From Acutalibacter muris (GTDB taxonomy: Bacteria > Bacillota > Clostridia > Oscillospirales > Acutalibacteraceae): a stretch of 64,000 bases of DNA. Below the pieces are notes generated by a model that saw only the letters and a program-made list of their open reading frames with translations, ran no database searches and was not told the origin of the DNA. Where the stretch lies: positions 124,001-188,000 of the forward strand of contig NZ_CP021422.1 of assembly GCF_002201475.1 (NCBI RefSeq), written 5' to 3'. The position numbers and the translations under genes are program-made. Positions 1-64,000 of the stretch are shown piece by piece. Each line of letters begins with the position of its first letter. Within the stretch, counting starts at the first letter, position 1.

Positions 1-240
1 CAAGCTTTCGAGCAGATGTGCCGCGTGCGTCGGGCTGTGGAGGAGCTGCATATACCCCACTCAGGTTCGGTTTCAGAGTGGGTTACCATCAGTGCGGGCG
101 GGACAACCGTACTGCCGAAACGGGGAGATTCCTTTGACACCTTTTTAAAGATAGCGGACACCATGCTGTATGACGCCAAGCGGTTCGGACGCAACCGGGT
201 GGTTTGGAATGACGAGAATATGCGGCAATTTTCCGAATGA
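1..240 (+). CDS. GGDEF-domain protein, C-terminal fragment (putative diguanylate cyclase)
   Basis: The gene is open at the left edge; only its last 79 residues are visible. The motifs VTISAGG and ADTMLYDAKRFGRNRV match the C-terminal beta strand and last helix of GGDEF domains, which make cyclic-di-GMP. The GG(D/E)EF active-site loop and any sensor domain lie outside the window, so catalytic competence cannot be judged. A strong terminator follows within about 30 bases, so the gene ends its transcript here. Confidence 0.8.
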   Translation, partial: QAFEQMCRVRRAVEELHIPHSGSVSEWVTISAGGTTVLPKRGDSFDTFLKIADTMLYDAKRFGRNRVVWNDENMRQFSE

Positions 241-271
241 GGTCCGTATGGCGGGTGAAGGACTATAATAA

Positions 272-304
272 ACGCCTGTGCTTTTCGAGGGCACAGGCGT
301 TTTT
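272..304 (+). terminator. Rho-independent terminator after the GGDEF gene
   Basis: Ten-base-pair perfect stem (ACGCCTGTGC / GCACAGGCGT) with a nine-base loop followed by a T run. It ends the plus-strand GGDEF transcript and lies just beyond the stop of the convergent DUF212 gene. Confidence 0.85.
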
Positions 305-320
305 GCGCTCTATAATGCGT

Positions 321-815
321 TTAGAACAGGCGGGTGCCGCCCTGACGGGCGAGGTGGGCGATTATGGCTATCAGGAAGCCAAGGGCCGCCCCGCAGACAG
401 CCTCCCTGATACGGTGCCCAAGGGACTCGTTGAGCTTGGGTATCAGCTCCCCCAGAGCCCGCTTGCCCTCGGGATCGTCCTCCTTCTCAAGAAATTCCAC
501 TATGTGGTTTATGGCCTTGGCATGGAGCCCCGCCGCCCAGCGCACGCCTGTGGCGTCATACATGACTATCATCGCCAGTATGAAGGAAAGGGCGAAGACG
601 GGGGAGTTGAAGCCGTACAGATAGTACGAGGTCAGCAGTACCGAGCAGGTTAGCGCCGAGTGTGAGCTGGGCATTCCCCCTGCCCCGGCAAGGCGGTGCC
701 GGTCGAACTGCTTGTGTTTTATGGCGTCTATCAAAGCCTTCAAGAGCTGGGCCGCAGCCCAGGAGATGACGGCGACGTTTATAAGGGGATTGGAAACGAG
801 AAAAGAGAGGTCCAT
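321..815 (-). CDS. Divergent PAP2 family membrane protein (DUF212/YuiD-like)
   Basis: A 164-residue protein with several hydrophobic segments. The motifs AGAGGMPSSHSA and YDATGVRWAAGLHA are hallmarks of the DUF212 group, a distant branch of the PAP2 phosphatase superfamily, where the SxxH-type motif would correspond to a phosphatase site. The substrate is unknown for the family. The start ATG follows an AAAGGA ribosome site, and a good promoter lies at 852-881. The gene stands alone, divergent from queH. Confidence 0.85.
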   Translation of the reverse strand: MDLSFLVSNPLINVAVISWAAAQLLKALIDAIKHKQFDRHRLAGAGGMPSSHSALTCSVLLTSYYLYGFNSPVFALSFILAMIVMYDATGVRWAAGLHAKAINHIVEFLEKEDDPEGKRALGELIPKLNESLGHRIREAVCGAALGFLIAIIAHLARQGGTRLF

Positions 816-851
816 TTGGAGGTTCCTTTCAGATAGGTTCGGTACGCATTA

Positions 852-881
852 AGTATACCCCTTTTTATACCCCCGTGTCAA
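852..881 (-). promoter_or_regulatory. Sigma-A type promoter for the DUF212 gene
   Basis: On the minus strand TTGACA (876-881) and TATACT (852-857) are separated by 18 bp, about 40 bases upstream of the start codon. Confidence 0.7.
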
Positions 882-888
882 CACAGGC

Positions 889-917
889 TTGCATACATTC
901 ATGGGATGTGCTAAAAT
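889..917 (+). promoter_or_regulatory. Sigma-A type promoter for the queH operon
   Basis: TTGCAT (889-894) and TAAAAT (912-917) are separated by 17 bp, 33 bases before the queH start. It is divergent from the DUF212 promoter. Confidence 0.7.
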
Positions 918-950
918 TTAACGTATAAGAATATCTTGACGGGGGCGGCC

Positions 951-1607
951 ATGACAAATAAAAGGAACTACGCAAAGGAGTTGGAAAGACTGATAGAGGG
1001 GCTGGGCGGCAGGACCCCTACCCTGCTTCTGCACGCCTGCTGCGCGCCCTGCTCCAGCGCTTCGCTGGAATATCTCGCAAAGCATTTTTCAATAAGCTTA
1101 CTTTATTATAACCCGAATATCTCGCCTATAGAGGAGTATGAAAAGCGGCTTTATGAGCTGCGGCGGCTGGTTCGGGAGCTGTCTGTAGAGCATACTGTCA
1201 GCCTTGTCCCCTGCGAATACCGGGGGGAGGATTTTGTGCGTATGGCAAGGGGCCTGGAGGGCGAGGCCGAGGGTGGCAGGAGATGCAGGGCCTGCTATAG
1301 GCTGCGGCTGGAGGAGGCCGCCCGGGCCGCTAAAGAGCGCGGCCTTGAATACTTTACCACCACTCTGACCATAAGCCCGCTGAAGAACGCCGCGGCCATC
1401 AACAGGATAGGCGAGGAGCTGGCCGAAAAGTACGGGGTAAAGCACCTGCCCTCAGATTTTAAAAAGAAGGACGGCTATAAACGCTCCATTGAGCTGTCGA
1501 AGGAGTACGGGCTGTACAGGCAGGACTATTGCGGGTGTGTGTACTCCAAAAGGGAGCGGGACAGAAGAAATAAGGAGAGGACTGATAAGCTTGCCGGTAA
1601 TCCATAA
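951..1607 (+). CDS. queH: Epoxyqueuosine reductase QueH
   Basis: QueH reduces epoxyqueuosine to queuosine, the last step of the tRNA wobble-base modification, and replaces QueG in many Clostridia. The protein shows the family's cysteine motifs: LHACCAPCS near the N-terminus, RCRACYRLRL in the middle and YCGCVYS near the end, which bind the Fe-S cluster and an extra metal. ATG at 951 is preferred over an in-frame TTG at 936 because it leaves a normal leader after the promoter. It heads an operon: the amidohydrolase gene overlaps its 3' end by 17 bases. Confidence 0.93.
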   Translation: MTNKRNYAKELERLIEGLGGRTPTLLLHACCAPCSSASLEYLAKHFSISLLYYNPNISPIEEYEKRLYELRRLVRELSVEHTVSLVPCEYRGEDFVRMARGLEGEAEGGRRCRACYRLRLEEAARAAKERGLEYFTTTLTISPLKNAAAINRIGEELAEKYGVKHLPSDFKKKDGYKRSIELSKEYGLYRQDYCGCVYSKRERDRRNKERTDKLAGNP

Positions 1608-2415
1608 GGGCGCAGAGTACCGGGCGGCCGACGCCCACGCCCATATCTACCATGAGAAGATAGCCGAGAAGGCGACCGCGTCGGTGGGGGCCTTCTACGA
1701 TTTAAATATGGACAATGTAGGCCTGCCCGCCGTACTTCTGGAGCAGGGGGAGGGGGCCGGCATAGACAGGTTCGCCGTCTGCTCGGTGGCCACGAAGGTG
1801 GAGCAGGTACGCTCTATAAACGGCTTTATCGAGGGCGAATGTAAAAAGCACCCGGAGTTCGTGGGCCTTGCCGCCTGGCACCAGGATATAGAGGACATAG
1901 AGGGGGAGATGGACGACATAGAGCGCCGGGGGCTCCGGGGCATAAAGCTGCACCCGGACTTCCAGGAGTTTCAGATAGACGACCCGAAGCTTATGCCCTT
2001 CTACCGCGCCGCCCACAGGCGGGGCCTGCCCATACTGTTCCATACCGGGGACAAGCGCAAGGACTTCTCCTCGCCCAGGCGGCTTGCAAGGCTGCTGGAC
2101 AGACTGCCGGAGCTCTGCTGTATCGCGGCACACCTGGGGGGCTATACCGAGTGGGAGGCGGCCAGGGAGTGCCTGAAAGCACCCAACGTATATGTGGACA
2201 CCTCCAGCTCCATAGCCTTTATAGGCCGTGATGAAGCTCTTAAGAGCATATACCGCTTTGGTATAGACAGGGTCATGTTCGGCACGGACTTCCCCATGTG
2301 GAGGGCCTCGGAGGAGCTTGAACGCTTCTTCGGGCTGGGTCTCTCAGAAAGCGAGAACAGGGCCATATTGTACGGCAATTTTGCCCGGCTCTATAAGCTT
2401 GATAAAGATGGATGA
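1591..2415 (+). CDS. Amidohydrolase family metal-dependent hydrolase (TatD/ACMSD-like barrel)
   Basis: A 274-residue TIM-barrel hydrolase. The motifs DAHAHIY (HxH metal ligands), GIKLHPDFQEF, LFHTGD, AAHLGG and FGTDFPMW are the metal-binding strands of the amidohydrolase-2 group. The substrate is not predictable. The frame continues upstream inside queH, but the TTG at 1591, ten bases after an AAGGAGAGG ribosome site, is the likely start. It is coupled to queH upstream and overlaps the next gene by eight bases. Confidence 0.85.
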   Translation: MPVIHKGAEYRAADAHAHIYHEKIAEKATASVGAFYDLNMDNVGLPAVLLEQGEGAGIDRFAVCSVATKVEQVRSINGFIEGECKKHPEFVGLAAWHQDIEDIEGEMDDIERRGLRGIKLHPDFQEFQIDDPKLMPFYRAAHRRGLPILFHTGDKRKDFSSPRRLARLLDRLPELCCIAAHLGGYTEWEAARECLKAPNVYVDTSSSIAFIGRDEALKSIYRFGIDRVMFGTDFPMWRASEELERFFGLGLSESENRAILYGNFARLYKLDKDG

Positions 2416-3133
2416 AGCAAGGTTTCTGGCGGCCTGCGGACAGGCCCTGGAGGATAACCGGCGGGCCGGGATCGGGACCCTTGGAGAAAAGACCTTACAC
2501 GCCGCACTGAAGCGCTACTTTGAGCCCGATGAGCATTTCCGGGAGGTGGCAGTGGGAAGGTACGTGGCGGATATAATGAGCCCTGGCGGCATTATAGAGA
2601 TACAAACCGCCGGCTTCGGGCGGCTGCGGGAGAAGCTGAGCTTTTTCTTAGAGCACTACCCGGTCACTGTTGTATACCCTGTGGCGGGGCTAAAGTGGCT
2701 CATAAGCATGAGTGGGGAGGGGGAGCTCTCCAAAAGAAGGAAAAGCCCCAAGGCCGGGGGAGCCTGGGAGCTTCTTATAGAGCTTTACAGTATCAGGGAG
2801 CACCTGCAAATCCCCGGGCTCAGCTTCTGCGTGCCGGTGCTGGAGGTGGAGGAGTACCGCCTGAGAGACGGGAAAGGACGCAGGGGCTATACGCGCTTTG
2901 AGCGGATGCCCATAAGGCTGATGGAGGAAATATGGGTGAGGGGGCCGAAGGACCTTCCTCTGCTGATGCCGCCGGGTCTGCCGGGGGAGTTTACCGCAAA
3001 GGAGTTCCGCACCTGCGGGGGCTTTTCCAATATGCAGGGCTCCCTGGCCCTTTCTGCCGCCCGGGCGCTGGGGGCGGTGGAAATGATTGGGAAGAAGGGC
3101 CGGGCGTATCTCTACAGGCAGGTCAGAGCTTGA
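2408..3133 (+). CDS. Uncharacterised protein with a possible PD-(D/E)XK nuclease-like core
   Basis: A 241-residue cytosolic protein starting at ATG 2408, which overlaps the amidohydrolase stop, so translation is probably coupled. I do not recognise a named family. Residues around 50-75 (VADIMSPGGIIEIQTAGFG) resemble the D...ExK strand pair of nuclease-fold proteins, with Gln where Lys is expected. The last 70 residues, with EFRTCGGFSNMQGSLAL, look like a small winged-helix module. The function is unknown; the nuclease idea is an inference from this short motif. Its 3' end overlaps the convergent LysM-GH18 gene by 11 bases. Confidence 0.7.
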   Translation: MDEARFLAACGQALEDNRRAGIGTLGEKTLHAALKRYFEPDEHFREVAVGRYVADIMSPGGIIEIQTAGFGRLREKLSFFLEHYPVTVVYPVAGLKWLISMSGEGELSKRRKSPKAGGAWELLIELYSIREHLQIPGLSFCVPVLEVEEYRLRDGKGRRGYTRFERMPIRLMEEIWVRGPKDLPLLMPPGLPGEFTAKEFRTCGGFSNMQGSLALSAARALGAVEMIGKKGRAYLYRQVRA

Positions 3134-4400
3134 GGATATTGTACCGCGCCGCCACGAAGGACCAGTTCTGCTGGAAGGGGCGCATAAGGTTCCAGTAGCC
3201 GCCGCCCACAAGGCTGAATTCGTCCATCAGGTTATACTTCTGCTCTATACTGCGCACATCCTCGAACCAGACCACGTGGGAGAGGCCGTCACGGTAGTAG
3301 TTGAAATACGGCGATTGGGCAGTGGAGTCGAACTGTATAAAGGCCCCCTGCCTGCGGGCGATATCTATGGCGTACTCGTTGCCTATGGCTGTGGCCCGGG
3401 TCACCCCCCGTTCAAAGGGAAGTATCCAGTCGTAGCCGTAGTTGGGCAGACCCATCTGTATCTTGGCGGGGTCTATGACCGAAGCGCCGTACTCCACCAC
3501 CCGGCGCATCTGGTTTAAGGGGGCCACAGCCATGGGCGGGCCGTAGGTATAGCCCCACTCATAGGTCATCAGCAGGACGGAGTCGGCAATCTCCCCGAGG
3601 GCTCTATAGTTGTGGGACTCATACAGCAGCCCTTGCTGGGCGTCGGAGGCCTTGGGAGCCAGGTCCACGTGCAGAAAATGTCCGGCGCCGTGCAGCTTTC
3701 CGGCGGCGTTCTCAAGAAAGCTCAGATAGGCGGCGCTGTCCTGGGGCTCTATGAACTCGAAGTCGACGTCAAGCCCCTCATAGCCCTTCTGGTCCATGAC
3801 GGCAAGAATATTCAAAAGCACCCGGTCCTGGAGTGCCCTGTCGTTAAAGAGCTGGCTGGCCCGCTGGGAGTTGAAGTTGCCGTCCTCGGTTATGGAGGAG
3901 AGAAGCATCACCGGGACCGCCCCATACTCCCGGGCCAGTGCTATCAAGGGCTGGTCGTCTGGAGTGAGCAGCCGGCCCTCGGGGGTGAAGCCGTAGCCGA
4001 AGATGGTAAGGTATGTAAGGTACGGCAGAGCCCGGCGCAGTATGTCCGTGCTTATATAGTCATAGGCGTAGCCGTTGACAGTGACACGGCGGCGCTTGCC
4101 GGCTGTGAAGTGTATGACCACCTCCTGCCCCACGTGAAGGGTGGGCAGGAGGGCCAGCTGGGGGTTGTTTTGCAGCAGAACCTGGACCGTCACGCCGTAT
4201 CGGCCGGCTATGGACGAGAGGGTGTCCCCCTGCCTTACCGTGTAGGTGACCGCCGGGGTCAGCAGTAAAAGGCCCTGGCCCGGGGGCAGGGCCCTGGGGT
4301 CGGAGATGGAGTTGTCGATAATGGCACGCTGGGGGGAGACCCCAAAGCGCTGGGAGATCTGATAGAGGGTATCGCCGGGCTGAACGGTGTATATGACCAT
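3123..4400 (-). CDS. LysM-GH18 glycosidase, SleL/YaaH-like spore cortex or coat protein
   Basis: Two LysM repeats (YTVQPGDTLYQISQRFGV and YTVRQGDTLSSIAGRYGV) precede a GH18 barrel with the catalytic signature GLDVDFEFI, matching the DxxDxDxE motif. This is the architecture of SleL/YaaH, N-acetylglucosaminidases that act on spore cortex during germination. There is no signal peptide, as expected for a protein made in the mother cell and placed on the spore. ATG 4400 is chosen because an AGAGGCGG ribosome site precedes it. The frame extends 36 bases upstream without support. Confidence 0.88.
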   Translation of the reverse strand: MVIYTVQPGDTLYQISQRFGVSPQRAIIDNSISDPRALPPGQGLLLLTPAVTYTVRQGDTLSSIAGRYGVTVQVLLQNNPQLALLPTLHVGQEVVIHFTAGKRRRVTVNGYAYDYISTDILRRALPYLTYLTIFGYGFTPEGRLLTPDDQPLIALAREYGAVPVMLLSSITEDGNFNSQRASQLFNDRALQDRVLLNILAVMDQKGYEGLDVDFEFIEPQDSAAYLSFLENAAGKLHGAGHFLHVDLAPKASDAQQGLLYESHNYRALGEIADSVLLMTYEWGYTYGPPMAVAPLNQMRRVVEYGASVIDPAKIQMGLPNYGYDWILPFERGVTRATAIGNEYAIDIARRQGAFIQFDSTAQSPYFNYYRDGLSHVVWFEDVRSIEQKYNLMDEFSLVGGGYWNLMRPFQQNWSFVAARYNILKL

Positions 4401-4485
4401 ATGACCGCCTCTTTCTCTATAGAGATATGGGGTCAATTATATGCGGAAAAGATACGAAAAAGACTGATTTCAGGAGGGTAATATT

Positions 4486-4740
4486 ATGTTTGATATGCAG
4501 AAGCTGGTGTATTTTACCGAGGGCAACCGCTTTGCCGGGAGCCATAGCGAAGGGGGAGGGCTAATACGGTACAGAGTGGAGCCGGACAGGGAGAACGAGA
4601 AGCTTTTGGCCTGGTGCTGGCACGAGGACCTATGCTTTGAGCGGGCAAAGGAAAAGTCAGAGGAGAGCTTTCCTCTGACTCAGGAGGGCTTAGACGCGCT
4701 TGTTCTTTGGCTTCAGGAGAGGTTTGAGGAGCATACATAG
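4486..4740 (+). CDS. Small conserved-looking protein of unknown function
   Basis: An 84-residue acidic protein with an excellent AGGAGGG ribosome site eight bases before ATG. It has no membrane segment or recognisable domain. Its last 51 bases overlap the convergent membrane-protein gene. I do not recognise the family. The ribosome site and reading-frame quality make it a real gene. Confidence 0.65.
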   Translation: MFDMQKLVYFTEGNRFAGSHSEGGGLIRYRVEPDRENEKLLAWCWHEDLCFERAKEKSEESFPLTQEGLDALVLWLQERFEEHT

Positions 4741-5823
4741 GGCGCAGGCGAAAAAGCAGATCACGCACCACTTCTCGCCCAGGTCCAGGGGCAGCTTCGG
4801 CTCGGTCCCCGGGATCACCGGCGGGTATATCTGTATGTATGTCACGAGCAGCGGGAAAAACGGCATGAGAACGTATCGTTTGATGTTCCTGCCGGAGAGT
4901 ATCCCCACCGTGACCGCAAGCCCCAGGTGCAGGAGGTACCATAGCAGCTCTCCCCAGAGGGGATGGCCCCAGCAGAAGCCGGGGATATAGGCCACGCCGA
5001 ATATCAGCGGCCCCGCCGCCAGGGACCCCAGCGCCACCCAGAACCGGGGGATAAGGAGCTCGGGGCGGTTCCAGAAGAATACCCGCGAGAGGAGCAGGGC
5101 GAAATAGCCAAGCCCCAGATAGACCAGCATGATGGGCACGACCTGCCGCATATAGTAGTCCGCGTCGTTCCAGTACCCAAGAGCGAAAATGCCGCTCCCA
5201 TAGCAGTTGGACACAGCGAACAGTATGGCCAGTACCGCCAGGGGCACGGGCCAGAGCTTTTTGGGGAACCGGCCCGCCGCCGCGCCGGTGATGATGAAGA
5301 TGAGGGGGTAGTAGATAAGGCCCAGGGGCACAGTGAAGAACAGGGGGGCTTCATACTTCTCGAACGTGTCCAGTGCGTCCAGGGGGCAGAGGAGGAGCGC
5401 GGCGGCGAGGGCGTAGGCTGTTGTAAGAATGAAAATCCCCAGGGGCTTTGAGAGCGTGTCCTGAACGCAACGCTCAAGCCCGCCGTGGGCGCTCATAAAA
5501 TACGAGATGGCGAAGGACGCGTAGCCGAGGGCGGCATAGGGAAATACTATGCCGAGGTTGAACACGCATAGGGATATCAAAAGCGCGACCGCCGCCGGGA
5601 GAAAGCCCATATAGCGCCCCTCTGTGCCGCTTACAGACCCCACGCAGACGCAGAGCGCGGGGTAGATGATGAAATAGGCAAGGACCAGTACCCTTGGCAC
5701 GCCGGGGGTCCCGGCCTCCCCCAGCCGGTGGATATCCGCCGCGTAGAGGACGGTGCATGTGATAACTGTCCCCAAGGAGACCAGGGACAGTATGATCATC
5801 TTGATAACAGAGCGCTTCGGCAT
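4690..5823 (-). CDS. Polytopic membrane protein of unknown function
   Basis: A 377-residue, strongly hydrophobic protein with about ten predicted membrane spans and short charged loops. It begins with a basic residue cluster (MPKRSVIK) and ends in a basic tail. No motif identifies a transporter family. It lies two bases after the upstream NahK-like kinase gene, so the two are probably one operon. The 3' end overlaps the convergent small gene. Confidence 0.7.
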   Translation of the reverse strand: MPKRSVIKMIILSLVSLGTVITCTVLYAADIHRLGEAGTPGVPRVLVLAYFIIYPALCVCVGSVSGTEGRYMGFLPAAVALLISLCVFNLGIVFPYAALGYASFAISYFMSAHGGLERCVQDTLSKPLGIFILTTAYALAAALLLCPLDALDTFEKYEAPLFFTVPLGLIYYPLIFIITGAAAGRFPKKLWPVPLAVLAILFAVSNCYGSGIFALGYWNDADYYMRQVVPIMLVYLGLGYFALLLSRVFFWNRPELLIPRFWVALGSLAAGPLIFGVAYIPGFCWGHPLWGELLWYLLHLGLAVTVGILSGRNIKRYVLMPFFPLLVTYIQIYPPVIPGTEPKLPLDLGEKWCVICFFACALCMLLKPLLKPKNKRV

Positions 5824-5825
5824 GG

Positions 5826-6914
5826 TTATTTCCCCACAGCCTCCCGTACTATCCGCCCCATCTCCTCCCGCTGCCGCTCCATCTGCAAAGCCAGGTGGAA
5901 CTGGTTGCGGGCCCGGTCCAGGTTCTGCCGGGGGTGCTTCACGCGGAAGTACACGTCGCCGTTCAGATAGTCCGCAAGGAACCTTGTGCCCACCTCGAAG
6001 GTCATGGCCCAGGCTCCGTCGGGGAGGGTCAGGAGTTCCTTTTCAGTGAGGGCGGAGCCCGCCGAGGACAGGAACCCCCGGGTATAGGCCTTGTAGAGCT
6101 CCAGGTCAAATTTAACCTTACCGAGGTCGGTCTCGTCCTCGGCGGCGGTGGAGGCCCCAGCGCGGATAGAGTCGCCGAAGTCAAAGGCCGTAAGCCCCGG
6201 CATCACCGTGTCCAGGTCTATGACGCAGACGGCCTTTTTGGTCTCGCTGTCAAAGAGAATATTGCTCATCTTCGTATCGTTATGGGTGACCCTCAGCGGG
6301 AGCGCGCCCTGCTTCAACAGGCCCATCAGAAGCCCCGCGCGCTCCTCCCGGGCAAGGGCAAAATCCAGCTCCGCCTGTACCTCGGAAAGGCGGCCCTTTC
6401 GGTCGGCCTTGGCGGCGTCCCTTAGCTGCTGCAGGCGTACCGGCGTGTTGTGGAAATCGGGGATTATCTCGTGCAGGGTCCCGGCGGGATAGCCGGAGAG
6501 CTGGGCCTGAAAGTCCCCGAAGGCCCGGCCGGCCTCATAGAGCATCTCGGTGCTGTCCGGGGTCTCATAGGAGGCCGTGCCGTCTATATGCAGGGTGCAG
6601 CGCCAGTAGTTGCCGGCTTCGTCGATGTACATGGGCTCTCCGGCGGCGGTGGGTACGATCTGGAGTATCTCCCTGTCGGGGTCGCCGCCCCGGGCCAGCA
6701 CTTTCTCCCGGAGGAACCTTGTGACGCCCAGCATATTGTCCATGATGTCGCCGGGGTTTGGGAAGACGAAGTGGTTTATCCTCTGCAGGACGAACCTTTC
6801 GTTCACCAGATATGTGTCGTTGATATGCCCGCCGGAAAGGACGCGTACCCGCGCGTCCTTCGGCCAGCCAAAGGCCAGGAGTACCTGCTCGGTCAGTGCG
6901 GTGTTGCTGCTCAT
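5826..6914 (-). CDS. Aminoglycoside phosphotransferase-fold sugar kinase, NahK-like
   Basis: A 362-residue kinase of the APH/choline-kinase fold. The catalytic loop VTHNDTKMSNILFD and the metal-binding VIDLDTVMPG closely resemble N-acetylhexosamine 1-kinases such as bifidobacterial NahK, which phosphorylate GlcNAc/GalNAc at C1. The substrate assignment is an inference. ATG 6914 is used because GGGAGG lies just before it; the ATG 15 bases further upstream encodes the ribosome site itself. It is followed directly by the polytopic membrane protein. Confidence 0.8.
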   Translation of the reverse strand: MSSNTALTEQVLLAFGWPKDARVRVLSGGHINDTYLVNERFVLQRINHFVFPNPGDIMDNMLGVTRFLREKVLARGGDPDREILQIVPTAAGEPMYIDEAGNYWRCTLHIDGTASYETPDSTEMLYEAGRAFGDFQAQLSGYPAGTLHEIIPDFHNTPVRLQQLRDAAKADRKGRLSEVQAELDFALAREERAGLLMGLLKQGALPLRVTHNDTKMSNILFDSETKKAVCVIDLDTVMPGLTAFDFGDSIRAGASTAAEDETDLGKVKFDLELYKAYTRGFLSSAGSALTEKELLTLPDGAWAMTFEVGTRFLADYLNGDVYFRVKHPRQNLDRARNQFHLALQMERQREEMGRIVREAVGK

Positions 6915-6946
6915 ATGTTTTCCTCCCATAACTATATTCTCATGCT

Positions 6947-8248
6947 TTAGAATCTCAGTGCGGCCCGGATAATTACGCCGTCCTCCGCTTCGGATACTGT
7001 AAGGCTGCCGCTGTAGGACAGGACGATCTCAGCGGAGTTATCAAGCCCCTTGAGCTCTGTCTCCTCCGGGGCCGGGTCGTCAAACAGCCAGTTAAGAAGA
7101 TCCCTGAACTGCCTGCCCTTTATGGAGAACTTTTCCCTTTTAGGGAGCTCCCCGGTAAAGACCACCTCAAGCCTCAGCGTGTCCTCCCCAGGGATGGCCG
7201 TGAACCGCAGCCGCCGGGGGCCTTCCCAGGCGGCCGCGTCGTTTGCCGCCCGAGTCAGCAGCTCGTCGGTCATAATGCAGAGCTCGGCGGTTCTGACCGG
7301 CACCTCCATTGCAGCGGCGTTGCACTCGAAGTCTATCCGGTTCTGGGCGGCAAAGGCCGCCTTTGTGGCTATGACCGCGTTCAGGTAGGGGTTCTCGTTG
7401 TACCGGCCCAGAATGGGGTTGCCAAGGGCCGTGCGCTTATAGGAGGCGATATAGTCCGGCACCTCACCCTCCTGGCCGTCCCTTAAAAGCTGGGCCACGG
7501 TATCTAAAGCGTACTCGCCGTTTTTATGGGCGGCGCGCACCTGCCGCACCGCCGCCAGTATATCCAGGTAGTCGGCGGACTGGAGCGCTATCATCTTCTC
7601 CCGGGACTCCTGCCGGGCGGCCTGGGACTGCCAGCGGCCCGCCTGATAGATGCTCCGAAAGCAGAAGATGAGCGCGCAGTAGACAAGCGCCGCCAGGAAA
7701 AGCCGGCGGCCAGGGCTCTCAAGGCCAAAGACCATGTCCAGCTTCCCTATACATAAAAGGTACAGAATAAGGGACAGGACCGTCATGCCGCATAGGAACA
7801 GGGAGGGCCCTCTCTGGCCGAAGCGCTCCATGGGCCGGTAGAGGCAAAGCCCCATGAGCAGGAAAAAGAGCAGGGTTGCCAGAACGGATATCACCCCGCC
7901 CGGGGCCCCGGCCACGCCAAAGGGCATTGCCCCCAGAAGCAGCGGAAGGAAAAGCATCAGAAAGCTGAGGTTCGCCATGGAGAGCAGGGCCACAAAAAGC
8001 TGCTGGAGTATATTGTTCTGGTGCACGAATACCGAAGCGGCCAGCAGTATCAAGGTCCCCGCCAGGGCCGGGCCGTGTATGGAGATTACAGGCCCCTCAA
8101 ATTTGCCGCCGAGAAGGGACGCGGCCACAGCGGCTATGATATACGCCCCCGCCATTATGCCCACGGTGGCAAGCATTCGATAGCGCTCCTGCAAAAGGGC
8201 CATAAATAGGCCGGCTGTGCAGAAAAGTAGGACGGGGAAATATACCAT
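6947..8248 (-). CDS. Membrane protein with a degenerate GHKL-type sensor-kinase C-terminus
   Basis: A 433-residue protein. The first half has about seven to eight membrane spans; the second half is cytosolic. The segment with VRQVRAAHKNGEYALDTVAQ sits where AgrC/CitA-type kinases carry the phospho-accepting His helix, and LCIMTDELLTRAAND sits where the ATP-binding N-box is expected, but the N-box and glycine boxes are poor. It may therefore be a signalling protein without kinase activity. ATG 8248 follows an AAGGAGTG site; the frame extends further upstream into the cysK region without coding character. No response regulator is adjacent. Confidence 0.6.
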   Translation of the reverse strand: MVYFPVLLFCTAGLFMALLQERYRMLATVGIMAGAYIIAAVAASLLGGKFEGPVISIHGPALAGTLILLAASVFVHQNNILQQLFVALLSMANLSFLMLFLPLLLGAMPFGVAGAPGGVISVLATLLFFLLMGLCLYRPMERFGQRGPSLFLCGMTVLSLILYLLCIGKLDMVFGLESPGRRLFLAALVYCALIFCFRSIYQAGRWQSQAARQESREKMIALQSADYLDILAAVRQVRAAHKNGEYALDTVAQLLRDGQEGEVPDYIASYKRTALGNPILGRYNENPYLNAVIATKAAFAAQNRIDFECNAAAMEVPVRTAELCIMTDELLTRAANDAAAWEGPRRLRFTAIPGEDTLRLEVVFTGELPKREKFSIKGRQFRDLLNWLFDDPAPEETELKGLDNSAEIVLSYSGSLTVSEAEDGVIIRAALRF

Positions 8249-8393
8249 GTGCCGAACACTCCTTAAAAAGCAAATAGGCTGCGACTTCGCGCAGCGAAAG
8301 TCGTAAGCCCATTGTAGCATACTTTTACATTTAATACCAGACCTAATCCAAAATTCCTGCAAGGATTTATATAGATATAGGGGATATCTGGGG

Positions 8394-9326
8394 CTATTCC
8401 CCATAAAGTTCCGTAGAAAGATATCTGTCCCCACCGTCGGGCAGCAGCGCCACAAGGGTTTTTCCCCTGTTCTCCGGCAGCCTCGCCTGCTCCACAGCGG
8501 CCCAGAGGGCTGCCCCGGAGGAGATACCCACCAGGAAACCCTCGGTCCTGCCCATGAGCCGGGAGAGCTCAAAAGCGTCCTTGTCCTTTACCCGGACCAC
8601 TTCATCCATAACGGAAGCGTCCAGCGTCTCGGGGATAAACCCGGCCCCTATGCCCTGTATCTTGTGGGGGCCCGCCTGCCCGCCGCTGAGCACGGGGGAG
8701 TCGTCGGGCTCCACGCCGACTATTTTGATGCGGGGGTTCAGCCCTTTGAGGTATTTGCCCGTGCCGGTGATGGTGCCGCCGGTGCCCACGCCGGCCACAA
8801 ATACGTCTATGTTCCCCTCGGTGTCCTCCCATATCTCCGGCCCTGTGGTCATAAAGTGGGCGGCGGGGTTAGAGGGGTTCACAAACTGCCCGGGTATGAA
8901 GCTGCCCGGCATATCCTTGTGGAGCTCCCCCGCCTTAGCTATGGCCCCTGCCATACCGGCTCCGCCCTCGGTGAGCACCAGCTCCGCGCCGTAGGCCTTC
9001 ATGAGGAGCCGCCGCTCCGCGCTCATGGTCTCGGGCATGACAATAATCACCCGGTACCCTCTGGCTGCCGCCACTGCGCACAGGCCGATGCCGGTGTTGC
9101 CCGAAGTAGGCTCTATTATGACGGAACCCGGCTTCAAAATCCCGCGCTTCTCCGCGTCGTCCAGCAGGGCCCTTGCCACCCGGTCCTTTACGCTGCCGGC
9201 GGGGTTCATGGCCTCCAGCTTTGCGATAAGCCTTGCCTGAAGCCCAAGCTTTTCCTCGAGCCTTCTAAGCTCCAGTAAAGGTGTGTGGCCGATAAGTTGG
9301 TCGGCCGAGGTAAATATCCTGCTCAT
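8394..9326 (-). CDS. cysK: Cysteine synthase A (O-acetylserine sulfhydrylase)
   Basis: A 310-residue PLP enzyme that makes cysteine from O-acetylserine and sulfide. The PLP lysine lies in NPAGSVKDR, the substrate-binding loop is PTSGNTGIG, and the phosphate-binding loop is GTGGTITGTG. The length is normal for the family. The gene is monocistronic, with its own promoter at 9386-9415. No serine acetyltransferase gene is adjacent. Confidence 0.95.
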   Translation of the reverse strand: MSRIFTSADQLIGHTPLLELRRLEEKLGLQARLIAKLEAMNPAGSVKDRVARALLDDAEKRGILKPGSVIIEPTSGNTGIGLCAVAAARGYRVIIVMPETMSAERRLLMKAYGAELVLTEGGAGMAGAIAKAGELHKDMPGSFIPGQFVNPSNPAAHFMTTGPEIWEDTEGNIDVFVAGVGTGGTITGTGKYLKGLNPRIKIVGVEPDDSPVLSGGQAGPHKIQGIGAGFIPETLDASVMDEVVRVKDKDAFELSRLMGRTEGFLVGISSGAALWAAVEQARLPENRGKTLVALLPDGGDRYLSTELYGE

Positions 9327-9385
9327 AATACCCCTCCAATTCTGTAGATTCGCTGTCCCTTCAGCATATGCGCTTCGCTATGATT

Positions 9386-9415
9386 ATAATACCACTAAGC
9401 TGATAGGTTTGTCAA
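9386..9415 (-). promoter_or_regulatory. Promoter of cysK
   Basis: Minus-strand TTGACA (9410-9415) and TATTAT (9386-9391) with an 18-bp spacer. The spacer holds CCTATCAGCTTAGTGG, which could be an operator, but no known cysteine regulator box is clear. Confidence 0.6.
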
Positions 9416-9465
9416 GCTAAATCGCAAAAACATAGGCGGAGCGTCGCACGGCGCTCCACCTTTTC

Positions 9466-10740
9466 TTATTCAAGTATGCACTTCTGTCCCTCTGCGGTAT
9501 ATGGCTCCCAGCGGGGAAGGGCGGGGGCGTTGGGGTCGCCGTTCTTCGCGAAGTTGGTCCAGTACCCGGCCACACGGTCCGCCAGCTCCCGGTCCCTGTC
9601 CTCCCAGGGCCGCCAGCAGCGGGAGAGGGTGTTAAACACGTACCAGAGTTCCGCCGAGTGGAAGGCTCCGGCGCTGTCGCCGGGGAGCCTTCTGGTGAAG
9701 TAGTACATATAGGCGGGGGCGCGGCCCAGCTTCAGCTGGTTCTGGCAGAACTCGGCCCCGGCCCTTTGCAGCAGGTCGTCGCCGCCGATATCGTCGGCCA
9801 GGGAGCCTATCATGTACTGTATGTCGTGTATCTTTCCATCAAGAGCCGCGCTGTCGGTGGTGTCCTCCAGCAGCCAGCCGTCCACGTGGGGGGTCCAGGA
9901 GAGGCTCTGGCCGGAGACGGCGTAGGCCGCGTCCCGAAGCTTTTCTGCTGGGACCTCCCGTAGCTCCGCTATGGTGGAGACCCCCAGGTGCTCCATAAGC
10001 TTTCTCCCGCTCTCATGGGCCTGCTCTCTGGAGGGGGTCTCGTGCAGGCTGTGCAGACCGCCGCCGCTTTGCAATATTGCGCGGCGGCACATACCCTCTG
10101 CGAGCTTCGAGGAGATGATGGCCTGCACGCTCATGCAGCCTGCGGACTGGCCGAAGATGGTGATGTTCTCCGGGTCGCCGCCGAAGCCGGCTATATTCTC
10201 CCGCACCCACTTGAGGGCGGCTATCTGGTCCAGTATGCCGTAGTTGCCGGAGACCTGCTCCTCGTTTTCCTTTTCCAGCCCCGGGTGGGCAAAAAAGCCA
10301 AAGGCGTTCACCCTATAGTTGATGGTGACAAGAAGGACTCCCCGCCGGGCCATGTCCTCACCGTCGAACTCCTTCTCGCTGCCGGTGCCGTGCATGAAGG
10401 CCCCGCCGTGTATCCAGAACATCACTGGAAGCTTCGCGTCAGGCGCGGCGCTCTCCGGCGTCCAGACGTTCAGGTACAGGCAGTCCTCACTGAGGGCGGG
10501 CATGGGCTGGTCGTAGAACTCCCTGCCGTAAAGGTCCATGCCGCTCAGGTCCGCCTGGGGGCAGGAGCAGCCGAACTCCTTACAGCTTAACACCCCCTCC
10601 CAGGGCTCATGCTCCTGGGGGCGGCGAAAGCGCAGCTCCCCCACCGGCGGCGCGGCGTAGGGTATGCCCTTGAACACCACGGCCCCGCCGGACAGGAAGC
10701 CCTCCACCTTACCCTGCTTTGTGCTGACAGCTGTTTCCAT
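9466..10740 (-). CDS. Type-B carboxylesterase (para-nitrobenzyl esterase family)
   Basis: A 424-residue alpha/beta-hydrolase. The oxyanion region WIHGGAFMHGTG and the nucleophile elbow FGQSAGCMS are typical of type-B esterases, with Gln in place of the usual Glu of GESAG; the catalytic His is likely in FHSAELWYVF. It is shorter than the usual 480-550 residues, lacking part of the lid. There is no signal peptide, so it is cytosolic. An AAGGAGAG site precedes ATG. It lies 26 bases after the Nudix fusion gene, probably in the same transcript. Confidence 0.85.
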   Translation of the reverse strand: METAVSTKQGKVEGFLSGGAVVFKGIPYAAPPVGELRFRRPQEHEPWEGVLSCKEFGCSCPQADLSGMDLYGREFYDQPMPALSEDCLYLNVWTPESAAPDAKLPVMFWIHGGAFMHGTGSEKEFDGEDMARRGVLLVTINYRVNAFGFFAHPGLEKENEEQVSGNYGILDQIAALKWVRENIAGFGGDPENITIFGQSAGCMSVQAIISSKLAEGMCRRAILQSGGGLHSLHETPSREQAHESGRKLMEHLGVSTIAELREVPAEKLRDAAYAVSGQSLSWTPHVDGWLLEDTTDSAALDGKIHDIQYMIGSLADDIGGDDLLQRAGAEFCQNQLKLGRAPAYMYYFTRRLPGDSAGAFHSAELWYVFNTLSRCWRPWEDRDRELADRVAGYWTNFAKNGDPNAPALPRWEPYTAEGQKCILE

Positions 10741-10766
10741 TTTTAATCTCTCCTTCGGGTTATTTT

Positions 10767-12188
10767 TTATTCTATACAGTTCCTGATATACTCAGAAACC
10801 ACGGCCCTATAGCTCTCTGTCCTATAGTCCATCTTTCCCACAAACTCTAGGACCTCGTCCTTTGTGACCCACTGAAGGCCGGTGACCTCCTCCTTTTGCA
10901 GAGTAAGGGCGCTCTCGTCCAGGTCCGCGCGGACGAAGAAAACGTCGGCGAAGCTGTGGCCGCCGGTCTCTATCCAGCGGTATACTTTTATATAGTCCTC
11001 CATGGGCAGCTGCACGCCCAGCTCCTCCTTTATCTCGCGGTTAAGACATTCTATGGCGGTCTCCCCGGCTAGGGCATGGCCCATGGTTATCTCCCACTGT
11101 CCGGGCCGGAATTTCTTGTTTTCCGAGCGCTTTTGCAGAAGGAAGCGGCCATTGCCGTCATATATATAGGCGTGCACGCCCAGGGTGAAGAACTCCCCCT
11201 TGCCGCCGCTGTCCCGCTCTATGGTCTCCCCGGTGAACTTGCCGTCCCGGGTATAGAGGTCCTGGAGCTCCGGGCCGCCCTGGCTCTCGGGGCCCTCAAG
11301 GGCGATGGGCTCCAGAAGGCTTGGCCGCTCCTCTTTTTTGTTCCCCTTCTCCGGGGCGGGCAGCTCGTTCTCCTTGAGCCGTGGGATGAACCGCGGGGCA
11401 AAGCGCCCGGTGCCCCGGCCCATGATATATATCATGCCGATAACGGAGAACACCACCGCGCCGATGAAGTTCACGAACAGGTCCTTCATAGTGTCGTGCA
11501 GGCCGATGTCCAGATACCCCGGCCAGCTCTCGCCGTTTACGACCACGTTCTCTATGGGTATATGCACAGGGGAGTTCTTCCCCTGGGGGTTAAGGCTGAC
11601 GGTGTTCACAACGTTCACCCAGGTGTCCTTCTGCATATCCATCTGGAAGAAGTAGTCCATGCCGTACTCGAAAAACTCCCACAAGACGCCGATGGTCATG
11701 GAGAAGCAGAAGGCCACCACCGCCACGAACACCGGCGACAGCCGCACCCGAAAGCGGCGGGAGCGGTTGAGGATGTCCACCATGGCTATGCCTATGGCAG
11801 CCATCAAAAAGCCGTTGATGGTGTGCAGCATGGTGTCCCAGAAGGGGAATATCAGGTAATACTCCTGTATCTCTCCAAGTATCTCGGCGGAGAAGATGAA
11901 CAGAAGGATTATCACCTCAAGGGTGTTGGGCACGTCGATATGCAGCCTTCGCTCTACAAAGCTGGGTATCATAAACAACACCAGCGTCAGCGAGCAGAGG
12001 AACACGTCGTAATACTCGCCGTTCATAAGCTGCAATATCAACACCAGGAGCACCAGCACCCGAAGCACCACATATACCGTGAACAGCACCGGGTGCTCCC
12101 GGGCCTCCTTCTTCACCCTCTGAGCATCTTCCCGCCTGCGCAGGGCGCGCTCCTCCTTTGTGAGCTTTTGCTTTTCCTTCTTAGCCAT
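10767..12188 (-). CDS. Membrane protein fused to a C-terminal Nudix hydrolase domain
   Basis: A 473-residue protein. Residues 1-35 are very basic; about six membrane spans follow up to residue 270 (resembling YjdF/DUF2238-type proteins); an acidic linker leads to a Nudix domain at about 325-470. The Nudix box fits GHALAGETAIECLNRE followed by IKEELGV, which is complete in metal-binding residues. The Nudix part resembles IPP isomerase/YfcD-like enzymes. The fusion suggests a hydrolase tethered to the membrane face; the substrate is unknown. A GGGAGGT site precedes ATG. Confidence 0.8.
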   Translation of the reverse strand: MAKKEKQKLTKEERALRRREDAQRVKKEAREHPVLFTVYVVLRVLVLLVLILQLMNGEYYDVFLCSLTLVLFMIPSFVERRLHIDVPNTLEVIILLFIFSAEILGEIQEYYLIFPFWDTMLHTINGFLMAAIGIAMVDILNRSRRFRVRLSPVFVAVVAFCFSMTIGVLWEFFEYGMDYFFQMDMQKDTWVNVVNTVSLNPQGKNSPVHIPIENVVVNGESWPGYLDIGLHDTMKDLFVNFIGAVVFSVIGMIYIMGRGTGRFAPRFIPRLKENELPAPEKGNKKEERPSLLEPIALEGPESQGGPELQDLYTRDGKFTGETIERDSGGKGEFFTLGVHAYIYDGNGRFLLQKRSENKKFRPGQWEITMGHALAGETAIECLNREIKEELGVQLPMEDYIKVYRWIETGGHSFADVFFVRADLDESALTLQKEEVTGLQWVTKDEVLEFVGKMDYRTESYRAVVSEYIRNCIE

Positions 12189-12227
12189 TTTGTACCTCCC
12201 TTATCCATGACACAGCCTATCTGCTGG

Positions 12228-12803
12228 CTATATACACTTTTCCAGCACCAGCCCATCATATTTCTTACCGTCTACGGTATAAGCGCCCTTCCTCCGCTTC
12301 ACTTGCGTGAAACCCAGTTTTCTTGCGCACCCCAGCATACGCGTGTTGCCGCTCCATGTCTCCAAAATAAACCTATGTTCACCCCATCCACGGTAATACT
12401 CCATTAAAGCTTTCAGGGCCTTTCCGCCTATCCCCCTGCCCCAGAAATCCATCTCGCATATCTCAACGCCGAGCCCACGCACCGAAGAGTTCTCCTGCGC
12501 GTTTTTATGCTGGTCGATTGACGCCCAGGGCGTAGGCTCAAAGTTTTCGTCCAGGTAATAGGACGATACCATACCGATATGCCTCCCAGCCGTTTCTATC
12601 TCAAACCTCCACCGGATATCCGGCAGCTCGGAAATAATTTGCAGCATATCCTCACGCAGCTCTCCGGGATCTGCCGGCTCCAGCTTTCCCCAAGGAGTGT
12701 CAGAGTAAAACCATGCGGTATCCTCATTGGTCCAGCGAACTTCGTCCTCCACATCTGAAAGCCGGTAATCCCGTAAGGTGATATCGTCAAAGGTGATTTC
12801 CAT
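12228..12803 (-). CDS. GNAT family N-acetyltransferase
   Basis: A 191-residue RimJ/RimL-like acetyltransferase. The acetyl-CoA loop is in DFWGRGIGGKALKALM and the C-terminal ETWSGNTRMLGCARKLGF is typical of the group that modifies amines or ribosomal-protein N-termini. The substrate is unknown. It has its own promoter (12847-12875), divergent from the UPF0237 operon. Confidence 0.85.
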   Translation of the reverse strand: MEITFDDITLRDYRLSDVEDEVRWTNEDTAWFYSDTPWGKLEPADPGELREDMLQIISELPDIRWRFEIETAGRHIGMVSSYYLDENFEPTPWASIDQHKNAQENSSVRGLGVEICEMDFWGRGIGGKALKALMEYYRGWGEHRFILETWSGNTRMLGCARKLGFTQVKRRKGAYTVDGKKYDGLVLEKCI

Positions 12804-12846
12804 GTTCAGCGCTCCATTACATTAGATGTTCAAATTTTGTTTTCTA

Positions 12847-12875
12847 ATTATAGCATACGATAACCCTCCTTTCAA
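12847..12875 (-). promoter_or_regulatory. Promoter of the GNAT gene
   Basis: Minus-strand TTGAAA (12870-12875), 17-bp spacer, TATAAT (12847-12852) with an upstream TG, giving an extended -10. Confidence 0.65.
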
Positions 12876-12898
12876 GTTGCTTTATGAAATATCCGGGC

Positions 12899-12928
12899 TT
12901 GACAAGCGCCCCCCCTCTGCCGCATAAT
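12899..12928 (+). promoter_or_regulatory. Promoter of the UPF0237/UPF0210 operon
   Basis: TTGACA (12899-12904), 18-bp spacer, CATAAT (12923-12928), 45 bases before the ACT-domain gene. Confidence 0.6.
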
Positions 12929-12972
12929 ATTACTATTGCATAACTACTCATAAGAGAGAGGGGACAACTTAA

Positions 12973-13254
12973 ATGAAAAGCTCAGAAAAGGCGGTCATCA
13001 CCGTCATCGGCAAGGATATGGTGGGCATACTCGCCAAGGTTACCGAGATATGCGCAAAAAGCGGAGTGAACGTTTTGGAGGTCACCCAGTCCATTTTGCA
13101 GGATATGTTCGCCATGGTCATGCTGGTGGACATGGGCGGGGCGTCCGTGGACGTGGCGGCGCTGTCCTCCGAGATGGACAGGCTCGGGGACAAGATGGGA
13201 CTGAAGATACACGTCATGCACGAGGATATCTTCCATTCAATGCACAGGGTATAA
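12973..13254 (+). CDS. ACT domain protein, UPF0237 family
   Basis: A 93-residue protein made of one ACT domain (AVITVIGKDMVGILAKVTEI), the small ligand-binding fold seen in amino-acid-responsive regulators. The family nearly always sits beside UPF0210 (here 14408-15766) and the two are thought to act together, but no activity is established. The ribosome site AGAGAGGGG precedes ATG. Two bases separate it from the GNAT gene, so they share a transcript. Confidence 0.9.
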   Translation: MKSSEKAVITVIGKDMVGILAKVTEICAKSGVNVLEVTQSILQDMFAMVMLVDMGGASVDVAALSSEMDRLGDKMGLKIHVMHEDIFHSMHRV

Positions 13255-13256
13255 CT

Positions 13257-14384
13257 ATGGAAATAAGAAAAGCAAGCCCCGCCGACCTGCCCATGGTGGG
13301 CTTCATAACCCGGCGGACCATACAGGAGGTGTACCCACACTACTACCCCCGGGGCGCGGTGGAATTCTTCCTTGACTGGCATAAGGACAAAAGCATACTG
13401 CCCGACATAGAGCGGGAGGAGGTGTACCTGCTGTTCGACGGCGGCATGGCGGCGGGCACGGTCACTCTCCACGGGGAGGAGATTACCCGGCTGTATGTGC
13501 AGCCCGGGCTCCAGGGCCGGGGGTATGGCCGGGCGCTGCTGGACTTTGCGGAGAGGTCTATCGGGGAGAGGTACGGAAAAATAAGGCTGGAGGCCTCTCT
13601 TCCAGCGGCGGTGCTATACTGGAAACGGGGCTATAGGGTGGTGGACGCGCTCACCGAGACCACAGAGCACGGAGACGTGCTCTGCTGGGACGTTATGGAA
13701 AAGCCCTGGGGGTCCGCCAATCTCTGCGGGGACTTTGACTCCTTCTGCAAAGCCGGACTTGCGGACCTCTACGGGCCCATCGGAAATTACAACCTGTTCA
13801 TGTCCTGCGAGGAGCCTGACCCTGGCGCTTTCCGGGAGCTCCCGGAGGGATATTCCATAAGGCCCTGCTGGCGAGACGAAGTTGACCTCTGGGCCGAGAC
13901 CGCCGCAGAGAAGCAGTACGCGACCTATGTCTTGGATTACTATAAGAGGGTATACGCCAAAAACGAGGAGGAGTTTTTCCGCCGCTGCCTGCTCCTTTGG
14001 GACGAAAGCGGCAGGCCTGCGGGTACCTGCCTTACCTGGCCCGCCTATGGAAGGGTGAATACCCTGGGCTGGTTCCGGGTTCTGCCGGAGCATGAGGGAA
14101 AGGGTCTTGGGCGGGCCCTGCTTACTAAGATACTGCGCGGGGCGGATATGCCCGTTTACCTGCATACCCAGCCCACGTCGGTGCGGGCCATAAAACTCTA
14201 TTCGGATTTCGGGTTCCGGTTCATTACCGGCCCGGCGATAGGCCACAGGAGGAACGACCTGGACCTGAGCCTGCCCCTTCTGCGCCGGGTCATGGCCGGG
14301 GCCGATTATGAGCGCCTTCGGTTTACAGAGACTGACGGCGCGCTGCACAACGCGGCGCTATCCAGCGAGCAGTCAGAATTTTAG
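13257..14384 (+). CDS. Tandem GNAT acetyltransferase (two GNAT domains)
   Basis: A 375-residue protein. The first GNAT domain (about 1-145) has the acetyl-CoA loop VQPGLQGRGYGRALLDFA; the second (about 190-345) has VLPEHEGKGLGRALLTKI and the conserved SVRAIKLYSDFGFR. Both loops look intact. It is placed between the UPF0237 and UPF0210 genes, which are usually direct neighbours. The start at ATG 13257 follows the ACT stop by two bases; an apparent N-terminal extension would run out of frame through the ACT gene and is not real. Confidence 0.85.
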   Translation: MEIRKASPADLPMVGFITRRTIQEVYPHYYPRGAVEFFLDWHKDKSILPDIEREEVYLLFDGGMAAGTVTLHGEEITRLYVQPGLQGRGYGRALLDFAERSIGERYGKIRLEASLPAAVLYWKRGYRVVDALTETTEHGDVLCWDVMEKPWGSANLCGDFDSFCKAGLADLYGPIGNYNLFMSCEEPDPGAFRELPEGYSIRPCWRDEVDLWAETAAEKQYATYVLDYYKRVYAKNEEEFFRRCLLLWDESGRPAGTCLTWPAYGRVNTLGWFRVLPEHEGKGLGRALLTKILRGADMPVYLHTQPTSVRAIKLYSDFGFRFITGPAIGHRRNDLDLSLPLLRRVMAGADYERLRFTETDGALHNAALSSEQSEF

Positions 14385-14407
14385 CCACCTTAAAGGGGGA
14401 ATAAGCT

Positions 14408-15766
14408 TTGAATACAAATGAGATATTAGAGACCATAAACATGATAGACAACGAGAACCTGGACGTGCGCACCATCACCATGGGTATCTCCCTTCTGGAC
14501 TGCGCGGGCCCGGACCCGGACGCTGCGGCCACTAAGGTATATGACAAGATATGCCGGTACGCTCAGGACCTGGTGAAGACCGGCGAGGACATAAGCAGGC
14601 AGTACGGCATACCCATCATCAATAAGCGCATCTCCGTCACGCCTGTCGCCATGGTGGCGGGGGCCTGCCCCGGTGCTTCGCCCCTGCGTTTTGCAAAGGC
14701 CCTGGATAAGGCCGCCCACACCGTTGGGGTCAATTTTATCGGCGGGTACTCGGCCCTGGTGCAAAAGGGTTTCGGCCCCGGGGACTACGCCCTTATGGAG
14801 AGCATACCCCAGGCCCTGTCGGAGACGGAGCTGGTCTGCTCCTCGGTGAACATAGGCAGCACAAAGGCCGGGATAAATATGGACGCCGTGGCGAAGATGG
14901 GCAAAATAGTCAAGCGCACAGCGGAGTTTACGGCGGATAGGGAGTGCATAGGCGCGGCAAAGCTGGTGGTCTTCTGCAACGCCCCCGAGGACAACCCCTT
15001 CATGGCCGGGGCCTTCCACGGGCCCGGGGAGCCGGACTGCGTGATAAATGTGGGGGTCTCGGGCCCAGGCGTGGTCCGGGCAGCCATAGAGAAAGAGGGC
15101 GGGGGAAGGAGCCTTGCGGAGATAGCGGAGCTCATAAAGCGCACGGCCTTCAAAATAACCCGCATGGGCCAGCTGGTGGCGCAGGAGGCCTCCCGGCGGC
15201 TCAACGTGCCCTTCGGCATAGTGGACCTGTCTTTGGCCCCCACCCCTGCTATTGGCGACAGTGTGGCCCACATTTTAGAGGGCATGGGCCTTGAGCAGTG
15301 CGGGGCCTTCGGCACCACGGCGGCCCTGGCCCTCTTAAACGACGCGGTGAAGAAGGGCGGCGTGATGGCCTCCTCCAGCGTCGGCGGGCTCTCTGGGGCG
15401 TTTATCCCGGTGACCGAGGATGCGGGCATGATAGACGCGGCCAGAAGCGGCTGCCTGACCCTCAACAAGCTGGAGGCTATGACGGCGGTGTGCTCGGTGG
15501 GCCTTGACATGATAGTGATACCCGGGGACGTGACCCCGGAGATAATCTCGGGTATTATAGCGGACGAGGCGGCTATCGGCATGGTGAACAGCAAGACCAC
15601 CGCCGTGCGGGTGATACCCGCCGTGGGCAAGTCCGCCGGGGAGGAGCTGGACTTCGGCGGGCTGCTGGGCCGGGGACCGGTGATGCCGGTGAACATGGCG
15701 AGCCCGGCGGAGTTTATTTCCCGGGGCGGGCGGATACCCGCGCCGCTGCAGAGTTTGAAGAATTAG
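14408..15766 (+). CDS. PFL family protein UPF0210 (DUF711)
   Basis: A 452-residue protein of the DUF711 family, structurally related to pyruvate formate-lyase/glycyl-radical barrels but lacking known activity. Recognisable segments are the N-terminal [27 protein letters not shown] and [18 protein letters not shown]. It is full length. It ends the operon with the ACT partner, followed 24 bases later by a terminator. Confidence 0.92.
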
Positions 15767-15790
15767 GGCTTTTAAGCGCAAAGAAAAGTG

Positions 15791-15819
15791 CCCCGGCTGT
15801 CCCGCCGGGGAGCTTTTTT
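15791..15819 (+). terminator. Terminator after UPF0210
   Basis: Seven-base-pair GC stem (CCCCGGC / GCCGGGG), six-base loop and T6 run at 15814-15819. Confidence 0.85.
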
Positions 15820-15846
15820 CATACCCCTGTGAAAAACCAATGGGGC

Positions 15847-15875
15847 TTGCAAAACTCCCGAGTTTGCGCTATACT
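15847..15875 (+). promoter_or_regulatory. Promoter of purC and the two-component operon
   Basis: TTGCAA (15847-15852), 17-bp spacer, TATACT (15870-15875), 30 bases before purC. I see no purine riboswitch in this short leader. Confidence 0.65.
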
Positions 15876-15905
15876 TGATAAAAAAACTGAAAGGGCGGCT
15901 TATAT

Positions 15906-16754
15906 ATGAAAAAGATTATCAGCGGCAAGGTGCGCGAGGTTTATGAGGTATCGGAGGACCGGCTTGCCATTGTCACCACCGACCGTATCTCGGCCTTCGA
16001 CGTGATACTCCCCACACCCATCACCGACAAGGGGAAGGTATTAAACTCCCTGTCCTCCTTCTGGTTCAGCTATACGAAGGATATCGTGAAGAACCACATG
16101 GTCTCCGAGGACCAGGCGGATATGCCGGAGGAGCTTCGGGGCCCGGAGTTCGAGGGCCGCACGATACTTGTGAAGAAGCTTAAAATGCTCCCCTTCGAGT
16201 TCATCGTGCGCGGTTATCTTTTCGGCTCCATGTGGAAGGAGTACCAGAAGACCGGCGGCTTCTGCGGCACAAAGCTCCCCGAGGGCATGAAGCAGGCCGA
16301 AAAGCTCCCCGAGCCCCTCCTTACCCCCTCCATCAAGGCCGAGGAGGGCCACGACGTGAACGTGTCCTTTGAGTATATGGCGGAGAAGCTGGGGGAGGAA
16401 ATGGCCCAAAAGGTCTGCGATACGGCCCTCAGCCTCTATAAGCGCTGCTATGACTACGCCTTTGAGCGGGGCATAATAATCGCCGACACCAAGTTCGAGT
16501 TCGGCCTGGACGAGAACGGCGAGCTGGTGGTGGGCGACGAGGTCCTGACCCCGGACAGCAGCCGCTTCTGGAGCCGGGAGGCGTATAAGGTGGGCGTTTC
16601 CCCAGAGAGCTTCGACAAGCAATACCTCCGCGACTGGCTCACAGAAAACGGCCTTGACGGCAAGACCCCGCCCCCGGAGCTGCCGGAGGAGGTGGTGCAG
16701 AGAACCCGGGAGAAGTACCTGGAGTGCCGGGAGCGGCTGGTGCCGAAGGGATAA
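15906..16754 (+). CDS. purC: SAICAR synthase (phosphoribosylaminoimidazole-succinocarboxamide synthase)
   Basis: A 282-residue ATP-dependent ligase of purine synthesis that joins CAIR and aspartate. The N-terminal GKVREVYEVSEDRLAIVTTD and the central VRGYLFGSMWKEY and DTKFEFGLDENGEL motifs identify it; the protein is of the longer SAICAR-synthase type. No other pur genes are beside it; a response regulator starts five bases downstream, an unusual operon partner. Confidence 0.95.
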   Translation: MKKIISGKVREVYEVSEDRLAIVTTDRISAFDVILPTPITDKGKVLNSLSSFWFSYTKDIVKNHMVSEDQADMPEELRGPEFEGRTILVKKLKMLPFEFIVRGYLFGSMWKEYQKTGGFCGTKLPEGMKQAEKLPEPLLTPSIKAEEGHDVNVSFEYMAEKLGEEMAQKVCDTALSLYKRCYDYAFERGIIIADTKFEFGLDENGELVVGDEVLTPDSSRFWSREAYKVGVSPESFDKQYLRDWLTENGLDGKTPPPELPEEVVQRTREKYLECRERLVPKG

Positions 16755-16759
16755 GCCCC

Positions 16760-17446
16760 ATGTACCGCATACTAGTAGTAGACGACGAGGAAAAAATCCG
16801 CGCCCTTATCCGCAAATATGCAGAGTTCGAGGGCCACAAGATAACGGAGGCCGAGAACGGTATGCAGGCCGTGGAGCTGTGCCGGAGAGACCCCGGAGCC
16901 TTTGACATAATTATCATGGACGTGATGATGCCGGAGCTTGACGGCTTCTCCGCCGCCGCGGAGATAAAAAAGACCTGCCAAGCACCCGTGCTTATGCTCT
17001 CGGCCCGGGGGGAGGAATACGACAAGATACACGGCTTCGAGCTGGGGGCGGATGACTACGTGGTAAAGCCCTTCTCCCCCAAGGAGCTTATGCTGCGCAT
17101 AAACGCCATAATGAACAGGGTGCGCCCCTCTATAGCCCAGCCCCGGCAGACAGAGAGCTTCGGGGGTCTGACGGTGGACCTCGGGGCCCGGACGGTCTCG
17201 GTGGACGGCCAGCGTGTGGAGCTCTCCCCAAAGGAGTATGACCTTTTGACGTACCTGATGAAGAATAAGGGGCTGGCCCTCACCAGGGAGCAGCTGCTGA
17301 CAAACGTCTGGGGCTATGACTTCTATGGCGACGACCGTACCCTGGACACCCACATTAAGCTCCTGCGCAAGCGGCTGGGCCCTTACAGCGGCTTTATCGT
17401 CACCCTTAGGGGAGTGGGGTACAGGTTCGAGGCCCCGGACGTATGA
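16760..17446 (+). CDS. OmpR/PhoB-family response regulator
   Basis: A 228-residue regulator. The receiver domain (1-120) has acidic pocket VVDDEE, phospho-acceptor Asp in DIIIMDVMMP and Lys in VVKPFSPKEL. The winged-helix DNA-binding domain (about 130-225) has LSPKEYDLLTYLMKN and DTHIKLLRKRLG. It overlaps the next histidine kinase gene by four bases (ATGA), so they form a pair. The start ATG 16760 is the first residue of the receiver domain. Confidence 0.94.
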   Translation: MYRILVVDDEEKIRALIRKYAEFEGHKITEAENGMQAVELCRRDPGAFDIIIMDVMMPELDGFSAAAEIKKTCQAPVLMLSARGEEYDKIHGFELGADDYVVKPFSPKELMLRINAIMNRVRPSIAQPRQTESFGGLTVDLGARTVSVDGQRVELSPKEYDLLTYLMKNKGLALTREQLLTNVWGYDFYGDDRTLDTHIKLLRKRLGPYSGFIVTLRGVGYRFEAPDV

Positions 17447-18864
17447 GGTGGCGCACGCGAAAGCGGACAGGCATACGCACCCAGATGGCGGCGGGCTTCG
17501 GCATATTCGCCCTCTGCACCGTGACCCTTCTGTGGGTGTTCCAGATATTCCTCCTGACCCCCTTCTATCAGGCCATCAAGACCCAGGAGGCCGGGCGCAT
17601 ATCCCGGCAGGTGATAAAAGAGCTGGACGGCGGGGAGCTGGCCCCTGCGGCCTATGCCCTCTGCGCCAGGACCGGGGCCAGCATCTTTGTCAGCGACGAG
17701 CTGGGGCGGGAGTATGTGGGCTATAAGTACGGCTTTTCCGAGAGCCTTGCCTATGACCTGACCCGCCGGGAGCGGGCCGCGCTCTTTGAGGAGGTGAACC
17801 TCATGGGCGGGGAGTACACTAGGATATTCAGCGACCGGCTCCTGCTCTACGCGGTGACCGTGCGCACCCCGGCGGAAAACCATAGGCTGGTGGTGATAGA
17901 GACGGAGATAACCCCCCTGGACTCCACGGTGGAGACCCTCACGGTGCAGCTTATCTGCCTGACGCTGATACTCCTGCCTCTGGGGATAGCGCTGGCCGTG
18001 GCGATATCCCGGCGCATAGCAAAGCCCATCACCGAGATAAACGAATCCGCAAAGCGGCTGGGCGAGGGGGATTATTCCGTGCGCTTCGGCGGCAGGGGCT
18101 CCCGGGAGGTGGGGGAGCTTGCCGACACCCTGAACTTTGCGGCGGAGGAACTTTCAAAGACCGACGGCCTTCGCCGGGAACTCTTGGCCAACGTCTCCCA
18201 CGACCTGCGCACGCCGCTGACCATGATAAAGGGCTATGCCGAGGTCATGCGGGACCTGCCCGGGGAGAACACCCCGGAGAACGTGCAGATAATCATCGAC
18301 GAGGCGGGACGGCTCAACGACCTTGTAAACGACCTTCTGGACCTGTCCCGGCTGCAGGCCGGGGTCCTGGAGATCTCAAGGGAGCGCTTTGACCTGACAG
18401 GCAGTATAAAGGAGATACTGACCCGCTATGACAAGCTGGCGGACTTTAGTTTCCCCTTTGAGCCGGAGGAAAATATATATGTTATGGCGGACAAGCTAAA
18501 GATATCCCAGGTGGTGTATAATCTCGTGAACAACGCCGTGAACTATGCCGGGGCGGACAAGACCGTGGCCCTCACCCAGGAGGTCATAGGGAATGATGTG
18601 CGCATCTCGGTGACGGACACCGGCGAGGGCATACCACAGGACAAGCTCCGGGACATCTGGGACCGCTACTACAAGGTGGACCAGGAGCACAGAAGGGCTC
18701 AGGTAGGCACCGGACTGGGGCTGTCCATCGTGAAAAACGTGCTGGACCTGCACGGCGGCAGCTATGGGGTCATAAGCGAGCTGGGGAAGGGCAGCACCTT
18801 CTGGTTCCAGCTGCCCATAGATAAGGAAAGGAATGATGAAAATGAGAGCAAAACCGCTGAGTAA
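17443..18864 (+). CDS. Sensor histidine kinase, membrane-bound, HAMP type
   Basis: A 473-residue kinase. Membrane spans at about 15-37 and 165-190 flank an extracytoplasmic sensor; HAMP follows (RRIAKPITEINESAKRLGEG); the His box is NVSHDLRTPLTMIKGYAEV (phospho-acceptor His near residue 250); the ATP-binding domain has NLVNNAVNYA, DTGEGIP and GTGLGLSIV. It pairs with the overlapping OmpR-type regulator. The signal is unknown. The next gene overlaps its 3' end by 32 bases. Confidence 0.94.
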   Translation: MRWRTRKRTGIRTQMAAGFGIFALCTVTLLWVFQIFLLTPFYQAIKTQEAGRISRQVIKELDGGELAPAAYALCARTGASIFVSDELGREYVGYKYGFSESLAYDLTRRERAALFEEVNLMGGEYTRIFSDRLLLYAVTVRTPAENHRLVVIETEITPLDSTVETLTVQLICLTLILLPLGIALAVAISRRIAKPITEINESAKRLGEGDYSVRFGGRGSREVGELADTLNFAAEELSKTDGLRRELLANVSHDLRTPLTMIKGYAEVMRDLPGENTPENVQIIIDEAGRLNDLVNDLLDLSRLQAGVLEISRERFDLTGSIKEILTRYDKLADFSFPFEPEENIYVMADKLKISQVVYNLVNNAVNYAGADKTVALTQEVIGNDVRISVTDTGEGIPQDKLRDIWDRYYKVDQEHRRAQVGTGLGLSIVKNVLDLHGGSYGVISELGKGSTFWFQLPIDKERNDENESKTAE

Positions 18865-19762
18865 AAACGGTGTTATAGGCCTGTGCTCCCCGAGCCATGT
18901 GCCGCTGTATGAAGCTGCGCCCGGTCAGGAAATACCCTGGTCCCGGGAGTACAAGAATATGATTGCGGGCATGGAGGCGGAGGGCTTCTCCGTGGTCCAG
19001 GCCAAAAATATGTACAAGGACACCTGGGGCTTCCTGGCCTCCGACGAGGAACGGGGCGCTGATTTCAACCAGCTTGCCGCTGACAAGAGGATTGAGTATA
19101 TCCTGTTCGGCGGCGGCGAGGGCGCGCCGGAGGTGCTGCCGTACCTGGACTTCGGGCTGTTCAAGGCGAACCCCAAGCGCATATGCAGCTACAGCGACGG
19201 CACCAGCATACTCAACGCCATCTGGGCCAACACCGGCCTTGAGACCTACTACGGCCAGAACCCCGCCGTGTTCACCGGCTGGACGGACTACAATAAGCGC
19301 CACTTTGAGGGGCATATTTTAAGCGACAACATGACCGCCCACGAGAAGAACTCAGAGTGGATAACCTGCACCGGCGGGGCCGGGGAGGGCGTCTTGGTGG
19401 GCGGCTACACCATGAACTTTGCGCTGCTGCTGGGCACAGAATATTTCCCGGTGGACAATACCGAGCCCCATATACTGTTCCTTGAGGACCACGAGAAGTT
19501 CGGCGGGCCGGACCATGTGAGCGCCCTGCTGGGATATATCGAGCAGAGCGATTTCATGAGGTCCGTCAAAGGGCTAATCTTCGGAAACTTTTGCGACAGG
19601 CCCTGCCCGGAGCTGTGCGCCCGCCTAAAGGTGCTTGGGGAGCGGCACCATATACCCACGGTGTACTGCGATGACTTTGGCCACGGGGAGAACCACGCCA
19701 TACTGCCCATTGGGAGAAGGGCGCGGCTGGACGCGGACAGGGGAGAACTTTGCTATCTGTAA
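18833..19762 (+). CDS. S66 family serine peptidase (LD-carboxypeptidase/MccF-like)
   Basis: A 309-residue cytosolic protein of the S66 family, which cleaves L,D-peptide bonds of recycled muropeptides or hydrolyses microcin C-type conjugates. The nucleophile elbow CSYSDGTSILNAI, the Glu in ILFLED and the His in FGHGENHAILPIG form the Ser-Glu-His triad. An MccF-like immunity role or a cell-wall recycling role are both possible. It is the last gene of the purC/two-component operon. Confidence 0.87.
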   Translation: MMKMRAKPLSKNGVIGLCSPSHVPLYEAAPGQEIPWSREYKNMIAGMEAEGFSVVQAKNMYKDTWGFLASDEERGADFNQLAADKRIEYILFGGGEGAPEVLPYLDFGLFKANPKRICSYSDGTSILNAIWANTGLETYYGQNPAVFTGWTDYNKRHFEGHILSDNMTAHEKNSEWITCTGGAGEGVLVGGYTMNFALLLGTEYFPVDNTEPHILFLEDHEKFGGPDHVSALLGYIEQSDFMRSVKGLIFGNFCDRPCPELCARLKVLGERHHIPTVYCDDFGHGENHAILPIGRRARLDADRGELCYL

Positions 19763-19821
19763 ACTTTTCCGTGATATTGCCGAAGTATATATGAGACCAT
19801 TTTTTAGCGAGGTAATTTTCT

Positions 19822-20238
19822 ATGGCTATGAATGTTAATAATAATATCAACAAAATTTCCCCGATGAAGACCATGCGCTGGGCAAAGCCAAAGGGCGAGA
19901 CTTCGGAAGCTCCCGATGCTCCCGGAAAGGAGCCGGAAGGCGGGCTCTCCCCTATAGAGAAGGCCCTGCAAGGCACCACCAAGGAGGAGGTGACCGCCTG
20001 GAGGGATAAATGGCAGGCCCAGCACCCCCTGGAGATAAACTGGAACGCCACTGTGGACCCGGACGGCAGCGCCTACAGCAAGGCGTACTTTGAGTCCATG
20101 AGTACCCAGCTTGAGAGCATAGGTGCGGGAGAAAAGGTCCCCACCGAGAGCATCCAGGAAAACGCGCGGGCATACGCCAACAGCGTGGTGGATAAGCTTA
20201 TAGAGGAATATAAAAAGGCACACGGTATTATACTATAA
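19822..20238 (+). CDS. Uncharacterised 138-residue protein
   Basis: It starts with an Asn-rich stretch (MAMNVNNNINKISPM), then a Pro/Glu-rich linker and a predicted helical C-terminus with TTKEEVTAWRDKWQAQHP. No signal peptide, membrane span or known domain is visible. A weak GAGGT site precedes ATG. The Mrp-type ATPase gene follows after 32 bases. I do not recognise it. Confidence 0.6.
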   Translation: MAMNVNNNINKISPMKTMRWAKPKGETSEAPDAPGKEPEGGLSPIEKALQGTTKEEVTAWRDKWQAQHPLEINWNATVDPDGSAYSKAYFESMSTQLESIGAGEKVPTESIQENARAYANSVVDKLIEEYKKAHGIIL

Positions 20239-20270
20239 AATATTATCGAAAATAAGGAGAATCAAAAACC

Positions 20271-21110
20271 ATGAGCGAAAACATCGAAAACTGCACACAC
20301 GACTGTTCCTCCTGCGGGGCGGACTGCCCCTCCCGTCAGGACCCGGAGAGCCTGATCGAGCCCCAGAACGCATTGAGCAACGTGAAGAAGGTTATCGGCG
20401 TTGTCAGCGGCAAGGGGGGTGTGGGCAAGTCCCTGGTGACTTCTATGCTGGCCACCACCCTGCGGCGGCGGGAGTGCTCGGTGGGTATACTGGACGCGGA
20501 CATCACCGGGCCCAGCATACCAAAGTGCTTCGGCTTAAAGGGCCGGGCCACGGCGGATGAGAACGGTATGTACCCCATCATCACCAAGACCGGGATAAAG
20601 GTCATGAGCATAAACCTGCTTTTGGAGGAGGAGACCGCGCCGGTGGTATGGCGGGGGCCGGTTATAGCCGGGGCCATCAAGCAGTTCTGGACGGACGTTG
20701 TGTGGGGGGACGTGGATTATATGTTCGTGGATATGCCCCCCGGGACCGGGGACGTGCCGCTGACGGTGTTCCAGTCCCTGCCGCTGGCGGGTATCATTAT
20801 TGTGGCTTCGCCCCAGGAACTGGTGGGGATGATAGTTTCCAAGGCCGTGGAGATGGCGAAGCTGATGGAGGTGCCTGTGCTGGGGCTTGTGGAGAACATG
20901 AGCTATTTCAAGTGCCCGGACTGCGGCAAGGAGATAAAGCTGTTCGGCGAGAGCCATATTGACGAGGTCGCGGCCAAATACGGCCTCAAGGTCATGGGCA
21001 AGCTGCCCATAGACCCGACGCTGGCTAGCGCCTGTGACCGAGGAATAATCGAGCTGTTCGGCGGCGACTGGCTGGAGGGCGCCGCAGACGCTATCGAGGA
21101 GCAGGGGTAA
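20271..21110 (+). CDS. Mrp/NBP35-family Fe-S cluster carrier P-loop ATPase
   Basis: A 279-residue ATPase that carries or transfers Fe-S clusters. It has the deviant Walker A motif GKGGVGKS, Walker B-like FVDMPPGTGD and the C-terminal CPDCG pair expected to hold a bridging [4Fe-4S] cluster at the dimer interface. The N-terminus has an extra cysteine cluster (CTHDCSSCGADCP), like the NBP35-type versions. An AAGGAG site precedes ATG. A long hairpin terminator follows the stop directly. Confidence 0.93.
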   Translation: MSENIENCTHDCSSCGADCPSRQDPESLIEPQNALSNVKKVIGVVSGKGGVGKSLVTSMLATTLRRRECSVGILDADITGPSIPKCFGLKGRATADENGMYPIITKTGIKVMSINLLLEEETAPVVWRGPVIAGAIKQFWTDVVWGDVDYMFVDMPPGTGDVPLTVFQSLPLAGIIIVASPQELVGMIVSKAVEMAKLMEVPVLGLVENMSYFKCPDCGKEIKLFGESHIDEVAAKYGLKVMGKLPIDPTLASACDRGIIELFGGDWLEGAADAIEEQG

Positions 21111-21150
21111 AAGTTTCGTCCACCTTTTCAAAGGTGGACGAAACTTTTAC
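21107..21150. terminator. Bidirectional terminator, 21-bp perfect arms
   Basis: Two 21-base arms (21107-21127 and 21130-21150), exact reverse complements with a two-base centre. Both arms contain A4/T4 runs, giving a terminator for both the Mrp gene and the convergent DUF2007 gene. The arms include both stop codons. Confidence 0.85.
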
Positions 21151-21389
21151 TCTGTCCCCCCAAAAAGCTCCTCCAATATCTCCCCGGCCTGGGCCGCCTT
21201 ATCGGCTGCCACATAGACCTTCAGCCGCTCCCTCATGCCGGTCTTCATGACAAGCCCCGCTCCATGCACAGGCACGGCAGCACAGGGAACGTCGTTGTCC
21301 TTCAAAGCCTGCATGAGCATTTCGGCCCACATAGCGTCCTTCTCCGCAAGAAGCTCAAAACCGGTCTCCTGTGAATTTAAATTTTCCAT
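21147..21389 (-). CDS. DUF2007-like small protein
   Basis: An 80-residue protein with the layout of DUF2007 (PII-like fold) proteins: a helix with EMLMQALKDNDVPC, a glycine turn, a strand with LKVYVAADKAAQAGEIL. These are proposed small signalling proteins, without a known ligand. It is convergent with the Mrp ATPase gene and shares a terminator with it. Confidence 0.75.
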   Translation of the reverse strand: MENLNSQETGFELLAEKDAMWAEMLMQALKDNDVPCAAVPVHGAGLVMKTGMRERLKVYVAADKAAQAGEILEELFGGTE

Positions 21390-21421
21390 TGTAAACTCCT
21401 CTCATGGTAAAAGGGATTTAT

Positions 21422-21991
21422 TCACTCAACACTAACGTCCGCGCCCATCTCAACGGCCACATCAGAGGACACAGCGCCCTCCACGCCCTCAACGCCGGGA
21501 GCGGCGGCCTCCTTCTGCTGCTCCTCCTCTTCCTTCTTGAGTTCAGACTTCACCTTTTTATTGTCCGGGTCCTCCAGCATCCGAAGGGCCATCGCCATCA
21601 TATAGAGCTTCGGGTCGTTCTCCAAAAGATACTTCTCATCCTTCGGCGGCACCTTATGCCCTTTCTGAATATTCTTCGCTATCTTCGAACACCGCTTCAT
21701 CTTGTCCAGGGACTCCTTCATGGCCTTGGCCTGCTTCTCGGACTGCTCGGCCATCTGGGCGCTCTGCTGCCGCACACTCTCGAGCATCTGCCGCATGGAC
21801 CGCACGGCGCTCAGTTTATCCTGAAGCTTCTTGTCCTCCGGCGAGAGCTCCTCCCTCACGCGGACCCCAATCTCCACCGTGTCCTCCCGCGCCTGCCGCG
21901 TGTCCTTATTCTCGGGCTCCGTGCGCTTCTGCTCCGCCGCGGTCTGTGCCGTCGGGACGCTTCTCTGTATTCCGTCAATCTTCATCGTCAT
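21422..21991 (-). CDS. Coiled-coil protein of unknown function
   Basis: A 189-residue, highly charged, mostly helical protein; residues 55-110 form a Gln/Lys/Met-rich coiled coil (MRQMLESVRQQSAQMAEQ). The C-terminal third is an acidic Ala/Val/Gly tail. The start is ATG 21991 after GGGGG; upstream codons lack support. The family is not recognised. Confidence 0.65.
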   Translation of the reverse strand: MTMKIDGIQRSVPTAQTAAEQKRTEPENKDTRQAREDTVEIGVRVREELSPEDKKLQDKLSAVRSMRQMLESVRQQSAQMAEQSEKQAKAMKESLDKMKRCSKIAKNIQKGHKVPPKDEKYLLENDPKLYMMAMALRMLEDPDNKKVKSELKKEEEEQQKEAAAPGVEGVEGAVSSDVAVEMGADVSVE

Positions 21992-22120
21992 AATACAACC
22001 CCCTTTAATTATATAATCGGCAAAAGAAACCATAAATTAAGCAAAAGAGGGATTTAAAATATCGGGCAAGTGTGGTATAATGGAGAAAATATTGAAGCAA
22101 GTAAGAGAGGAGCTCCCGCC

Positions 22121-23866
22121 ATGACCAGAAAAACCAAAATAATCTGCACGCTTGGCCCCGCCACAGAGGAGGAAGCCGTACTGCGCAGGCTTATGCTCTC
22201 CGGCATGAACGCCGCCCGCTTCAACTTCTCACACCTGGACCATCAGGATGCGCGGAAGAAGCTGGACATGGTGGAGCGCCTTAGAGAGGAGCTGCACCTG
22301 CCCATCGCCACCCTCCTCGACACCAAGGGCCCGGAGATAAGGGTGGGCAACTTCCAGGACGGTCCCATACAGCTTCACGCCGGGGACACCTTCACCCTCA
22401 CCACCCGCGACGTGCCCGGCACCGCAGATATCGTCTCAATAACCTATAAGGACCTTCCGAAGGACCTTGTCCCCGGCGCGAGGGTCCTCATCGACGACGG
22501 CCTTGTAGAGATGAAGGCCCAGAAGGTCAGCGACACGGACATAGTCTGCACCGTCATAAACGGCGGGAGGGTCTCAAACCACAAGGGCATAAACGTGCCG
22601 GGGACAAAGCTCTCCATGCCCTTTATCAGCGAGAGGGACCGGGCGGATATCATCTTCGGCATAGAGAACGGCTTCGACTTCATTGCCGCCTCCTTCACCC
22701 GCACGGCCGAGGACATACTGGAGATACGCCGGATACTGAAAGAATATAAGTGCCACAAAATAAATATTATAGCGAAAATTGAGAACATGGAGGGCGTTGA
22801 GAATATTGACGAGATACTGCGGGTCGCCGACGGCATAATGGTCGCCCGGGGCGACATGGGCGTGGAGATACCCTTCGAGGATGTGCCCGTGCTGCAAAAG
22901 CAGCTTATACAGAAGTCCTACCTTGCGGGCAGGCAGGTGGTCACCGCTACCCAGATGCTGGACTCCATGATGAAGAACCCACGCCCCACACGGGCCGAGG
23001 CCACGGACGTGGCAAACGCCATCTACGACGGCACCAGCTGCATAATGCTCTCCGGCGAGACCGCCGCGGGGGATTACCCGGTGGAGGCCCTTGAGACCAT
23101 GGTGCGCATCGCCGAGAAGGCCGAAGAGAGCATCGACTATATCCACCGCTTCAACTCCCGGGACAACAGCGACATCGCCTTCGACGTGACCAACGCCATC
23201 TCCCACGCCACCTGCACCACCGCCCACGACCTGGGGGCCCGGGCCATCATCACCGTCACAAAGTCCGGCGTGACCGCCCGGCAGCTCTCGAAGTTCCGTC
23301 CCCTCTATCCCATCGTGGGCTGCACCACCGAGGAGCATGTCTGCCGCCAGCTTAACCTCTCCTGGGGCGTTACCCCTCTGCTCATCGCCGAGGAGAGCGA
23401 CACCGACACGCTCTTTGACCACGCGGTGGACGCCGCCCAGCAGGCCGGGGTTGTGCAGAACGGCGACATTGTTGTTATCACCGCCGGTATGCCCCTGGGG
23501 GTTTCCGGCACCACCAACATGATGAAGGTCCACGTGGTGGGCCATGTGCTGCTTACCGGCACGGGAGTTACCGAAAAGTCAGTTTCAGCCAGACTCTGCG
23601 TATGCAGGCACCTGGAGGATATCCCGGGGCGGTTCAGGGACGGCGACATTCTGGTGGTGCCCGAAACGGACAACACCATAGTAGAGTACCTGCGCCGCGC
23701 CTCGGGCATCATTACCGAACAGGAGGGACTCAACACCCACGCGGCCATATCCGGCCTTGCCATGGATAAGCCGGTGATAACCGGCGCGGAGCACGCCACG
23801 CGCATACTAAAGGGCGGCGCGGTGGTGACGCTGGACGCCAAGACCGGGAGGGTAAGCGTGTGCTGA
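22121..23866 (+). CDS. pyk: Pyruvate kinase with C-terminal PEP-utiliser domain
   Basis: A 581-residue pyruvate kinase, which converts phosphoenolpyruvate and ADP to pyruvate and ATP. Substrate and metal segments include TKIICTLGPA, LDTKGPEIR, IAKIENMEGVENIDEIL and MVARGDMGVEIP. The last 85 residues are the extra phosphohistidine-like domain (with GLNTHAAISGLAMDKPV) found in many Firmicute enzymes. ATG 22121 follows AGAGAGGAG. Upstream in-frame codons are not used. Confidence 0.96.
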   Translation: MTRKTKIICTLGPATEEEAVLRRLMLSGMNAARFNFSHLDHQDARKKLDMVERLREELHLPIATLLDTKGPEIRVGNFQDGPIQLHAGDTFTLTTRDVPGTADIVSITYKDLPKDLVPGARVLIDDGLVEMKAQKVSDTDIVCTVINGGRVSNHKGINVPGTKLSMPFISERDRADIIFGIENGFDFIAASFTRTAEDILEIRRILKEYKCHKINIIAKIENMEGVENIDEILRVADGIMVARGDMGVEIPFEDVPVLQKQLIQKSYLAGRQVVTATQMLDSMMKNPRPTRAEATDVANAIYDGTSCIMLSGETAAGDYPVEALETMVRIAEKAEESIDYIHRFNSRDNSDIAFDVTNAISHATCTTAHDLGARAIITVTKSGVTARQLSKFRPLYPIVGCTTEEHVCRQLNLSWGVTPLLIAEESDTDTLFDHAVDAAQQAGVVQNGDIVVITAGMPLGVSGTTNMMKVHVVGHVLLTGTGVTEKSVSARLCVCRHLEDIPGRFRDGDILVVPETDNTIVEYLRRASGIITEQEGLNTHAAISGLAMDKPVITGAEHATRILKGGAVVTLDAKTGRVSVC

Positions 23867-24053
23867 ATACGGACTGGTATGAGTGGAGACGGCAGGATAT
23901 CGAGCGGCATAACGATCAGATAATGCTCTGGCGCTTTGGTGTCAGGACGCGGAGACCATAATAGCTGACTGCAAAGACCTCAAATCTAAGTATGACAAAC
24001 TTGAAGCTAGGGTAACCGTTTTGGAAAAGAAGTTTGATGAAGTGAGTGGATAG
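23860..24053 (+). pseudogene. Frameshifted small coiled-coil ORF after pyk
   Basis: A good GGGAGGG site precedes GTG 23860, which opens a 33-codon frame (LNTDWYEWRRQDIERHND...) ending at 23961. A second frame, shifted by -1, carries on with AETIIADCKDLKSKYDKLEA and ends at 24053. Joined, they give one charged coiled-coil protein of about 60 residues, of the size of small phage-type proteins. No classical slippery heptamer is seen, so this is read as a broken gene; a sequencing error is possible. Confidence 0.4.
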
Positions 24054-24067
24054 ATAAGGAGTATCCC

Positions 24068-24640
24068 ATGGACAAGGACGCATTTACCGGTGGTGTTGAC
24101 CCCGGCGGGCTCTGGACGAAGAACGATATACGCATACTCATCTGCTATATCCTCGCAAGCGTCAACGCGCCCCTTACGGGGGAGGACATATCAGGCATTA
24201 TGCAGGGCAAGGCCCTAGCAAACTATTTCGAGACCGGTGACGCTTTGGCTGGCCTTGAGGGGCTGGGGCATATCAGCAGCACCCCCGAGGGCTATGTGAT
24301 AGAGCCCACAGGCCGGGAGATAGCTCTTAGTCTTGATACCGGCCTGCCGCTGGCAGTGAGGGATAAGGCCCTGGCGGCGGCGGTGTCTCTGCTGGCAAGG
24401 GCCCGGGCCAAGAGGGAGAACCGCGTGGAGACAGAGGACCTGGAAAACGGCTGCCGGGTGCGGTGCGTTATCTCCGGCGGGGACGGCGGGGACCTGATGG
24501 AGCTGGGGCTGTACGTGGCCGACCGGGCCCAGGCCCGGGTGATAGAGGAGAATTTCTATAAGGACCCGGAGGGGGTCTACCAGCTTCTGCTGGCTGCCCT
24601 GACCGGCGACAGGGAATTCGCCAGGGAATATTTCAGTTAA
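24068..24640 (+). CDS. DUF4364-like protein
   Basis: A 190-residue protein resembling DUF4364: an N-terminal winged-helix-like segment (NDIRILICYILASVN...LANYFETGDALAGLEGLGHI) and an alpha/beta C-terminal half. The family is common in Clostridia and of unknown function; a regulator role is suggested by the helix-turn-helix-like start. It lies 15 bases before the alpha-galactosidase gene and may share its transcript. Confidence 0.7.
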   Translation: MDKDAFTGGVDPGGLWTKNDIRILICYILASVNAPLTGEDISGIMQGKALANYFETGDALAGLEGLGHISSTPEGYVIEPTGREIALSLDTGLPLAVRDKALAAAVSLLARARAKRENRVETEDLENGCRVRCVISGGDGGDLMELGLYVADRAQARVIEENFYKDPEGVYQLLLAALTGDREFAREYFS

Positions 24641-24655
24641 AAAGGGAGTGTAAAA

Positions 24656-26851
24656 ATGTCAATTCAATTCGACCAAAAAACCAACATCTTCAAGCTGGAC
24701 ACGGACGTTTCCACCTACGCCTTCATGGCCTATGAGCAGGGCTATCTTGTGCACCTCTACTATGGCCCCAAAGTCCCGGACGAGGACCTGTCCCACCTGA
24801 TGTACAGGGGCTGGTACGACTCCCTGTCCCCCAGGAACCCCAAGGTCCGGGACAGGCGCTTCTCCCTGGACTCCATACCCCAGGAGCTCCCCGGGAACAG
24901 CACCGGCGACTTCAGGATATCCGCCATAGAGGCCCAGGCCACGGCGGGGGACTGTGTCACGGACCTGCGCTACATGGGGCATAGGATTTACCCCGGCAAG
25001 CCGGAGCTGTACGCCGTGGAGGGCTTTAAGCTGCCCGCCGCCTTTGCGGGAGAGGACGAGGCCGAGACCCTGGAGATAGAAATGCTGGATAAAGTTACCG
25101 GGCTGAAAGCTTATCTAAGCTATACCGTCTTTGCCAAAAACGGCGCAATGGCCAGGAGTATGCGCGTGGAGAATACCGGCGGCAGCGCCGTACAGCTCCG
25201 GCGGGCCTACAGTATGTGCCTGGAGCTGCCAACTATGGACTACGATATGGTGCATATGTACGGCCGCTGGGCCAAGGAGAACACAGTTACCCGGCACCCC
25301 CTGATGCACGGCATACAGAGCATACGCTCGAAAAGGGGCATGACCGGCCCAAACCATAACCCCTTTATGGCCCTTTTGAGAAAAGGCGCGGACGAGGATC
25401 AGGGGGAGGCCATCGGCATCAGCATAGTCTACAGCGGAAACTTTTCCATTGAGACCGAGGTGGATACCCTGGGCTGCCCAAGGGTCCTGGCGGGCATAGA
25501 CCCCGGCAGCTTCAGCTGGCATCTGGAGCCGGGGGAAATATTCCAGACACCCGAGGTTCTGACCGTTTTCAGCACCGAGGGGCTTGGCGGCATGAGCAGA
25601 AGCCTCCACAGGCTGTTTATGAACAACCTCATGCGCAGCCAGTGGACCCATAAAAAACGCCCCCTGCTCATAAACAGCTGGGAGGCGGCGGTGTTCGACT
25701 TCGACGATAACCTGCTGGTGGACTTCGCCCGGGAGGCAAAGAAACTGGGCGTGGATATGCTGGTGATGGACGACGGCTGGTTCGGCACCCGGAACGACGA
25801 CACCCAGGCCCTTGGGGACTGGCAGGTGAACGAGAATAAGCTAAGGGGCGGCATCAAGAGTCTTATAGAGCGGGTGAACGCAGAGGGGCTCAGCTTCGGC
25901 ATATGGTACGAGCCGGAGATGGTGAACCCCAACAGCGACCTCTACAGGGCCCACCCGGACTGGATAATAAAGGCCCAGGGCCGGGAGGAAAGTCTCAGCC
26001 GCAACCAGTGCGTGCTGGACATGACCCGCAAGGAGGTCCGGGACAATATCTTTGACCAGATGGCTGAGGTCATCGGGAACAACAACATACAGTATATAAA
26101 ATGGGACTGCAACCGCAATATCTCCGAGGCCGGCAACGCCGTGCTGCCGAAGGAGCGCCAGGGGGAATTCTTCCACAGGTACGTGCTGGGGGTCTATGAA
26201 CTGATGGAGCGGGTCACCAGCACCTGGCCCCATATCCTTCTTGAGAACTGCTCCTCCGGCGGCGGGCGGTTTGACCCTGGTATGCTCTACTACTCGCCAC
26301 AGATATGGACCAGCGACAACACCGACCCCATCGAGCGGCTTACCATACAGATGGGGGCAAGCCTGTGCTATCCCCCGGCCTGCATGGGAGCCCACGTGTC
26401 CGCGAACCCACGCACGGGCTTTGAGACCAAGGGGAACGTGGCCATAATGGGTACCCACGGCTTTGAGCTGGACCCCTTAAAGATGACCGAGGAGGAGAAG
26501 GAGTGGGCTAAGAAGCAGGTAGCAGACTACCATAAATACTATGACCTGACCCATTACGGTGACCTATACCGGCTGACGGACCCGGCGGTGGACCCCTTCT
26601 TCTGCGACTGGGAGCTGGTGAGCCCGGACAAGGAGGAGGCGCTGTTCACCAGGGTGGTCATGCGCAAGCCGGAGAACTACTATCAGATGAAGCGCCTGCG
26701 GGGTCTTGACCCTGAGAAGATGTACCGTGTTGAGGGAACAGAGCAGGTCTGCTCCGGCGCGTTGCTGATGGCGGCTGGCCTTGACCTGTCCCAGCCGTGG
26801 CCGGGGCCGGAGGACGGCTCCAGCGTCACCGTGCACCTGACGGCGGAGTAA
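24656..26851 (+). CDS. Alpha-galactosidase, glycoside hydrolase family 36
   Basis: A 731-residue GH36 enzyme that removes terminal alpha-1,6-galactose from raffinose-type sugars. It has the N-terminal beta-sandwich, the barrel with MLVMDDGWFG, the nucleophile Asp in YIKWDCNR (near residue 484), the SSGGGRFDPG sugar-binding loop and the acid/base Asp in TSDNTDP (near 553). It has no signal peptide, so it acts on imported sugar. The start is ATG 24656 after AAAGGGAG. Confidence 0.94.
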   Translation: MSIQFDQKTNIFKLDTDVSTYAFMAYEQGYLVHLYYGPKVPDEDLSHLMYRGWYDSLSPRNPKVRDRRFSLDSIPQELPGNSTGDFRISAIEAQATAGDCVTDLRYMGHRIYPGKPELYAVEGFKLPAAFAGEDEAETLEIEMLDKVTGLKAYLSYTVFAKNGAMARSMRVENTGGSAVQLRRAYSMCLELPTMDYDMVHMYGRWAKENTVTRHPLMHGIQSIRSKRGMTGPNHNPFMALLRKGADEDQGEAIGISIVYSGNFSIETEVDTLGCPRVLAGIDPGSFSWHLEPGEIFQTPEVLTVFSTEGLGGMSRSLHRLFMNNLMRSQWTHKKRPLLINSWEAAVFDFDDNLLVDFAREAKKLGVDMLVMDDGWFGTRNDDTQALGDWQVNENKLRGGIKSLIERVNAEGLSFGIWYEPEMVNPNSDLYRAHPDWIIKAQGREESLSRNQCVLDMTRKEVRDNIFDQMAEVIGNNNIQYIKWDCNRNISEAGNAVLPKERQGEFFHRYVLGVYELMERVTSTWPHILLENCSSGGGRFDPGMLYYSPQIWTSDNTDPIERLTIQMGASLCYPPACMGAHVSANPRTGFETKGNVAIMGTHGFELDPLKMTEEEKEWAKKQVADYHKYYDLTHYGDLYRLTDPAVDPFFCDWELVSPDKEEALFTRVVMRKPENYYQMKRLRGLDPEKMYRVEGTEQVCSGALLMAAGLDLSQPWPGPEDGSSVTVHLTAE

Positions 26852-26944
26852 AACGAGGGCGATCCGGCGCGCCCAGGGCGCTGGCGAGGTTTGGGCGAGG
26901 AGCCCAAGGTCTTGCCGAAGGCCATAAACATACTCCAAAAACTA

Positions 26945-26973
26945 TTGACTTTTAGAATAAAATGCGCTATATT
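26945..26973 (+). promoter_or_regulatory. Promoter of the cytidylate-kinase-like/ApbE operon
   Basis: TTGACT (26945-26950), 17-bp spacer, TATATT (26968-26973), leaving an 85-base leader. The 90 bases before it hold a small hairpin (TTGGGC / GCCCAA near 26900) without a T run. Confidence 0.65.
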
Positions 26974-27059
26974 ATATATAGAGAAACTATCCAGATTTCA
27001 ACTGAAATATAGTCGATTCCTGGAGCATACCAACAAATCCACGTAAAGGGGGTTCCAAT

Positions 27060-27677
27060 ATGTTACCAGTCATTACCATTTCCCGCCAGTTCGGCAGCGG
27101 AGGCCACGAAGTCGGGGAGAAGCTGGCTCGCCAGCTGGATGTTCCCTTCTATGACAAGGCCCTTATCGCCATGGCCGCAAAGCAGAGCGGTCTGTCAGAG
27201 GAGGTCTTTGCCAACGCCGACGAGAAGGCCACCAGCAGCCTTCTGTACTCCATGGTCATGGGCAGCTACTCCTTCGGGGCAAGGGTGCCCGGCATCAACG
27301 AGATGCCCATCAACGACAAGCTGTTTATAATCCAGTCCGACATCATCAAAAAGGCTGCGGCAGACGGCCCTTGCGTGATAATCGGGCGCTGCGCGGACTA
27401 CATCCTCCGGGAGCACGAGAACTGCCTGAACGTGTTTGTGCACGCCTCTAAGGAGGAACGCGTCCGCCGTTCCATCGCCAAGAAGGACTGTGAAGAGCGC
27501 AAGGCCTCGGACTTCGTCACCAAGAAGGACAAACAGCGGGCCAACTACTACAACTTCTACTCCAACAAGCGCTGGGACGACCTGCAGAACTACGACATCA
27601 CCCTTGACACCTCCCGCTTCACGGTGGACGAGGCCGTGGATATCCTGATGGACGCGGCCAAGCGGCTGGACCGTTGA
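27060..27677 (+). CDS. Cytidylate kinase-like family protein
   Basis: A 205-residue P-loop kinase-like protein: the N-terminal ITISRQFGSGGHEVGEKLA is a modified Walker A region of the cytidylate-kinase-like family, and PCVIIGRCADYIL with a later NYYNFYSNKRW are conserved in it. The substrate of this family is not established; it is not the housekeeping Cmk. AAAGGGGG precedes ATG. Its stop overlaps the ApbE start. Confidence 0.85.
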   Translation: MLPVITISRQFGSGGHEVGEKLARQLDVPFYDKALIAMAAKQSGLSEEVFANADEKATSSLLYSMVMGSYSFGARVPGINEMPINDKLFIIQSDIIKKAAADGPCVIIGRCADYILREHENCLNVFVHASKEERVRRSIAKKDCEERKASDFVTKKDKQRANYYNFYSNKRWDDLQNYDITLDTSRFTVDEAVDILMDAAKRLDR

Positions 27678-28828
27678 AGCCTGTGACAGAGAAAAGCAAG
27701 GCCCGCCTGCCCAAGGGTAAGCGGGCCATACTTATTCTGCTGCCCCTGGCGCTGGTGCTGGCGGGGCTGGCCATATGGCAGTTCGCCCATAGGGAGCGGG
27801 AATATCAGCTCGACTCCTTCGCCATGGGCAGCTATGTGCGGCAGACGGTCTGGGGCAGGGAGCCGGAAAAGGCCGCGGCGGAAACCGTGCAGAGGATAGG
27901 GGAGCTTGAGCGGGAGATATCCTGGCGGAGGGACGGAGACGTTGCGAAAATGAACAGTCAGGCCGGCGGGGAGCCGGTGACTGTGGACGAGAGCACGGCC
28001 ACCGGGGAACTGCTGGAGGAGCTGCTGGAGCTCTGCGAAAGGAGCGGCGGGGCCCTGGACATAACCCTGGGGCCGGTGACAAGGCTCTGGGACTTTGACG
28101 GCGAGCCCCGTCTGCCCGACGAAAAAGAGCTGGAGAAAGCCCTGGCTCTGGTGGACTACAGAAAGCTGTCCATGGACAGCGAGGAGTATTTGTATGCGGT
28201 TCCCAACGAGGACGGCAGCCATTTGGACTGCCTGGGCACAAGATATCGTGTGTCCCTCATAGAGCCCGGCATGGCCCTGGACCTGGGGGCCGTGGGCAAG
28301 GGCGCGGCCTGTGACGAGGCGGCGGAGCTTATCTATCGGGAGGGGATCTCCGGCATGGTCGCCTCCGTGGGGGGCAGCGTATGCCTCCGGGGAGAAAAGC
28401 CCGACGGCGGGCCCTTCCGTGTCAGCGTGCGGAACCCTAAAGAGGACCAGACCGGGAGCCTGGGGGTTCTGGAGCTGGACGGCGGGTACATATCTACCTC
28501 CGGCAGCTATGAGAAGTATTTTGAACAGGACGGCAAAAGGTACTGTCATCTCCTGGATCCCCGCACCGGCTACCCTGCCGAGAGCGGCCTGGTGTCCGTG
28601 ACGGTGTGGTGCCCGCCGGGGGTGGACGCGTGGTGGCCCGGGGCTTTAAGCGACGGGCTGGCGACAGCTTGCTTTGTGCTGGGCACAGAGGACGGCCTGG
28701 AGCTTTTGGAGAGCTATGGGGCCGAGGGGCTCTTTATTGATGAGAACGATGTGATAACGGTCACCGAAGGCCTTAAAGACAGGTTCACTCTGACCGCCGG
28801 GGGCTATTCCCTTGAGGGGGACGGCTGA
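27674..28828 (+). CDS. apbE: FAD:protein FMN transferase (ApbE)
   Basis: A 384-residue flavin transferase, which attaches FMN covalently to Thr/Ser of redox proteins such as Rnf/Nqr subunits. An N-terminal membrane anchor (about 19-41) places it outside the membrane. Family motifs are FAMGSYVRQTVWG, ALDITLGPVTRLWDF, DLGAVGKGAACDEA and YISTSGSYEKYF, ending with HLLDPRTGYP. The TTG start at 27674 overlaps the previous stop (TTGA). It is probably coupled with the NusG-II and Gx genes downstream. Confidence 0.93.
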   Translation: MKPVTEKSKARLPKGKRAILILLPLALVLAGLAIWQFAHREREYQLDSFAMGSYVRQTVWGREPEKAAAETVQRIGELEREISWRRDGDVAKMNSQAGGEPVTVDESTATGELLEELLELCERSGGALDITLGPVTRLWDFDGEPRLPDEKELEKALALVDYRKLSMDSEEYLYAVPNEDGSHLDCLGTRYRVSLIEPGMALDLGAVGKGAACDEAAELIYREGISGMVASVGGSVCLRGEKPDGGPFRVSVRNPKEDQTGSLGVLELDGGYISTSGSYEKYFEQDGKRYCHLLDPRTGYPAESGLVSVTVWCPPGVDAWWPGALSDGLATACFVLGTEDGLELLESYGAEGLFIDENDVITVTEGLKDRFTLTAGGYSLEGDG

Positions 28829-29217
28829 TGGAGCGGCGGCTTTTCAACAGGCGGGAGCTGCCCATACTTCTGCTTATGGTCCTGGCGGCGGCCCTATGGC
28901 TTGTCCTCTCCCGGATAGGGCCCGAAGGCACAAGAGCAATAGTTGAGCGGGACGGCGAGACGATACTTACAAAGGAGCTGGGCGGACTTAAAGCCCCGGA
29001 GCTGGTGGAGATAGCGGGGAAGAACGGCATTACGCTTACGCTGGAGTTCTCAAGGGAGGGCGCCCGGGTACTAGAGGCCAGCTGCCCCGACAAGACCTGC
29101 CGGCGTGCGGGGCTCCTCACCCGGGCCGGGGAGAGCGCCGTGTGTCTGCCCGGCAGGATAGTGTTGCGCCTGGAGGGTCCAAGGACAGGCCAAAATCTGG
29201 ACGCAGAGACATATTAG
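28828..29217 (+). CDS. NusG domain II-containing membrane-anchored protein
   Basis: A 129-residue protein with one N-terminal membrane span (about 10-28) and an extracytoplasmic NusG domain II fold, with the conserved CPDKTCRRAG and VCLPGRIVLRL. The family accompanies ApbE, Rnf-like and Gx genes in Firmicutes; its role is unknown, although a flavin-acceptor or assembly role is suggested by context. It overlaps the apbE stop by one base. Confidence 0.87.
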   Translation: MERRLFNRRELPILLLMVLAAALWLVLSRIGPEGTRAIVERDGETILTKELGGLKAPELVEIAGKNGITLTLEFSREGARVLEASCPDKTCRRAGLLTRAGESAVCLPGRIVLRLEGPRTGQNLDAETY

Positions 29218-29228
29218 CGGAGGAAAAA

Positions 29229-29747
29229 GTGAGAAAAAAAGCTGGATTTGCGGCGCTTTCGGGGCTGCTGGCGGCGCTGGCGCTGACCCTTTCCCTGCTG
29301 GAGGGGATGCTGCCCCCCCTTCCCGGTATGCCCCCGGGGGCAAAGCTGGGGCTGTCGAATGTGGTCATGATGTACGCCGCCGGGACCCTGGGGCTGCCCT
29401 TTGCCATGGCGCTGGCGGTGATAAAGGGCGGCTTTGCCCTGCTGACCAGGGGAGTTACGGCAGGGGCGATGAGTTTGTCAGGCGGAATACTGAGCACCCT
29501 CTGCGCCTGGGTACTGCTGAAAAGGACCCGGGCAAGCCTATCCCTTACGGGCGTCTGCGGGGCCCTTGCGCACAACTCCGGGCAACTGCTGACGGCTTTC
29601 GCGCTGATGGGACAGGCAGTGGCCGCATACGCGCCGGTGCTGATGGCGGCGTCGGTTATAACCGGCCTGCTGACCGGGGCGGTACTGAGGGCAAGCCTTC
29701 CGCTGCTTGAGAAGGCAGGAGGGTTTCTGACAGGCGGGAAAAAGTGA
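29229..29747 (+). CDS. Gx transporter family membrane protein (heptaprenyl diphosphate synthase component I-like)
   Basis: A 172-residue polytopic protein of about five spans, resembling the S components of ECF transporters and annotated widely as Gx or HepS1-like. Motifs: LEGMLPPLPGMPPGAKLGLSN and VIKGGFALLTRGV. GTG 29229 follows AGGAGGAAAA-like spacing (CGGAGG); longer in-frame extensions overlap the NusG-II gene without support. In other Firmicutes it sits with ApbE and NusG-II, as here; the cargo is unknown. Confidence 0.85.
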   Translation: MRKKAGFAALSGLLAALALTLSLLEGMLPPLPGMPPGAKLGLSNVVMMYAAGTLGLPFAMALAVIKGGFALLTRGVTAGAMSLSGGILSTLCAWVLLKRTRASLSLTGVCGALAHNSGQLLTAFALMGQAVAAYAPVLMAASVITGLLTGAVLRASLPLLEKAGGFLTGGKK

Positions 29748-29810
29748 TAAGATCATACCGCAGATCACGAAGAAAACTGATGTTTACAGGAACCGCCAAA
29801 ATTTCAGTAT

Positions 29811-29854
29811 AAAAAAGGGTACGGAGCAGCCCCAAAAGGGATTGCTCCGTATCC
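29811..29854 (-). terminator. Terminator of the YTEEF-repeat membrane-protein gene
   Basis: Read on the minus strand: 12-bp stem (GGATACGGAGCA with one G-T pair to TGCTCCGTACCC) followed by T6. It lies 34 bases past the minus-strand stop codon. Between 29748 and 29810 I see no gene. Confidence 0.8.
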
Positions 29855-29887
29855 GTTATAAAATGCCCTTATACGTCTTTCTAAATA

Positions 29888-31138
29888 TCACTTACTATCG
29901 TCACCGTAAAGTATCTCTCGAAGCAGCTCCGTGGTGTCCATCTGGTCCGGCGGCACCTTGGAGGCCGGACGCGGCTGGGGCGCCGGGTTTGGGGCGGGAG
30001 CCTGGGGGCGGCGCCGGACCGGCGGAGGAACAGCTTGCGTCTGTGGGGCATATTGCTGTGCAACAGGCGGCTGGGACATCTCCTCGGGCAGTGAGAACTC
30101 CTCGGTGTAAACAGATGCCTGAGTGGGCATGATGGGCCCCCTGTCCGGCGGCGTCTGGCGCGGAGGCTCGAATTCCTCGGTGTACATAGAGGCCTCCGAC
30201 GGCACCATAGGCTCCTGGTAATCCATTGGCTGGGGGGGAACATCAAACTCCTCGGTGTATACGCTGCCGTTTACCGGCACAGCCAGGTCCTCGGGCTCGG
30301 GCCTATACAGCTGGGGCTCGGGCCTGTCATAGCCATAATCCTGCCGGTCATACTGGGCATATGGGTCGTCCTCATACGTCCGCGCCTGCTGCTGGGGCTG
30401 ACGGGGCCGGAGGGGTTGGCGGACCGCCGCCTGCTCTATCTCGGCAAATATCTCCTCCCGGTCGTCAACATTGCGGCCCCGGACGATGAACACTACAAGG
30501 ACGATCAGCCCCAGCACCCCTGTACCCACGCAGGCCGCCCCGCTGTAAAACAGGGTCCTGGACATGGCGTTGCTCTTCTGGGTCACCCGGGCAAAGGTCA
30601 CGTATTGGGGTCCGTCGTCCACCGGGGCCTGGGCGCCGGTGGAGCTGCCCTGGCTGCCGCCGCCCTGAGAGGAGCTGCCGCTTATGGGTCGCCGGGAGCT
30701 GGTGCTGGGCTGGCGTATGCCGCCGCCCATATTGACGCTGGGACTGGTGGCCGAGCCCTGGTTCGTGCCCCCGCCGTTGGTATTGTTGTTGGGTTGGGGC
30801 GGCTCGGGCGTGGGCTCTTCACTAGGCGCCGCGGTAGGCTCATCAGTGGGCTCAGTGGTGGGCTCATCAGTTGGTGCGTCCGTAGGGCCCGGATTGTCTG
30901 TGGGACCCGGGTTATCCGTAGGTGTGTCCGTGGGGCCGGGAGGAGCCGTCGGGTCTATGGGCGGAGCCGTGGGCTCTATGGGCGGCTCTGTCGGGTCGAT
31001 GACCACGGGCGGCTCCTCTTCTCCATCTCCGGGGCTCACATCCATGCTGCCGGGCACGTCGTCGGCCGCGGCCATGAACAGCCCCCCAAGTACCAGCAGG
31101 GCCAAAAGCAGTGCTAATAATACGCGTGTTTTTTTCAT
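29888..31138 (-). CDS. Secreted-type single-pass membrane protein with Pro/Thr-rich ectodomain and three cytosolic YTEEF repeats
   Basis: A 416-residue protein, not of a family I recognise. It has a signal peptide (1-25), a low-complexity Pro/Thr/Glu stalk (about 30-120, with DPTEPPIEPTAPP-type repeats), a Gly/Ser-rich stretch, and one membrane span at about 200-222 (GVLGLIVLVVFIVRG). The cytosolic tail is Pro/Gln-rich and carries three copies of a short motif (SVYTEEF, SMYTEEF, SVYTEEF) about 30 residues apart, ending in an acidic-helical segment (MDTTELLREILYGDD). This is the layout of a stalked surface protein with repeated docking peptides inside. AAGGAG precedes ATG. Confidence 0.75.
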   Translation of the reverse strand: MKKTRVLLALLLALLVLGGLFMAAADDVPGSMDVSPGDGEEEPPVVIDPTEPPIEPTAPPIDPTAPPGPTDTPTDNPGPTDNPGPTDAPTDEPTTEPTDEPTAAPSEEPTPEPPQPNNNTNGGGTNQGSATSPSVNMGGGIRQPSTSSRRPISGSSSQGGGSQGSSTGAQAPVDDGPQYVTFARVTQKSNAMSRTLFYSGAACVGTGVLGLIVLVVFIVRGRNVDDREEIFAEIEQAAVRQPLRPRQPQQQARTYEDDPYAQYDRQDYGYDRPEPQLYRPEPEDLAVPVNGSVYTEEFDVPPQPMDYQEPMVPSEASMYTEEFEPPRQTPPDRGPIMPTQASVYTEEFSLPEEMSQPPVAQQYAPQTQAVPPPVRRRPQAPAPNPAPQPRPASKVPPDQMDTTELLREILYGDDSK

Positions 31139-31156
31139 ATGGGCTCCTTCTTTATG

Positions 31157-31290
31157 CTATTGCTTTCGCTTTTCCTGTACCTCTCTGACCATCTCCGCCA
31201 TCTCGTCCCCGGAGAGCCGCCTGCCGTCCACGACCGCCGGTATGCTGTACTCAGGCTCTCAGTCCCGGGGTAGACCGGCTCGCCGTACAG
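31157..31290 (-). pseudogene. Frameshifted small ORF between glyS and the YTEEF gene
   Basis: Minus strand: the frame reading EELYGEPVYPGTE just after the glyS stop breaks and resumes in another frame as PEYSIPAVVDGRRLSGDEMA... ending at TAG 31157-31159. Removing two bases (an extra AG near 31255) joins them smoothly. No clear start codon is seen. This is a decayed gene or a sequencing error; the 3' part has clear coding character. Confidence 0.4.
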
Positions 31291-31298
31291 CTCCTCTC

Positions 31299-32699
31299 TT
31301 AGAACTCCCCAATCTTTTCCTTTATATACCTCTCCAATCCCTCAATGGGCACCCGCTCCTGGGCCATGCTGTCCCGCTCCCGGACGGTGACGCAATTGTC
31401 GGCGGGCTTTTCGCTGTCCCCAACGGTCTCAAAGTCGATGGTGACGCAAAGAGGCGTGCCTATCTCGTCCTGGCGGCGGTAGCGCTTGCCGATGGAGCCG
31501 GTCTCGTCGAAGTCGGCCATCGTGTGCTTACTAAGCTGGTCGTAGACCTCAAGGGCCTTGGGCGAGAGCTTCTTTGAAAGGGGCAGCACCGCGGCCTTAT
31601 AGGGGGCGAGGCAGGGCTTCAGGTGCAGGACAACTCTCGAATCGTTCTTCGCCTCGTCCAGCACCTCCACGTCGTAGGCCTCCGAGAGGACGGCCAGCAC
31701 GGTGCGGTCCAGGCCGTAGGTGCTCTCAATGATATAGGGGATAAACTTCTCGTTTGTCTCCGGGTCCAGGTAGTCCATCTTCTGACCGCTGTACTCCTGG
31801 TGGCGGGTAAGGTCGAAGTCGGTGCGGTTATGGGTGCCGTTTATCTCCCCCCAGCCGAAGGGGAACAGGTACTCGATGTCGCAGGCGGCCTTGGCGTAGT
31901 GGGCCAGCTTCTCGTGGTCGTGGAACCTAAGGCGCTCCGCAGGGAGGCCCAGGTCCTCGAAGTATTTTCTGCCGTACTCCTTAAAGTATGAATAGAGCTC
32001 CTCGTCGTCGCCCTTCTTGCAGAAGGTCTGGAACTCCATCTGCTCAAACTCGATGGTCCTGAAGGTGAAGTTGCCGGGGGTTATCTCGTTTCTGAAGGCC
32101 TTGCCTATCTGGCCGATGCTAAAGGGCAGCTTGGCCCGCATAGTCCGCTGGACATTGAGGAAGTTCACATACTCCCCCTGGGCGTTCTCGGGGCGCAGAT
32201 AGATGACGGACTTATTGTCGTTAGTCACGCCCCGAAAGGTCTGGAACATCAGGTTAAATTCCCGGATGTCGGTGAAGTTGTGCTTGCCGCAGTTGGGGCA
32301 GGGGATATGGTGGTCCTTTATATACTGGAACATCTCCTCCTTGGTCATGCCGTCGGCGTGGGCCTCGGGGTCGAAGTCGTCGATGAGGTTGTCGGCCCTG
32401 TGGCGCATCTTGCACTCCTTACAGTCCAGAAGGGGGTCGGAAAAGCTCTGGACATGGCCGCTGGCCTCCCAGACCCTGGGGTGCATAAGTATGTCCGCGT
32501 CCACCTCGAAGGAGCTGCGGCGCTCCTGGATAAAGCGCTTGCGCCAGGTGTCTTTAATGTTGTTCTTGAGCCGGGAGCCCAGGGGTCCGTAGTCCCAGGT
32601 GTTGGCTAATCCCCCGTATATATCGCTTCCCGGGAAGATAAAGCCCCGGGTCTTGCAAAGGCCGGTTATCATGTCCATGGTCTTATCAGTATGCTGCAT
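31299..32699 (-). CDS. glyS: Glycyl-tRNA synthetase, class II, single-chain type
   Basis: A 466-residue enzyme charging tRNA-Gly, of the homodimeric alpha2 type. Motif 1 region GSDIYGGLANTWDYGPLG, motif 2 FRNEITPGNFTFRTIEFEQM and motif 3 ESTYGLDRTVLAVL are present; the C-terminal anticodon-binding domain follows. ATG 32699 is chosen over TTG 32705 because the AAAGGA site is then ten bases away. Many Firmicute glyS genes carry a T-box leader; this 37-base leader is too short for one. Confidence 0.96.
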   Translation of the reverse strand: MQHTDKTMDMITGLCKTRGFIFPGSDIYGGLANTWDYGPLGSRLKNNIKDTWRKRFIQERRSSFEVDADILMHPRVWEASGHVQSFSDPLLDCKECKMRHRADNLIDDFDPEAHADGMTKEEMFQYIKDHHIPCPNCGKHNFTDIREFNLMFQTFRGVTNDNKSVIYLRPENAQGEYVNFLNVQRTMRAKLPFSIGQIGKAFRNEITPGNFTFRTIEFEQMEFQTFCKKGDDEELYSYFKEYGRKYFEDLGLPAERLRFHDHEKLAHYAKAACDIEYLFPFGWGEINGTHNRTDFDLTRHQEYSGQKMDYLDPETNEKFIPYIIESTYGLDRTVLAVLSEAYDVEVLDEAKNDSRVVLHLKPCLAPYKAAVLPLSKKLSPKALEVYDQLSKHTMADFDETGSIGKRYRRQDEIGTPLCVTIDFETVGDSEKPADNCVTVRERDSMAQERVPIEGLERYIKEKIGEF

Positions 32700-32735
32700 A
32701 GTCAATACGTCCTTTCTCTACTTTAACATACCAGT

Positions 32736-32764
32736 ATTTTACCAAACTCCGGCGTGATTTGCAA
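32736..32764 (-). promoter_or_regulatory. Promoter of glyS
   Basis: Minus-strand TTGCAA (32759-32764), 17-bp spacer, TAAAAT (32736-32741). Confidence 0.65.
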
Positions 32765-32805
32765 GGAAAACGTGAGGTTTTTGCAATTTTCCCCCTGGGG
32801 GCGCG

Positions 32806-32834
32806 TTGACACGGGCAGGTCAAACGGTTATAAT
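32806..32834 (+). promoter_or_regulatory. Consensus sigma-A promoter of the alpha/beta-hydrolase gene
   Basis: TTGACA (32806-32811) and TATAAT (32829-32834) separated by exactly 17 bp, a perfect consensus match, probably driving the hydrolase, lepA and hemW. Confidence 0.8.
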
Positions 32835-32837
32835 TAA

Positions 32838-32875
32838 AAAGCCCCTGCGCATTCCATCGGGAAAGCGCGGGGCTT
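32838..32875. promoter_or_regulatory. 5' leader hairpin just after the consensus promoter
   Basis: Stem AAAGCCCC plus GCGC against GCGC plus GGGGCTTT with one bulged T and a 14-base loop, starting near the predicted transcript start. Read on the minus strand it is followed by a T run, so it could stop antisense transcription toward glyS; read on the plus strand it would cap the mRNA 5' end. Confidence 0.5.
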
Positions 32876-32917
32876 TCGGGGCAAATGACGGCCCCATACT
32901 CAAGGAGGAGACCGCCT

Positions 32918-33715
32918 ATGACCCACACTGTCCCAAAGGACGGCACGTCCATAGACTGCGTAAGCTTCGGCTCCGGCAGCAAGCCGCTGGTGATGCTCCC
33001 CGGGCTCAGTTTCCAGCGGGTGAAGGGGGCTGCGCAGGGGCTGAAATATATGTACAGGGAGTTCGGGAAAACCCATAGGGTCTATGTGATAGACAAGAAG
33101 GAGGATATCCCCGAGAGGTACACGCTCCGGGACATGGCGGAGGACACGGCATATGTGATGGAGCGGCTTGGGCTCACCGGCGCGGACGTGTTCGGCGTGT
33201 CCCAGGGAGGCATGATTGCCCAGTACCTTGCCATATACTACCCGGAGCTTGTGCGCAGGCTGGCGCTGGGGGTCACGGCTTCAAGGGTGAACCCGGTGAT
33301 GGAGGAGGCCGTGAACACCTGGATAAGGCTGGCCAAAGCCGGGGACTATGACGCTTTTGTAAAAGACATACTCATGAAGATGTACTCGGCAAAGTATATC
33401 AAAAAGCGCGGCTGGCTGTTCCCGGCAATCGCCAGACTGACAAGGCCCAGGGAGAGGGAGGCTGAGCGCTTTATAAGCTCGGCCGGGGCCTGCCTTAGCT
33501 GCAACTCATACCCGGAGCTTCACAGGATAAAATGCCCCGCGCTGGTGCTGGGCGGCAGCGAGGACCGGGTGCTTACTGGTGAAGCGTCTGAGGAGATAGC
33601 AGGGGCCCTTGACTGCGGGCTTTATATGTACGAGGGCCTGGGACATGCCGCCTATGAGGAGGCAGAGGACTTTAACCAGAGGATAAGCCGGTTCTTTAAT
33701 GAAGGACGGCTATAG
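32918..33715 (+). CDS. Alpha/beta-fold hydrolase
   Basis: A 265-residue alpha/beta hydrolase. The nucleophile elbow is FGVSQGGMIA, the oxyanion region is VMLPGLSF, the acid is probably Asp in GGSEDRVL and the catalytic His lies in EGLGHAAYEE. The substrate is unknown. ATG 32918 follows AAGGAGGAG; an ATG 33 bases upstream lacks a site. The lepA gene follows 16 bases later, so they may be co-transcribed. Confidence 0.87.
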   Translation: MTHTVPKDGTSIDCVSFGSGSKPLVMLPGLSFQRVKGAAQGLKYMYREFGKTHRVYVIDKKEDIPERYTLRDMAEDTAYVMERLGLTGADVFGVSQGGMIAQYLAIYYPELVRRLALGVTASRVNPVMEEAVNTWIRLAKAGDYDAFVKDILMKMYSAKYIKKRGWLFPAIARLTRPREREAERFISSAGACLSCNSYPELHRIKCPALVLGGSEDRVLTGEASEEIAGALDCGLYMYEGLGHAAYEEAEDFNQRISRFFNEGRL

Positions 33716-33731
33716 AAGGAGAGTATAGAGA

Positions 33732-35534
33732 ATGGACAAGAGCAGAATACGCAATTTCAGCATAGTGGCCCATATCGACCACGGCAAGAGCACCCTTGCG
33801 GACAGGATACTGGAGCAGACCAGTGCCGTGCCCCTTCGGGAGATGGAGGACCAGCTTCTGGACAATATGGACCTGGAGCGGGAACGTGGCATAACTATAA
33901 AGGCCCACGCCGTCACCCTGGTATATTCCGCCAGGGACGGCAAGGACTATGTCTTCAACCTGATAGACACCCCCGGGCACGTGGACTTCAACTATGAGGT
34001 CTCCCGGTCTCTGGCGGCCTGCGAGGGAGCGGTGCTGGTGGTGGACTCCTCCCAGGGGATAGAGGCCCAGACTCTGGCCAACACCTATCTCGCCGTGGAC
34101 GCGGGGCTGGAGATAGTGCCCGTTGTGAACAAGATAGACCTTATCAGCGCCGACCCCGAGCGGGTATGCCGCGAGATAGAGGACGTGATAGGCATACCCG
34201 CCATGGACGCGCCGAGAATTTCCGCCAAGAACGGGATAAATATTGACGAGGTCATGGAGCGGATAGTCAGCGATATACCGGCTCCCCAGGGCGACGAGAA
34301 CGCGCCCCTTAAAGCTCTTATCTTCGACTCCTACTATGACCCATACCGGGGGGTCATAGTCTATGTGCGGGTGAAGGACGGTACGGTTAAGACAGGGGAC
34401 TCCATACGCATGATGGCCACCGGCGGGGAATTCCAGGTGGTGGAGTGCGGCTTTTTAAGGGCCACCTCTCTTGAGCCCGCCGAGGCCCTATATGCCGGAG
34501 AGGTGGGCTATATCGCCGCCAGCATAAAAGACGTGCGCCAGGCAAGGGTCGGCGACACGGTCACCCTCTCGGAGCGCCCGGCGGCGGAGGCCTTACCCGG
34601 CTACCGCGCGGTGCAGCCCATGGTGTACTGCGGTATTTATCCCGCCGACGGTGCACATTATACGGACCTTCGGGACGCTTTGGAGAAGCTTCAGCTAAAC
34701 GACGCGTCTTTAACCTTCGAGCCCGAAACCTCGGTGGCTCTGGGCTTTGGCTTTCGCTGCGGCTTTCTGGGGCTTCTGCATATGGAGATAATCCAGGAGA
34801 GATTGGAGCGGGAGTACAATCTGGATATCATAACCACCGCCCCCAGCGTGGTCTATAAAATTAGAAAGACCGACGGCGAGGAGCTTACAATAGACAACCC
34901 CACCAACTACCCGGACCCCGCCACCATAGCCGGCGCCCAGGAGCCCATCACCAACGCGCACATCTACTCTCCCGCGGAGTATGTGGGCAGCATTATGGAA
35001 CTATGCCAGGAGCGGCGGGGGACCTTTATGGACATGAAGTACCTGGACACCGACAGGGTGGACATACACTACGAGTTGCCCTTAAACGAGATAATCTACG
35101 ACTTCTTCGACGCTTTAAAGTCCCGCACCAGGGGCTACGCCAGTTTCGACTATGAGCTTCTTGGCTATAGGGAGTCGAAGCTTGTGAAGCTGGACATACT
35201 CTTAAACGGCGAGACCGTGGACGCCCTGTCCTTTATACTGCACACGGACAAGGCCTATCCCCGGGCCCGGAGGATGACCGAGAAGCTCAAGGAAAATATC
35301 CCCCGCCAGCTTTTCGAGGTGCCCATCCAGGCCTGCATAGGCGGCAAGATAATCGCCCGGGAGACGGTGAAGGCCCTTCGCAAGGACGTGCTGGCCAAGT
35401 GCTACGGCGGCGACATTACCCGCAAGAAGAAGCTTTTGGAGAAGCAGAAGGAGGGCAAGAAGCGTATGCGCCAGCTGGGCACGGTGGAGGTGCCCCAGGA
35501 GGCCTTTATGGCCGTGCTGAAGCTGGAGGAGTAA
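33732..35534 (+). CDS. lepA: Elongation factor 4 (LepA), ribosome-associated GTPase
   Basis: A 600-residue GTPase that acts on ribosomes in initiation or back-translocation. G motifs: [14 protein letters not shown] and NKIDL; domains II, III, V and the LepA-specific C-terminal domain ([20 protein letters not shown]) are complete. An AGGAGAG-like site precedes ATG. It is followed by hemW two bases later, the common lepA-hemW arrangement. Confidence 0.97.
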
Positions 35535-35535
35535 T

Positions 35536-36636
35536 ATGGGCTTGGGGCTCTATATACACGTGCCCTTCTGCGAAGGAAAATGTCCGTACTGCGATTTTTA
35601 CTCCCTGGCCCCAAAGGCTGAGACAGTGGATAAGTACGTGGAACGAACCCTGGAGCTGATGGCCGGGTATGGAGCGGACTGCGCCCGGGAAGTCGGTACG
35701 GTGTACTTTGGCGGCGGCACACCCAGTATAATAGGGGCAGAGCGGCTTGGAAGACTTTTGGAGGGCGCAAAAAGATACTTCCACCTTGTCCGGGACGCGG
35801 AGATAACCTGCGAGGCAAACCCTACAGGGGTAAGCGAGGGCTTTTTCCGGCAGCTTTCCGCCGCCGGGTTCAACAGGCTCTCCATGGGTATGCAGTCGGC
35901 CAATACGGAGGAGCTGCGCCTGTTGGGGAGAAAGCACGGCCCGGAGGGTGTGCGGCAGGCGGTGGAGGGTGCAAGGACCGCTGGCTTTAAAAATATCTCT
36001 CTTGATTTGATGCTGGCCTTGCCGGGGAGCACTATAGAAAGCCTTGAGAGAAGCATAAGCTTTGCGGCGGGGCTCTTCCCGGAGCACATCTCGGCCTATA
36101 TTCTGAAGATAGAGCCCGGAACCCCCTTCGCGTCCCGGGGGCTTATACTGCCCGAGGACGACAGCACCGCCGACCAATATTTATTCACCGTAGAACGTCT
36201 TAGAGAGCTGGGCTATGCCCAGTATGAGATAAGCAACTTTTCAAGGCCCGGCTTTGAGAGTAAGCATAACCTCTGCTACTGGCGATGTGACGAATACCTG
36301 GGCCTGGGTCCGGCGGCCCACTCCTTTTACAATGGGCGGCGGTTTCAGTGGGGGCGGGACCTCTCCGCTTATCTCCGGGGGGAGGGGCCCACGGAGGACG
36401 GCCCCGGGGGCGGCACGGGCGAGTTCGCCATGCTGAACCTGCGGCTCTCAAGGGGGCTTATGGAGAGCGAATGTGCCGACCGCTTCGGCGAGGAGGGCCG
36501 GGAGCTTTTCGCCCTCGTAAGGGGCCGGGCGGCCCGGTGCCCCAATACCCTCTTGAATATCTGTCCCGACAGGGTCAGCTTCACTCCGAAGGGCTTTTTG
36601 GTGTCGAACGCGCTGCTCTCAAGGCTTTTAGACTGA
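35536..36636 (+). CDS. hemW: Radical SAM protein HemW (heme chaperone, HemN-like)
   Basis: A 366-residue radical SAM protein. The cluster-binding motif is PFCEGKCPYCDF (Cx3Cx2C), followed by YFGGGTPS and EANPTGVS. HemW lacks coproporphyrinogen oxidase activity and is thought to insert heme into proteins. Its start overlaps no gene but lies one base after the lepA stop. The C-terminal wing is somewhat short but present. A hairpin terminator follows. Confidence 0.93.
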   Translation: MGLGLYIHVPFCEGKCPYCDFYSLAPKAETVDKYVERTLELMAGYGADCAREVGTVYFGGGTPSIIGAERLGRLLEGAKRYFHLVRDAEITCEANPTGVSEGFFRQLSAAGFNRLSMGMQSANTEELRLLGRKHGPEGVRQAVEGARTAGFKNISLDLMLALPGSTIESLERSISFAAGLFPEHISAYILKIEPGTPFASRGLILPEDDSTADQYLFTVERLRELGYAQYEISNFSRPGFESKHNLCYWRCDEYLGLGPAAHSFYNGRRFQWGRDLSAYLRGEGPTEDGPGGGTGEFAMLNLRLSRGLMESECADRFGEEGRELFALVRGRAARCPNTLLNICPDRVSFTPKGFLVSNALLSRLLD

Positions 36637-36655
36637 GCTCATGAGCTCATAAGCT

Positions 36656-36712
36656 CCACGGAGCGTAGACCGTTGATTTTAGGCGGTTCTATGCCCCGTG
36701 GGTTCCCTTTTT
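36656..36712 (+). terminator. Terminator after hemW
   Basis: A long imperfect stem (36656-36701; outer CCACGG / CCGTGG and inner TAGACCG / CGGTTCTA) followed by a T-rich tract at 36702-36712. A 14-base palindrome GAGCTCATGAGCTC overlaps the hemW stop. Confidence 0.6.
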
Positions 36713-36753
36713 GAAATAAGAGCTTTATACTTTGGCACGAAGGAGGCGGTCAG

Positions 36754-37404
36754 ATGGCCTTAGAGTCCCTGGACCAGGAACGCACAGGCAGGTTCATACA
36801 GTCCCTAAGAAAGGAGCTGGGCCTGACCCAGAGACAGCTTGCGGAGAAGCTGATGATAAGCGACAAGACCGTGAGCAAGTGGGAGTGCGGCTCCGGGTTG
36901 CCGGAGATATCCTTACTCATGCCCCTGTGCCGGGAGCTGGGGATAAACGTCAACGAACTCCTGTCCGGGCAGAGGCTGTCCGCCGCCGACTACCAAAGAA
37001 AAGCGGAGGAAAATATCATGTCACTTATGAAAGAACGGGAGGAAAGCATCAAAAAGATACGGCTCTCGGTTTTCACCGGGATAAGCTGCACGGCAACGCT
37101 TTTGGTGCTGATACTGCTGGTGGGCTTTTACGCCGAGGTGATATCCCTGCCGGTGAAGGCGCTGATAATAGCCTTTGCCTGTTTACAGTTCGCCGCGGGG
37201 CTCTTTGTCACCATGTCAATGGACCGGGAGGCGGGGTACTTCAAGTGCCGGTCCTGCGGCGAGACCTTCAAGCCCACCTGGCGGGCGTACATCTGGGGCC
37301 CGCACACCATCACCCGGCGCTGGTTCCGCTGCCCCAAATGCGGGAAGTTCACGGGCTGCAAGCATGTGATGAGCAGGGAGGAGCCGGATGAGCAGGAGAG
37401 GTAA
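36754..37404 (+). CDS. XRE-family regulator with membrane spans and a zinc ribbon
   Basis: A 216-residue protein with three parts: an XRE helix-turn-helix (about 12-65; LGLTQRQLAEKLMISDKTVSKWE), two membrane spans (about 108-130 and 135-155), and a C-terminal zinc-ribbon (CRSCG...CPKCG). It would be a membrane-bound DNA-binding protein. AAGGAGG precedes ATG. The CPBP protease gene overlaps its end by 17 bases, which suggests the protease and regulator act together, perhaps by cleaving the membrane anchor (inference). Confidence 0.85.
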   Translation: MALESLDQERTGRFIQSLRKELGLTQRQLAEKLMISDKTVSKWECGSGLPEISLLMPLCRELGINVNELLSGQRLSAADYQRKAEENIMSLMKEREESIKKIRLSVFTGISCTATLLVLILLVGFYAEVISLPVKALIIAFACLQFAAGLFVTMSMDREAGYFKCRSCGETFKPTWRAYIWGPHTITRRWFRCPKCGKFTGCKHVMSREEPDEQER

Positions 37405-38329
37405 GATACTCGCCTTTATTGGCGTTGAGTACGTACTGGTGGCGGTGTGCACTCTGCCTCTTTTCCTGCTGGAGGCGGAGCCCATGGGTCCGCTTATGCT
37501 CGTTGTGTCTGTAGTATTCATGTTCCTTCCGGCCCTCTCGGCGCTGATAGTCCGGCGGCTCTCCGGGGACCGCTCCGGGCTTTTCCTACGGCCCAATATC
37601 AGAGGGACGAGAAAGCAGTACCTTATGGCGGCTTTTCTGCCCGGGGCGCTTACCATGGCAGGCGCGGCGCTGTACTTCCTGCTGTTCCCCGGGGACCTGG
37701 ACCTGACTATGGGGTATATGTCCGAACTGCTGGCCCTTAGCGGCCAGGCGGTGGAGGTGCCCGCCGCGACCCTTCCCCAGCTGATAGGCGCGGGGCTGCT
37801 CCTGACGCTTATAGCGCCCCTGGTCGTAGTGAACCACATAGCTGCCTTCGGCGAGGAGCTGGGCTGGCGGGGGTATCTTCTGCCCCTGCTCATAGAGGGC
37901 CTTGGGGGGAGAAGGGCGGTCCTGCTGGACGGCGTTTTGTGGGGCATAGCCCACGCGCCGCTGGTATGCTTCGGGCTTAACTATACCGGGGAATACCCCG
38001 GCGCACCCTTTACCGGCATACTGATGATGACGGTCTTTGCCACGGTCTCGGGAATATTCATGTCGTACCTTACACTGCGCTCGGGGAGCATATGGCCCGC
38101 CTGTATCGCCCACGGCGCGGTCAACGCCGTAAGGGAGGCCCCGCTGCTTATCTGCGCGGCGGGGTATGACGCCCTGTTGGGGCCAAAGCCCTCGGGGCTT
38201 ATCGGTATGGCGGGGTTTATTATTATGGGGGTTCTGCTTATGTTTAGGCTGGAGAAGCGTCCCGGAAAAAGCGAAGGAAAGAACAGGTGGTCAGCATACT
38301 GTATCACGGAACAACAAGGGGAGGACTAA
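37388..38329 (+). CDS. CPBP family intramembrane metalloprotease (Abi/CAAX-like)
   Basis: A 313-residue, eight-span protease-type protein. Motif 1 is GEELGWRGYL (EExxxR), motif 2 is WGIAHAPL and motif 3 is IAHGAVNA, the three CPBP motifs. Related proteins process prenylated peptides, bacteriocins or membrane regulators. A GGGAGGAG site precedes ATG 37388. It shares an operon with the XRE/zinc-ribbon protein. Confidence 0.87.
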   Translation: MSRRGKILAFIGVEYVLVAVCTLPLFLLEAEPMGPLMLVVSVVFMFLPALSALIVRRLSGDRSGLFLRPNIRGTRKQYLMAAFLPGALTMAGAALYFLLFPGDLDLTMGYMSELLALSGQAVEVPAATLPQLIGAGLLLTLIAPLVVVNHIAAFGEELGWRGYLLPLLIEGLGGRRAVLLDGVLWGIAHAPLVCFGLNYTGEYPGAPFTGILMMTVFATVSGIFMSYLTLRSGSIWPACIAHGAVNAVREAPLLICAAGYDALLGPKPSGLIGMAGFIIMGVLLMFRLEKRPGKSEGKNRWSAYCITEQQGED

Positions 38330-38490
38330 AAGCCATCAAGGCAAGCTCAAAGTCCCATACCTCGGGTAAAACGGTCGCGTATCTTACAGAGGACAGGTGC
38401 TATGCCCTTATCTGCTGCCGGGACAGAGGTGCGAGGAGGTGGAGAAAATGCGGCTGTTCTACCAGCGGCACTTTTCGTCCTGTGGGACTG
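38287..38490 (+). pseudogene. Decayed gene fragment with YHGTTRGG motif
   Basis: GTG 38287 opens a frame overlapping the CPBP 3' end. Its first 47 residues are convincing (ILYHGTTRGGLKAIKA and VAYLTEDRCYALICCRD, a motif pair I associate with small uncharacterised proteins in Clostridia), but after about 38427 the coding character moves to another frame (EEVEKMRLFYQRHF) and then ends. The usual remaining 80 or so residues are absent. A terminator follows at 38500. Confidence 0.5.
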
Positions 38491-38499
38491 AGGAAAGTC

Positions 38500-38533
38500 A
38501 AAAAGGGCAGGCCTTTTTCGGCCCGCCCTTTTT
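38500..38533. terminator. Bidirectional terminator between the decayed ORF and the fructokinase gene
   Basis: Stem AAAAAGGGC plus GGCC against GGCC plus GCCCTTTTT (one mismatch) with a six-base T-rich loop and T/A runs on both sides. It serves the minus-strand fructokinase operon and the plus-strand CPBP transcript. Confidence 0.8.
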
Positions 38534-38537
38534 TTGC

Positions 38538-39533
38538 TTATATCAGCCTGAAATCCGTCTCCAGTATATCTGTTTCCTCCATACACCGCAGTATGTCCTC
38601 ACGTCCGGCGATGGCCGGAATCCCCCCGGGCTTTGAGGCGCACATGGACCCGGCGGCGTTGGCGAAGCGGCAGAAACCCGCAAGCTCCTCCTGGGAAAGG
38701 GACGGGAGCTTTTCCGGCGCGTCATAGCCGTTCTGTATCAGCTGGGACAGGAAAGCCCCCCAGAAGCTGTCACCGGAGCCGGTGGTGTCCACCACCTTCA
38801 CGTCGTAGGTGGGGTGATGCCGCAGCTGCCCCTTTAACGAGGACACGCAGCCGTCCGGGCCCAGGGTCACTATGGCCAAGGCCACGCCCTTTTCGTGCAG
38901 AGCCCTTGCGCCCTCGGCAATGCTGTCCGTGCCGGTAAGCAGCGCCAGCTCCTCCTCGGATATCTTCAACACATGGCAGAGCTCAAGGCCCAACCCCATG
39001 GCCTGTACCCCCTTCTCCGCGTCCCTCCAGAGGGCCGGCCGCCAGTTGGGGTCATAGGAGATCATCCTGCCCATGGCCCGGGCCTCCTTCACCAGGTTCA
39101 GAGTGGTGGTCCTGCTGGGCTCGGTGGTAAGGGAGAGGGAGCCGAAGTGCAGCGCCTTGCACTCCTCTAATGCGGACTTATCCACCTCGTCCTCTCGAAG
39201 CTGGGTGTCGGCCCCCGGGTCCCGGTAGAAGGTGAAGCTGCGGTCGCCCTCCTTGTCCAGGTGCACAAAGGCCAGGGTGGTGCGCACATTTTCGTCCACC
39301 ACCACGCCGCCTACGTCCACGCCGTTTTCCTCAAGGCAGCTCTTTAAGCTGCGCCCGAAGCTGTCGTCGCCCACCTTGCCGATAAATCCCGCCGGGACCC
39401 CCAGCCTTGCCAGCTGGACGGCCACGTTCCCCGGCGCGCCGCCGGGATTTGGACAGACAGCGTTCTCCGTCCCCGGGGCCTTTACCGGGGTGAAGTCGAT
39501 AAGGAGCTCTCCTGTGGTTACGATGTCAGGCAT
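38538..39533 (-). CDS. Fructokinase, PfkB family
   Basis: A 331-residue PfkB kinase; the N-terminal GGAPGNVAVQLARLG sugar-binding loop and the C-terminal DTTGSGDSFWGAF with the catalytic Asp are intact. Placed just downstream of a GH32 hydrolase gene, it likely phosphorylates fructose released from sucrose or fructans. The gene ends at the bidirectional terminator. Confidence 0.92.
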   Translation of the reverse strand: MPDIVTTGELLIDFTPVKAPGTENAVCPNPGGAPGNVAVQLARLGVPAGFIGKVGDDSFGRSLKSCLEENGVDVGGVVVDENVRTTLAFVHLDKEGDRSFTFYRDPGADTQLREDEVDKSALEECKALHFGSLSLTTEPSRTTTLNLVKEARAMGRMISYDPNWRPALWRDAEKGVQAMGLGLELCHVLKISEEELALLTGTDSIAEGARALHEKGVALAIVTLGPDGCVSSLKGQLRHHPTYDVKVVDTTGSGDSFWGAFLSQLIQNGYDAPEKLPSLSQEELAGFCRFANAAGSMCASKPGGIPAIAGREDILRCMEETDILETDFRLI

Positions 39534-39561
39534 AGTATCACTTTCCTTTCAAGATTTTAAT

Positions 39562-40914
39562 TTATATCATTAGGCTTATCTCAGCCTTTGCGTTCCCCGC
39601 AAGGTCAATGTGCCTATAGGGCTCCGACGGATAAAGGAGCTGGGTGAAGACCCTTGTGCCCCTGTCGGCAAAGAGCTCGCATATGGAACGGTCGAAGGTC
39701 AGCTCCAGGGTCCAGGGCCCGGTGAAGAAGCGGGGAGCGGATATCCGGCCGTACTCGGGCTTTGCGAAGTCGGCGTTGAAGCTTCTGAGCCCCGCCCGGC
39801 TCCTGTCTATATATACCTCTCCGCTGCTGTCTACGCCGAAGCTGAAGGCCTCGCCCCCGCCCTTTGACAGGGTTATATCAGCCGCCCCCTCCCCGGAGAC
39901 CGTCAGTTTGAACACCTCGCCGGGCAGGCTGCCGTCTATGGGGACGGGCGCGCCGAACAGCTTGTCGCTTACCGGGGCGCAGGAGAGCCTGGGCCCGCCC
40001 AGGGGCGTGTCCACAAGGGAGAGGGTCCGGGGCAGGGTCATCTGGCCGCAGAACTCTCCGGTGGGCAGGTCCCCCGCGTAGACCCAGTTTGCCGCCCAGC
40101 CCATGAGTACGCGCTCCTGTGTGCCGAAGAAGGTGACTCCGGCGTAGTTGTCAAAGCCGCTGTCGATAAACTCCGGTTTATTAAAGCTGCCGTCGCAGGT
40201 GAAGGTCTCCCCGTCAAAGTTACCCAGGAAATACTGGGTGCGGCTGCCCAGGTTCTCCGGACAGGCTCCCATGCTTACCAGCAGCACCCAGACCTCTCTG
40301 CCCCCAAGGGTAAGGGGGAACAGGTCCGGGCACTCCCATACGCCTTTAGAGTAGTTACCGTCCGGCCCGAAGCTGCCGGTCTTTTGCCAGTGGAGAAGGT
40401 CCTCTGAGCCGTAAAACTCCACGTGGTCCCCCGCGGCCAGCACAACGGTCCAGCCGCCTTTGGGATTTTTAAATACCTTCGGGTCCCTAAAGTCGGGCTT
40501 TTTGGTATTATGTATCACCGGGTTCCCCGGGTACTTTATAAAACTTTCGCCGTCCAGGCTGTAGGCTATGCTCTGCTGTTCCTGCTCCCCGTGGGAGGTG
40601 TACATGGCGATTATGGGCGGGTTATCGGGCGTGCCCAGCCCAGAGACGTTCTCTTCGTCATACACGGCGCTGCCGGAAAAGGCCATGCCCAGCCCGTCCG
40701 GGGCTATGGCGTTGGGCAGGTCCCGCCAGTGGAGAAGGTCCGGGCTCTCGGCGTGGGACCAGTGTATATCGCCCCAATGGGGCTCTGGGCCGTACTGGGC
40801 GAAAAGGTGGTACTTCCCTCTGGCGTATACCAGGCCGTTGGGATCGTTTATCCAGCCCTTTTTCGGGGTATAGTGCAGTGCGGGACGGAAGTCCCGGGGG
40901 GCTTTGGTGCTCAT
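39562..40914 (-). CDS. GH32 beta-fructosidase (sucrose-6-phosphate hydrolase/invertase type)
   Basis: A 450-residue GH32 enzyme; the catalytic nucleophile is in WINDPNG, the transition-state stabiliser Asp in FRDPKVF and the acid/base Glu in WECPDLF. It has no signal peptide, so it acts on internal sucrose, sucrose-6-phosphate or short fructans. ATG 40914 follows AAGGAGG. It forms an operon with the fructokinase gene 28 bases downstream; no PTS or ABC gene is adjacent. Confidence 0.93.
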   Translation of the reverse strand: MSTKAPRDFRPALHYTPKKGWINDPNGLVYARGKYHLFAQYGPEPHWGDIHWSHAESPDLLHWRDLPNAIAPDGLGMAFSGSAVYDEENVSGLGTPDNPPIIAMYTSHGEQEQQSIAYSLDGESFIKYPGNPVIHNTKKPDFRDPKVFKNPKGGWTVVLAAGDHVEFYGSEDLLHWQKTGSFGPDGNYSKGVWECPDLFPLTLGGREVWVLLVSMGACPENLGSRTQYFLGNFDGETFTCDGSFNKPEFIDSGFDNYAGVTFFGTQERVLMGWAANWVYAGDLPTGEFCGQMTLPRTLSLVDTPLGGPRLSCAPVSDKLFGAPVPIDGSLPGEVFKLTVSGEGAADITLSKGGGEAFSFGVDSSGEVYIDRSRAGLRSFNADFAKPEYGRISAPRFFTGPWTLELTFDRSICELFADRGTRVFTQLLYPSEPYRHIDLAGNAKAEISLMI

Positions 40915-40988
40915 GGGGCAGGCCTCCTTATATTTTTGGGTACATTCTATCACAAAAAACCCGAAAAGTAAATACTTCCGGCCCGCGA

Positions 40989-41017
40989 TTGACTTTCCCC
41001 TTTCTTTGGTCTATAAT
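40989..41017 (+). promoter_or_regulatory. Promoter of the small membrane-protein gene
   Basis: TTGACT (40989-40994), 17-bp spacer, TATAAT (41012-41017), 43 bases before the start codon. Confidence 0.7.
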
Positions 41018-41059
41018 ACGGTTATAGTAAAAATCTATTTATGGGAAAGGGCAAATAAA

Positions 41060-41599
41060 ATGAATGACGTTTTCGTTGAACGGATGGTAAAGAAAAAGTT
41101 TGAGACCACGGATATGCTGGTGATCCTGGGGGTTATCCTGGGCATAATCGTGCTCAGCCTTGTGGGGATATATGTGGGGTTCTTCATGCTGATGTTTCCC
41201 ATGCTCTCCCTGCTGATAATGGCCGGGGCCGTGTTCGGCGGGTATAAGCTTATCTCCATGCGGATGCTGGAATATGAATACAGCATTACAAACGGCTTTG
41301 TCACCGTGGACAAGATAATGAACCGGGCCACAAGAAAGCGTATGACCTCCTTCGAGTGCAGCACCTGTGAGGACATCGGGGTATACCAGGAGGCCGAGGC
41401 GCGGCTTCGGACCCGCTCCTTTGACAGCAGGGTATTCGCCACCCAGTTCGCGGACCGCCGGGATTCATGGTTCATGATAGTGCGCAGCGGCAAGACCGGG
41501 AAGACTCTGGTGGTTTTCGACCCGGACGAGGATATGCAGGAGGCTGTCAAGAAGTTTATCCCGCGCTCCTTAAAGTTTGAGAAGTTCGGCCGGGGATGA
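41060..41599 (+). CDS. Membrane protein, DUF6106-like
   Basis: A 179-residue protein with two membrane spans (about 20-68) and a cytosolic alpha/beta C-terminal part (with SFECSTCEDIGVYQ and FDPDEDMQEAVKKFIP). It resembles a clostridial family of unknown function that I would call DUF6106, without certainty. ATG 41060 is used; longer frames upstream overlap the GH32 start region. Confidence 0.65.
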   Translation: MNDVFVERMVKKKFETTDMLVILGVILGIIVLSLVGIYVGFFMLMFPMLSLLIMAGAVFGGYKLISMRMLEYEYSITNGFVTVDKIMNRATRKRMTSFECSTCEDIGVYQEAEARLRTRSFDSRVFATQFADRRDSWFMIVRSGKTGKTLVVFDPDEDMQEAVKKFIPRSLKFEKFGRG

Positions 41600-41601
41600 G
41601 C

Positions 41602-42147
41602 CTATAGGGCCAGTCTATCGTACTCCCGGCCCTCCAGGGTATTCCAGAGGAACAGACCCTTTTCCAGGGTCAGATATCCCCGGGGGCTGCCCTCCTTTGG
41701 GATAGAGACAGAGCCCGGGTTTAAATACCACCAGCCGGCGGGGACCTGTGTCTTTGCCGGTATATGGGTGTGCCCGTGGAGCAGCACGTCGCCCTCGAAG
41801 AGGGCGGGCGGGTTGTCCGTATTATACACATGGCCGTGGGTGGCAAATACCAGCCTGTCCGCCGTTTCTATCAGGCAGTATTCCGCCATCACCGGGAAGG
41901 GCAGCACCATCTGGTCCACCTGGGCCTCGCAGTTGCCACGCACGCAGAATATCTTATCTTTAAGGCCGCTGAGCTGGGCGATGACCTCCTTTGGGGCATA
42001 GCCCTTGGGCAGGTCGTTTCGGGGCCCGTGGTACAGCAGGTCCCCAAGGAGCAGCAGGCGGTCCGCTCCCTCACGGCCAAAGGCCTTTATAAGCTCCCCG
42101 CAGTACAGCGCGGAGCCGTGTATGTCGGACGCTATGAGCCATTTCAT
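41602..42147 (-). CDS. YfcE-like metallophosphoesterase
   Basis: A 181-residue calcineurin-fold phosphodiesterase. Metal motifs: IASDIHGS (DxH), LLGDLLYHGPRND (GDxxxxGP), VRGNCE (GNCE), ATHGH and LHGHTHIP (GHTH). E. coli YfcE hydrolyses artificial phosphodiesters; the in vivo substrate is unknown. ATG 42147 is preferred over 42153 on ribosome-site spacing. Confidence 0.9.
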   Translation of the reverse strand: MKWLIASDIHGSALYCGELIKAFGREGADRLLLLGDLLYHGPRNDLPKGYAPKEVIAQLSGLKDKIFCVRGNCEAQVDQMVLPFPVMAEYCLIETADRLVFATHGHVYNTDNPPALFEGDVLLHGHTHIPAKTQVPAGWWYLNPGSVSIPKEGSPRGYLTLEKGLFLWNTLEGREYDRLAL

Positions 42148-42240
42148 ATCCATCAGCCTTTCGTAATATTATATACTTAAATAAAGTATATCTGAAAAGT
42201 TCACCGGGCGCAAGCCCGTTTGGGGGAGAAAAGGATAAAA

Positions 42241-42708
42241 ATGGGAAAAATATTTAAGGTCATGTCCTCGCCCATAGGGCCGCTGACCCTTGCAGAGCAT
42301 GACGGCGCGCTGACCCATCTGCTGTTTAACGGCGAAGTGCCGAAGGAATATATAGAGGGAGAGTCGGAGCTGCTCCAAAAGGCCGAAGCAGAGCTTTCGG
42401 AATATTTTGAGGGCGCAAGGCGAGAGTTTGACCTGCCCCTTGAGCCCTCGGGTACAGAGTTCCAGCAGAGGGTCTGGGCCGCGCTTCTGGATATACCCTA
42501 CGGCGAGACGCGTAGCTATAAGGATATCGCCATCGCCGCCGGCTGTCCAAGGGGCTTTAGGGCCGTGGGCATGGCAAACCACAACAACCCCATCTCCATC
42601 ATCGTGCCTTGCCACCGGGTAATCGGCAGCGGCGGGGGGCTCACCGGCTATGGCGGGGGGCTGCCCATAAAGGAGTACCTGCTGGGTCTGGAGAGGAAAT
42701 ATTCATAA
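42241..42708 (+). CDS. ogt: Methylated-DNA-protein-cysteine methyltransferase (Ogt/MGMT)
   Basis: A 155-residue suicide DNA-repair enzyme that takes the methyl group from O6-methylguanine. The acceptor Cys is in IIVPCHRVIG, the helix-turn-helix arginine finger lies in CPRGFRAVGMANHNNP. It lies 12 bases before the alanine racemase gene. Confidence 0.93.
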   Translation: MGKIFKVMSSPIGPLTLAEHDGALTHLLFNGEVPKEYIEGESELLQKAEAELSEYFEGARREFDLPLEPSGTEFQQRVWAALLDIPYGETRSYKDIAIAAGCPRGFRAVGMANHNNPISIIVPCHRVIGSGGGLTGYGGGLPIKEYLLGLERKYS

Positions 42709-42720
42709 TGGGAGGAGCCT

Positions 42721-43923
42721 ATGACTGAGATAATCCGCCGCACCTGGGCAGAGATAGACCTGGACGCCCTTGCGCACAATTACCGCCGGGTTCGGGAGGC
42801 CACGGACCAGAGGGCCAAAGTCTGCTGTGTTGTAAAGGCCGACGGCTATGGCCATGGGGCCCTGCGCATAGCCGCCGAGCTCCAGAGCCTTGGCGCGGAC
42901 TGGTTCGCGGTCTCCAATCTGGAGGAGGCCCTTCAGCTGCGCCGGGGGGGAATAGAAAGGCCGATACTTGTGCTGGGCTTCACCCCGCCGGAGGAGGCCG
43001 CCGCCCTCAGCGAGGGGGACGTCTCCCAGTGCGTGTACTCCGCGGAGTATGCAGAGAAGCTGTCCCTGTGCGCCAAGGTCGCTGGGGTCAAAGTGAAGAT
43101 ACACGCGAAGATTGACACAGGCATGAGCCGCCTTGGCTTCTACTTCCAGGACATCTTTAGGGACGAGGGGGCCATAGACGAGGTTATAAAGGCCTGTTCC
43201 CTGCCCGGGCTCATACCAGAGGGGGTATTCTCCCACTTCGCCGTGTCCGACGAGGGGAAAGCCGGGGACGCTTTCACCATGCGGCAGTTCGGCTGCTTTA
43301 AGGAGATGTCCGAGGCGCTGGTGCGCGCCGGGGTGGGCGGAGATAAGCCTCCTCTTCGGCACTGCGCCAACTCCGCGGCGGTGTTCGACTATCCCCTCTC
43401 CCACCTGGACATGGTCCGGGCGGGGGTGGTGCTGTACGGTCTGTACCCCTCCGGGCAGCTTCGGGCCCGGCCTGACCTTCGGCCGGTGCTCTCCCTGCGG
43501 TCGGTGGTGTCCCACGTGAAGACCCTGTTGCCCGGGGCCACCGTCAGCTATGGCAGGAGGTTTACGGCACAGCAGGAGACGCGTGTAGCGACGGTGCCGG
43601 TGGGCTATGCCGACGGCTATCCCAGGGCTCTTGGCCCCGGCGGGGCCGTGGTGCTCATAAGGGGGCAGAGGTGCCCGGTGCTGGGGCGCATATGTATGGA
43701 CCAGCTTATGGCAGACGTCAGCGGCGTGGAGGGCGCGGCCATGGGCGACCGGGTGACCCTTATCGGCCGGGACGGCACAGAGGAGATAACCGCCGGGGAG
43801 GTGGCCGGCTGGGAGGGCACCATAAATTACGAGGTGGTCTGCGCCCTGTCAAAGCGTGTGCCGAGAGTCTACCTAAAGGGCGGGAGGGTAGAGAGCATTT
43901 ATAACCAGCTGCTTACCGAATAA
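42721..43923 (+). CDS. alr: Alanine racemase
   Basis: A 400-residue PLP enzyme interconverting L- and D-alanine for peptidoglycan; in sporulating species some copies also act on spores. The PLP Lys is in VVKADGYGHGA, the catalytic Tyr in ATVSYGRRF, and the C-terminal GRICMDQLMADVSG strand is present. The GGGAGG site precedes ATG. Confidence 0.95.
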   Translation: MTEIIRRTWAEIDLDALAHNYRRVREATDQRAKVCCVVKADGYGHGALRIAAELQSLGADWFAVSNLEEALQLRRGGIERPILVLGFTPPEEAAALSEGDVSQCVYSAEYAEKLSLCAKVAGVKVKIHAKIDTGMSRLGFYFQDIFRDEGAIDEVIKACSLPGLIPEGVFSHFAVSDEGKAGDAFTMRQFGCFKEMSEALVRAGVGGDKPPLRHCANSAAVFDYPLSHLDMVRAGVVLYGLYPSGQLRARPDLRPVLSLRSVVSHVKTLLPGATVSYGRRFTAQQETRVATVPVGYADGYPRALGPGGAVVLIRGQRCPVLGRICMDQLMADVSGVEGAAMGDRVTLIGRDGTEEITAGEVAGWEGTINYEVVCALSKRVPRVYLKGGRVESIYNQLLTE

Positions 43924-43933
43924 ATAACATGAG

Positions 43934-43966
43934 CCTCCCCGGGCATAATAGCACCAGGGAGGTGCT
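43934..43966 (+). promoter_or_regulatory. Competing hairpins around the ribosome site of the small ORF
   Basis: CCTCCC (43934-43939) can pair with GGGAGG (43957-43962), which is the ribosome site. Alternatively AGCACC (43950-43955) pairs with GGTGCT (43961-43966), leaving AGGGA in its loop. The two stems exclude each other. Confidence 0.4.
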
Positions 43967-43970
43967 GTTT

Positions 43971-44171
43971 ATGAAAAAGCCGAAACAGAAGATAGACTAT
44001 AGGGAGCACGAGGAGCCGCCGGCGGAGCAGTTTCCGGACATATCCGACGTGGCCTCGGCCAGCGAGTGCACCGGGCTGATGTATAAGGCCCCCAGGGACC
44101 AGGAGGAGTGGGATAACTATCAGGAGCTCTCCTCAATGGCGATACCGAGAAGGAAGCCTCCTGAAAAATAG
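43971..44171 (+). CDS. Small protein of unknown function
   Basis: A 66-residue, charged, probably disordered protein (MKKPKQKIDYREHEEPPAEQ) with a GGGAGG site eight bases before ATG 43971. An upstream in-frame ATG at 43929 is unsupported. No domain recognised. It ends at a strong hairpin. Confidence 0.6.
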   Translation: MKKPKQKIDYREHEEPPAEQFPDISDVASASECTGLMYKAPRDQEEWDNYQELSSMAIPRRKPPEK

Positions 44172-44200
44172 AAAGGAGCGGGGGTACCCGCTCCTTTCTA
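44169..44200. terminator. Bidirectional terminator downstream of alr and of spoIIID
   Basis: Perfect 14-bp arms TAGAAAGGAGCGGG / CCCGCTCCTTTCTA with a four-base loop. It sits between the plus-strand small gene and the minus-strand spoIIID 3' end. Confidence 0.7.
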
Positions 44201-44241
44201 TGTACATGGCGTGCCGGCAAAACGCGGCTGCCCTGCCTGAC

Positions 44242-44382
44242 TTATTTTAACGACTCGTATTTTTTCTTTGTGGCAAGGCCGCCGCGGATATGCCGCTGGG
44301 CCTTGTTGACGGCAAGCACATTCTTCACGTCCCGGTATAGGCCCCGGTCTATATACTTTAGACGCTGGGAGACGTCCTTATG
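44242..44382 (-). CDS. spoIIID: spoIIID, 3' segment (codons 39-84), separated from its 5' part by the element
   Basis: Minus-strand frame from the His39 codon to TAA at 44242-44244. It encodes the C-terminal half of SpoIIID, including KDVSQRLKYIDRGLYRDVKN and the family signature NKAQRHIRGGLATKKKY, which carries the DNA-contacting basic region. It has no start codon of its own. The 5' half lies 7.7 kb away at 52064-52179 in the same orientation. Joining 52179-52064 to 44380-44242 gives 255 bases, 84 residues plus stop, with the helix-turn-helix VSKSTVHKDVSQRL restored. SpoIIID is the mother-cell transcription factor acting after sigma-E. Confidence 0.93.
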   Translation of the reverse strand, partial: HKDVSQRLKYIDRGLYRDVKNVLAVNKAQRHIRGGLATKKKYESLK

Positions 44383-44408
44383 TATGGTTGTCGTTAATCA
44401 GAACGGTT
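44362..44408. repeat. Element junction at the 44-kb end (att half-sites)
   Basis: The six-base TATGTA (44379-44384) is shared in direct orientation with 52062-52067. With TG at 44381-44382 as centre, the element-side arm 44383-44408 begins TATGG and ends AGAACGGTT, mirror-matching the arm at 52038-52063. The outer side is spoIIID sequence. Confidence 0.88.
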
Positions 44409-45913
44409 TCGTCTAAGCCCAAATCCCCTAGAAGCCGTAGGTAAATATCCACGTTGCCGTCCTTGTCCACCTCTATCTTCTGAATGACGCGCTTGAGCTG
44501 GGCGTTGGACATTTGGCGCACGTCGGTGATGTCCTCCATGGTCTTGAAGGTGTTTTGCAGGATGCCCTCCAACTGGTCGCCTTTGGTGATGTTGTAGCCC
44601 ACGATTTTCAGTTCGTTTTCGATGCGCTCGATTTTCTTCTTGGAACCGCCTATCTTCTCGTTCAGTTCCTCCCGGCTGATAAGGTCGTCGGTGTACATAT
44701 CCATGTACTTCTGGCGGGTCTTTTGCAGCCTGGCAAGCTGGGCGGTCAGTTCCTTCTCGTACTCCTGGTTGTCGTCCTTAGCCCGGTAGACTCGCTGGAA
44801 CTCCTTGACAACGTATGGGATGATATTCTTCTTGGATTTCAGCACCTGGGCGAAGTATTCCTGTAAGGTGTCAATCAGCTCGTCCTCGTCCACGGTTGTG
44901 GCGTTGGGGCAGCTATCCGCGCCGCGCCCGGTGTGGCCGGAGCAGACCCAGCGTACATAGGTGTTTTTATAGGTGCGCACCGTCCGGTAGAAGGACCAGC
45001 CGCACTCCTTACACTTGATGAGGGTGGAGAACAGGTGCTTGTTGCTCTGGCGCTCATGGTCGGTGTGAAAGGTTTTGTGGCGGGAATCCAGAATTTCCTG
45101 GGCCTGCTGGAAGGTTTCGGGGGAGATGATTTGCAGCTCGGGCCTGTCTACTACAATCCAGTCATCCTCGGGCTTGTCCGCCCGCTGGCCGGTGAGGAAG
45201 TCGCTGACCTCTTGCTTGCCGTTGATTATCTTGCCGGTGTACAGCTCGTTGGTGATGATGCGGCAGATGGCGTTCTGGCTCCAGGAGCAGTTGCGCTTGG
45301 TGCGCAGGCCGCGCTCGTTGAGAGTGTTGGCGATTTTGGCCGCGCCCGCGCCCTCCTCGGTGTACATATGGAAGATTTGCCGGACGATTTCCGCTTCCGA
45401 CCGGTTGATGGCCAGGTTGAAGTAGTCGCCGATGGTCTTATCGTAGCCATAGACGATGTTGGGGACCCGGCCCTTTTCAGCGTTTATCTTCTTTCCGAAC
45501 TTCACCCGCTTGGAGGTATTGGCACTTTCCTCCTGGGCCAGAGCCCCGAAGATGGTCAGCACAAACTCGCTGTTGCCCATGCTGGTCATGTTGGCGGTGA
45601 GGAACTGGGTTTCAATGCCCAATGCTTTCAGCTTGCGGATGCTTTGCAGTAGGTCGACCGTGTTCCTGGCGAACCGGGAGATATCCTTGACCACCACCAT
45701 GTCGAACAGGTGGTGGTCAGCGTCTGCCATCATGCGAAGAAACTCCTTGCGGTTCTTGATTTTTGTGCCGGAGATGCCCTCGTCGGCGTACAGGCGCACA
45801 AGCATGTCGCCGGTGCGCTTGGTGTATTCGGAGAAAAACTCCTTCTGGGCTTCCAGGCTGTTGAGCTGGTCCTCCTTGTCGGTGGAGACGCGGCAGTAGG
45901 CGGCGATGTTCAT
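44378..45913 (-). CDS. Large serine recombinase, probable spoIIID-element excisionase/integrase
   Basis: A 511-residue serine recombinase: resolvase catalytic domain (1-150) with nucleophile Ser in YCRVSTDKEDQ and arginines in SRFARNTVDLL; recombinase domain (about 160-280); zinc ribbon (CKECGWSFYRT...SCPN) at about 300-350; coiled coil (about 380-440). It matches SpoIVCA/skin-type recombinases in domains and in position at the element end. ATG 45913 follows GTGAGGTG. Its last codons and TAA stop (44378-44380) span the att junction: in the excised circle the frame would continue 14 codons to a stop at 52019-52021. A promoter lies at 45956-45984. Confidence 0.93.
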   Translation of the reverse strand: MNIAAYCRVSTDKEDQLNSLEAQKEFFSEYTKRTGDMLVRLYADEGISGTKIKNRKEFLRMMADADHHLFDMVVVKDISRFARNTVDLLQSIRKLKALGIETQFLTANMTSMGNSEFVLTIFGALAQEESANTSKRVKFGKKINAEKGRVPNIVYGYDKTIGDYFNLAINRSEAEIVRQIFHMYTEEGAGAAKIANTLNERGLRTKRNCSWSQNAICRIITNELYTGKIINGKQEVSDFLTGQRADKPEDDWIVVDRPELQIISPETFQQAQEILDSRHKTFHTDHERQSNKHLFSTLIKCKECGWSFYRTVRTYKNTYVRWVCSGHTGRGADSCPNATTVDEDELIDTLQEYFAQVLKSKKNIIPYVVKEFQRVYRAKDDNQEYEKELTAQLARLQKTRQKYMDMYTDDLISREELNEKIGGSKKKIERIENELKIVGYNITKGDQLEGILQNTFKTMEDITDVRQMSNAQLKRVIQKIEVDKDGNVDIYLRLLGDLGLDETVLINDNHT

Positions 45914-45955
45914 GGGGCACCTCACTAATGAAAAGAAATCATTTTGTTACTACGG

Positions 45956-45984
45956 ATTATATCACGTTCCATTCAAAAAGACAA
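45956..45984 (-). promoter_or_regulatory. Promoter of the large serine recombinase gene
   Basis: Minus-strand TTGTCT (45979-45984), 17-bp spacer, TATAAT (45956-45961). This looks like sigma-A; I see no convincing sigma-E or sigma-K element here, although the -10 region GATATAAT partly resembles sigma-E. Confidence 0.5.
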
Positions 45985-46026
45985 CAAAAAAATTGGCGGA
46001 GCCAGGTTCATTTGGCCCCACCATAT

Positions 46027-46374
46027 TTAGGTATTTGTTTCGATAATGGATTTCAATTCTTTGTGGAGCATGGGGATATCAACTGACACAGTATCCCACA
46101 CGATTTGCATATTGACCCCGGAATAGCCGTGCACGATTCGGTTGCGCATACCGTAGATCTGCTGCCAGGGGATGGTCTTAATCTGCGCTTTTGTCTCGTC
46201 GCTCAGGGATTCCTTTGCAAGCTCACCTATCTGCATCAGGTTGAAAACCGTAGCCTCTAGGCGCATGGTATCGGCGGAGAACTCTTCCAACGTGTGGCAG
46301 CTGGCACAGTATCGCATAATACTTTCGATGTGCTGAAGGATTTTCTTCAGTACAATACCATCCTTATCGCTCAT
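46027..46374 (-). CDS. hepT: HepT-like HEPN toxin (DUF86)
   Basis: A 115-residue all-helical HEPN protein with the ribonuclease signature RNRIVHGY (RX4HXY). In HepT/MntA (type VII) systems the MNT partner inactivates the toxin by adding AMP to the Tyr of this motif. ATG 46374 overlaps the mntA 3' end by 11 bases, so the antitoxin gene is translated first. Inside the element the pair probably discourages loss of the DNA in vegetative cells. Confidence 0.88.
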   Translation of the reverse strand: MSDKDGIVLKKILQHIESIMRYCASCHTLEEFSADTMRLEATVFNLMQIGELAKESLSDETKAQIKTIPWQQIYGMRNRIVHGYSGVNMQIVWDTVSVDIPMLHKELKSIIETNT

Positions 46375-46663
46375 AAATCGGCACCCCCGTCTGTTGTATT
46401 TCCATTTCAATGGGGGAGCCTCTTTCGACCTGCGACACATCGATAAGGTCAACCGGTACACTCAGTGTGGACGAGATGCCTTCCAACAAACCAAAGAAAG
46501 CCAACCCGCGCAGACCGCTGTCCACTAAGATGTCTACGTCGCTTCGGGGGGTGGCTTGTCCCTTAGCGTAGGAACCAAACAGGACGGCCCGCCGAACACC
46601 GAAGCCTGCGAATACCGGGTGGAGGATATTTTCGATTTCGTGGATGGAATATACCTTTTGCAT
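46364..46663 (-). CDS. mntA: MntA-like nucleotidyltransferase antitoxin
   Basis: A 99-residue minimal nucleotidyltransferase with the active-site motif GSYAKGQATPRSDVDIL (GSx10DxD). It is the expected AMP-transferase antitoxin for the HEPN partner with which it overlaps. ATG 46663 follows a GGGGG site. Confidence 0.88.
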   Translation of the reverse strand: MQKVYSIHEIENILHPVFAGFGVRRAVLFGSYAKGQATPRSDVDILVDSGLRGLAFFGLLEGISSTLSVPVDLIDVSQVERGSPIEMEIQQTGVPIYER

Positions 46664-46721
46664 AAGGACGCCCCCTTTCAAGAGTATTGTACCGCATTAA
46701 CGGGAAAATAGCAAGGGGAAA

Positions 46722-46907
46722 TCACATCGCCATGGTGATGATTTCGTCCTCAGTTTCTTCCTCAATCTGAACCTCCTGAGCAGCCTGTTGAACCGCTTGT
46801 TCGACCTTTTGGCGGTTAACCTCCATGAAAACTCTGAGTATGTAGTTGGCCATCTGATTGTCTGGATTAGGATTATGGAAACGGTAGCTTAGCTTTTTCT
46901 TACTCAA
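46722..46907 (-). CDS. Small protein typical of clostridial mobile elements
   Basis: A 61-residue protein (KKLSYRFHNPNPDNQMANYI...FMEVNRQKVEQAVQQAA) of a type I recall next to recombinase genes in clostridial mobile elements; function unknown. TTG 46907 is chosen because AAGGAGG lies 11 bases upstream. The C-terminus is strongly acidic. Confidence 0.6.
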   Translation of the reverse strand: MSKKKLSYRFHNPNPDNQMANYILRVFMEVNRQKVEQAVQQAAQEVQIEEETEDEIITMAM

Positions 46908-47310
46908 ATATCTACTCAGCCTCCTTCGAGTATCGGCTTTCGATGTAAATATATATGAAAAGCGGCCCAGTGATAGCACCGAACCACTTGATTATCTGTT
47001 TGAGCAAATTGAAAACTGCACCTGTTTGTTTTCTGTTATTTCAGCATACTTGTTTCCTCTGTAAAAGTGGGTACGGGCTTCTGCCCGATTCTTTTGTGCG
47101 CAGCCACGCGCTCTGCTTGCCCCAGCGGGAGGCCCTTACGACCCTCCCCGCCGGGAAATCCGGTCCTTTGAACCTTGCCGCAAAACTGGGCCAGAATTGC
47201 CCCAAAACGGCCTTCTCAGGGCCTGGTGGTGACTTACCCGACTGCCGCCGTAAAACGCCGACACGGGCCTGCTGTGACCTCACAGGGGCGCAAGGGGCGA
47301 AAGCAGCGGC
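46908..47310. other. 403-bp stretch without a recognisable gene
   Basis: Within the element. A minus-strand open frame at 47041-47283 lacks a ribosome site and has no protein-like composition. The sequence shifts from AT-rich to GC-rich near 47060, suggesting a deletion joint next to the helicase-like remnant. Confidence 0.4.
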
Positions 47311-47898
47311 TCACGCCGGACGGGCGTTTTCCCTAGAGAATACAGGGGTTTCGGCAGTGCCAGGGACGCAAGGGACGACAAATCCGGCACCGCTTGAAGT
47401 TGCGTCCCTTGCGTCACTTCCGTCACTATTGGGCGAGTCGCTGGCGCCTTGCTTACGCAAATGGTGAATGAGCAGAATGGAGAGCTGCAATTCGTCCGCC
47501 AGCTTTTTCAGTTCACGTACTTCTTCATAGTCGGAGGCGTAGGAGATGTCTTGCCCGCCTGAGCGCACGATTTGGAAAGTATCAATGGCTACCAGCACGG
47601 TGTCGTCGTGCTCCCGGACGAACTCTTGAATCTGTTCGCATAGGCCTTGGCCTAACTTCTCAGCGACCGTAGCAAAAAATACGTTTGGGGGAACCTCATC
47701 TGTAAGCTGGAGCAGTCGGTCTTGCACCCGGCGGAGCGGGTCTTCCAGGCAGAGGTAGAGGGTTGAACCTTGCTTGACGGGCAGGTTCCACACCGGTTCG
47801 CCCTTGGCAACGCGCACGCACCAGTCCAGCACCATCCAGGATTTTCCGTTCTTGGGTGCGCCGTCGACGACGGCCAGCTCCTCGATGGGTTTTGGCAT
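47311..47898 (-). pseudogene. RepA/AAA_25-type ATPase remnant
   Basis: A 195-residue frame holding the core of a RecA-fold helicase/primase accessory ATPase: Walker A DGAPKNGKSW near residue 15, LYLCLEDPLRRVQDRLLQL and Walker B VLVAIDTFQIVR, then ILLIHHLRKQG. The family normally has 60 or more residues before Walker A and a long C-terminal part after HHLRKQG; both are missing, and the tail from about residue 150 is unrelated low-complexity sequence. It is probably a replication gene remnant of the ancestral element. Confidence 0.65.
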
Positions 47899-48060
47899 AC
47901 ACATCAGTCCTTTCGGTAAAATAGAAACGCTCCCAGCTTGAAAAAGTGGGAGCAGTATTCATGTTGCAGACCGGAAAGGATTCTGGTATAATTTTGGCAG
48001 GGGGGTAAACGGTATGCCGCAGGTCAGGTATAAAATCTATAGTTGTCTGCCAGCGCTCTC

Positions 48061-48147
48061 ATGGCCTACGCACAGGAGAAGCCGAAGGGCGGCTATACCT
48101 TTGCGCTGAACGCAAAGGCCGCAGCTGGTCAACAGAAAATAATGTGA
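48061..48147 (+). pseudogene. Short remnant of a conjugative-element type protein
   Basis: ATG 48061 opens a 28-codon frame (MAYAQEKPKGGYTFALNAKA...) that resembles a fragment of a larger mobile-element protein. The rest is absent. The surrounding interval 47905-48291 contains no other gene that I can support. Confidence 0.3.
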
Positions 48148-48291
48148 CTGGATTTGATAAATTCAAAGTGCTTTTGAGAGGTATGCAAAAATAAAATGAA
48201 CCGGCATTATCAATATGCCAGTTCATTTCTGATTTACACCTGCCGGAATCGTTGGAGGCACTGTATTTACAAGCCATTGGCCGCTTTGCTG

Positions 48292-48636
48292 TCAGATGGC
48301 CTCGGCTTTATCCAAAAAGAAGGATACAGAACGGGCGTCCGCCGCGATCCGTCCAGGCACACGGTAGGAGCATCTCAGGTCCCAACCGTGAAGCTCCGCC
48401 AGGATCGTGCACAGTTTATAGCTGGATATTTCCAGCGACCGTTTGCCATCATATACTTCCTGTGGGATCCTGTGCGAGGTGAACCCTCTTTTGTCGTACG
48501 GATGGATCAGCAGGACCTGCCCATCCTCGGAAATGAGAAAGCGGATCCGTCTAGGACTGTCCATAGAGCGGAGCGTTTCCACAAAAATATGGATCCGGTT
48601 CGCTTTCAAATAAAAAGAGATGTACACGCCATTCAT
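48292..48636 (-). CDS. Standalone recombinase-accessory-domain protein C
   Basis: A 114-residue protein. IRFLISEDGQVLLIHPYDKR and ELHGWDLRCSYRVPG line up with the C-terminal domain of the upstream serine recombinase and with its two neighbours. It lacks the N-terminal GFQV/ELFS segment of the others, so it is the most divergent copy. ATG 48636 overlaps the previous stop (ATGA), implying translational coupling. The function is unknown. Confidence 0.65.
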   Translation of the reverse strand: MNGVYISFYLKANRIHIFVETLRSMDSPRRIRFLISEDGQVLLIHPYDKRGFTSHRIPQEVYDGKRSLEISSYKLCTILAELHGWDLRCSYRVPGRIAADARSVSFFLDKAEAI

Positions 48637-49088
48637 TTTGCGGTCTTTTTTTCTTTCGCTTTCCACTGCTCAGGGGCGCTGAAATCAAAGAGGAGCATGA
48701 CCTTATCCTCTACCGTCACAACGTGCCCCACAGCTTTGTAGACACAGCCGGTATCCCAGCCCCATATCGTGTAAATTTGTGAGGAGAACCGAACGGATTC
48801 CATGCGTCTCGGGGCGTACTCCTTTTTATTTTTGCGCCATATGATGCTGTCCTTATCTTTAATGGTTACAGGAACAGCCAAAAGGCTCTTTTTCTGTGGA
48901 TGCACCTCCAGACGGATGCGCTCACAACAGTTCAGCGCGGTCAGCGATATCCGGTTAAAGGTTATCCCCGAACCCCAGATAGTGCAGGACGGTAAAGCGT
49001 AGCTGCTGACATGGGAAAAAAGTTCGCCGCTGACTACTTGAAACCCCTCAATTGAAATCGGCTCTACTTCAGTCTTGAATTGATTCAT
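48633..49088 (-). CDS. Standalone recombinase-accessory-domain protein B
   Basis: A 151-residue protein with the full accessory domain: IEGFQVVSGELFSHV, an ITFNRISLTAL segment, IRLEVHPQKKSLL and IWGWDTGCVYKAVGHVV. The same pattern occurs in the recombinase C-terminus at about residues 390-530 and in the neighbour at 49098. TAGGAGGAAA precedes ATG. A DNA-binding or recombinase-partner role is an inference from context. Confidence 0.7.
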   Translation of the reverse strand: MNQFKTEVEPISIEGFQVVSGELFSHVSSYALPSCTIWGSGITFNRISLTALNCCERIRLEVHPQKKSLLAVPVTIKDKDSIIWRKNKKEYAPRRMESVRFSSQIYTIWGWDTGCVYKAVGHVVTVEDKVMLLFDFSAPEQWKAKEKKTAK

Positions 49089-49097
49089 ATTTTCCTC

Positions 49098-49694
49098 CTA
49101 AACGCGGTCGGTGGTAATGTATCCATCTGCAAGGTCGATTTTATAGCTGTCTTCATGCCGTTCTGCCGGAATTCCGAAATACTCCCGCCATTCTCCGGGG
49201 AGGTAGGACTTTCCCTTTTTCCCTCCCACAAACAGCTCAAAGTCGCTGAGCTTGAATAAAAACAGCATCTCCTTTTGATAGGCGGCAGGATTCCCCATAA
49301 TCTTATACCTGTACTCTCTGTCCCAGCCCATCAGGTCGAATATTTTTGCGGCGAATATCCTGCAAAGCATATCCCGGTTCATAAGCTCCTTATCCCCGCC
49401 ACCTTTCGCCCAACGCAGGGCGTCCGGCGTATCCGGCGGGCAGGGCCGGATGATCAACCGCTTTTGCTCCGGGTGTATCAGCAGCTGTATGTGCGTTACC
49501 CCCGGAAAGCGCCGGAGACAGGACATATTGAAGCGGATGCGGGCCGGCCAGATGGTGAGCGCCGGTTCTCGTGTATGGGAGAACAGTTCCGCTTTCGTGA
49601 CCTGGAACCCCTCAAGATTCGGCACGATCTCTTTTTCTTCCTCGTCAGGCATTGTTTGGCAGAATATCTGGTCCAGCTTATCCTGTGCCGGCAT
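49098..49694 (-). CDS. Standalone recombinase-accessory-domain protein A
   Basis: A 198-residue protein with LEGFQVTKAELFSHTREPAL, IRFNMSCLRRF, THIQLLIHPEQKRLIIRPC and LMGWDREYRYKIMG, closely matching the domain in the recombinase gene that precedes it (16-base overlap). A C-terminal extension has LPGEWREYFGIPAE, which resembles the EYSFGDEF region of the recombinase tail. ATG 49694 is used; TTG at 49700 has better ribosome-site spacing and is also possible. Confidence 0.7.
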   Translation of the reverse strand: MPAQDKLDQIFCQTMPDEEEKEIVPNLEGFQVTKAELFSHTREPALTIWPARIRFNMSCLRRFPGVTHIQLLIHPEQKRLIIRPCPPDTPDALRWAKGGGDKELMNRDMLCRIFAAKIFDLMGWDREYRYKIMGNPAAYQKEMLFLFKLSDFELFVGGKKGKSYLPGEWREYFGIPAERHEDSYKIDLADGYITTDRV

Positions 49695-51480
49695 TTCCAA
49701 CACCATCCCCCTTTTTGAGTTTGTCCGCCAGCGCCTGAAGCTCGCAGTCGGTCGGCGTTTTATATTGCTCGATCCCCGGAGCTGGCACACTGGGCCTGTC
49801 CACCTGCCACGCCGCGCTTTGACCCATATAAAATATGTTGTTCTCGCGGATGTGGTCATAGAACTCATCACCAAAGCTGTATTCCCAGGCTTCCGCGTAT
49901 AGCTCGGCGCGCCGCAGGCGGGTGCCTCCCGCCTGCGGCAACGGCACGGCGGACACCGCGTTCTCTAAATTAAAAACAATGATTTGCCTTCGCTCCCGCT
50001 GCACCCATGTCCCCCGGACCTTATATAAGTAATTCGGATCCCACTCCATTATGCGGAAGAGGGCCGTGCCAAAGTGCCGGCAGCGCAGAACTTTTGCGTA
50101 TAGGGACATATCTCCATCAGGACGCCATTTGATGCAGTGCACGGCCCCCTCGTCACAGGGCCGGATGGCGATCTTCCGCTGGGAAGGATGCAGGAGCAGC
50201 TGGATATGGCCCACATCGGCAAACATCCTCACACAGAACAGGTTGAATGTGATCCGGTCTATCCCGAGCGTGACCGCCGGCCCCTCATACCGCGCCTGTG
50301 TAAACTGGCTCCTGACCACCTGATAGCCTTTGAGGTCGAACATGGAAAAGGCGCTTTTTAGCAGGCGTATCTCCCTGCGCGGCGTGCTTACGCTGTTTGA
50401 CAAGTCGTAATACAACCCGGGGTCGTCATTGATCCAATGGTGGTTAATTGGAACGAAACCGCGAAAGATGCCGTCGTCTATCACATGGAGGGAAGGTAGC
50501 CCGCCGCGCATACTGTGCTTCCTGTTTTCAAGGAGGGCCTGCGCCATCTCAAATTTTTCCCTTGGAATGATCGATTCGTGTTGGCCCCTGTAGTGATACT
50601 GATCCATGTCCTGGCGGTTCTTTTTGCGCTTGTGGTTAAACAGGTCGGAGGTAAAGGTCTTCCAGGTCAGGATATCGCCGCAGTAGCGTTCGTTGGAAAG
50701 AATATAGCTTATCGAGCCGCTGTTCCATCCAGTGCTTCCGGTTTTTGTCCTGCATCCAATATCCGTGAGAAAAGCGGCGATGTCCGCCTGGGACCAGCCG
50801 TACAGGTAAGCGTCGAAAATAAAGCGGACCACATTTGCCTCGGCCTCGTTAACGGCCAGCGGGGCATATTTGATGTAGTGGCCGGCAGCGTCCCGCTGTC
50901 TGTCATACCCAAGCAAAGGGGGCGTCAGCAGCTGGCGGTCCTTGAACCGTTGGGACAGGGACCAAATCATGGCTTCCCGCTTTTTGACGGATTCCTCCTG
51001 GGCGAAGGAGGCAAGAAAGGTGAGCATAAATTCGGAACTTTCTTCGATGGTATTCAGATTATCCGTTTCAAAAAATACCCCCACCGGTGGGTCAAGGTTC
51101 TTGAGCCTGCGGACCAGAGAGATACAGTCCACCAGGTTCCTGGCAAAGCGGGAGACGCTTTTTGTTACGATCAGGTCATATTCTCCCCTTTCACAGGCGG
51201 CGATCATGTCGTTAAACGCCGTGCGGTTTTTCAGCGAGACCCCGGAGATCCCCTCATCGGCGTAAATATGCCGCAAACTCCAGTTGGGCCGCTGGTCTGC
51301 CATCTGGCGGTAGTGGGCCTGCTGAAGCTCAAAGGAAGACATCTGCGCGTCGTTGTCGGTAGAAACGCGGCAATACGCGCATACACGGAAAAGCCGGTTC
51401 CTGAGAGTGGCTTTGGGCTTGGCGGGAATAAAGCGTTTCTCCCAGGTATCGTGCTCCGGGGAACAGATGGGTTCAGGCAT
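49678..51480 (-). CDS. Serine recombinase with a non-standard C-terminal accessory domain
   Basis: A 600-residue recombinase: resolvase domain (about 30-180; YCRVSTDNDAQ, VTKSVSRFARNLVD), recombinase domain (about 195-310), then, instead of a zinc ribbon and coiled coil, a linker with FVPINHHWINDDPGLYYDL and a domain at about 390-530 (LKGYQVVRSQF, IQLLLHPSQRKIAIRPC, IMEWDPNYLYKVRG) shared with the three genes downstream. The active-site Ser and Arg residues look intact. GGAGGGG precedes ATG. It overlaps the XRE gene upstream by eight bases. Confidence 0.88.
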   Translation of the reverse strand: MPEPICSPEHDTWEKRFIPAKPKATLRNRLFRVCAYCRVSTDNDAQMSSFELQQAHYRQMADQRPNWSLRHIYADEGISGVSLKNRTAFNDMIAACERGEYDLIVTKSVSRFARNLVDCISLVRRLKNLDPPVGVFFETDNLNTIEESSEFMLTFLASFAQEESVKKREAMIWSLSQRFKDRQLLTPPLLGYDRQRDAAGHYIKYAPLAVNEAEANVVRFIFDAYLYGWSQADIAAFLTDIGCRTKTGSTGWNSGSISYILSNERYCGDILTWKTFTSDLFNHKRKKNRQDMDQYHYRGQHESIIPREKFEMAQALLENRKHSMRGGLPSLHVIDDGIFRGFVPINHHWINDDPGLYYDLSNSVSTPRREIRLLKSAFSMFDLKGYQVVRSQFTQARYEGPAVTLGIDRITFNLFCVRMFADVGHIQLLLHPSQRKIAIRPCDEGAVHCIKWRPDGDMSLYAKVLRCRHFGTALFRIMEWDPNYLYKVRGTWVQRERRQIIVFNLENAVSAVPLPQAGGTRLRRAELYAEAWEYSFGDEFYDHIRENNIFYMGQSAAWQVDRPSVPAPGIEQYKTPTDCELQALADKLKKGDGVGNAGTG

Positions 51481-51802
51481 CGGGTATCCCCTCCTGTAGC
51501 TGTCGAAGCTGTAGGTTCTTTTCCGACAGTGCGAAAGCGAGCTTATAGACCAGGGCTTTTTCCTCTCCGTTCAACGCAAGGAAATCAAACCCGAGGGAAT
51601 CCGTACGTCCCAAAAGATAGTCTGTGCTTACGCCAAACACATCTGCAATCCGCGAAAGCGTGTCCAACGAGGGCTGCCGGATGTTACTTTCGTAGGACGA
51701 GATGGTACTCCTGTCTACACCGATTAGGCTAGCCAGCTGGTTTTGGGCTAAATTTTTGGACTGCCACAGGTATCTGAATCGTTCTGGAAAATCAAAGATC
51801 AT
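51473..51802 (-). CDS. XRE-family regulator of the element
   Basis: A 109-residue protein with an N-terminal helix-turn-helix (NLAQNQLASLIGVDRSTISS, about 18-37) and a helical C-terminal part. It is the first gene of the second recombinase operon and probably represses it. An extended -10 (TGG TATAAT, minus strand near 51835) precedes it, with an inverted repeat GTTACA/TGTAAC at 51849-51884 as candidate operator. Confidence 0.85.
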   Translation of the reverse strand: MIFDFPERFRYLWQSKNLAQNQLASLIGVDRSTISSYESNIRQPSLDTLSRIADVFGVSTDYLLGRTDSLGFDFLALNGEEKALVYKLAFALSEKNLQLRQLQEGIPDA

Positions 51803-51848
51803 TGCCTACACCACCTTGCTGATTATAAAGAATTATACCAGTAAACCT

Positions 51849-51884
51849 GTTACAGTGGGTAGCATCTGTGCGACAGTTTGTAAC
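51849..51884. repeat. Inverted repeat upstream of the element XRE gene, candidate operator
   Basis: GTTACA (51849-51854) and TGTAAC (51879-51884) with 24 bases between, just upstream of the predicted promoter of the XRE gene. Confidence 0.35.
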
Positions 51885-51979
51885 GTTTGGGCTTTTGGGG
51901 CTGCTTTTTTGCTGCTATTTGGTTTTGCGGCAAACCAGTCAAGAAATCAGAAAAGTAAAATCCCTGAATAGAAAAAAGC

Positions 51980-52009
51980 CAGTGTACACTCTTGCATCTG
52001 TGTACACTG
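51980..52009. repeat. Perfect 10-bp inverted repeat inside the element end
   Basis: CAGTGTACAC (51980-51989) and GTGTACACTG (52000-52009) with a ten-base spacer, 55 bases inside the 52-kb junction. It could bind the XRE regulator or a recombination accessory factor, or form a terminator-like stem on the minus strand after the truncated spoIIID frame. Confidence 0.5.
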
Positions 52010-52026
52010 ACCCTTCCACTATTTCA

Positions 52027-52179
52027 CTAGCCATAGCAACCGTTCTGTTTTGTTTCCTCCATATGTACCGTACTCTTGCTGACCCCAAACTGCTTTGCGG
52101 CACAGCGGACGGTGGCCTTGTTTTCCACGATGTACTCCCCGAGCTTGGTGGCGCGGTCGTCGATAACATTGTTTGACAT
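52027..52179 (-). CDS. spoIIID: spoIIID, 5' segment, read through into the element (50-residue truncated form)
   Basis: ATG 52179 with an AAGGTG site opens SpoIIID: DDRATKLGEYIVENKATVR and KQFGVSKSTVH are its dimer/DNA-binding N-terminus. The true codons end at His39 (52065-52063); after the junction the frame reads MEETKQNGCYG and stops at 52027. The truncated product lacks the recognition-helix end and the basic C-terminal helix, so it should be inactive. Excision joins codon 39 to the 3' segment at 44242-44380. Confidence 0.93.
   Translation of the reverse strand: MSNNVIDDRATKLGEYIVENKATVRCAAKQFGVSKSTVHMEETKQNGCYG
52038..52086. repeat. Element junction at the 52-kb end (att half-sites)
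   Basis: TATGTA at 52062-52067 matches the other junction in direct orientation, with centre TG at 52064-52065. The element-side arm 52038-52063 begins AACCGTTCT and ends CCATA; its reverse complement matches the 44383-44408 arm at 18 of 26 positions. Together they would form a 54-bp attP in the circle. Confidence 0.88.
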
Positions 52180-52205
52180 ATAGGGCACCTTCTTTCGGTG
52201 CTATA

Positions 52206-52234
52206 TATCTATGCGCTCTGGGGCGGGGATATGC
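52206..52234 (-). promoter_or_regulatory. Sigma-E-like promoter of spoIIID
   Basis: Minus-strand GCATATC (52228-52234) and CATAGATA (52206-52213) with a 14-bp spacer, fitting the mother-cell sigma-E consensus (KMATATT, 13-15, CATACAMT) with a few mismatches, 26 bases upstream of the spoIIID start. A GGCCGG/CCGGCC hairpin lies just beyond it (52264-52285). Confidence 0.55.
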
Positions 52235-52311
52235 GGGGGCGGGACCGCCGGGCGGTTTGGGGCGGCCGGAATAAAAAAGCCGGCCCTCTGAAAATTTTTT
52301 GATTTACCCCC

Positions 52312-52338
52312 TAAACTTTTCCTGGAAAGTGCCGATAT
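52312..52338 (+). promoter_or_regulatory. Sigma-D (sigma-28) promoter of flagellin
   Basis: TAAA (52312-52315), 15 bases, GCCGATAT (52331-52338), an excellent match to the flagellar sigma-28 consensus (TAAA-N15-GCCGATAA). Confidence 0.85.
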
Positions 52339-52449
52339 AATAGATGTAAAACGAAACACAGATTGAAAAATGAGCAATTTTCAGCCTGAGTTCGGTTTTC
52401 GGCTTCGATTTCAGCCGGTCCGCGGCCGGAGGAAATACAAGTGTCAAGA

Positions 52450-52504
52450 TCTGACCACTAGGCCAGTGGTCAGAGAAGGCACGAACCCGGCGAGGAACGC
52501 CGGG
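52450..52504 (+). promoter_or_regulatory. Flagellin leader hairpins with possible CsrA site
   Basis: Two perfect hairpins: TCTGACCACT / AGTGGTCAGA (52450-52474, loop AGGCC) and CCCGGCG / CGCCGGG (52486-52504, loop AGGAA). The AGGA in a hairpin loop, 40-50 bases before an AAGGAGAG ribosome site, is the layout of CsrA binding sites on the Bacillus hag leader. Confidence 0.6.
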
Positions 52505-52543
52505 GGCAATAAACGCAAAAAATAATTTTAAGGAGAGAAAATT

Positions 52544-53407
52544 ATGCGTATCCAGCACAACATTATGGCTATGAACAGCTACAGGAATTACAACAACAAC
52601 ACCTCCGCTCTGTCTAAGAACCTTGAGAAGCTCAGCTCCGGTTACAAGATCAACCGCGCCGGCGACGACGCCGCAGGTCTGGCCCTGTCCGAGAAGATGC
52701 GCGCGCAGATCACCGGTCTGGACGCTGCCTATAAGAACACCAAGGACGCCACCAGCCTTATCAAGACCGCCGAGGGCGCTCTGCAGGAGGTTCAGGACAT
52801 GCTGAACCGCATGGTCTACCTGGCCGAGGAGTCCGCTAACGGTGTGTACGATAACGATGTTGACCGTCACGCCCTTCAGAGCGAGGTCGATGCTCTGCAG
52901 ACCGAAATCGAGCGTATTGCCGACAGCGCCAACTTTAACGGCAAGAAGCTGTTTAGCTCCACTGCTAACATGGCCAGCGGCTCCTTTATCTTCCAGATTG
53001 GCGACACCGCCAACACCTACGACAAGCTGTCCATGGCGACCATCCTGACTAAGGGCGCGGACTTGAGGACCCTTCTGAAAGATGCACTGGCTATCAACAT
53101 CAGCACTGTCGCCGGCGCTTCCGCAGCTATCGGCATTCTGAAGTCCAACGTGGCCACCTCCGCGATCAATGCGATTTCCGATCTGCGCGGCAAGCTGGGT
53201 GCCACCCAGAACCGTCTGGACCACACCCTGAACAACCTGTCCGTCATGAAGGAGAACATCCAGGACGCCGAGGCCACCGTGCGCGACACCGACGTAGCGG
53301 AAGAGATGATGAGCTACACCAAGAACAACATCCTGATCCAGTCCGCTCAGGCGATGCTGGCCCAGTCCAATGCTGTTCCCCAGGGCGTGCTGCAGTTGCT
53401 CCAGTAA
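52544..53407 (+). CDS. hag: Flagellin
   Basis: A 287-residue flagellin, the filament subunit, exported by the flagellar type III system. The conserved N-terminal D0/D1 (MRIQHNIMAMNSYRNY, SSGYKINRAGDDAAGLALSE) and C-terminal D1/D0 (VRDTDVAEEMMSYTKNNIL, AQSNAVPQGVLQLL) are complete; the central surface part is short. Codon use is more biased (few ATA) than in neighbours, as expected for high expression. It is driven by a sigma-D promoter. A short direct repeat (GTTGCTCCAGTAA) spans its stop codon region. Confidence 0.97.
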   Translation: MRIQHNIMAMNSYRNYNNNTSALSKNLEKLSSGYKINRAGDDAAGLALSEKMRAQITGLDAAYKNTKDATSLIKTAEGALQEVQDMLNRMVYLAEESANGVYDNDVDRHALQSEVDALQTEIERIADSANFNGKKLFSSTANMASGSFIFQIGDTANTYDKLSMATILTKGADLRTLLKDALAINISTVAGASAAIGILKSNVATSAINAISDLRGKLGATQNRLDHTLNNLSVMKENIQDAEATVRDTDVAEEMMSYTKNNILIQSAQAMLAQSNAVPQGVLQLLQ

Positions 53408-53490
53408 GAGCAATCTGCTCAGTTGCTCCAGTAATTGTAGTAATTCCAATCTATATCGTTTTAAAACTGAATTCAGTAAGCAACTAAGTG

Positions 53491-53517
53491 TTGGGGCGGG
53501 CGATATGCCCGCCCCAA
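53491..53517 (+). terminator. Terminator or attenuator after flagellin
   Basis: Perfect 11-bp arms TTGGGGCGGGC / GCCCGCCCCAA with a five-base loop, followed by TTCTTATGTTTTG. It lies 29 bases before the next gene, so it probably limits read-through to it. Confidence 0.8.
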
Positions 53518-53545
53518 TTCTTATGTTTTGTGGAAAGGACTGCCA

Positions 53546-55582
53546 ATGTCACCGATTGAAGTTGCAAGAAAGCTGGCCGGGTTTGGAAAGACAGAGGAGG
53601 CCTGTCGGGCGTATGTACTGGCTTTGGCCGCGATTCCGGGGCCGGACCCGGACGAGAAGATGGAAGCCGCCATGTATATACTACAGTTCGAGGGGGAGTA
53701 CCGCGCGGCCTATACCGCGTTTTTAGAGCTGTACCGGGACGGCCATTATAAAGAGGACGCCTGGAACATAATGACCGAAGCGTTCTATCTGCCAAATGAA
53801 AAGCTGTTGCGCTCCCGCTATGAGAACAACGTGAAGCAGCTCAGAAAATACCCATATTTATTTAGAAACGATTTCCCCGAGTTTGAGGAATTGCCCATAA
53901 AGTTTTACCCCTTTGACGACAGCTCCTATGTGCCCTATGACGCGGGCGCGGAGCGGTTCGAGGATATGATGGACCCTGGCGAGCAGGTGATCCACAGAAA
54001 TTTCTTTAAAAATTTGGAAAATCCCCTCCTGGCTGAGGAGGTTTATTCCCAGTACGAGCTGGAATACCTGAACGACAACGTGCGGCACAGCGAGTATGTG
54101 GGCCGCGAGAACCATATTTACCTCCACTATAAAAGCTGGGGGGAATTTTGCTCCTATTTGCAGGTCCTGAATTTCAGGAAGCTACTTATTGACAAGAAGC
54201 TGGTGTTCCTGATAGAAGATGAGATAAGCCGCTATCCCATTGATTTTGAAGCTCAGTATGGCATTGATTACAGCACCTTCCCAATAAAGCCCCTTGGCAT
54301 TAGGGAGATGAACCGGCTCATCTGGCACACCCAGCTTTCCTATCATAACGGCGGCGACTTTTTTAACGAGGTCTTTGACGGGCACCCCAACATTCTCTCA
54401 TATATGCCCGTGATGAACGAGGATATGGAAAAGACCATGGAGGACTTGCGCGCGACCCTGGACGACGCTAGGAGCGTGCAGGAGATTATGGAGGTCTTTA
54501 ATAACGGCGAGTGGGACAACCTGGACATGATCCGGGAGCTTTACCTGATGCGCGACCGCACGGACAAGGATATAATGGTGGCAATATGCTTTAGAAGCAA
54601 GATGTATCTGAATACCCTTGACCCCGCCGCCCGAATTGTGCCGGCCATTTTCTTCCAGCCACACTTCGGCTATAACCATGTGCTGCTGCGCGGGGACGAT
54701 ATGGGCCGGGCCGTCATGTCCTCCGAACAGTATGAAACGGTCCGCAAATCCGCTGTTTTCCGAAAGTTCAAATATATCAAATCCTTCACCCCCATGCGGC
54801 GCATTACCACAAGCTATGGCGCGAGCATCCGCTTTATGTGGGGTTCGCACCAGGCTTCGCTGGAAGAAGACGATATCTTCCCGGTGGCCGACGAGATTGT
54901 GGACCGGCTGCTGCTTCGGGGCTATCTTGTGGACGAGGAGCAGCGTGCCCTGCGCGACGGCGTAATAGTGCGGTTCGAGGACGCAAAGCTGAACCCGGCC
55001 GCCACCTTCCACGCCCTGGCAGAGTTTTTGGATGTGCCATATGCCGAAAGCATGACCAAGTGTACCCTGATGGGGGTCACCACTAATGCTATGCTCGACC
55101 AGGAGGTATACGGCTTCGACACGGCGGCGGTATATAAAACTTATGACGAGTTCTGCTGCGATGCGGAGAGGTGCTGGCTCGAGTATTTCCTGCGGGACGC
55201 CTATGAGTATTACGGCTATGACTTCCAGTATTACGACGGCGGGCCGGTGGACGAGGAGCGGGTGCTGGGGTGGCTGGAGCATTTTGACAAGATCGACTAC
55301 TACCTCCTGGAGAGCAACCGGGCCTATCATATAGACGCCGTGAAAAAGCTGCGCAAGGAAAAGGCAGAGGCCGGAGAGGCGGTCGAATATACCGCCACCG
55401 TGGAGGAGGAGGCGGAGGAAAGCCTTGCGGAGTTTATGCAGATAGTGAAGGACAGGCGCGAAAGGCTTGCCAGGATATTATTGAAGGGCCTGAAATTCGT
55501 AAACGAGCAGGGCAGGCCCCTAAAGTTCATGCCAAAGCTGGAGCTTGACCCGGCGCTTTTGGAGCAGCCCTTATATCACTGA
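53546..55582 (+). CDS. Large cytosolic protein with a sulfotransferase-like C-terminal region, putative flagellin modification
   Basis: A 678-residue protein without signal or membrane spans. The N-terminal 90 residues look like a TPR-type helical repeat. The segment DGVIVRFEDAKLNPAATFHA, then LAEFLDVPYAESMTKCTL, matches the 3'-phosphate-binding region of PAPS sulfotransferases; a clear N-terminal P-loop is not seen, so this is partial evidence. Its position right after flagellin is where flagellar glycosylation or modification genes usually sit. GGAAAGGAC precedes ATG 53546. I cannot name a family. Confidence 0.6.
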   Translation: MSPIEVARKLAGFGKTEEACRAYVLALAAIPGPDPDEKMEAAMYILQFEGEYRAAYTAFLELYRDGHYKEDAWNIMTEAFYLPNEKLLRSRYENNVKQLRKYPYLFRNDFPEFEELPIKFYPFDDSSYVPYDAGAERFEDMMDPGEQVIHRNFFKNLENPLLAEEVYSQYELEYLNDNVRHSEYVGRENHIYLHYKSWGEFCSYLQVLNFRKLLIDKKLVFLIEDEISRYPIDFEAQYGIDYSTFPIKPLGIREMNRLIWHTQLSYHNGGDFFNEVFDGHPNILSYMPVMNEDMEKTMEDLRATLDDARSVQEIMEVFNNGEWDNLDMIRELYLMRDRTDKDIMVAICFRSKMYLNTLDPAARIVPAIFFQPHFGYNHVLLRGDDMGRAVMSSEQYETVRKSAVFRKFKYIKSFTPMRRITTSYGASIRFMWGSHQASLEEDDIFPVADEIVDRLLLRGYLVDEEQRALRDGVIVRFEDAKLNPAATFHALAEFLDVPYAESMTKCTLMGVTTNAMLDQEVYGFDTAAVYKTYDEFCCDAERCWLEYFLRDAYEYYGYDFQYYDGGPVDEERVLGWLEHFDKIDYYLLESNRAYHIDAVKKLRKEKAEAGEAVEYTATVEEEAEESLAEFMQIVKDRRERLARILLKGLKFVNEQGRPLKFMPKLELDPALLEQPLYH

Positions 55583-55635
55583 TTAGACAGCAGAGGGGTC
55601 TATAAAGAAATTTACACCAAAGGAGCCGTAAAGAT

Positions 55636-56484
55636 ATGAGCATTGTTGACCTGCATACCCACAGCACGGCCTCCGACGGGCAGTATGCACCCTCTGAGCT
55701 TGTGGCCCTTGCCAAGGAGCGGGGCATAGAGGTCCTGGCCCTCACCGACCACGACAATATTGACGGCGTAGAGGAGGCCATGAGGGCAGGCAGGGAGCTT
55801 GGCCTCCGCGTGATACGGGGTGTGGAGATAAGCGCGGCGGACCACCTGAACCTGCATATTCTGGGCTATGGCTTTCCGGCGGACGCGGAGCCCCTTTCGG
55901 GGATGATAGCGCGGCTGAAAGCCGGGCGCAGCAGTCGAAAGCACAGGATCCATGAATATCTGCGCGGCAAGGGGATAGACGTCCCCCTTCGGGAGGTGGA
56001 GGAGCTGGCAAAGGGCGGGGTGGTCGGCCGGCCGCATTTTGCCCATGTGATGCTGGCCCACGGATACGTGTCCCAGAGGAAGGAAGCCTTTGACCTCTAT
56101 CTTGACACGCCGGAGTTCCACAGCCTTGACAACCGCAAGCCCAGCGCTGAAGAGTGTATAAAGACAATAAAGGCCTCCGGGGGAAGGGTCTCGCTGGCCC
56201 ACCCTTACCAGATCGAGTTTGTGCGCCAGGACGAGCGGCAGCTGGAGCCGCTTCTTCGGCGGTTGACAGGCTACGGTCTGGACGCCCTTGAGTGCTATTA
56301 CCCCAAGCATACGCCACAGCAGCAGGCGGAGTATCTAGCGCTGGCTGAAAAGTATGATCTGCAGGTGACAGGCGGCAGCGATTTTCATGGAGAGAGAAAT
56401 AAGCCGGACCACCCGCTGGCGGCATGGAGCCTGGAGGTGGACTGGTTATTCGAGGGGGCAGGGCAAAGCTTCACCACAGCTTAA
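55636..56484 (+). CDS. PHP-domain phosphoesterase (YciV/RNase AM-like)
   Basis: A 282-residue PHP hydrolase binding three metals: motifs DLHTHSTASDG, LTDHDN, GVEIS, VVGRPHFAHVML, LAHPYQ and GGSDFHGE. Relatives hydrolyse 3',5'-nucleoside bisphosphates (including pAp, the by-product of sulfotransferases) and trim RNA 5' ends. If the preceding protein is a sulfotransferase, pAp removal would fit; this is an inference. AAAGGAGCC precedes ATG. It overlaps the convergent reductase gene by 14 bases. Confidence 0.9.
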   Translation: MSIVDLHTHSTASDGQYAPSELVALAKERGIEVLALTDHDNIDGVEEAMRAGRELGLRVIRGVEISAADHLNLHILGYGFPADAEPLSGMIARLKAGRSSRKHRIHEYLRGKGIDVPLREVEELAKGGVVGRPHFAHVMLAHGYVSQRKEAFDLYLDTPEFHSLDNRKPSAEECIKTIKASGGRVSLAHPYQIEFVRQDERQLEPLLRRLTGYGLDALECYYPKHTPQQQAEYLALAEKYDLQVTGGSDFHGERNKPDHPLAAWSLEVDWLFEGAGQSFTTA

Positions 56485-57649
56485 ACACTCCCACCGCCAG
56501 CTTCGCGGCCTTATAGTACAGGGTTTCAAGCTCGCGGGAGGCGGCCCTCAGCTCTTTGGGGATATCGATATGCTGGGGACAGTGAGCGGCGCATTTGCCG
56601 CAGGAGACGCACTGTGAGGCGCTGGCAGGGTCCTTGCGCATGACGGTGCACTGGAGGTAGTCCCGGCGGCCCGAGGACCTCCCCTCGGAGTACATGGCGT
56701 TATAGCAGCGGAAGGTCCCGGGAATGTCCACCCCCTTGGGGCAGGGAGTGCAGTAGCCGCAGCCGGTGCAGCCAACCCTTACCGACTGTTGTATCGCTTT
56801 TTTTACCCGCTCTAAAAGTTCCCGGTCGGAGGGGGTCATGCAGCCGGGGGCGCAGAGCTCCGCCAGCCGCAGGTTCTCCCGCACCATCTCTATGGAGTTC
56901 ATACCCGACAGCACACAGGTCACCTCCGGCTGGTCGTAAAGCCACTTGAAGGCAAGCCCGGCGGGGGTGCGTTTCTCCGGGTCGGCGGCGAAAACGTCCT
57001 TTGCGGAGCGGGGCAGCAGGTCCACAAGCCGCCCGCCCCTCAGGGGCTCCATGATGATCACCGGCAGTCCTCTTTCGTGGGCGAAGCGCAGGCCCTTCAC
57101 CCCGGCCTGGGAGCGCTCGTCCATGTAGTTATACTGTATCTGGCAGAAGTCCCAGTCGTAGGCCTCTATGAGCTTGCAGAACATATCGGAGCCGCCGTGG
57201 TAGGAAAAGCCGATATTGCGTATCTGCCCCCTTTGCAGCTTTTCCTTTATCCAGCCCTCCATGCCCATATTGAGGAGCTTTTCCCAGGTGGCGGTATCCG
57301 TCAGCATATGCATAAGGTAGTAGTCGATATGGTCCGTCTGAAGGCGGCGGAGCTCCTCCTGAAAGAGCTTTTCCGCCCCCTGCACGGACTTTATCATATA
57401 GTGGGGCAGTTTAGTGGCAATATAGACCCTGTCCCGGCAGTTTAGCCTTTTTAAGAGCTGGCCAAGGGCCGCCTCGTTGCCCGGATAAATATAGGCGGTG
57501 TCAAGGTAGTTTACCCCGCCGTCTATGGCCGCGCCAAGCTCCCTTTCGGCCTTGTCCAGGTCAACGCCGCCGCCCTTTTTTGTGAACCGCATACAACCGT
57601 AGCCAAGCAGGGAGATATCATTACCCTTTCTGTCCTTGCGGTACTGCAT
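56471..57649 (-). CDS. Aldo/keto reductase with C-terminal 4Fe-4S ferredoxin domain
   Basis: A 392-residue protein: an aldo/keto reductase barrel (1-300) with the catalytic-type YLDTAYIYPGNE, KLPHYMIKS and DYYLMHMLTD, and a C-terminal ferredoxin part with CTGCGYCTPCPKGVDIP and CVSCGKCAAHCPQHIDIP. This combination is common in anaerobes; electrons would pass via the clusters. The substrate is unknown. Confidence 0.92.
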   Translation of the reverse strand: MQYRKDRKGNDISLLGYGCMRFTKKGGGVDLDKAERELGAAIDGGVNYLDTAYIYPGNEAALGQLLKRLNCRDRVYIATKLPHYMIKSVQGAEKLFQEELRRLQTDHIDYYLMHMLTDTATWEKLLNMGMEGWIKEKLQRGQIRNIGFSYHGGSDMFCKLIEAYDWDFCQIQYNYMDERSQAGVKGLRFAHERGLPVIIMEPLRGGRLVDLLPRSAKDVFAADPEKRTPAGLAFKWLYDQPEVTCVLSGMNSIEMVRENLRLAELCAPGCMTPSDRELLERVKKAIQQSVRVGCTGCGYCTPCPKGVDIPGTFRCYNAMYSEGRSSGRRDYLQCTVMRKDPASASQCVSCGKCAAHCPQHIDIPKELRAASRELETLYYKAAKLAVGVFKLW

Positions 57650-57743
57650 ATATATTGCCGCCTTTCGCTGAGGGTATTTAGAATTTATGATAATATTATA
57701 AGCCGGGAGCGGGGGCGCGTCAAGGATTTTTGTGCGTTTTCTA

Positions 57744-57773
57744 TTGACAATACCATAACTTTATATTTATAAT
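57744..57773 (+). promoter_or_regulatory. Promoter of the chemoreceptor gene
   Basis: TTGACA (57744-57749), 18-bp spacer, TATAAT (57768-57773), 50 bases before ATG. It looks like sigma-A, not sigma-D. Confidence 0.7.
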
Positions 57774-57823
57774 AAAGAGGTAAATTCCGGGCGTTGTTAC
57801 GGCGGCCCGAGATGAGGTGAAGA

Positions 57824-59791
57824 ATGATGAAAACCATCCGAAAGAAGATAACGGTCTGCTTGATGGCCACAGTCCTTGTGGCCCTTGTGGCGGTGGGAAC
57901 CACCAGCATAACGCTGAATTACAGCAGCACCCTTATGACAGTGGAGCAGCTTATGACACAGACCGCGAACCTTGCAGGAGAGCGCGTTGAACAGGAGCTT
58001 TTGGCCTATAGGAACGTGGCCATGGATACCGGCCGGGTGACCCAGCTGTCGGACCCGGAGGTGCCCGTTGAGGAGAAAAAGGCCATCATTGACGAGCGCG
58101 TCAGTCTGCACGGCTTCCAGCGGGGCAATGTTATAGGCGCAGACGGAATCAGCATTTTTGACGGCAAGGACTACTCGGACCGGGAGTATGTGCATAAGGC
58201 CATGGAGGGGACCGCCTATGTGTCGGAGCCCCTTATAAGCAAGGTAACCGGCGAGCTGTCCATAATGGTGGCGGCGCCCCTGTACTCCGACAGCGGGGAG
58301 ATAGCGGGCGTTGTGTACTTCGTGCCGCCGGAGACCTTCCTGAACGATATTGTTTCCTCCATACAGGTGGGGCAGAACTGCCGGGCCTATATGATAAATA
58401 AAAATGGCGACACCATCGCCGATATCACTCTTGACACCATCACCAAACAGAACGTGGAGAGGGAGGCCGCAAGCGACCCCAGCCTGAAATCCCGGGCGGC
58501 CCTGCACGAGGCCATGCGCCGGGGTGAGAACGGCTTTGGACGCATAGAGGCCGCTGACGGGCCAAGGTTTTTGGCCTATGCCCCGGTGGGCGGCACAGAC
58601 GGCTGGAGCGTGGCGGTGGCCTCGCCGGAGAGCAACTATCTGAGCGATACATATTTCGGTATGCTTATAAATGTGCTGGTGATAGTGATATCCATACTGG
58701 CCTCCATCGTGGTGGCCCTAAAGCTCTCCAGCAATATAAGCAAGCCCATGCGGGCCTGCGCCAGGCGCATGAAGCTTCTGGTAGAGGGCGACCTGGAGTC
58801 CCCCGCCCCGGAGGCGGCGGGCAGGGACGAGACCGCCGAGTTGACCCGCTCTACAGGGGAGATGGTACAGGGGCTGAATATTATTATACATGACATTGAC
58901 TACCTCTTAAACCAGATGGCCAACCAGAACTTTGATATAGTCTCCTCCCACAGGGAGGCGTATGTGGGGGACTTCCAGAGTATTTTAAGCTCCATGCGCA
59001 ACCTGAAGCTGGAACTGAGCAGCACCATCAGGCAGATAGACGCCTCTGCGGGACAGGTGTCCAGCGCCAGCGGTCAGGTGTCCAACGGGGCCCAGGCCCT
59101 TAGCCAAGGAACAATGGAGCAGGCCAGCTCCGTACAAGAACTGGCGGCCACCATCACGGAGATATCCGAGAGCGCCAAGCGCACCTCCGCCGCCGCAGAG
59201 GAGGCCGGGGAGTTTGTGAACCAGGCGGGGGCCCAGCTGGGCGTGAGCGTGAGCTATGTTGAGGAGCTTAACACCGCCATGGGCAAGATCTCCGACTCCT
59301 CCCAGGAGATAAGCAAGATAATCGAGACTATTGAGAATATAGCCTTCCAGACCAATATCCTGGCGCTGAACGCCGCCGTGGAGGCCGCCAGGGCCGGCAC
59401 CGCAGGCAAGGGCTTTGCCGTGGTGGCCGACGAGGTGCGGAACCTTGCCAACAAGTCCGACCAGGCGGCCAAGGCAACAAAGAGCCTTATCGAGACGTCT
59501 ATAGCCGCCGTAGAGGAGGGCAGCCAGGCCGTGGGCAAGGTCACGGGCTCTCTGGAGCAGACCAGCGTCTATGCCGGGCACGTGACCGAGCAGATGGACG
59601 TGGTGGTGGAGGCTGTGGAGAAGCAGACCGACTCCATCACTCAGGTGACCGAGGGCGTGGAGCAGATCTCCTCGGTGGTGCAGACCAACTCCGCCACGGC
59701 CGAGGAGAGCGCCGCCGCCAGCCAGGAGCTCTCGGCGGAGGCCAACAGCCTTAAGCAGCTGGTGGAGCACTTCACTCTGGCTTCGGAATAA
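57824..59791 (+). CDS. Methyl-accepting chemotaxis protein with dCache-type sensor
   Basis: A 655-residue chemoreceptor: membrane span at about 10-32, extracytoplasmic dCache-like sensor (to about 275; [20 protein letters not shown] and [16 protein letters not shown]), second span at about 280-302, HAMP, and the signalling helices with the hairpin tip [19 protein letters not shown]. The C-terminus ([13 protein letters not shown]) has no CheR-tether pentapeptide. Signals reach CheA/CheW; the ligand is probably a small organic acid or amino acid (inference from the fold). Confidence 0.94.
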
Positions 59792-59863
59792 ACCTGTGCA
59801 AGCCGCGCCAGGATTTTCCCCCGAGGCTATGGTATGATATGCTCACATAAGGGGGGCGGCGCA

Positions 59864-60733
59864 TTGGGTATAGAGCTATTGCAGCGGGCCATCAACTTCA
59901 TGGAGGAGCACCTCCTGGAGGATATCGGCTATGTGGAAGCGGCAAAGTCCGTGCATATGTCCGGCTACAGTTTCCACCGGGTCTTCAGCTTCACCGTGGG
60001 CATGACCGCCAACGAGTATATACGTCAGAGAAGGCTGAGCCTTGCGGGGCAGGAGCTGAGGGCCGGGAACATCTCAGTGCTGGACGCGGCCTTAAAGTAC
60101 GGCTATGAGTCCCCGGAGAGCTTCACAAAGGCCTTTGCGAAATTCCACGGCTCCACGCCCAGACAGGTAAAGGCCGGTGGAGAACCTCTGCGGCTTTTCG
60201 ACCCTCTTATGATAAAAATTACCATAGGAGGCGGCGGTATGCTGGAGTACAGGCTGGAGCACAGGGAGCGCATGAGGTTTATTGTGGTGAAGCGCGCTTT
60301 TGACAACGAGACCCTGCTGGACAGAGAGGGACGGAGTATCCCGGGCTTTTGGACAGAGTGCGGGGAGAAGGGGCTTATAGAGCCAATGCAGAAGCTCTGC
60401 CCAGAGGGCGAGCGGGACCTATACGGTCTCTGCGGGCCGGTGCGAAAGAGCGAGACGGAGTTTTACTACGGTATCGGCATAAGGGACAACGGGCGCGTAG
60501 GTGAGCTTGCAGAGGGGGAATATGACCTCTGGGAGACAGAGCCGGCGGACTATGCGGTGTTCAAGTGCAAGGGCCCGGACGGCGAGTGCATAGACGCGGC
60601 CTGGGACAGATTCTTTAAGGAGTTCTGCCCTCAGACAGGGTATGCCCAGACGGACGCGCCCGACTTCGAACTCTACTATGAGCGCGGTGAGCCGGGGGTG
60701 TTCTGCGAGCTTTGGGTGCCGGTCAGAAAGTAA
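59864..60733 (+). CDS. AraC-family regulator with GyrI-like effector domain
   Basis: A 289-residue regulator: two helix-turn-helix motifs of AraC type (1-110; DIGYVEAAKSVHMSGYSFHR and SVLDAALKYGYESPESFTKA) followed by a GyrI-like/SOUL-fold ligand domain (about 130-289), the Rob/BmrR-type layout that senses small hydrophobic compounds. TTG 59864 is preferred because an AAGGGGGG site precedes it; an ATG 30 bases upstream is the alternative. Confidence 0.9.
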   Translation: MGIELLQRAINFMEEHLLEDIGYVEAAKSVHMSGYSFHRVFSFTVGMTANEYIRQRRLSLAGQELRAGNISVLDAALKYGYESPESFTKAFAKFHGSTPRQVKAGGEPLRLFDPLMIKITIGGGGMLEYRLEHRERMRFIVVKRAFDNETLLDREGRSIPGFWTECGEKGLIEPMQKLCPEGERDLYGLCGPVRKSETEFYYGIGIRDNGRVGELAEGEYDLWETEPADYAVFKCKGPDGECIDAAWDRFFKEFCPQTGYAQTDAPDFELYYERGEPGVFCELWVPVRK

Positions 60734-60797
60734 TATGGACATGATTTTATATAATTTTATTGGTGAACTTATATTTTACTTATAAAAGTTCTCATAA

Positions 60798-60836
60798 GCC
60801 GGTATGGCCCGCATTTTTGGGCTATGCCGGTATTTT
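60798..60836. terminator. Terminator between the AraC and bcp genes
   Basis: Twelve-base-pair stem with two G-T pairs (CCGGTATGGCCC / GGGCTATGCCGG), seven-base loop and a T run at 60832-60836. Confidence 0.75.
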
Positions 60837-60845
60837 TGATATGGG

Positions 60846-61310
60846 TCACTCCGCCCCGCGCAAATACGTCAAAATTTCTTCTGCGTTGGTATCTGGTTTC
60901 ACCTTCGGCATGACCTTTTCAATCACGCCGTTCTCGTCAATGACAAACGTGGAGCGCACCACGCCCATACTCACCTTGCCGTAGTTTTTCTTCTCCTGCC
61001 ACACGCCGTAGGCCTCAATAGCAGAACGCTCCGGGTCGGAGAGAAGAATAAACGGCAGACCATGCTTTTCGGCAAATTTTTGGTGGGACGCCACCGAATC
61101 CTTACTTATGCCGATTACCACCGCGTTGATACTTTTAAACTCCTCATACGCTCCCGCAAATGCGCAGGCCTGCCGGGTGCAGCCGGGGGTGTTGTCCCGT
61201 GGGTAGAAGTAGAGCACTACCTTTTTGCCCGCAAAATCAGCCAGCGATACCAGGTTTCCGTCCTTGTCCGGTAGGGTGAACTTGGGGGCCTTTGTTCCGA
61301 TTTCTAACAT
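60846..61310 (-). CDS. bcp: Peroxiredoxin, thiol peroxidase Bcp type
   Basis: A 154-residue thiol peroxidase reducing H2O2 and organic peroxides. The peroxidatic and resolving Cys are in TPGCTRQACAF (five residues apart), as in atypical two-Cys Bcp; VVLYFYPRDNTPGC is the family signature. ATG 61310 follows AAAGGAGGA; the yaaA stop is two bases away, so both are one operon. Confidence 0.94.
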   Translation of the reverse strand: MLEIGTKAPKFTLPDKDGNLVSLADFAGKKVVLYFYPRDNTPGCTRQACAFAGAYEEFKSINAVVIGISKDSVASHQKFAEKHGLPFILLSDPERSAIEAYGVWQEKKNYGKVSMGVVRSTFVIDENGVIEKVMPKVKPDTNAEEILTYLRGAE

Positions 61311-61311
61311 T

Positions 61312-62052
61312 TTAACGTCCTCCTTTGATGAATACATATGTGTTTTCTGTAGATAATTCTGTGTCAAAACCATATTCCAAATCCGCAAATTCGCAGATTT
61401 CCTCCGGCGTTTCTATATTGTTTTCGGCAAGCCAGCGCACCATCTGGCCCCGGGCCATTTTGCACATGGTTCCTTTTTCGACGACCTTTCCGTTGAGCCA
61501 CTCGCCGAATACGCAGGTCAGCATGGAGTTCTCCGAGAGGTAGGGCGTGACCGCTTTACTGTACTCCTTGGACGCTAGGTTCAACACCCAGTCACCTTCC
61601 AGCTGCTTTGCCAAACTGTCGCCCCAAAAGGCATAGAGGTCTTTTGCGCCGGCCACCGCCAGCTTTGCCTGCATTTCTAAGCGGTAGGGCGTTACTCCGT
61701 CAAAAGGACGGAGCAGTCCGTAAAACCCGGACAAGATACGCAAATGCTTCCGCAGGTATTCCAGCTGGCAACCCTCCATCACACCCGGGGCCATATAGCG
61801 GTACTGTATGCCCTCGTAAGACAGGAGCGCAGGGGTCAGGCTTTGGCGCAAGTCCATGGTTTTCAGGCGCTCGATATTCAGTTGGGCTATTTTGCCGCTG
61901 CACTTCCAGAGGGTCTGCAATTCCTTCTCGGACATGGATTGGAGCGCTGTCAACAGCCGCTCAGTTTGGGGCAGGAATTGGGGTAGGCCTTCTGGCGGGA
62001 GGGTGTCCGTGTCCATGTTCATTTTCTTGGCGGGAGCGAGGAGGATTTTCAT
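61312..62052 (-). CDS. yaaA: Peroxide stress protein YaaA (DUF328)
   Basis: A 246-residue DUF328 protein; in E. coli YaaA limits free iron and DNA damage under H2O2 stress. Family motifs: the N-terminal LLAPAKKMN, LSGFYGLLRPFDGVTPYRLEM and LNLASKEYSKAV. Coupling with bcp supports a peroxide role. An extended -10 (TGG TATAAT) lies on the minus strand near 62085. Confidence 0.94.
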   Translation of the reverse strand: MKILLAPAKKMNMDTDTLPPEGLPQFLPQTERLLTALQSMSEKELQTLWKCSGKIAQLNIERLKTMDLRQSLTPALLSYEGIQYRYMAPGVMEGCQLEYLRKHLRILSGFYGLLRPFDGVTPYRLEMQAKLAVAGAKDLYAFWGDSLAKQLEGDWVLNLASKEYSKAVTPYLSENSMLTCVFGEWLNGKVVEKGTMCKMARGQMVRWLAENNIETPEEICEFADLEYGFDTELSTENTYVFIKGGR

Positions 62053-62261
62053 GGGGTTTTCCTTTCCTTTTTTTGCAATTATACCACAAAGCGCCCGGAT
62101 TGAAAAGGGCTATTGTCATTTTCGGACGGTTGATGTATACTGGCCGCAAAGAGTGTTTATGGGGGGGGTTCACCAGGAAACACCGCAAACTCAACATGAA
62201 CTTATATGTTCTGACCGCCGGCTACAGTATATCAGGGAAATCCGCCTCTCAGCGCGAAAGC
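62053..62261. other. Short intergenic stretch
   Basis: It contains the probable yaaA promoter (minus strand, near 62085) and a run of eight Gs at 62161-62168. Nothing else is supported. Confidence 0.4.
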
Positions 62262-62936
62262 TTATACAAATATATAATCAAGTTTGTCGCAATTAATATT
62301 ATATGATTCATCAAGCGTAATCCTTATACAGCTTATTTTCCCGCCTAAATTTAGAAACTCCTTCAATAGAAAGCCCATCTTTTCTTTTGAAGCTACTTTT
62401 ACTTTCTCAAGTTGTGGTGCAAAGGCAACTATGAAATATTCAGCGCGATATCCTTTGGATAATAATGAGCAAATATTATGTAATTGTATGATTGCCCTTT
62501 GAGTTTTCATATTAGGCAGCAATACCTCTTGCTCTGTTGTAATTACACTTTTTACCTCAACCAATGTTTTAGATGTGGCCGAGTAAAAATCGCATTTATA
62601 ATTTTCAACAATTTGTTCAGGATAGAATAAATTGTTGTTTTTAGTTTTGGCTAAGATTGCGTTAACAATGCGATTTGCAAATCCGGTATCAACAATCAAA
62701 TAATCATTTTTGTTTTGTACTGCAAAAAGGGTGAACTTCGTACGTTTAGCAGCTTTAGTCGTCTCTCTTATTAAAATCTCTTTGCCCTCAAGAGATAATA
62801 AACTGCTGAGTTTGCAGGTAATAGGCACATAACATTCAAAAATTTCTTCCTCGTATAAAATATTGCAAATAAATCTACTTTTTCCTTCTGATACAAATAC
62901 AGCTTTATTTAGTTTGAAGTTCATAATATTCAGCAT
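62262..62936 (-). CDS. SfsA-like protein (nuclease-fold), AT-rich
   Basis: A 224-residue protein resembling SfsA: an OB-like N-terminus (FECYVPITCKLSSLL), KFTLFAVQNKNDYLIVDTG, and the PD-(D/E)XK-type core NYKCDFYSATSKTLVEVKS followed by LLPNMKTQRAIIQ, where Asp, Glu and Lys are in place. SfsA proteins bind or cleave DNA. The gene is markedly AT-rich compared with the window and divergent from a broken regulator and a DNA methyltransferase, so it may be part of an acquired island. ATG 62936 is taken; GTG 62945 is possible. Confidence 0.75.
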   Translation of the reverse strand: MLNIMNFKLNKAVFVSEGKSRFICNILYEEEIFECYVPITCKLSSLLSLEGKEILIRETTKAAKRTKFTLFAVQNKNDYLIVDTGFANRIVNAILAKTKNNNLFYPEQIVENYKCDFYSATSKTLVEVKSVITTEQEVLLPNMKTQRAIIQLHNICSLLSKGYRAEYFIVAFAPQLEKVKVASKEKMGFLLKEFLNLGGKISCIRITLDESYNINCDKLDYIFV

Positions 62937-63034
62937 ACAATACACCCCAAGTTAAAATATTATCATATATGCGCACGTTTTTCAACTCGAAACAGCCGAT
63001 AGGCGAGATCTTTTTCTTGTATATTGTATAATTG

Positions 63035-63063
63035 TTGCAAACTATCGAGTGCGGTGCTATAAT
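63035..63063 (+). promoter_or_regulatory. Promoter of the regulator remnant and methyltransferase
   Basis: TTGCAA (63035-63040), 17-bp spacer, TATAAT (63058-63063), 34 bases before ATG 63097. Confidence 0.65.
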
Positions 63064-63096
63064 ATAATCGCTATAGGCAAAAGCGAGGTATTCATC

Positions 63097-63300
63097 ATGG
63101 CTGTTTCGTATAATAAACTTTGAAAACTTCTTATTGATAAGAATATGAAAAAGATGCAGTTAAAAAGGGGTGCAGGCCTTGGCTCGACGACTTTATCAAA
63201 GCTTAGTAAAAATCAACCCGTATCAATGGAAGTTATGATGAAACTTTGAGGCGTCTTGGGGGATGTTATTGAAAAAATTAGAAAGGAGAGCTTATTATGA
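63097..63300 (+). pseudogene. Cro/CI-type (YozG-like) regulator with two in-frame TGA codons
   Basis: A 67-codon frame reading MAVSYNKL-stop-KLLIDKNMKK...GLGSTTLSKLSKNQPVSMEV-MMKL-stop-GVLGDVIEKI. Small Cro-type regulators have Trp at the first TGA position and Cys at the second, so both look like point mutations from TGG and TGC/TGT. The reading frame is otherwise intact, suggesting recent loss. Its stop overlaps the methyltransferase start (ATGA). Confidence 0.7.
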
Positions 63301-64000
63301 GTCTTGCTCAAAATGCTTACATAGATGCTTCCAACGTATACGAAAGCTCTCTTGAAAACAACTATAAAAAAGATAAGGGAGTTTATTATACAGACTTATC
63401 ACTTGCCGAAAAAATGTTGATAGAGTTAAAATTGCCTAAAGATACCATAATAATGGATCCGTGCTGCGGCACAGGCGTATTTCTTTATGCTGCGAAGAAA
63501 CGCGGATTTATCAATCTTTTCGGTGCAGATCAAGATGAAAATGCTGTCAATTTTTGCCAGAATAATATTAATAACGTTTCTTTTGCTTGCTGTGACTCTA
63601 TCGGTCCATCTGCGTCTGCTTTATTGGAGGTTTTTGGATTAACTGATCAACCTGATGTTATTATAGGTAATCCTCCTTATGTGCCTTTGGCAGGAGAAGT
63701 CGAATTAAACTGTGATGAATTATTCAGACGCAGAGTTTCTAATGCTGGCAACAACTTGTTCATAGCGGCTTTAATGCGAGCATTTGAAATAGTTAAAGCA
63801 AACGGAATTGTATCATATATAATCCCAAAGAATTTCTTGCACGTAGCTGGATATAGTTTGCTTAGGAAAACACTGCTTGAAGAAAAAACTATCCTTTCTA
63901 TTATTGATATCGGTACCTATTTTAAAAAGGTTCGTGGTGAACAGATTATTCTTACTGTTAAAAACTGTGTTGCGGATAAAAAGCATAAAATTAAATTAAA
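63297..64000 (+). CDS. DNA adenine-N6 methyltransferase, partial at right edge
   Basis: The open frame from ATG 63297 runs off the window (234 codons visible). The AdoMet motif DPCCGTGVFLYAA and the catalytic IIGNPPYV identify an N6-adenine methyltransferase of the type seen in Type I/II restriction systems. AAAGGAGAG precedes ATG. It is AT-rich and follows the broken Cro-type regulator, the usual controller of such genes. A restriction gene may lie beyond the window. Confidence 0.9.
   Translation, partial: MSLAQNAYIDASNVYESSLENNYKKDKGVYYTDLSLAEKMLIELKLPKDTIIMDPCCGTGVFLYAAKKRGFINLFGADQDENAVNFCQNNINNVSFACCDSIGPSASALLEVFGLTDQPDVIIGNPPYVPLAGEVELNCDELFRRRVSNAGNNLFIAALMRAFEIVKANGIVSYIIPKNFLHVAGYSLLRKTLLEEKTILSIIDIGTYFKKVRGEQIILTVKNCVADKKHKIKL

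Follow-up and report, generated by a model that had tools for sequence, protein, structure and literature searches.

A serine-integrase element of 7,683 bp interrupts the sporulation gene spoIIID of Acutalibacter muris between codons 39 and 40, and excision of this element in the mother cell, directed by a sigma-E-driven directionality factor, quite probably rejoins the gene. (Coordinates in Table 1 refer to the window, the whole 64,000-nucleotide stretch of DNA that was analysed.) The two halves, their precise rejoining in frame and the core shared by their ends (TATGTA on the plus and TACATA on the minus strand), all noticed in a preliminary description of this DNA, were found as described, and the stretch between codons 39 and 40 has the size given there. 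Only the junction coordinates had to be shifted by one base each, from 52064 to 52063 and from 44380 to 44379. A single core-to-core deletion restores the reading frame, as expected for a sporulation gene-intervening element. The joined protein scored 125.1 bits against the Pfam SpoIIID model (cut-off 27) and 107.4 bits against TIGR02844, slightly below that model's cut-off of 111.5. When the one-contig 3.80-Mb genome was searched with the joined protein, the only two matches were the two halves, and no second spoIIID was found. The predicted join was borne out by the intact spoIIID of a genome of the same genus (G468), which agrees with it at 83 of 84 residues. Both results run counter to what the preliminary description had named as refuting outcomes, a second intact copy and an intact gene in a related strain that does not fit the join.

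Table 1. Features of the split spoIIID gene and of the intervening element
Feature	Position	Strand	Basis
spoIIID 5' half, codons 1-39, ends KSTVH	52063..52179	-	sequence read directly
spoIIID 3' half, codons 40-84 and stop	44242..44379	-	sequence read directly
Core TACATA, 5' junction (attL)	52062..52067	-	sequence read
Core TACATA, 3' junction (attR)	44379..44384	-	sequence read
Element arm GAACGGTT of attL	52038..52045	-	conserved in related elements
Element arm AACCGTTC of attR	44401..44408	-	conserved in related elements
Large serine integrase, 511 aa from ATG (515 aa from upstream GTG at 45925)	44378..45913	-	Pfam and comparison
Detached integrase 3' end; joined circle would encode tail YGGNKTERLLWLVK and TAG stop	52019..52062	-	sequence and comparison
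Sigma-A-like promoter before integrase: TTGTCT, 17 nt, TATAAT	45956..45984	-	read by eye, coordinates checked
Candidate recombination directionality factor, 61 aa, TTG start	46722..46907	-	homologues (alignment A1); putative function
Weak sigma-E-like site before candidate directionality factor: TGCTATC, 14 nt, CATATATA	46950..46978	-	score 9/15
Sigma-E-like promoter of spoIIID: GCATATC, 14 nt, CATAGATA	52206..52234	-	score 11/15
Cargo: toxin-antitoxin pair, MntA-HepT-like, in two overlapping frames	46027..46681	-	Pfam
Second serine recombinase, 600 aa	49678..51480	-	Pfam and comparison
Helix-turn-helix protein, 109 aa (HTH_3; RstR-type repressor-like, below that model's cut-off)	51473..51802	-	profile matches

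Both halves were present on one contig, with the same codon split, in nine of the 129 spoIIID-bearing genomes of the family (A. muris included). Of 21 genomes chosen from the order, 12 had both halves on a single contig. Since the same codon boundary recurs in eight further family genomes and the gene of G468 is intact, chance can be excluded as the cause of the split; recurrence in other genomes likewise rules out an assembly artefact. The search returned 80 relatives of the integrase from named genomes, and 75 of these directly abut a spoIIID 3' half. Judged from these sequences, which form overlapping sets (L125 and G123 are identical DNA), the integrase family is devoted to spoIIID, and the gene is split in dozens of relatives. 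Of the 75 loci, two or three come from bins labelled Bacteroidota, which are probably mis-binned or mislabelled. The human faecal sequence MT838016, which was hoped to represent a free phage, is a fragment of an element in its integrated state, because it carries a spoIIID 3' half.

The Resolvase catalytic domain, the Recombinase domain and the zinc ribbon of the integrase (PF00239, PF07508 and PF13408) all scored over the cut-off. Its gene adjoins an attachment site, and all nine two-ended elements carry one integrase family (47-94% identity). The 600-aa recombinase is not favoured as the excision enzyme: among the sequences compared it is full length only in this element (G000) and in G125. 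In the cargo toxin-antitoxin pair, the Pfam HepT-like and Polbeta/NTP_transf_2 matches were over and the NCBIfam HepT and MntA matches under the cut-off. Comparison of related elements indicated symmetric attP arms and conserved cores and att arms; core and arms would fit attP x attB recombination at a short core.

The TAA stop codon of the integrase consists of the last T of the element and AA from codon 40 of spoIIID, and this codon completes the integrase stop in 65 of 75 loci. Comparison places attP within the integrase gene of most elements with a readable 5' end. Of 32 element or phage ends, 20 have a tail frame closing at codon 15; with closure anywhere in codons 15-21 the number rises to 25, and a tail of the expected length is absent from seven. 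Integration thus removes a short tail from the integrase, which the gene would regain in the excised circle, so that each recombination switches two genes at once. A structure model of the tailed integrase (mean pLDDT 58, tail under 50) was too poor to use. The extreme C-terminus of SprA is reportedly a topic of published work. In mycobacteriophage BPs, too, attP lies inside a phage gene and integration yields a shorter C-terminus, but there it is the repressor that is shortened (PMC4557955, in the part available), whereas here it is the integrase, and a host codon completes the stop.

A second conserved protein of the element, about 60 aa long, is probably the directionality factor. Homologues were detected in 80 of 99 sequences; some of the 19 sequences lacking a match are contigs that end near the element. 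A structure model showed two helices (mean pLDDT 80); no protein family scored over the cut-off and no solved relative was convincing (best E 0.21). Upstream regions were scored on a 15-point scale against a sigma-E consensus. Of 47 distinct regions upstream of the small protein, 26 had a site with at least 11 points (0.03 expected per sequence), as had 17 of 26 upstream regions of spoIIID itself (0.06 expected) and 2 of 67 upstream regions of the integrase (0.04 expected). The random controls, here and in the analysis of integrase stops, were obtained by first-order resampling of the individual sequences, which are related to each other. The window's own copy of the small-protein promoter scored 9 of 15 and lacks a GGACAA box.

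In most elements the small protein is preceded by a sigma-E-like site with a constant 14-nt spacing and the integrase is not, which argues against the strongest competing explanation, that a temperate phage or its remnant merely uses spoIIID as attachment site and leaves by ordinary induction, the host not sporulating until the element is lost and development playing no part. This explanation, which we consider unlikely, draws on tailed-phage contigs that carry the same integrase family with the tail uncut, together with the small protein and a CATA site preceding it, and on the window's integrase promoter, which to the eye looks vegetative. As the phage contigs carry the CATA site too, the small-protein promoter may serve more than sporulation. 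On the other hand, elements as short as 3.0 kb still keep the integrase, the small protein, the att arms and one other evident gene, and the spoIIID 3' halves of carriers have remained open.

The state of these halves bears also on the possibility that the insertion is a lasting disruption in hosts that have given up sporulation. All 86 of the 3' halves (85 of them distinct) and all 29 of the 5' halves are free of stop codons; they were collected by similarity, so that badly decayed halves could be missed. Between G000 and G125 the changes are mostly synonymous (12 synonymous against no non-synonymous in the 5' half, 10.5 against 1.5 in the 3' half), spoIVA is whole in the A. muris genome, and the att arms and cores are conserved. 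Loss of spoIIID does happen in the family, since 21 of 150 genomes gave no SpoIIID match at all, and dN/dS is somewhat higher in split (0.19 and 0.27) than in intact genes (0.12 and 0.14), the pairs having been chosen greedily and being of mixed divergence. Constraint on split genes may therefore be relaxed, but a dead spoIIID in the carriers is very improbable. That the halves act as separate peptides is hardly credible: the 5' half forms an open frame that closes a short way into the element (53 aa, GTG start), but the split interrupts the conserved stretch KSTVHKDV, the 3' half has no start codon at codon 40, its first codon, and the halves are 3 to 28 kb apart.

For the preferred reading, developmental excision, we propose the following course. 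The integrase would be made all the time. Sigma-E in the mother cell would switch on the small element-encoded protein, the likely directionality factor, which would make the integrase excise instead of integrate. Excision would rejoin spoIIID in frame one step before sigK, the forespore presumably retaining the element, and restored SpoIIID would drive the next step, including a separate sigK rearrangement: sigK of this genome is also split, by a different element elsewhere. Excision, its cell and its timing are predictions; the idea of a developmental switch, put forward in the preliminary description, gains indirect support from the sigma-E-like promoter of the candidate factor in most related elements and from the conserved stop-free 3' halves.

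The preliminary term "skin-like" holds for the working principle. As judged from the available parts of the papers, the sigK skin elements of Clostridioides difficile and Bacillus subtilis likewise are serine recombinase elements that split the gene of a mother-cell regulator in frame, and a small directionality factor under sigma-E helps the recombinase (PMC5025042, PMC6957869). In C. difficile the recombinase CD1231 is not specific to the mother cell, and sigma-E-controlled CD1234 sets excision (PMC5025042). The term does not extend to the target, which here is spoIIID, one step earlier than sigK, or to the integrase. Moreover, CD1234 needs SpoIIID (PMC5025042) and the promoter of the B. subtilis skin factor is labelled sigma-E plus SpoIIID (PMC6957869), dependences that are impossible for an element splitting spoIIID. 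SPbeta in spsM resembles the present element in having a phage integrase (sprA), a small directionality factor (sprB) under a mother-cell promoter and the order attL-rdf-int-attR (PMC4191935, PMC6957869), but spsM serves spore polysaccharide synthesis and is not a regulator, and the integrase family of the present element matched the SPbeta integrase in the PDB only distantly (54 bits). Other mobile elements in sporulation genes, as far as the sources at hand describe them, have other targets: gin (gerE, Bacillus cereus), vfbin (spoVFB), vrin (spoVR) and yin (yabG); gin interrupts the gene of a small transcription factor and has several serine recombinases but no phage genes. The preliminary description did not know spoIIID as a reported target, and the literature searched, which covered few subscription papers, did not name it as one either. 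A Clostridium pasteurianum phage encoding its own SpoIIID is a separate matter, and strain differences in spoIIID are mentioned for Anaerostipes hadrus, their nature not being given in the text available.

A bolder extension of developmental excision, which we hold only tentatively and think rather doubtful, is that this phage-derived family forms a spoIIID gate of mother-cell development in gut Eubacteriales. By a single recombination the chromosome would regain spoIIID and the circle the full-length integrase. The newly made SpoIIID would act on a box at the transcription start of the directionality factor to shut that factor off and, in some genomes including this one, would license the second excision that restores sigK, giving a two-step chain of DNA rearrangements in which the integrase C-terminus would serve as a built-in sensor of whether the element is integrated or free. 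The SpoIIID box of B. subtilis is GGACAAG. Repression of the factor by SpoIIID is a guess, because the C. difficile box, given as KRTAACARK in the available text of PMC5025042, fits GGACAA poorly.

In B. subtilis, sigma-E turns on SpoIIID, which in turn contributes to the activation of sigma-K (PMC517825). If a dedicated, widespread spoIIID element is real, sporulation of many gut commensals would depend on the recombinase of a mobile element, and annotation that calls spoIIID missing or split would misjudge the capacity of bacteria to sporulate. An integrase that loses its own end on integration would be a natural test of direction sensing in serine integrases, and the new att pair with its probable directionality factor may be usable for genetic tools.

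The spoIIID gene of the window is interrupted between codons 39 and 40 by 7,683 bp, and TACATA is common to both gene/element junctions. Pfam assigned the joined protein to SpoIIID (125.1 bits, cut-off 27); its NCBIfam SpoIIID score, 107.4, was slightly under the cut-off of 111.5. The preliminary description had raised the question of a second spoIIID; none was found, as the 3.80-Mb single-contig genome gave these two matches only. Its prediction that an intact gene of a relative fits the join held for G468, a genome of the same genus: 83 of the 84 residues of the G468 protein are those of the predicted join. Within the genus, the gene is split in G125 and G438 and intact in G468.

Coordinates of the split genes and of features within the element (window positions unless a contig is named)
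Feature	Position	Strand	Remark
spoIIID 5' half	52179-52063	minus	ATG to end of codon 39
spoIIID 3' half	44379-44242	minus	codon 40 to stop
MntA-HepT-like toxin-antitoxin pair	46027-46681		inside the element
600-aa second recombinase and small downstream frames	48292-51480		extra C-terminal region
split sigK (L199)	G000:C1:3239090-3252961		outside the window; parts ~13.2 kb apart, common AAATG

Among 150 family genomes (own included), 129 gave a SpoIIID match. Both halves were on one contig in nine family genomes, own included, on two separate contigs in G046, and a single half was close to a contig end in four. DNA was read for 13 five-prime and 11 three-prime halves, and all of them break at one and the same codon, after KSTVH; the nine two-ended elements were 3,037 to 27,617 bp long. 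An order-wide search gave SpoIIID matches in at least 336 of 394 genomes. Re-inspection covered 21 chosen order genomes, namely G438, G468 and 19 whose best score was weak. Of these, 12, from six families by label, gave matches to both halves on one contig, two (G345 and G234) had them on two contigs, and five had one half only. The two adjoining pieces in G340 more likely reflect a frameshift than a split. G100 and G120 have an intact spoIIID and an extra N-half-like match on a different contig, which could come from a mixed population, contamination or a paralogue.

All nine two-ended elements encode a large serine integrase of one family (47-94% identity to that of the window), adjoining the spoIIID 3' half and oriented in the same direction. 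Named genomes yielded 237 confirmed relatives, the best 80 of which were examined. In 75 of these 80 the SpoIIID 3' half lay no more than 163 bp past the end of the integrase match, and the examined stretch reached the 5' half as well in 16 of the 80. Among the five misses, the match ends at the contig edge in L133 and L166, and no 3' half was present within the 5 to 10 kb examined in L113, L123 and L128. By record title, the 75 loci include Blautia massiliensis, Blautia schinkii, Blautia glucerasea, [Ruminococcus] torques ATCC 27756, Extibacter muris, Schaedlerella arabinosiphila, Agathobaculum butyriciproducens and Angelakisella massiliensis. In the tree of the 75 integrases, rows from one host family mostly group together, though not completely: 6 label changes are needed for 40 Lachnospiraceae rows and 3 for 15 Oscillospiraceae rows. 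Some relatives (database proteins P0088-P0111, and L113) extend into further frames, several of them with a PF04015 domain, which looks like integration in other genes and fusion to them.

The joined element ends (attP) form a nearly symmetric site, consensus AACCGTTCTAAnTnnTnACnACCATACAT + AnGGnnGTAACAAAATAGAACGGTT (85 and 29 ends), within the integrase gene. In 65 of the 75 loci the integrase stop TAA is made up of the element's last T and the AA of spoIIID codon 40; in the other ten the frame runs into host DNA (8) or stops ahead of the core (2). In the sequence that the excised circle would have, the frame gains a short tail and then a stop, e.g. YGSNKIERFVWAVQ in L158. This frame was followed in 29 element starts and 3 phage loci; of these 32 sequences, 20 closed exactly at codon 15 and 25 at codons 15-21, compared with 3 and 0 of 32 for the two other frames. 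Such closure was absent in seven, namely L152 and six of the divergent elements, those of G007, G012, G035, G114, G141 and G143. The 15 distinct 14-residue tails vary most at third codon positions and use all three stop codons, the pattern expected of coding sequence. The tail is uncut in the integrases of four IMG/VR contigs (71-72% identity), in which no SpoIIID half was found in the 21.5 kb examined; two of them, L191 and L192, are identical across this stretch. In a scan of ten proteins from L190 and L191 together, the PHROGs names were DNA polymerase, tail-fibre and endolysin for L190; for L191 they were NrdD and endolysin. Among 120 listed database relatives, P0006, P0043 and P0062 also end, by eye, in such a tail and may represent free phages or excised circles.

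No in-frame stop was present in the part read of 86 three-prime (85 distinct) or 29 five-prime halves, a count favouring open halves because the halves were found by similarity. G000 (own genome) and G125 differ by 12 synonymous and 0 non-synonymous changes in the 5' half and by 10.5 and 1.5 in the 3' half; for G007 and G141 the numbers are 5 and 0, and 9 and 0. The dN/dS of greedy pairs was 0.19 (5', 11 pairs) and 0.27 (3', 26 pairs) for the split gene and 0.12 and 0.14 (12 pairs each) for the intact gene. Judged from these substitutions, the split gene appears conserved, perhaps somewhat less than the intact one.

A ~60-aa protein (alignment A1, consensus KLNYRFHNPN) was matched in 80 of 99 sequences when same-strand matches were kept; without the strand filter, the best small-protein match was on the integrase strand in each of 77 sequences. 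The protein is present in phage contigs, too. Its co-occurrence, size and promoter, together with the C. difficile precedent, suggest that it is the directionality factor. An upstream region could be extracted in 68 of the 80 cases; 47 of these regions are distinct and long enough. In these related sequences, a sigma-E-like site scoring at least 11/15 against the consensus occurred in 26 of 47 (0.03 expected per sequence by first-order resampling); the corresponding counts are 17 of 26 (0.06 expected) upstream of spoIIID and 2 of 67 (0.04 expected) upstream of the integrase. Some CATA site with 13-15 nt spacing and a score of at least 9 was present in 44 of the 47 and in none of the other three. 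Of 40 distinct regions, 24 have GGACAA no more than 20 nt beyond CATA (0.03 expected), and the offset is 8-9 nt in 21 of these. In the window itself, the site of the factor promoter is weak (9/15), and by eye the GGACAA box is missing there. A sigma-A-like promoter was seen by eye ahead of the window's integrase.

We consider it probable that sigma-E-timed, factor-driven excision rejoins spoIIID in the mother cell. During growth, the integrase would be there but inactive for want of its partner; once the cell has divided asymmetrically, the spoIIID 5' half and the factor would both be transcribed by sigma-E, and factor and integrase would recombine attL with attR, so that the mother cell gains a whole spoIIID and the spore keeps the element. 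According to PMC5025042, the C. difficile skin factor CD1234 depends on SpoIIID. In contrast, such dependence would be impossible for the spoIIID element, because SpoIIID is not yet in existence. We would guess that the box at the factor's start lets new SpoIIID close the loop.

Since sigK is also split in this genome, a second rearrangement downstream is likely. A 576-aa serine recombinase lies between the sigK parts, beside the 3' part. Of 22 genomes inspected, at least 7 have sigK interrupted at about the same residue (G000, G125, G141, G216, G227, G468, G488). The 3.8-Mb genome has 42 resolvase-domain matches, several paired a few kb apart. A two-step scheme, in which restored SpoIIID shuts the factor off and then licenses sigK excision, the integrase C-terminus sensing the state, is a tentative proposal that we regard as rather doubtful. 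The weakness of the factor promoter in the window itself accounts for the levels given to both readings.

In the portions of the literature available, the sporulation-gene targets of such elements are sigK, spsM, spoVFB, spoVR, gerE and yabG, and no report of spoIIID was found there. The kind of element is already known; as far as the search reaches, the spoIIID target, the dedicated integrase family, its breadth and the attP within the integrase gene are new.

As to cargo, the toxin-antitoxin pair of the window scored over the Pfam and under the NCBIfam cut-off, and its MntA-like protein also matches the PADLOC candidate PDC-S09 models. The C-terminal region of the second recombinase recurs in separate small downstream frames, as if it had been repeated and split off. 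Polysaccharide genes are present in long elements (by eye in G012 and G035, by scan in G143): in G143 (L071/L072), four of five scanned proteins belong to glycosyltransferase, Wzy, epimerase/Polysacc_synt and DegT families. With excision of such long elements, the mother cell would lose polysaccharide genes.
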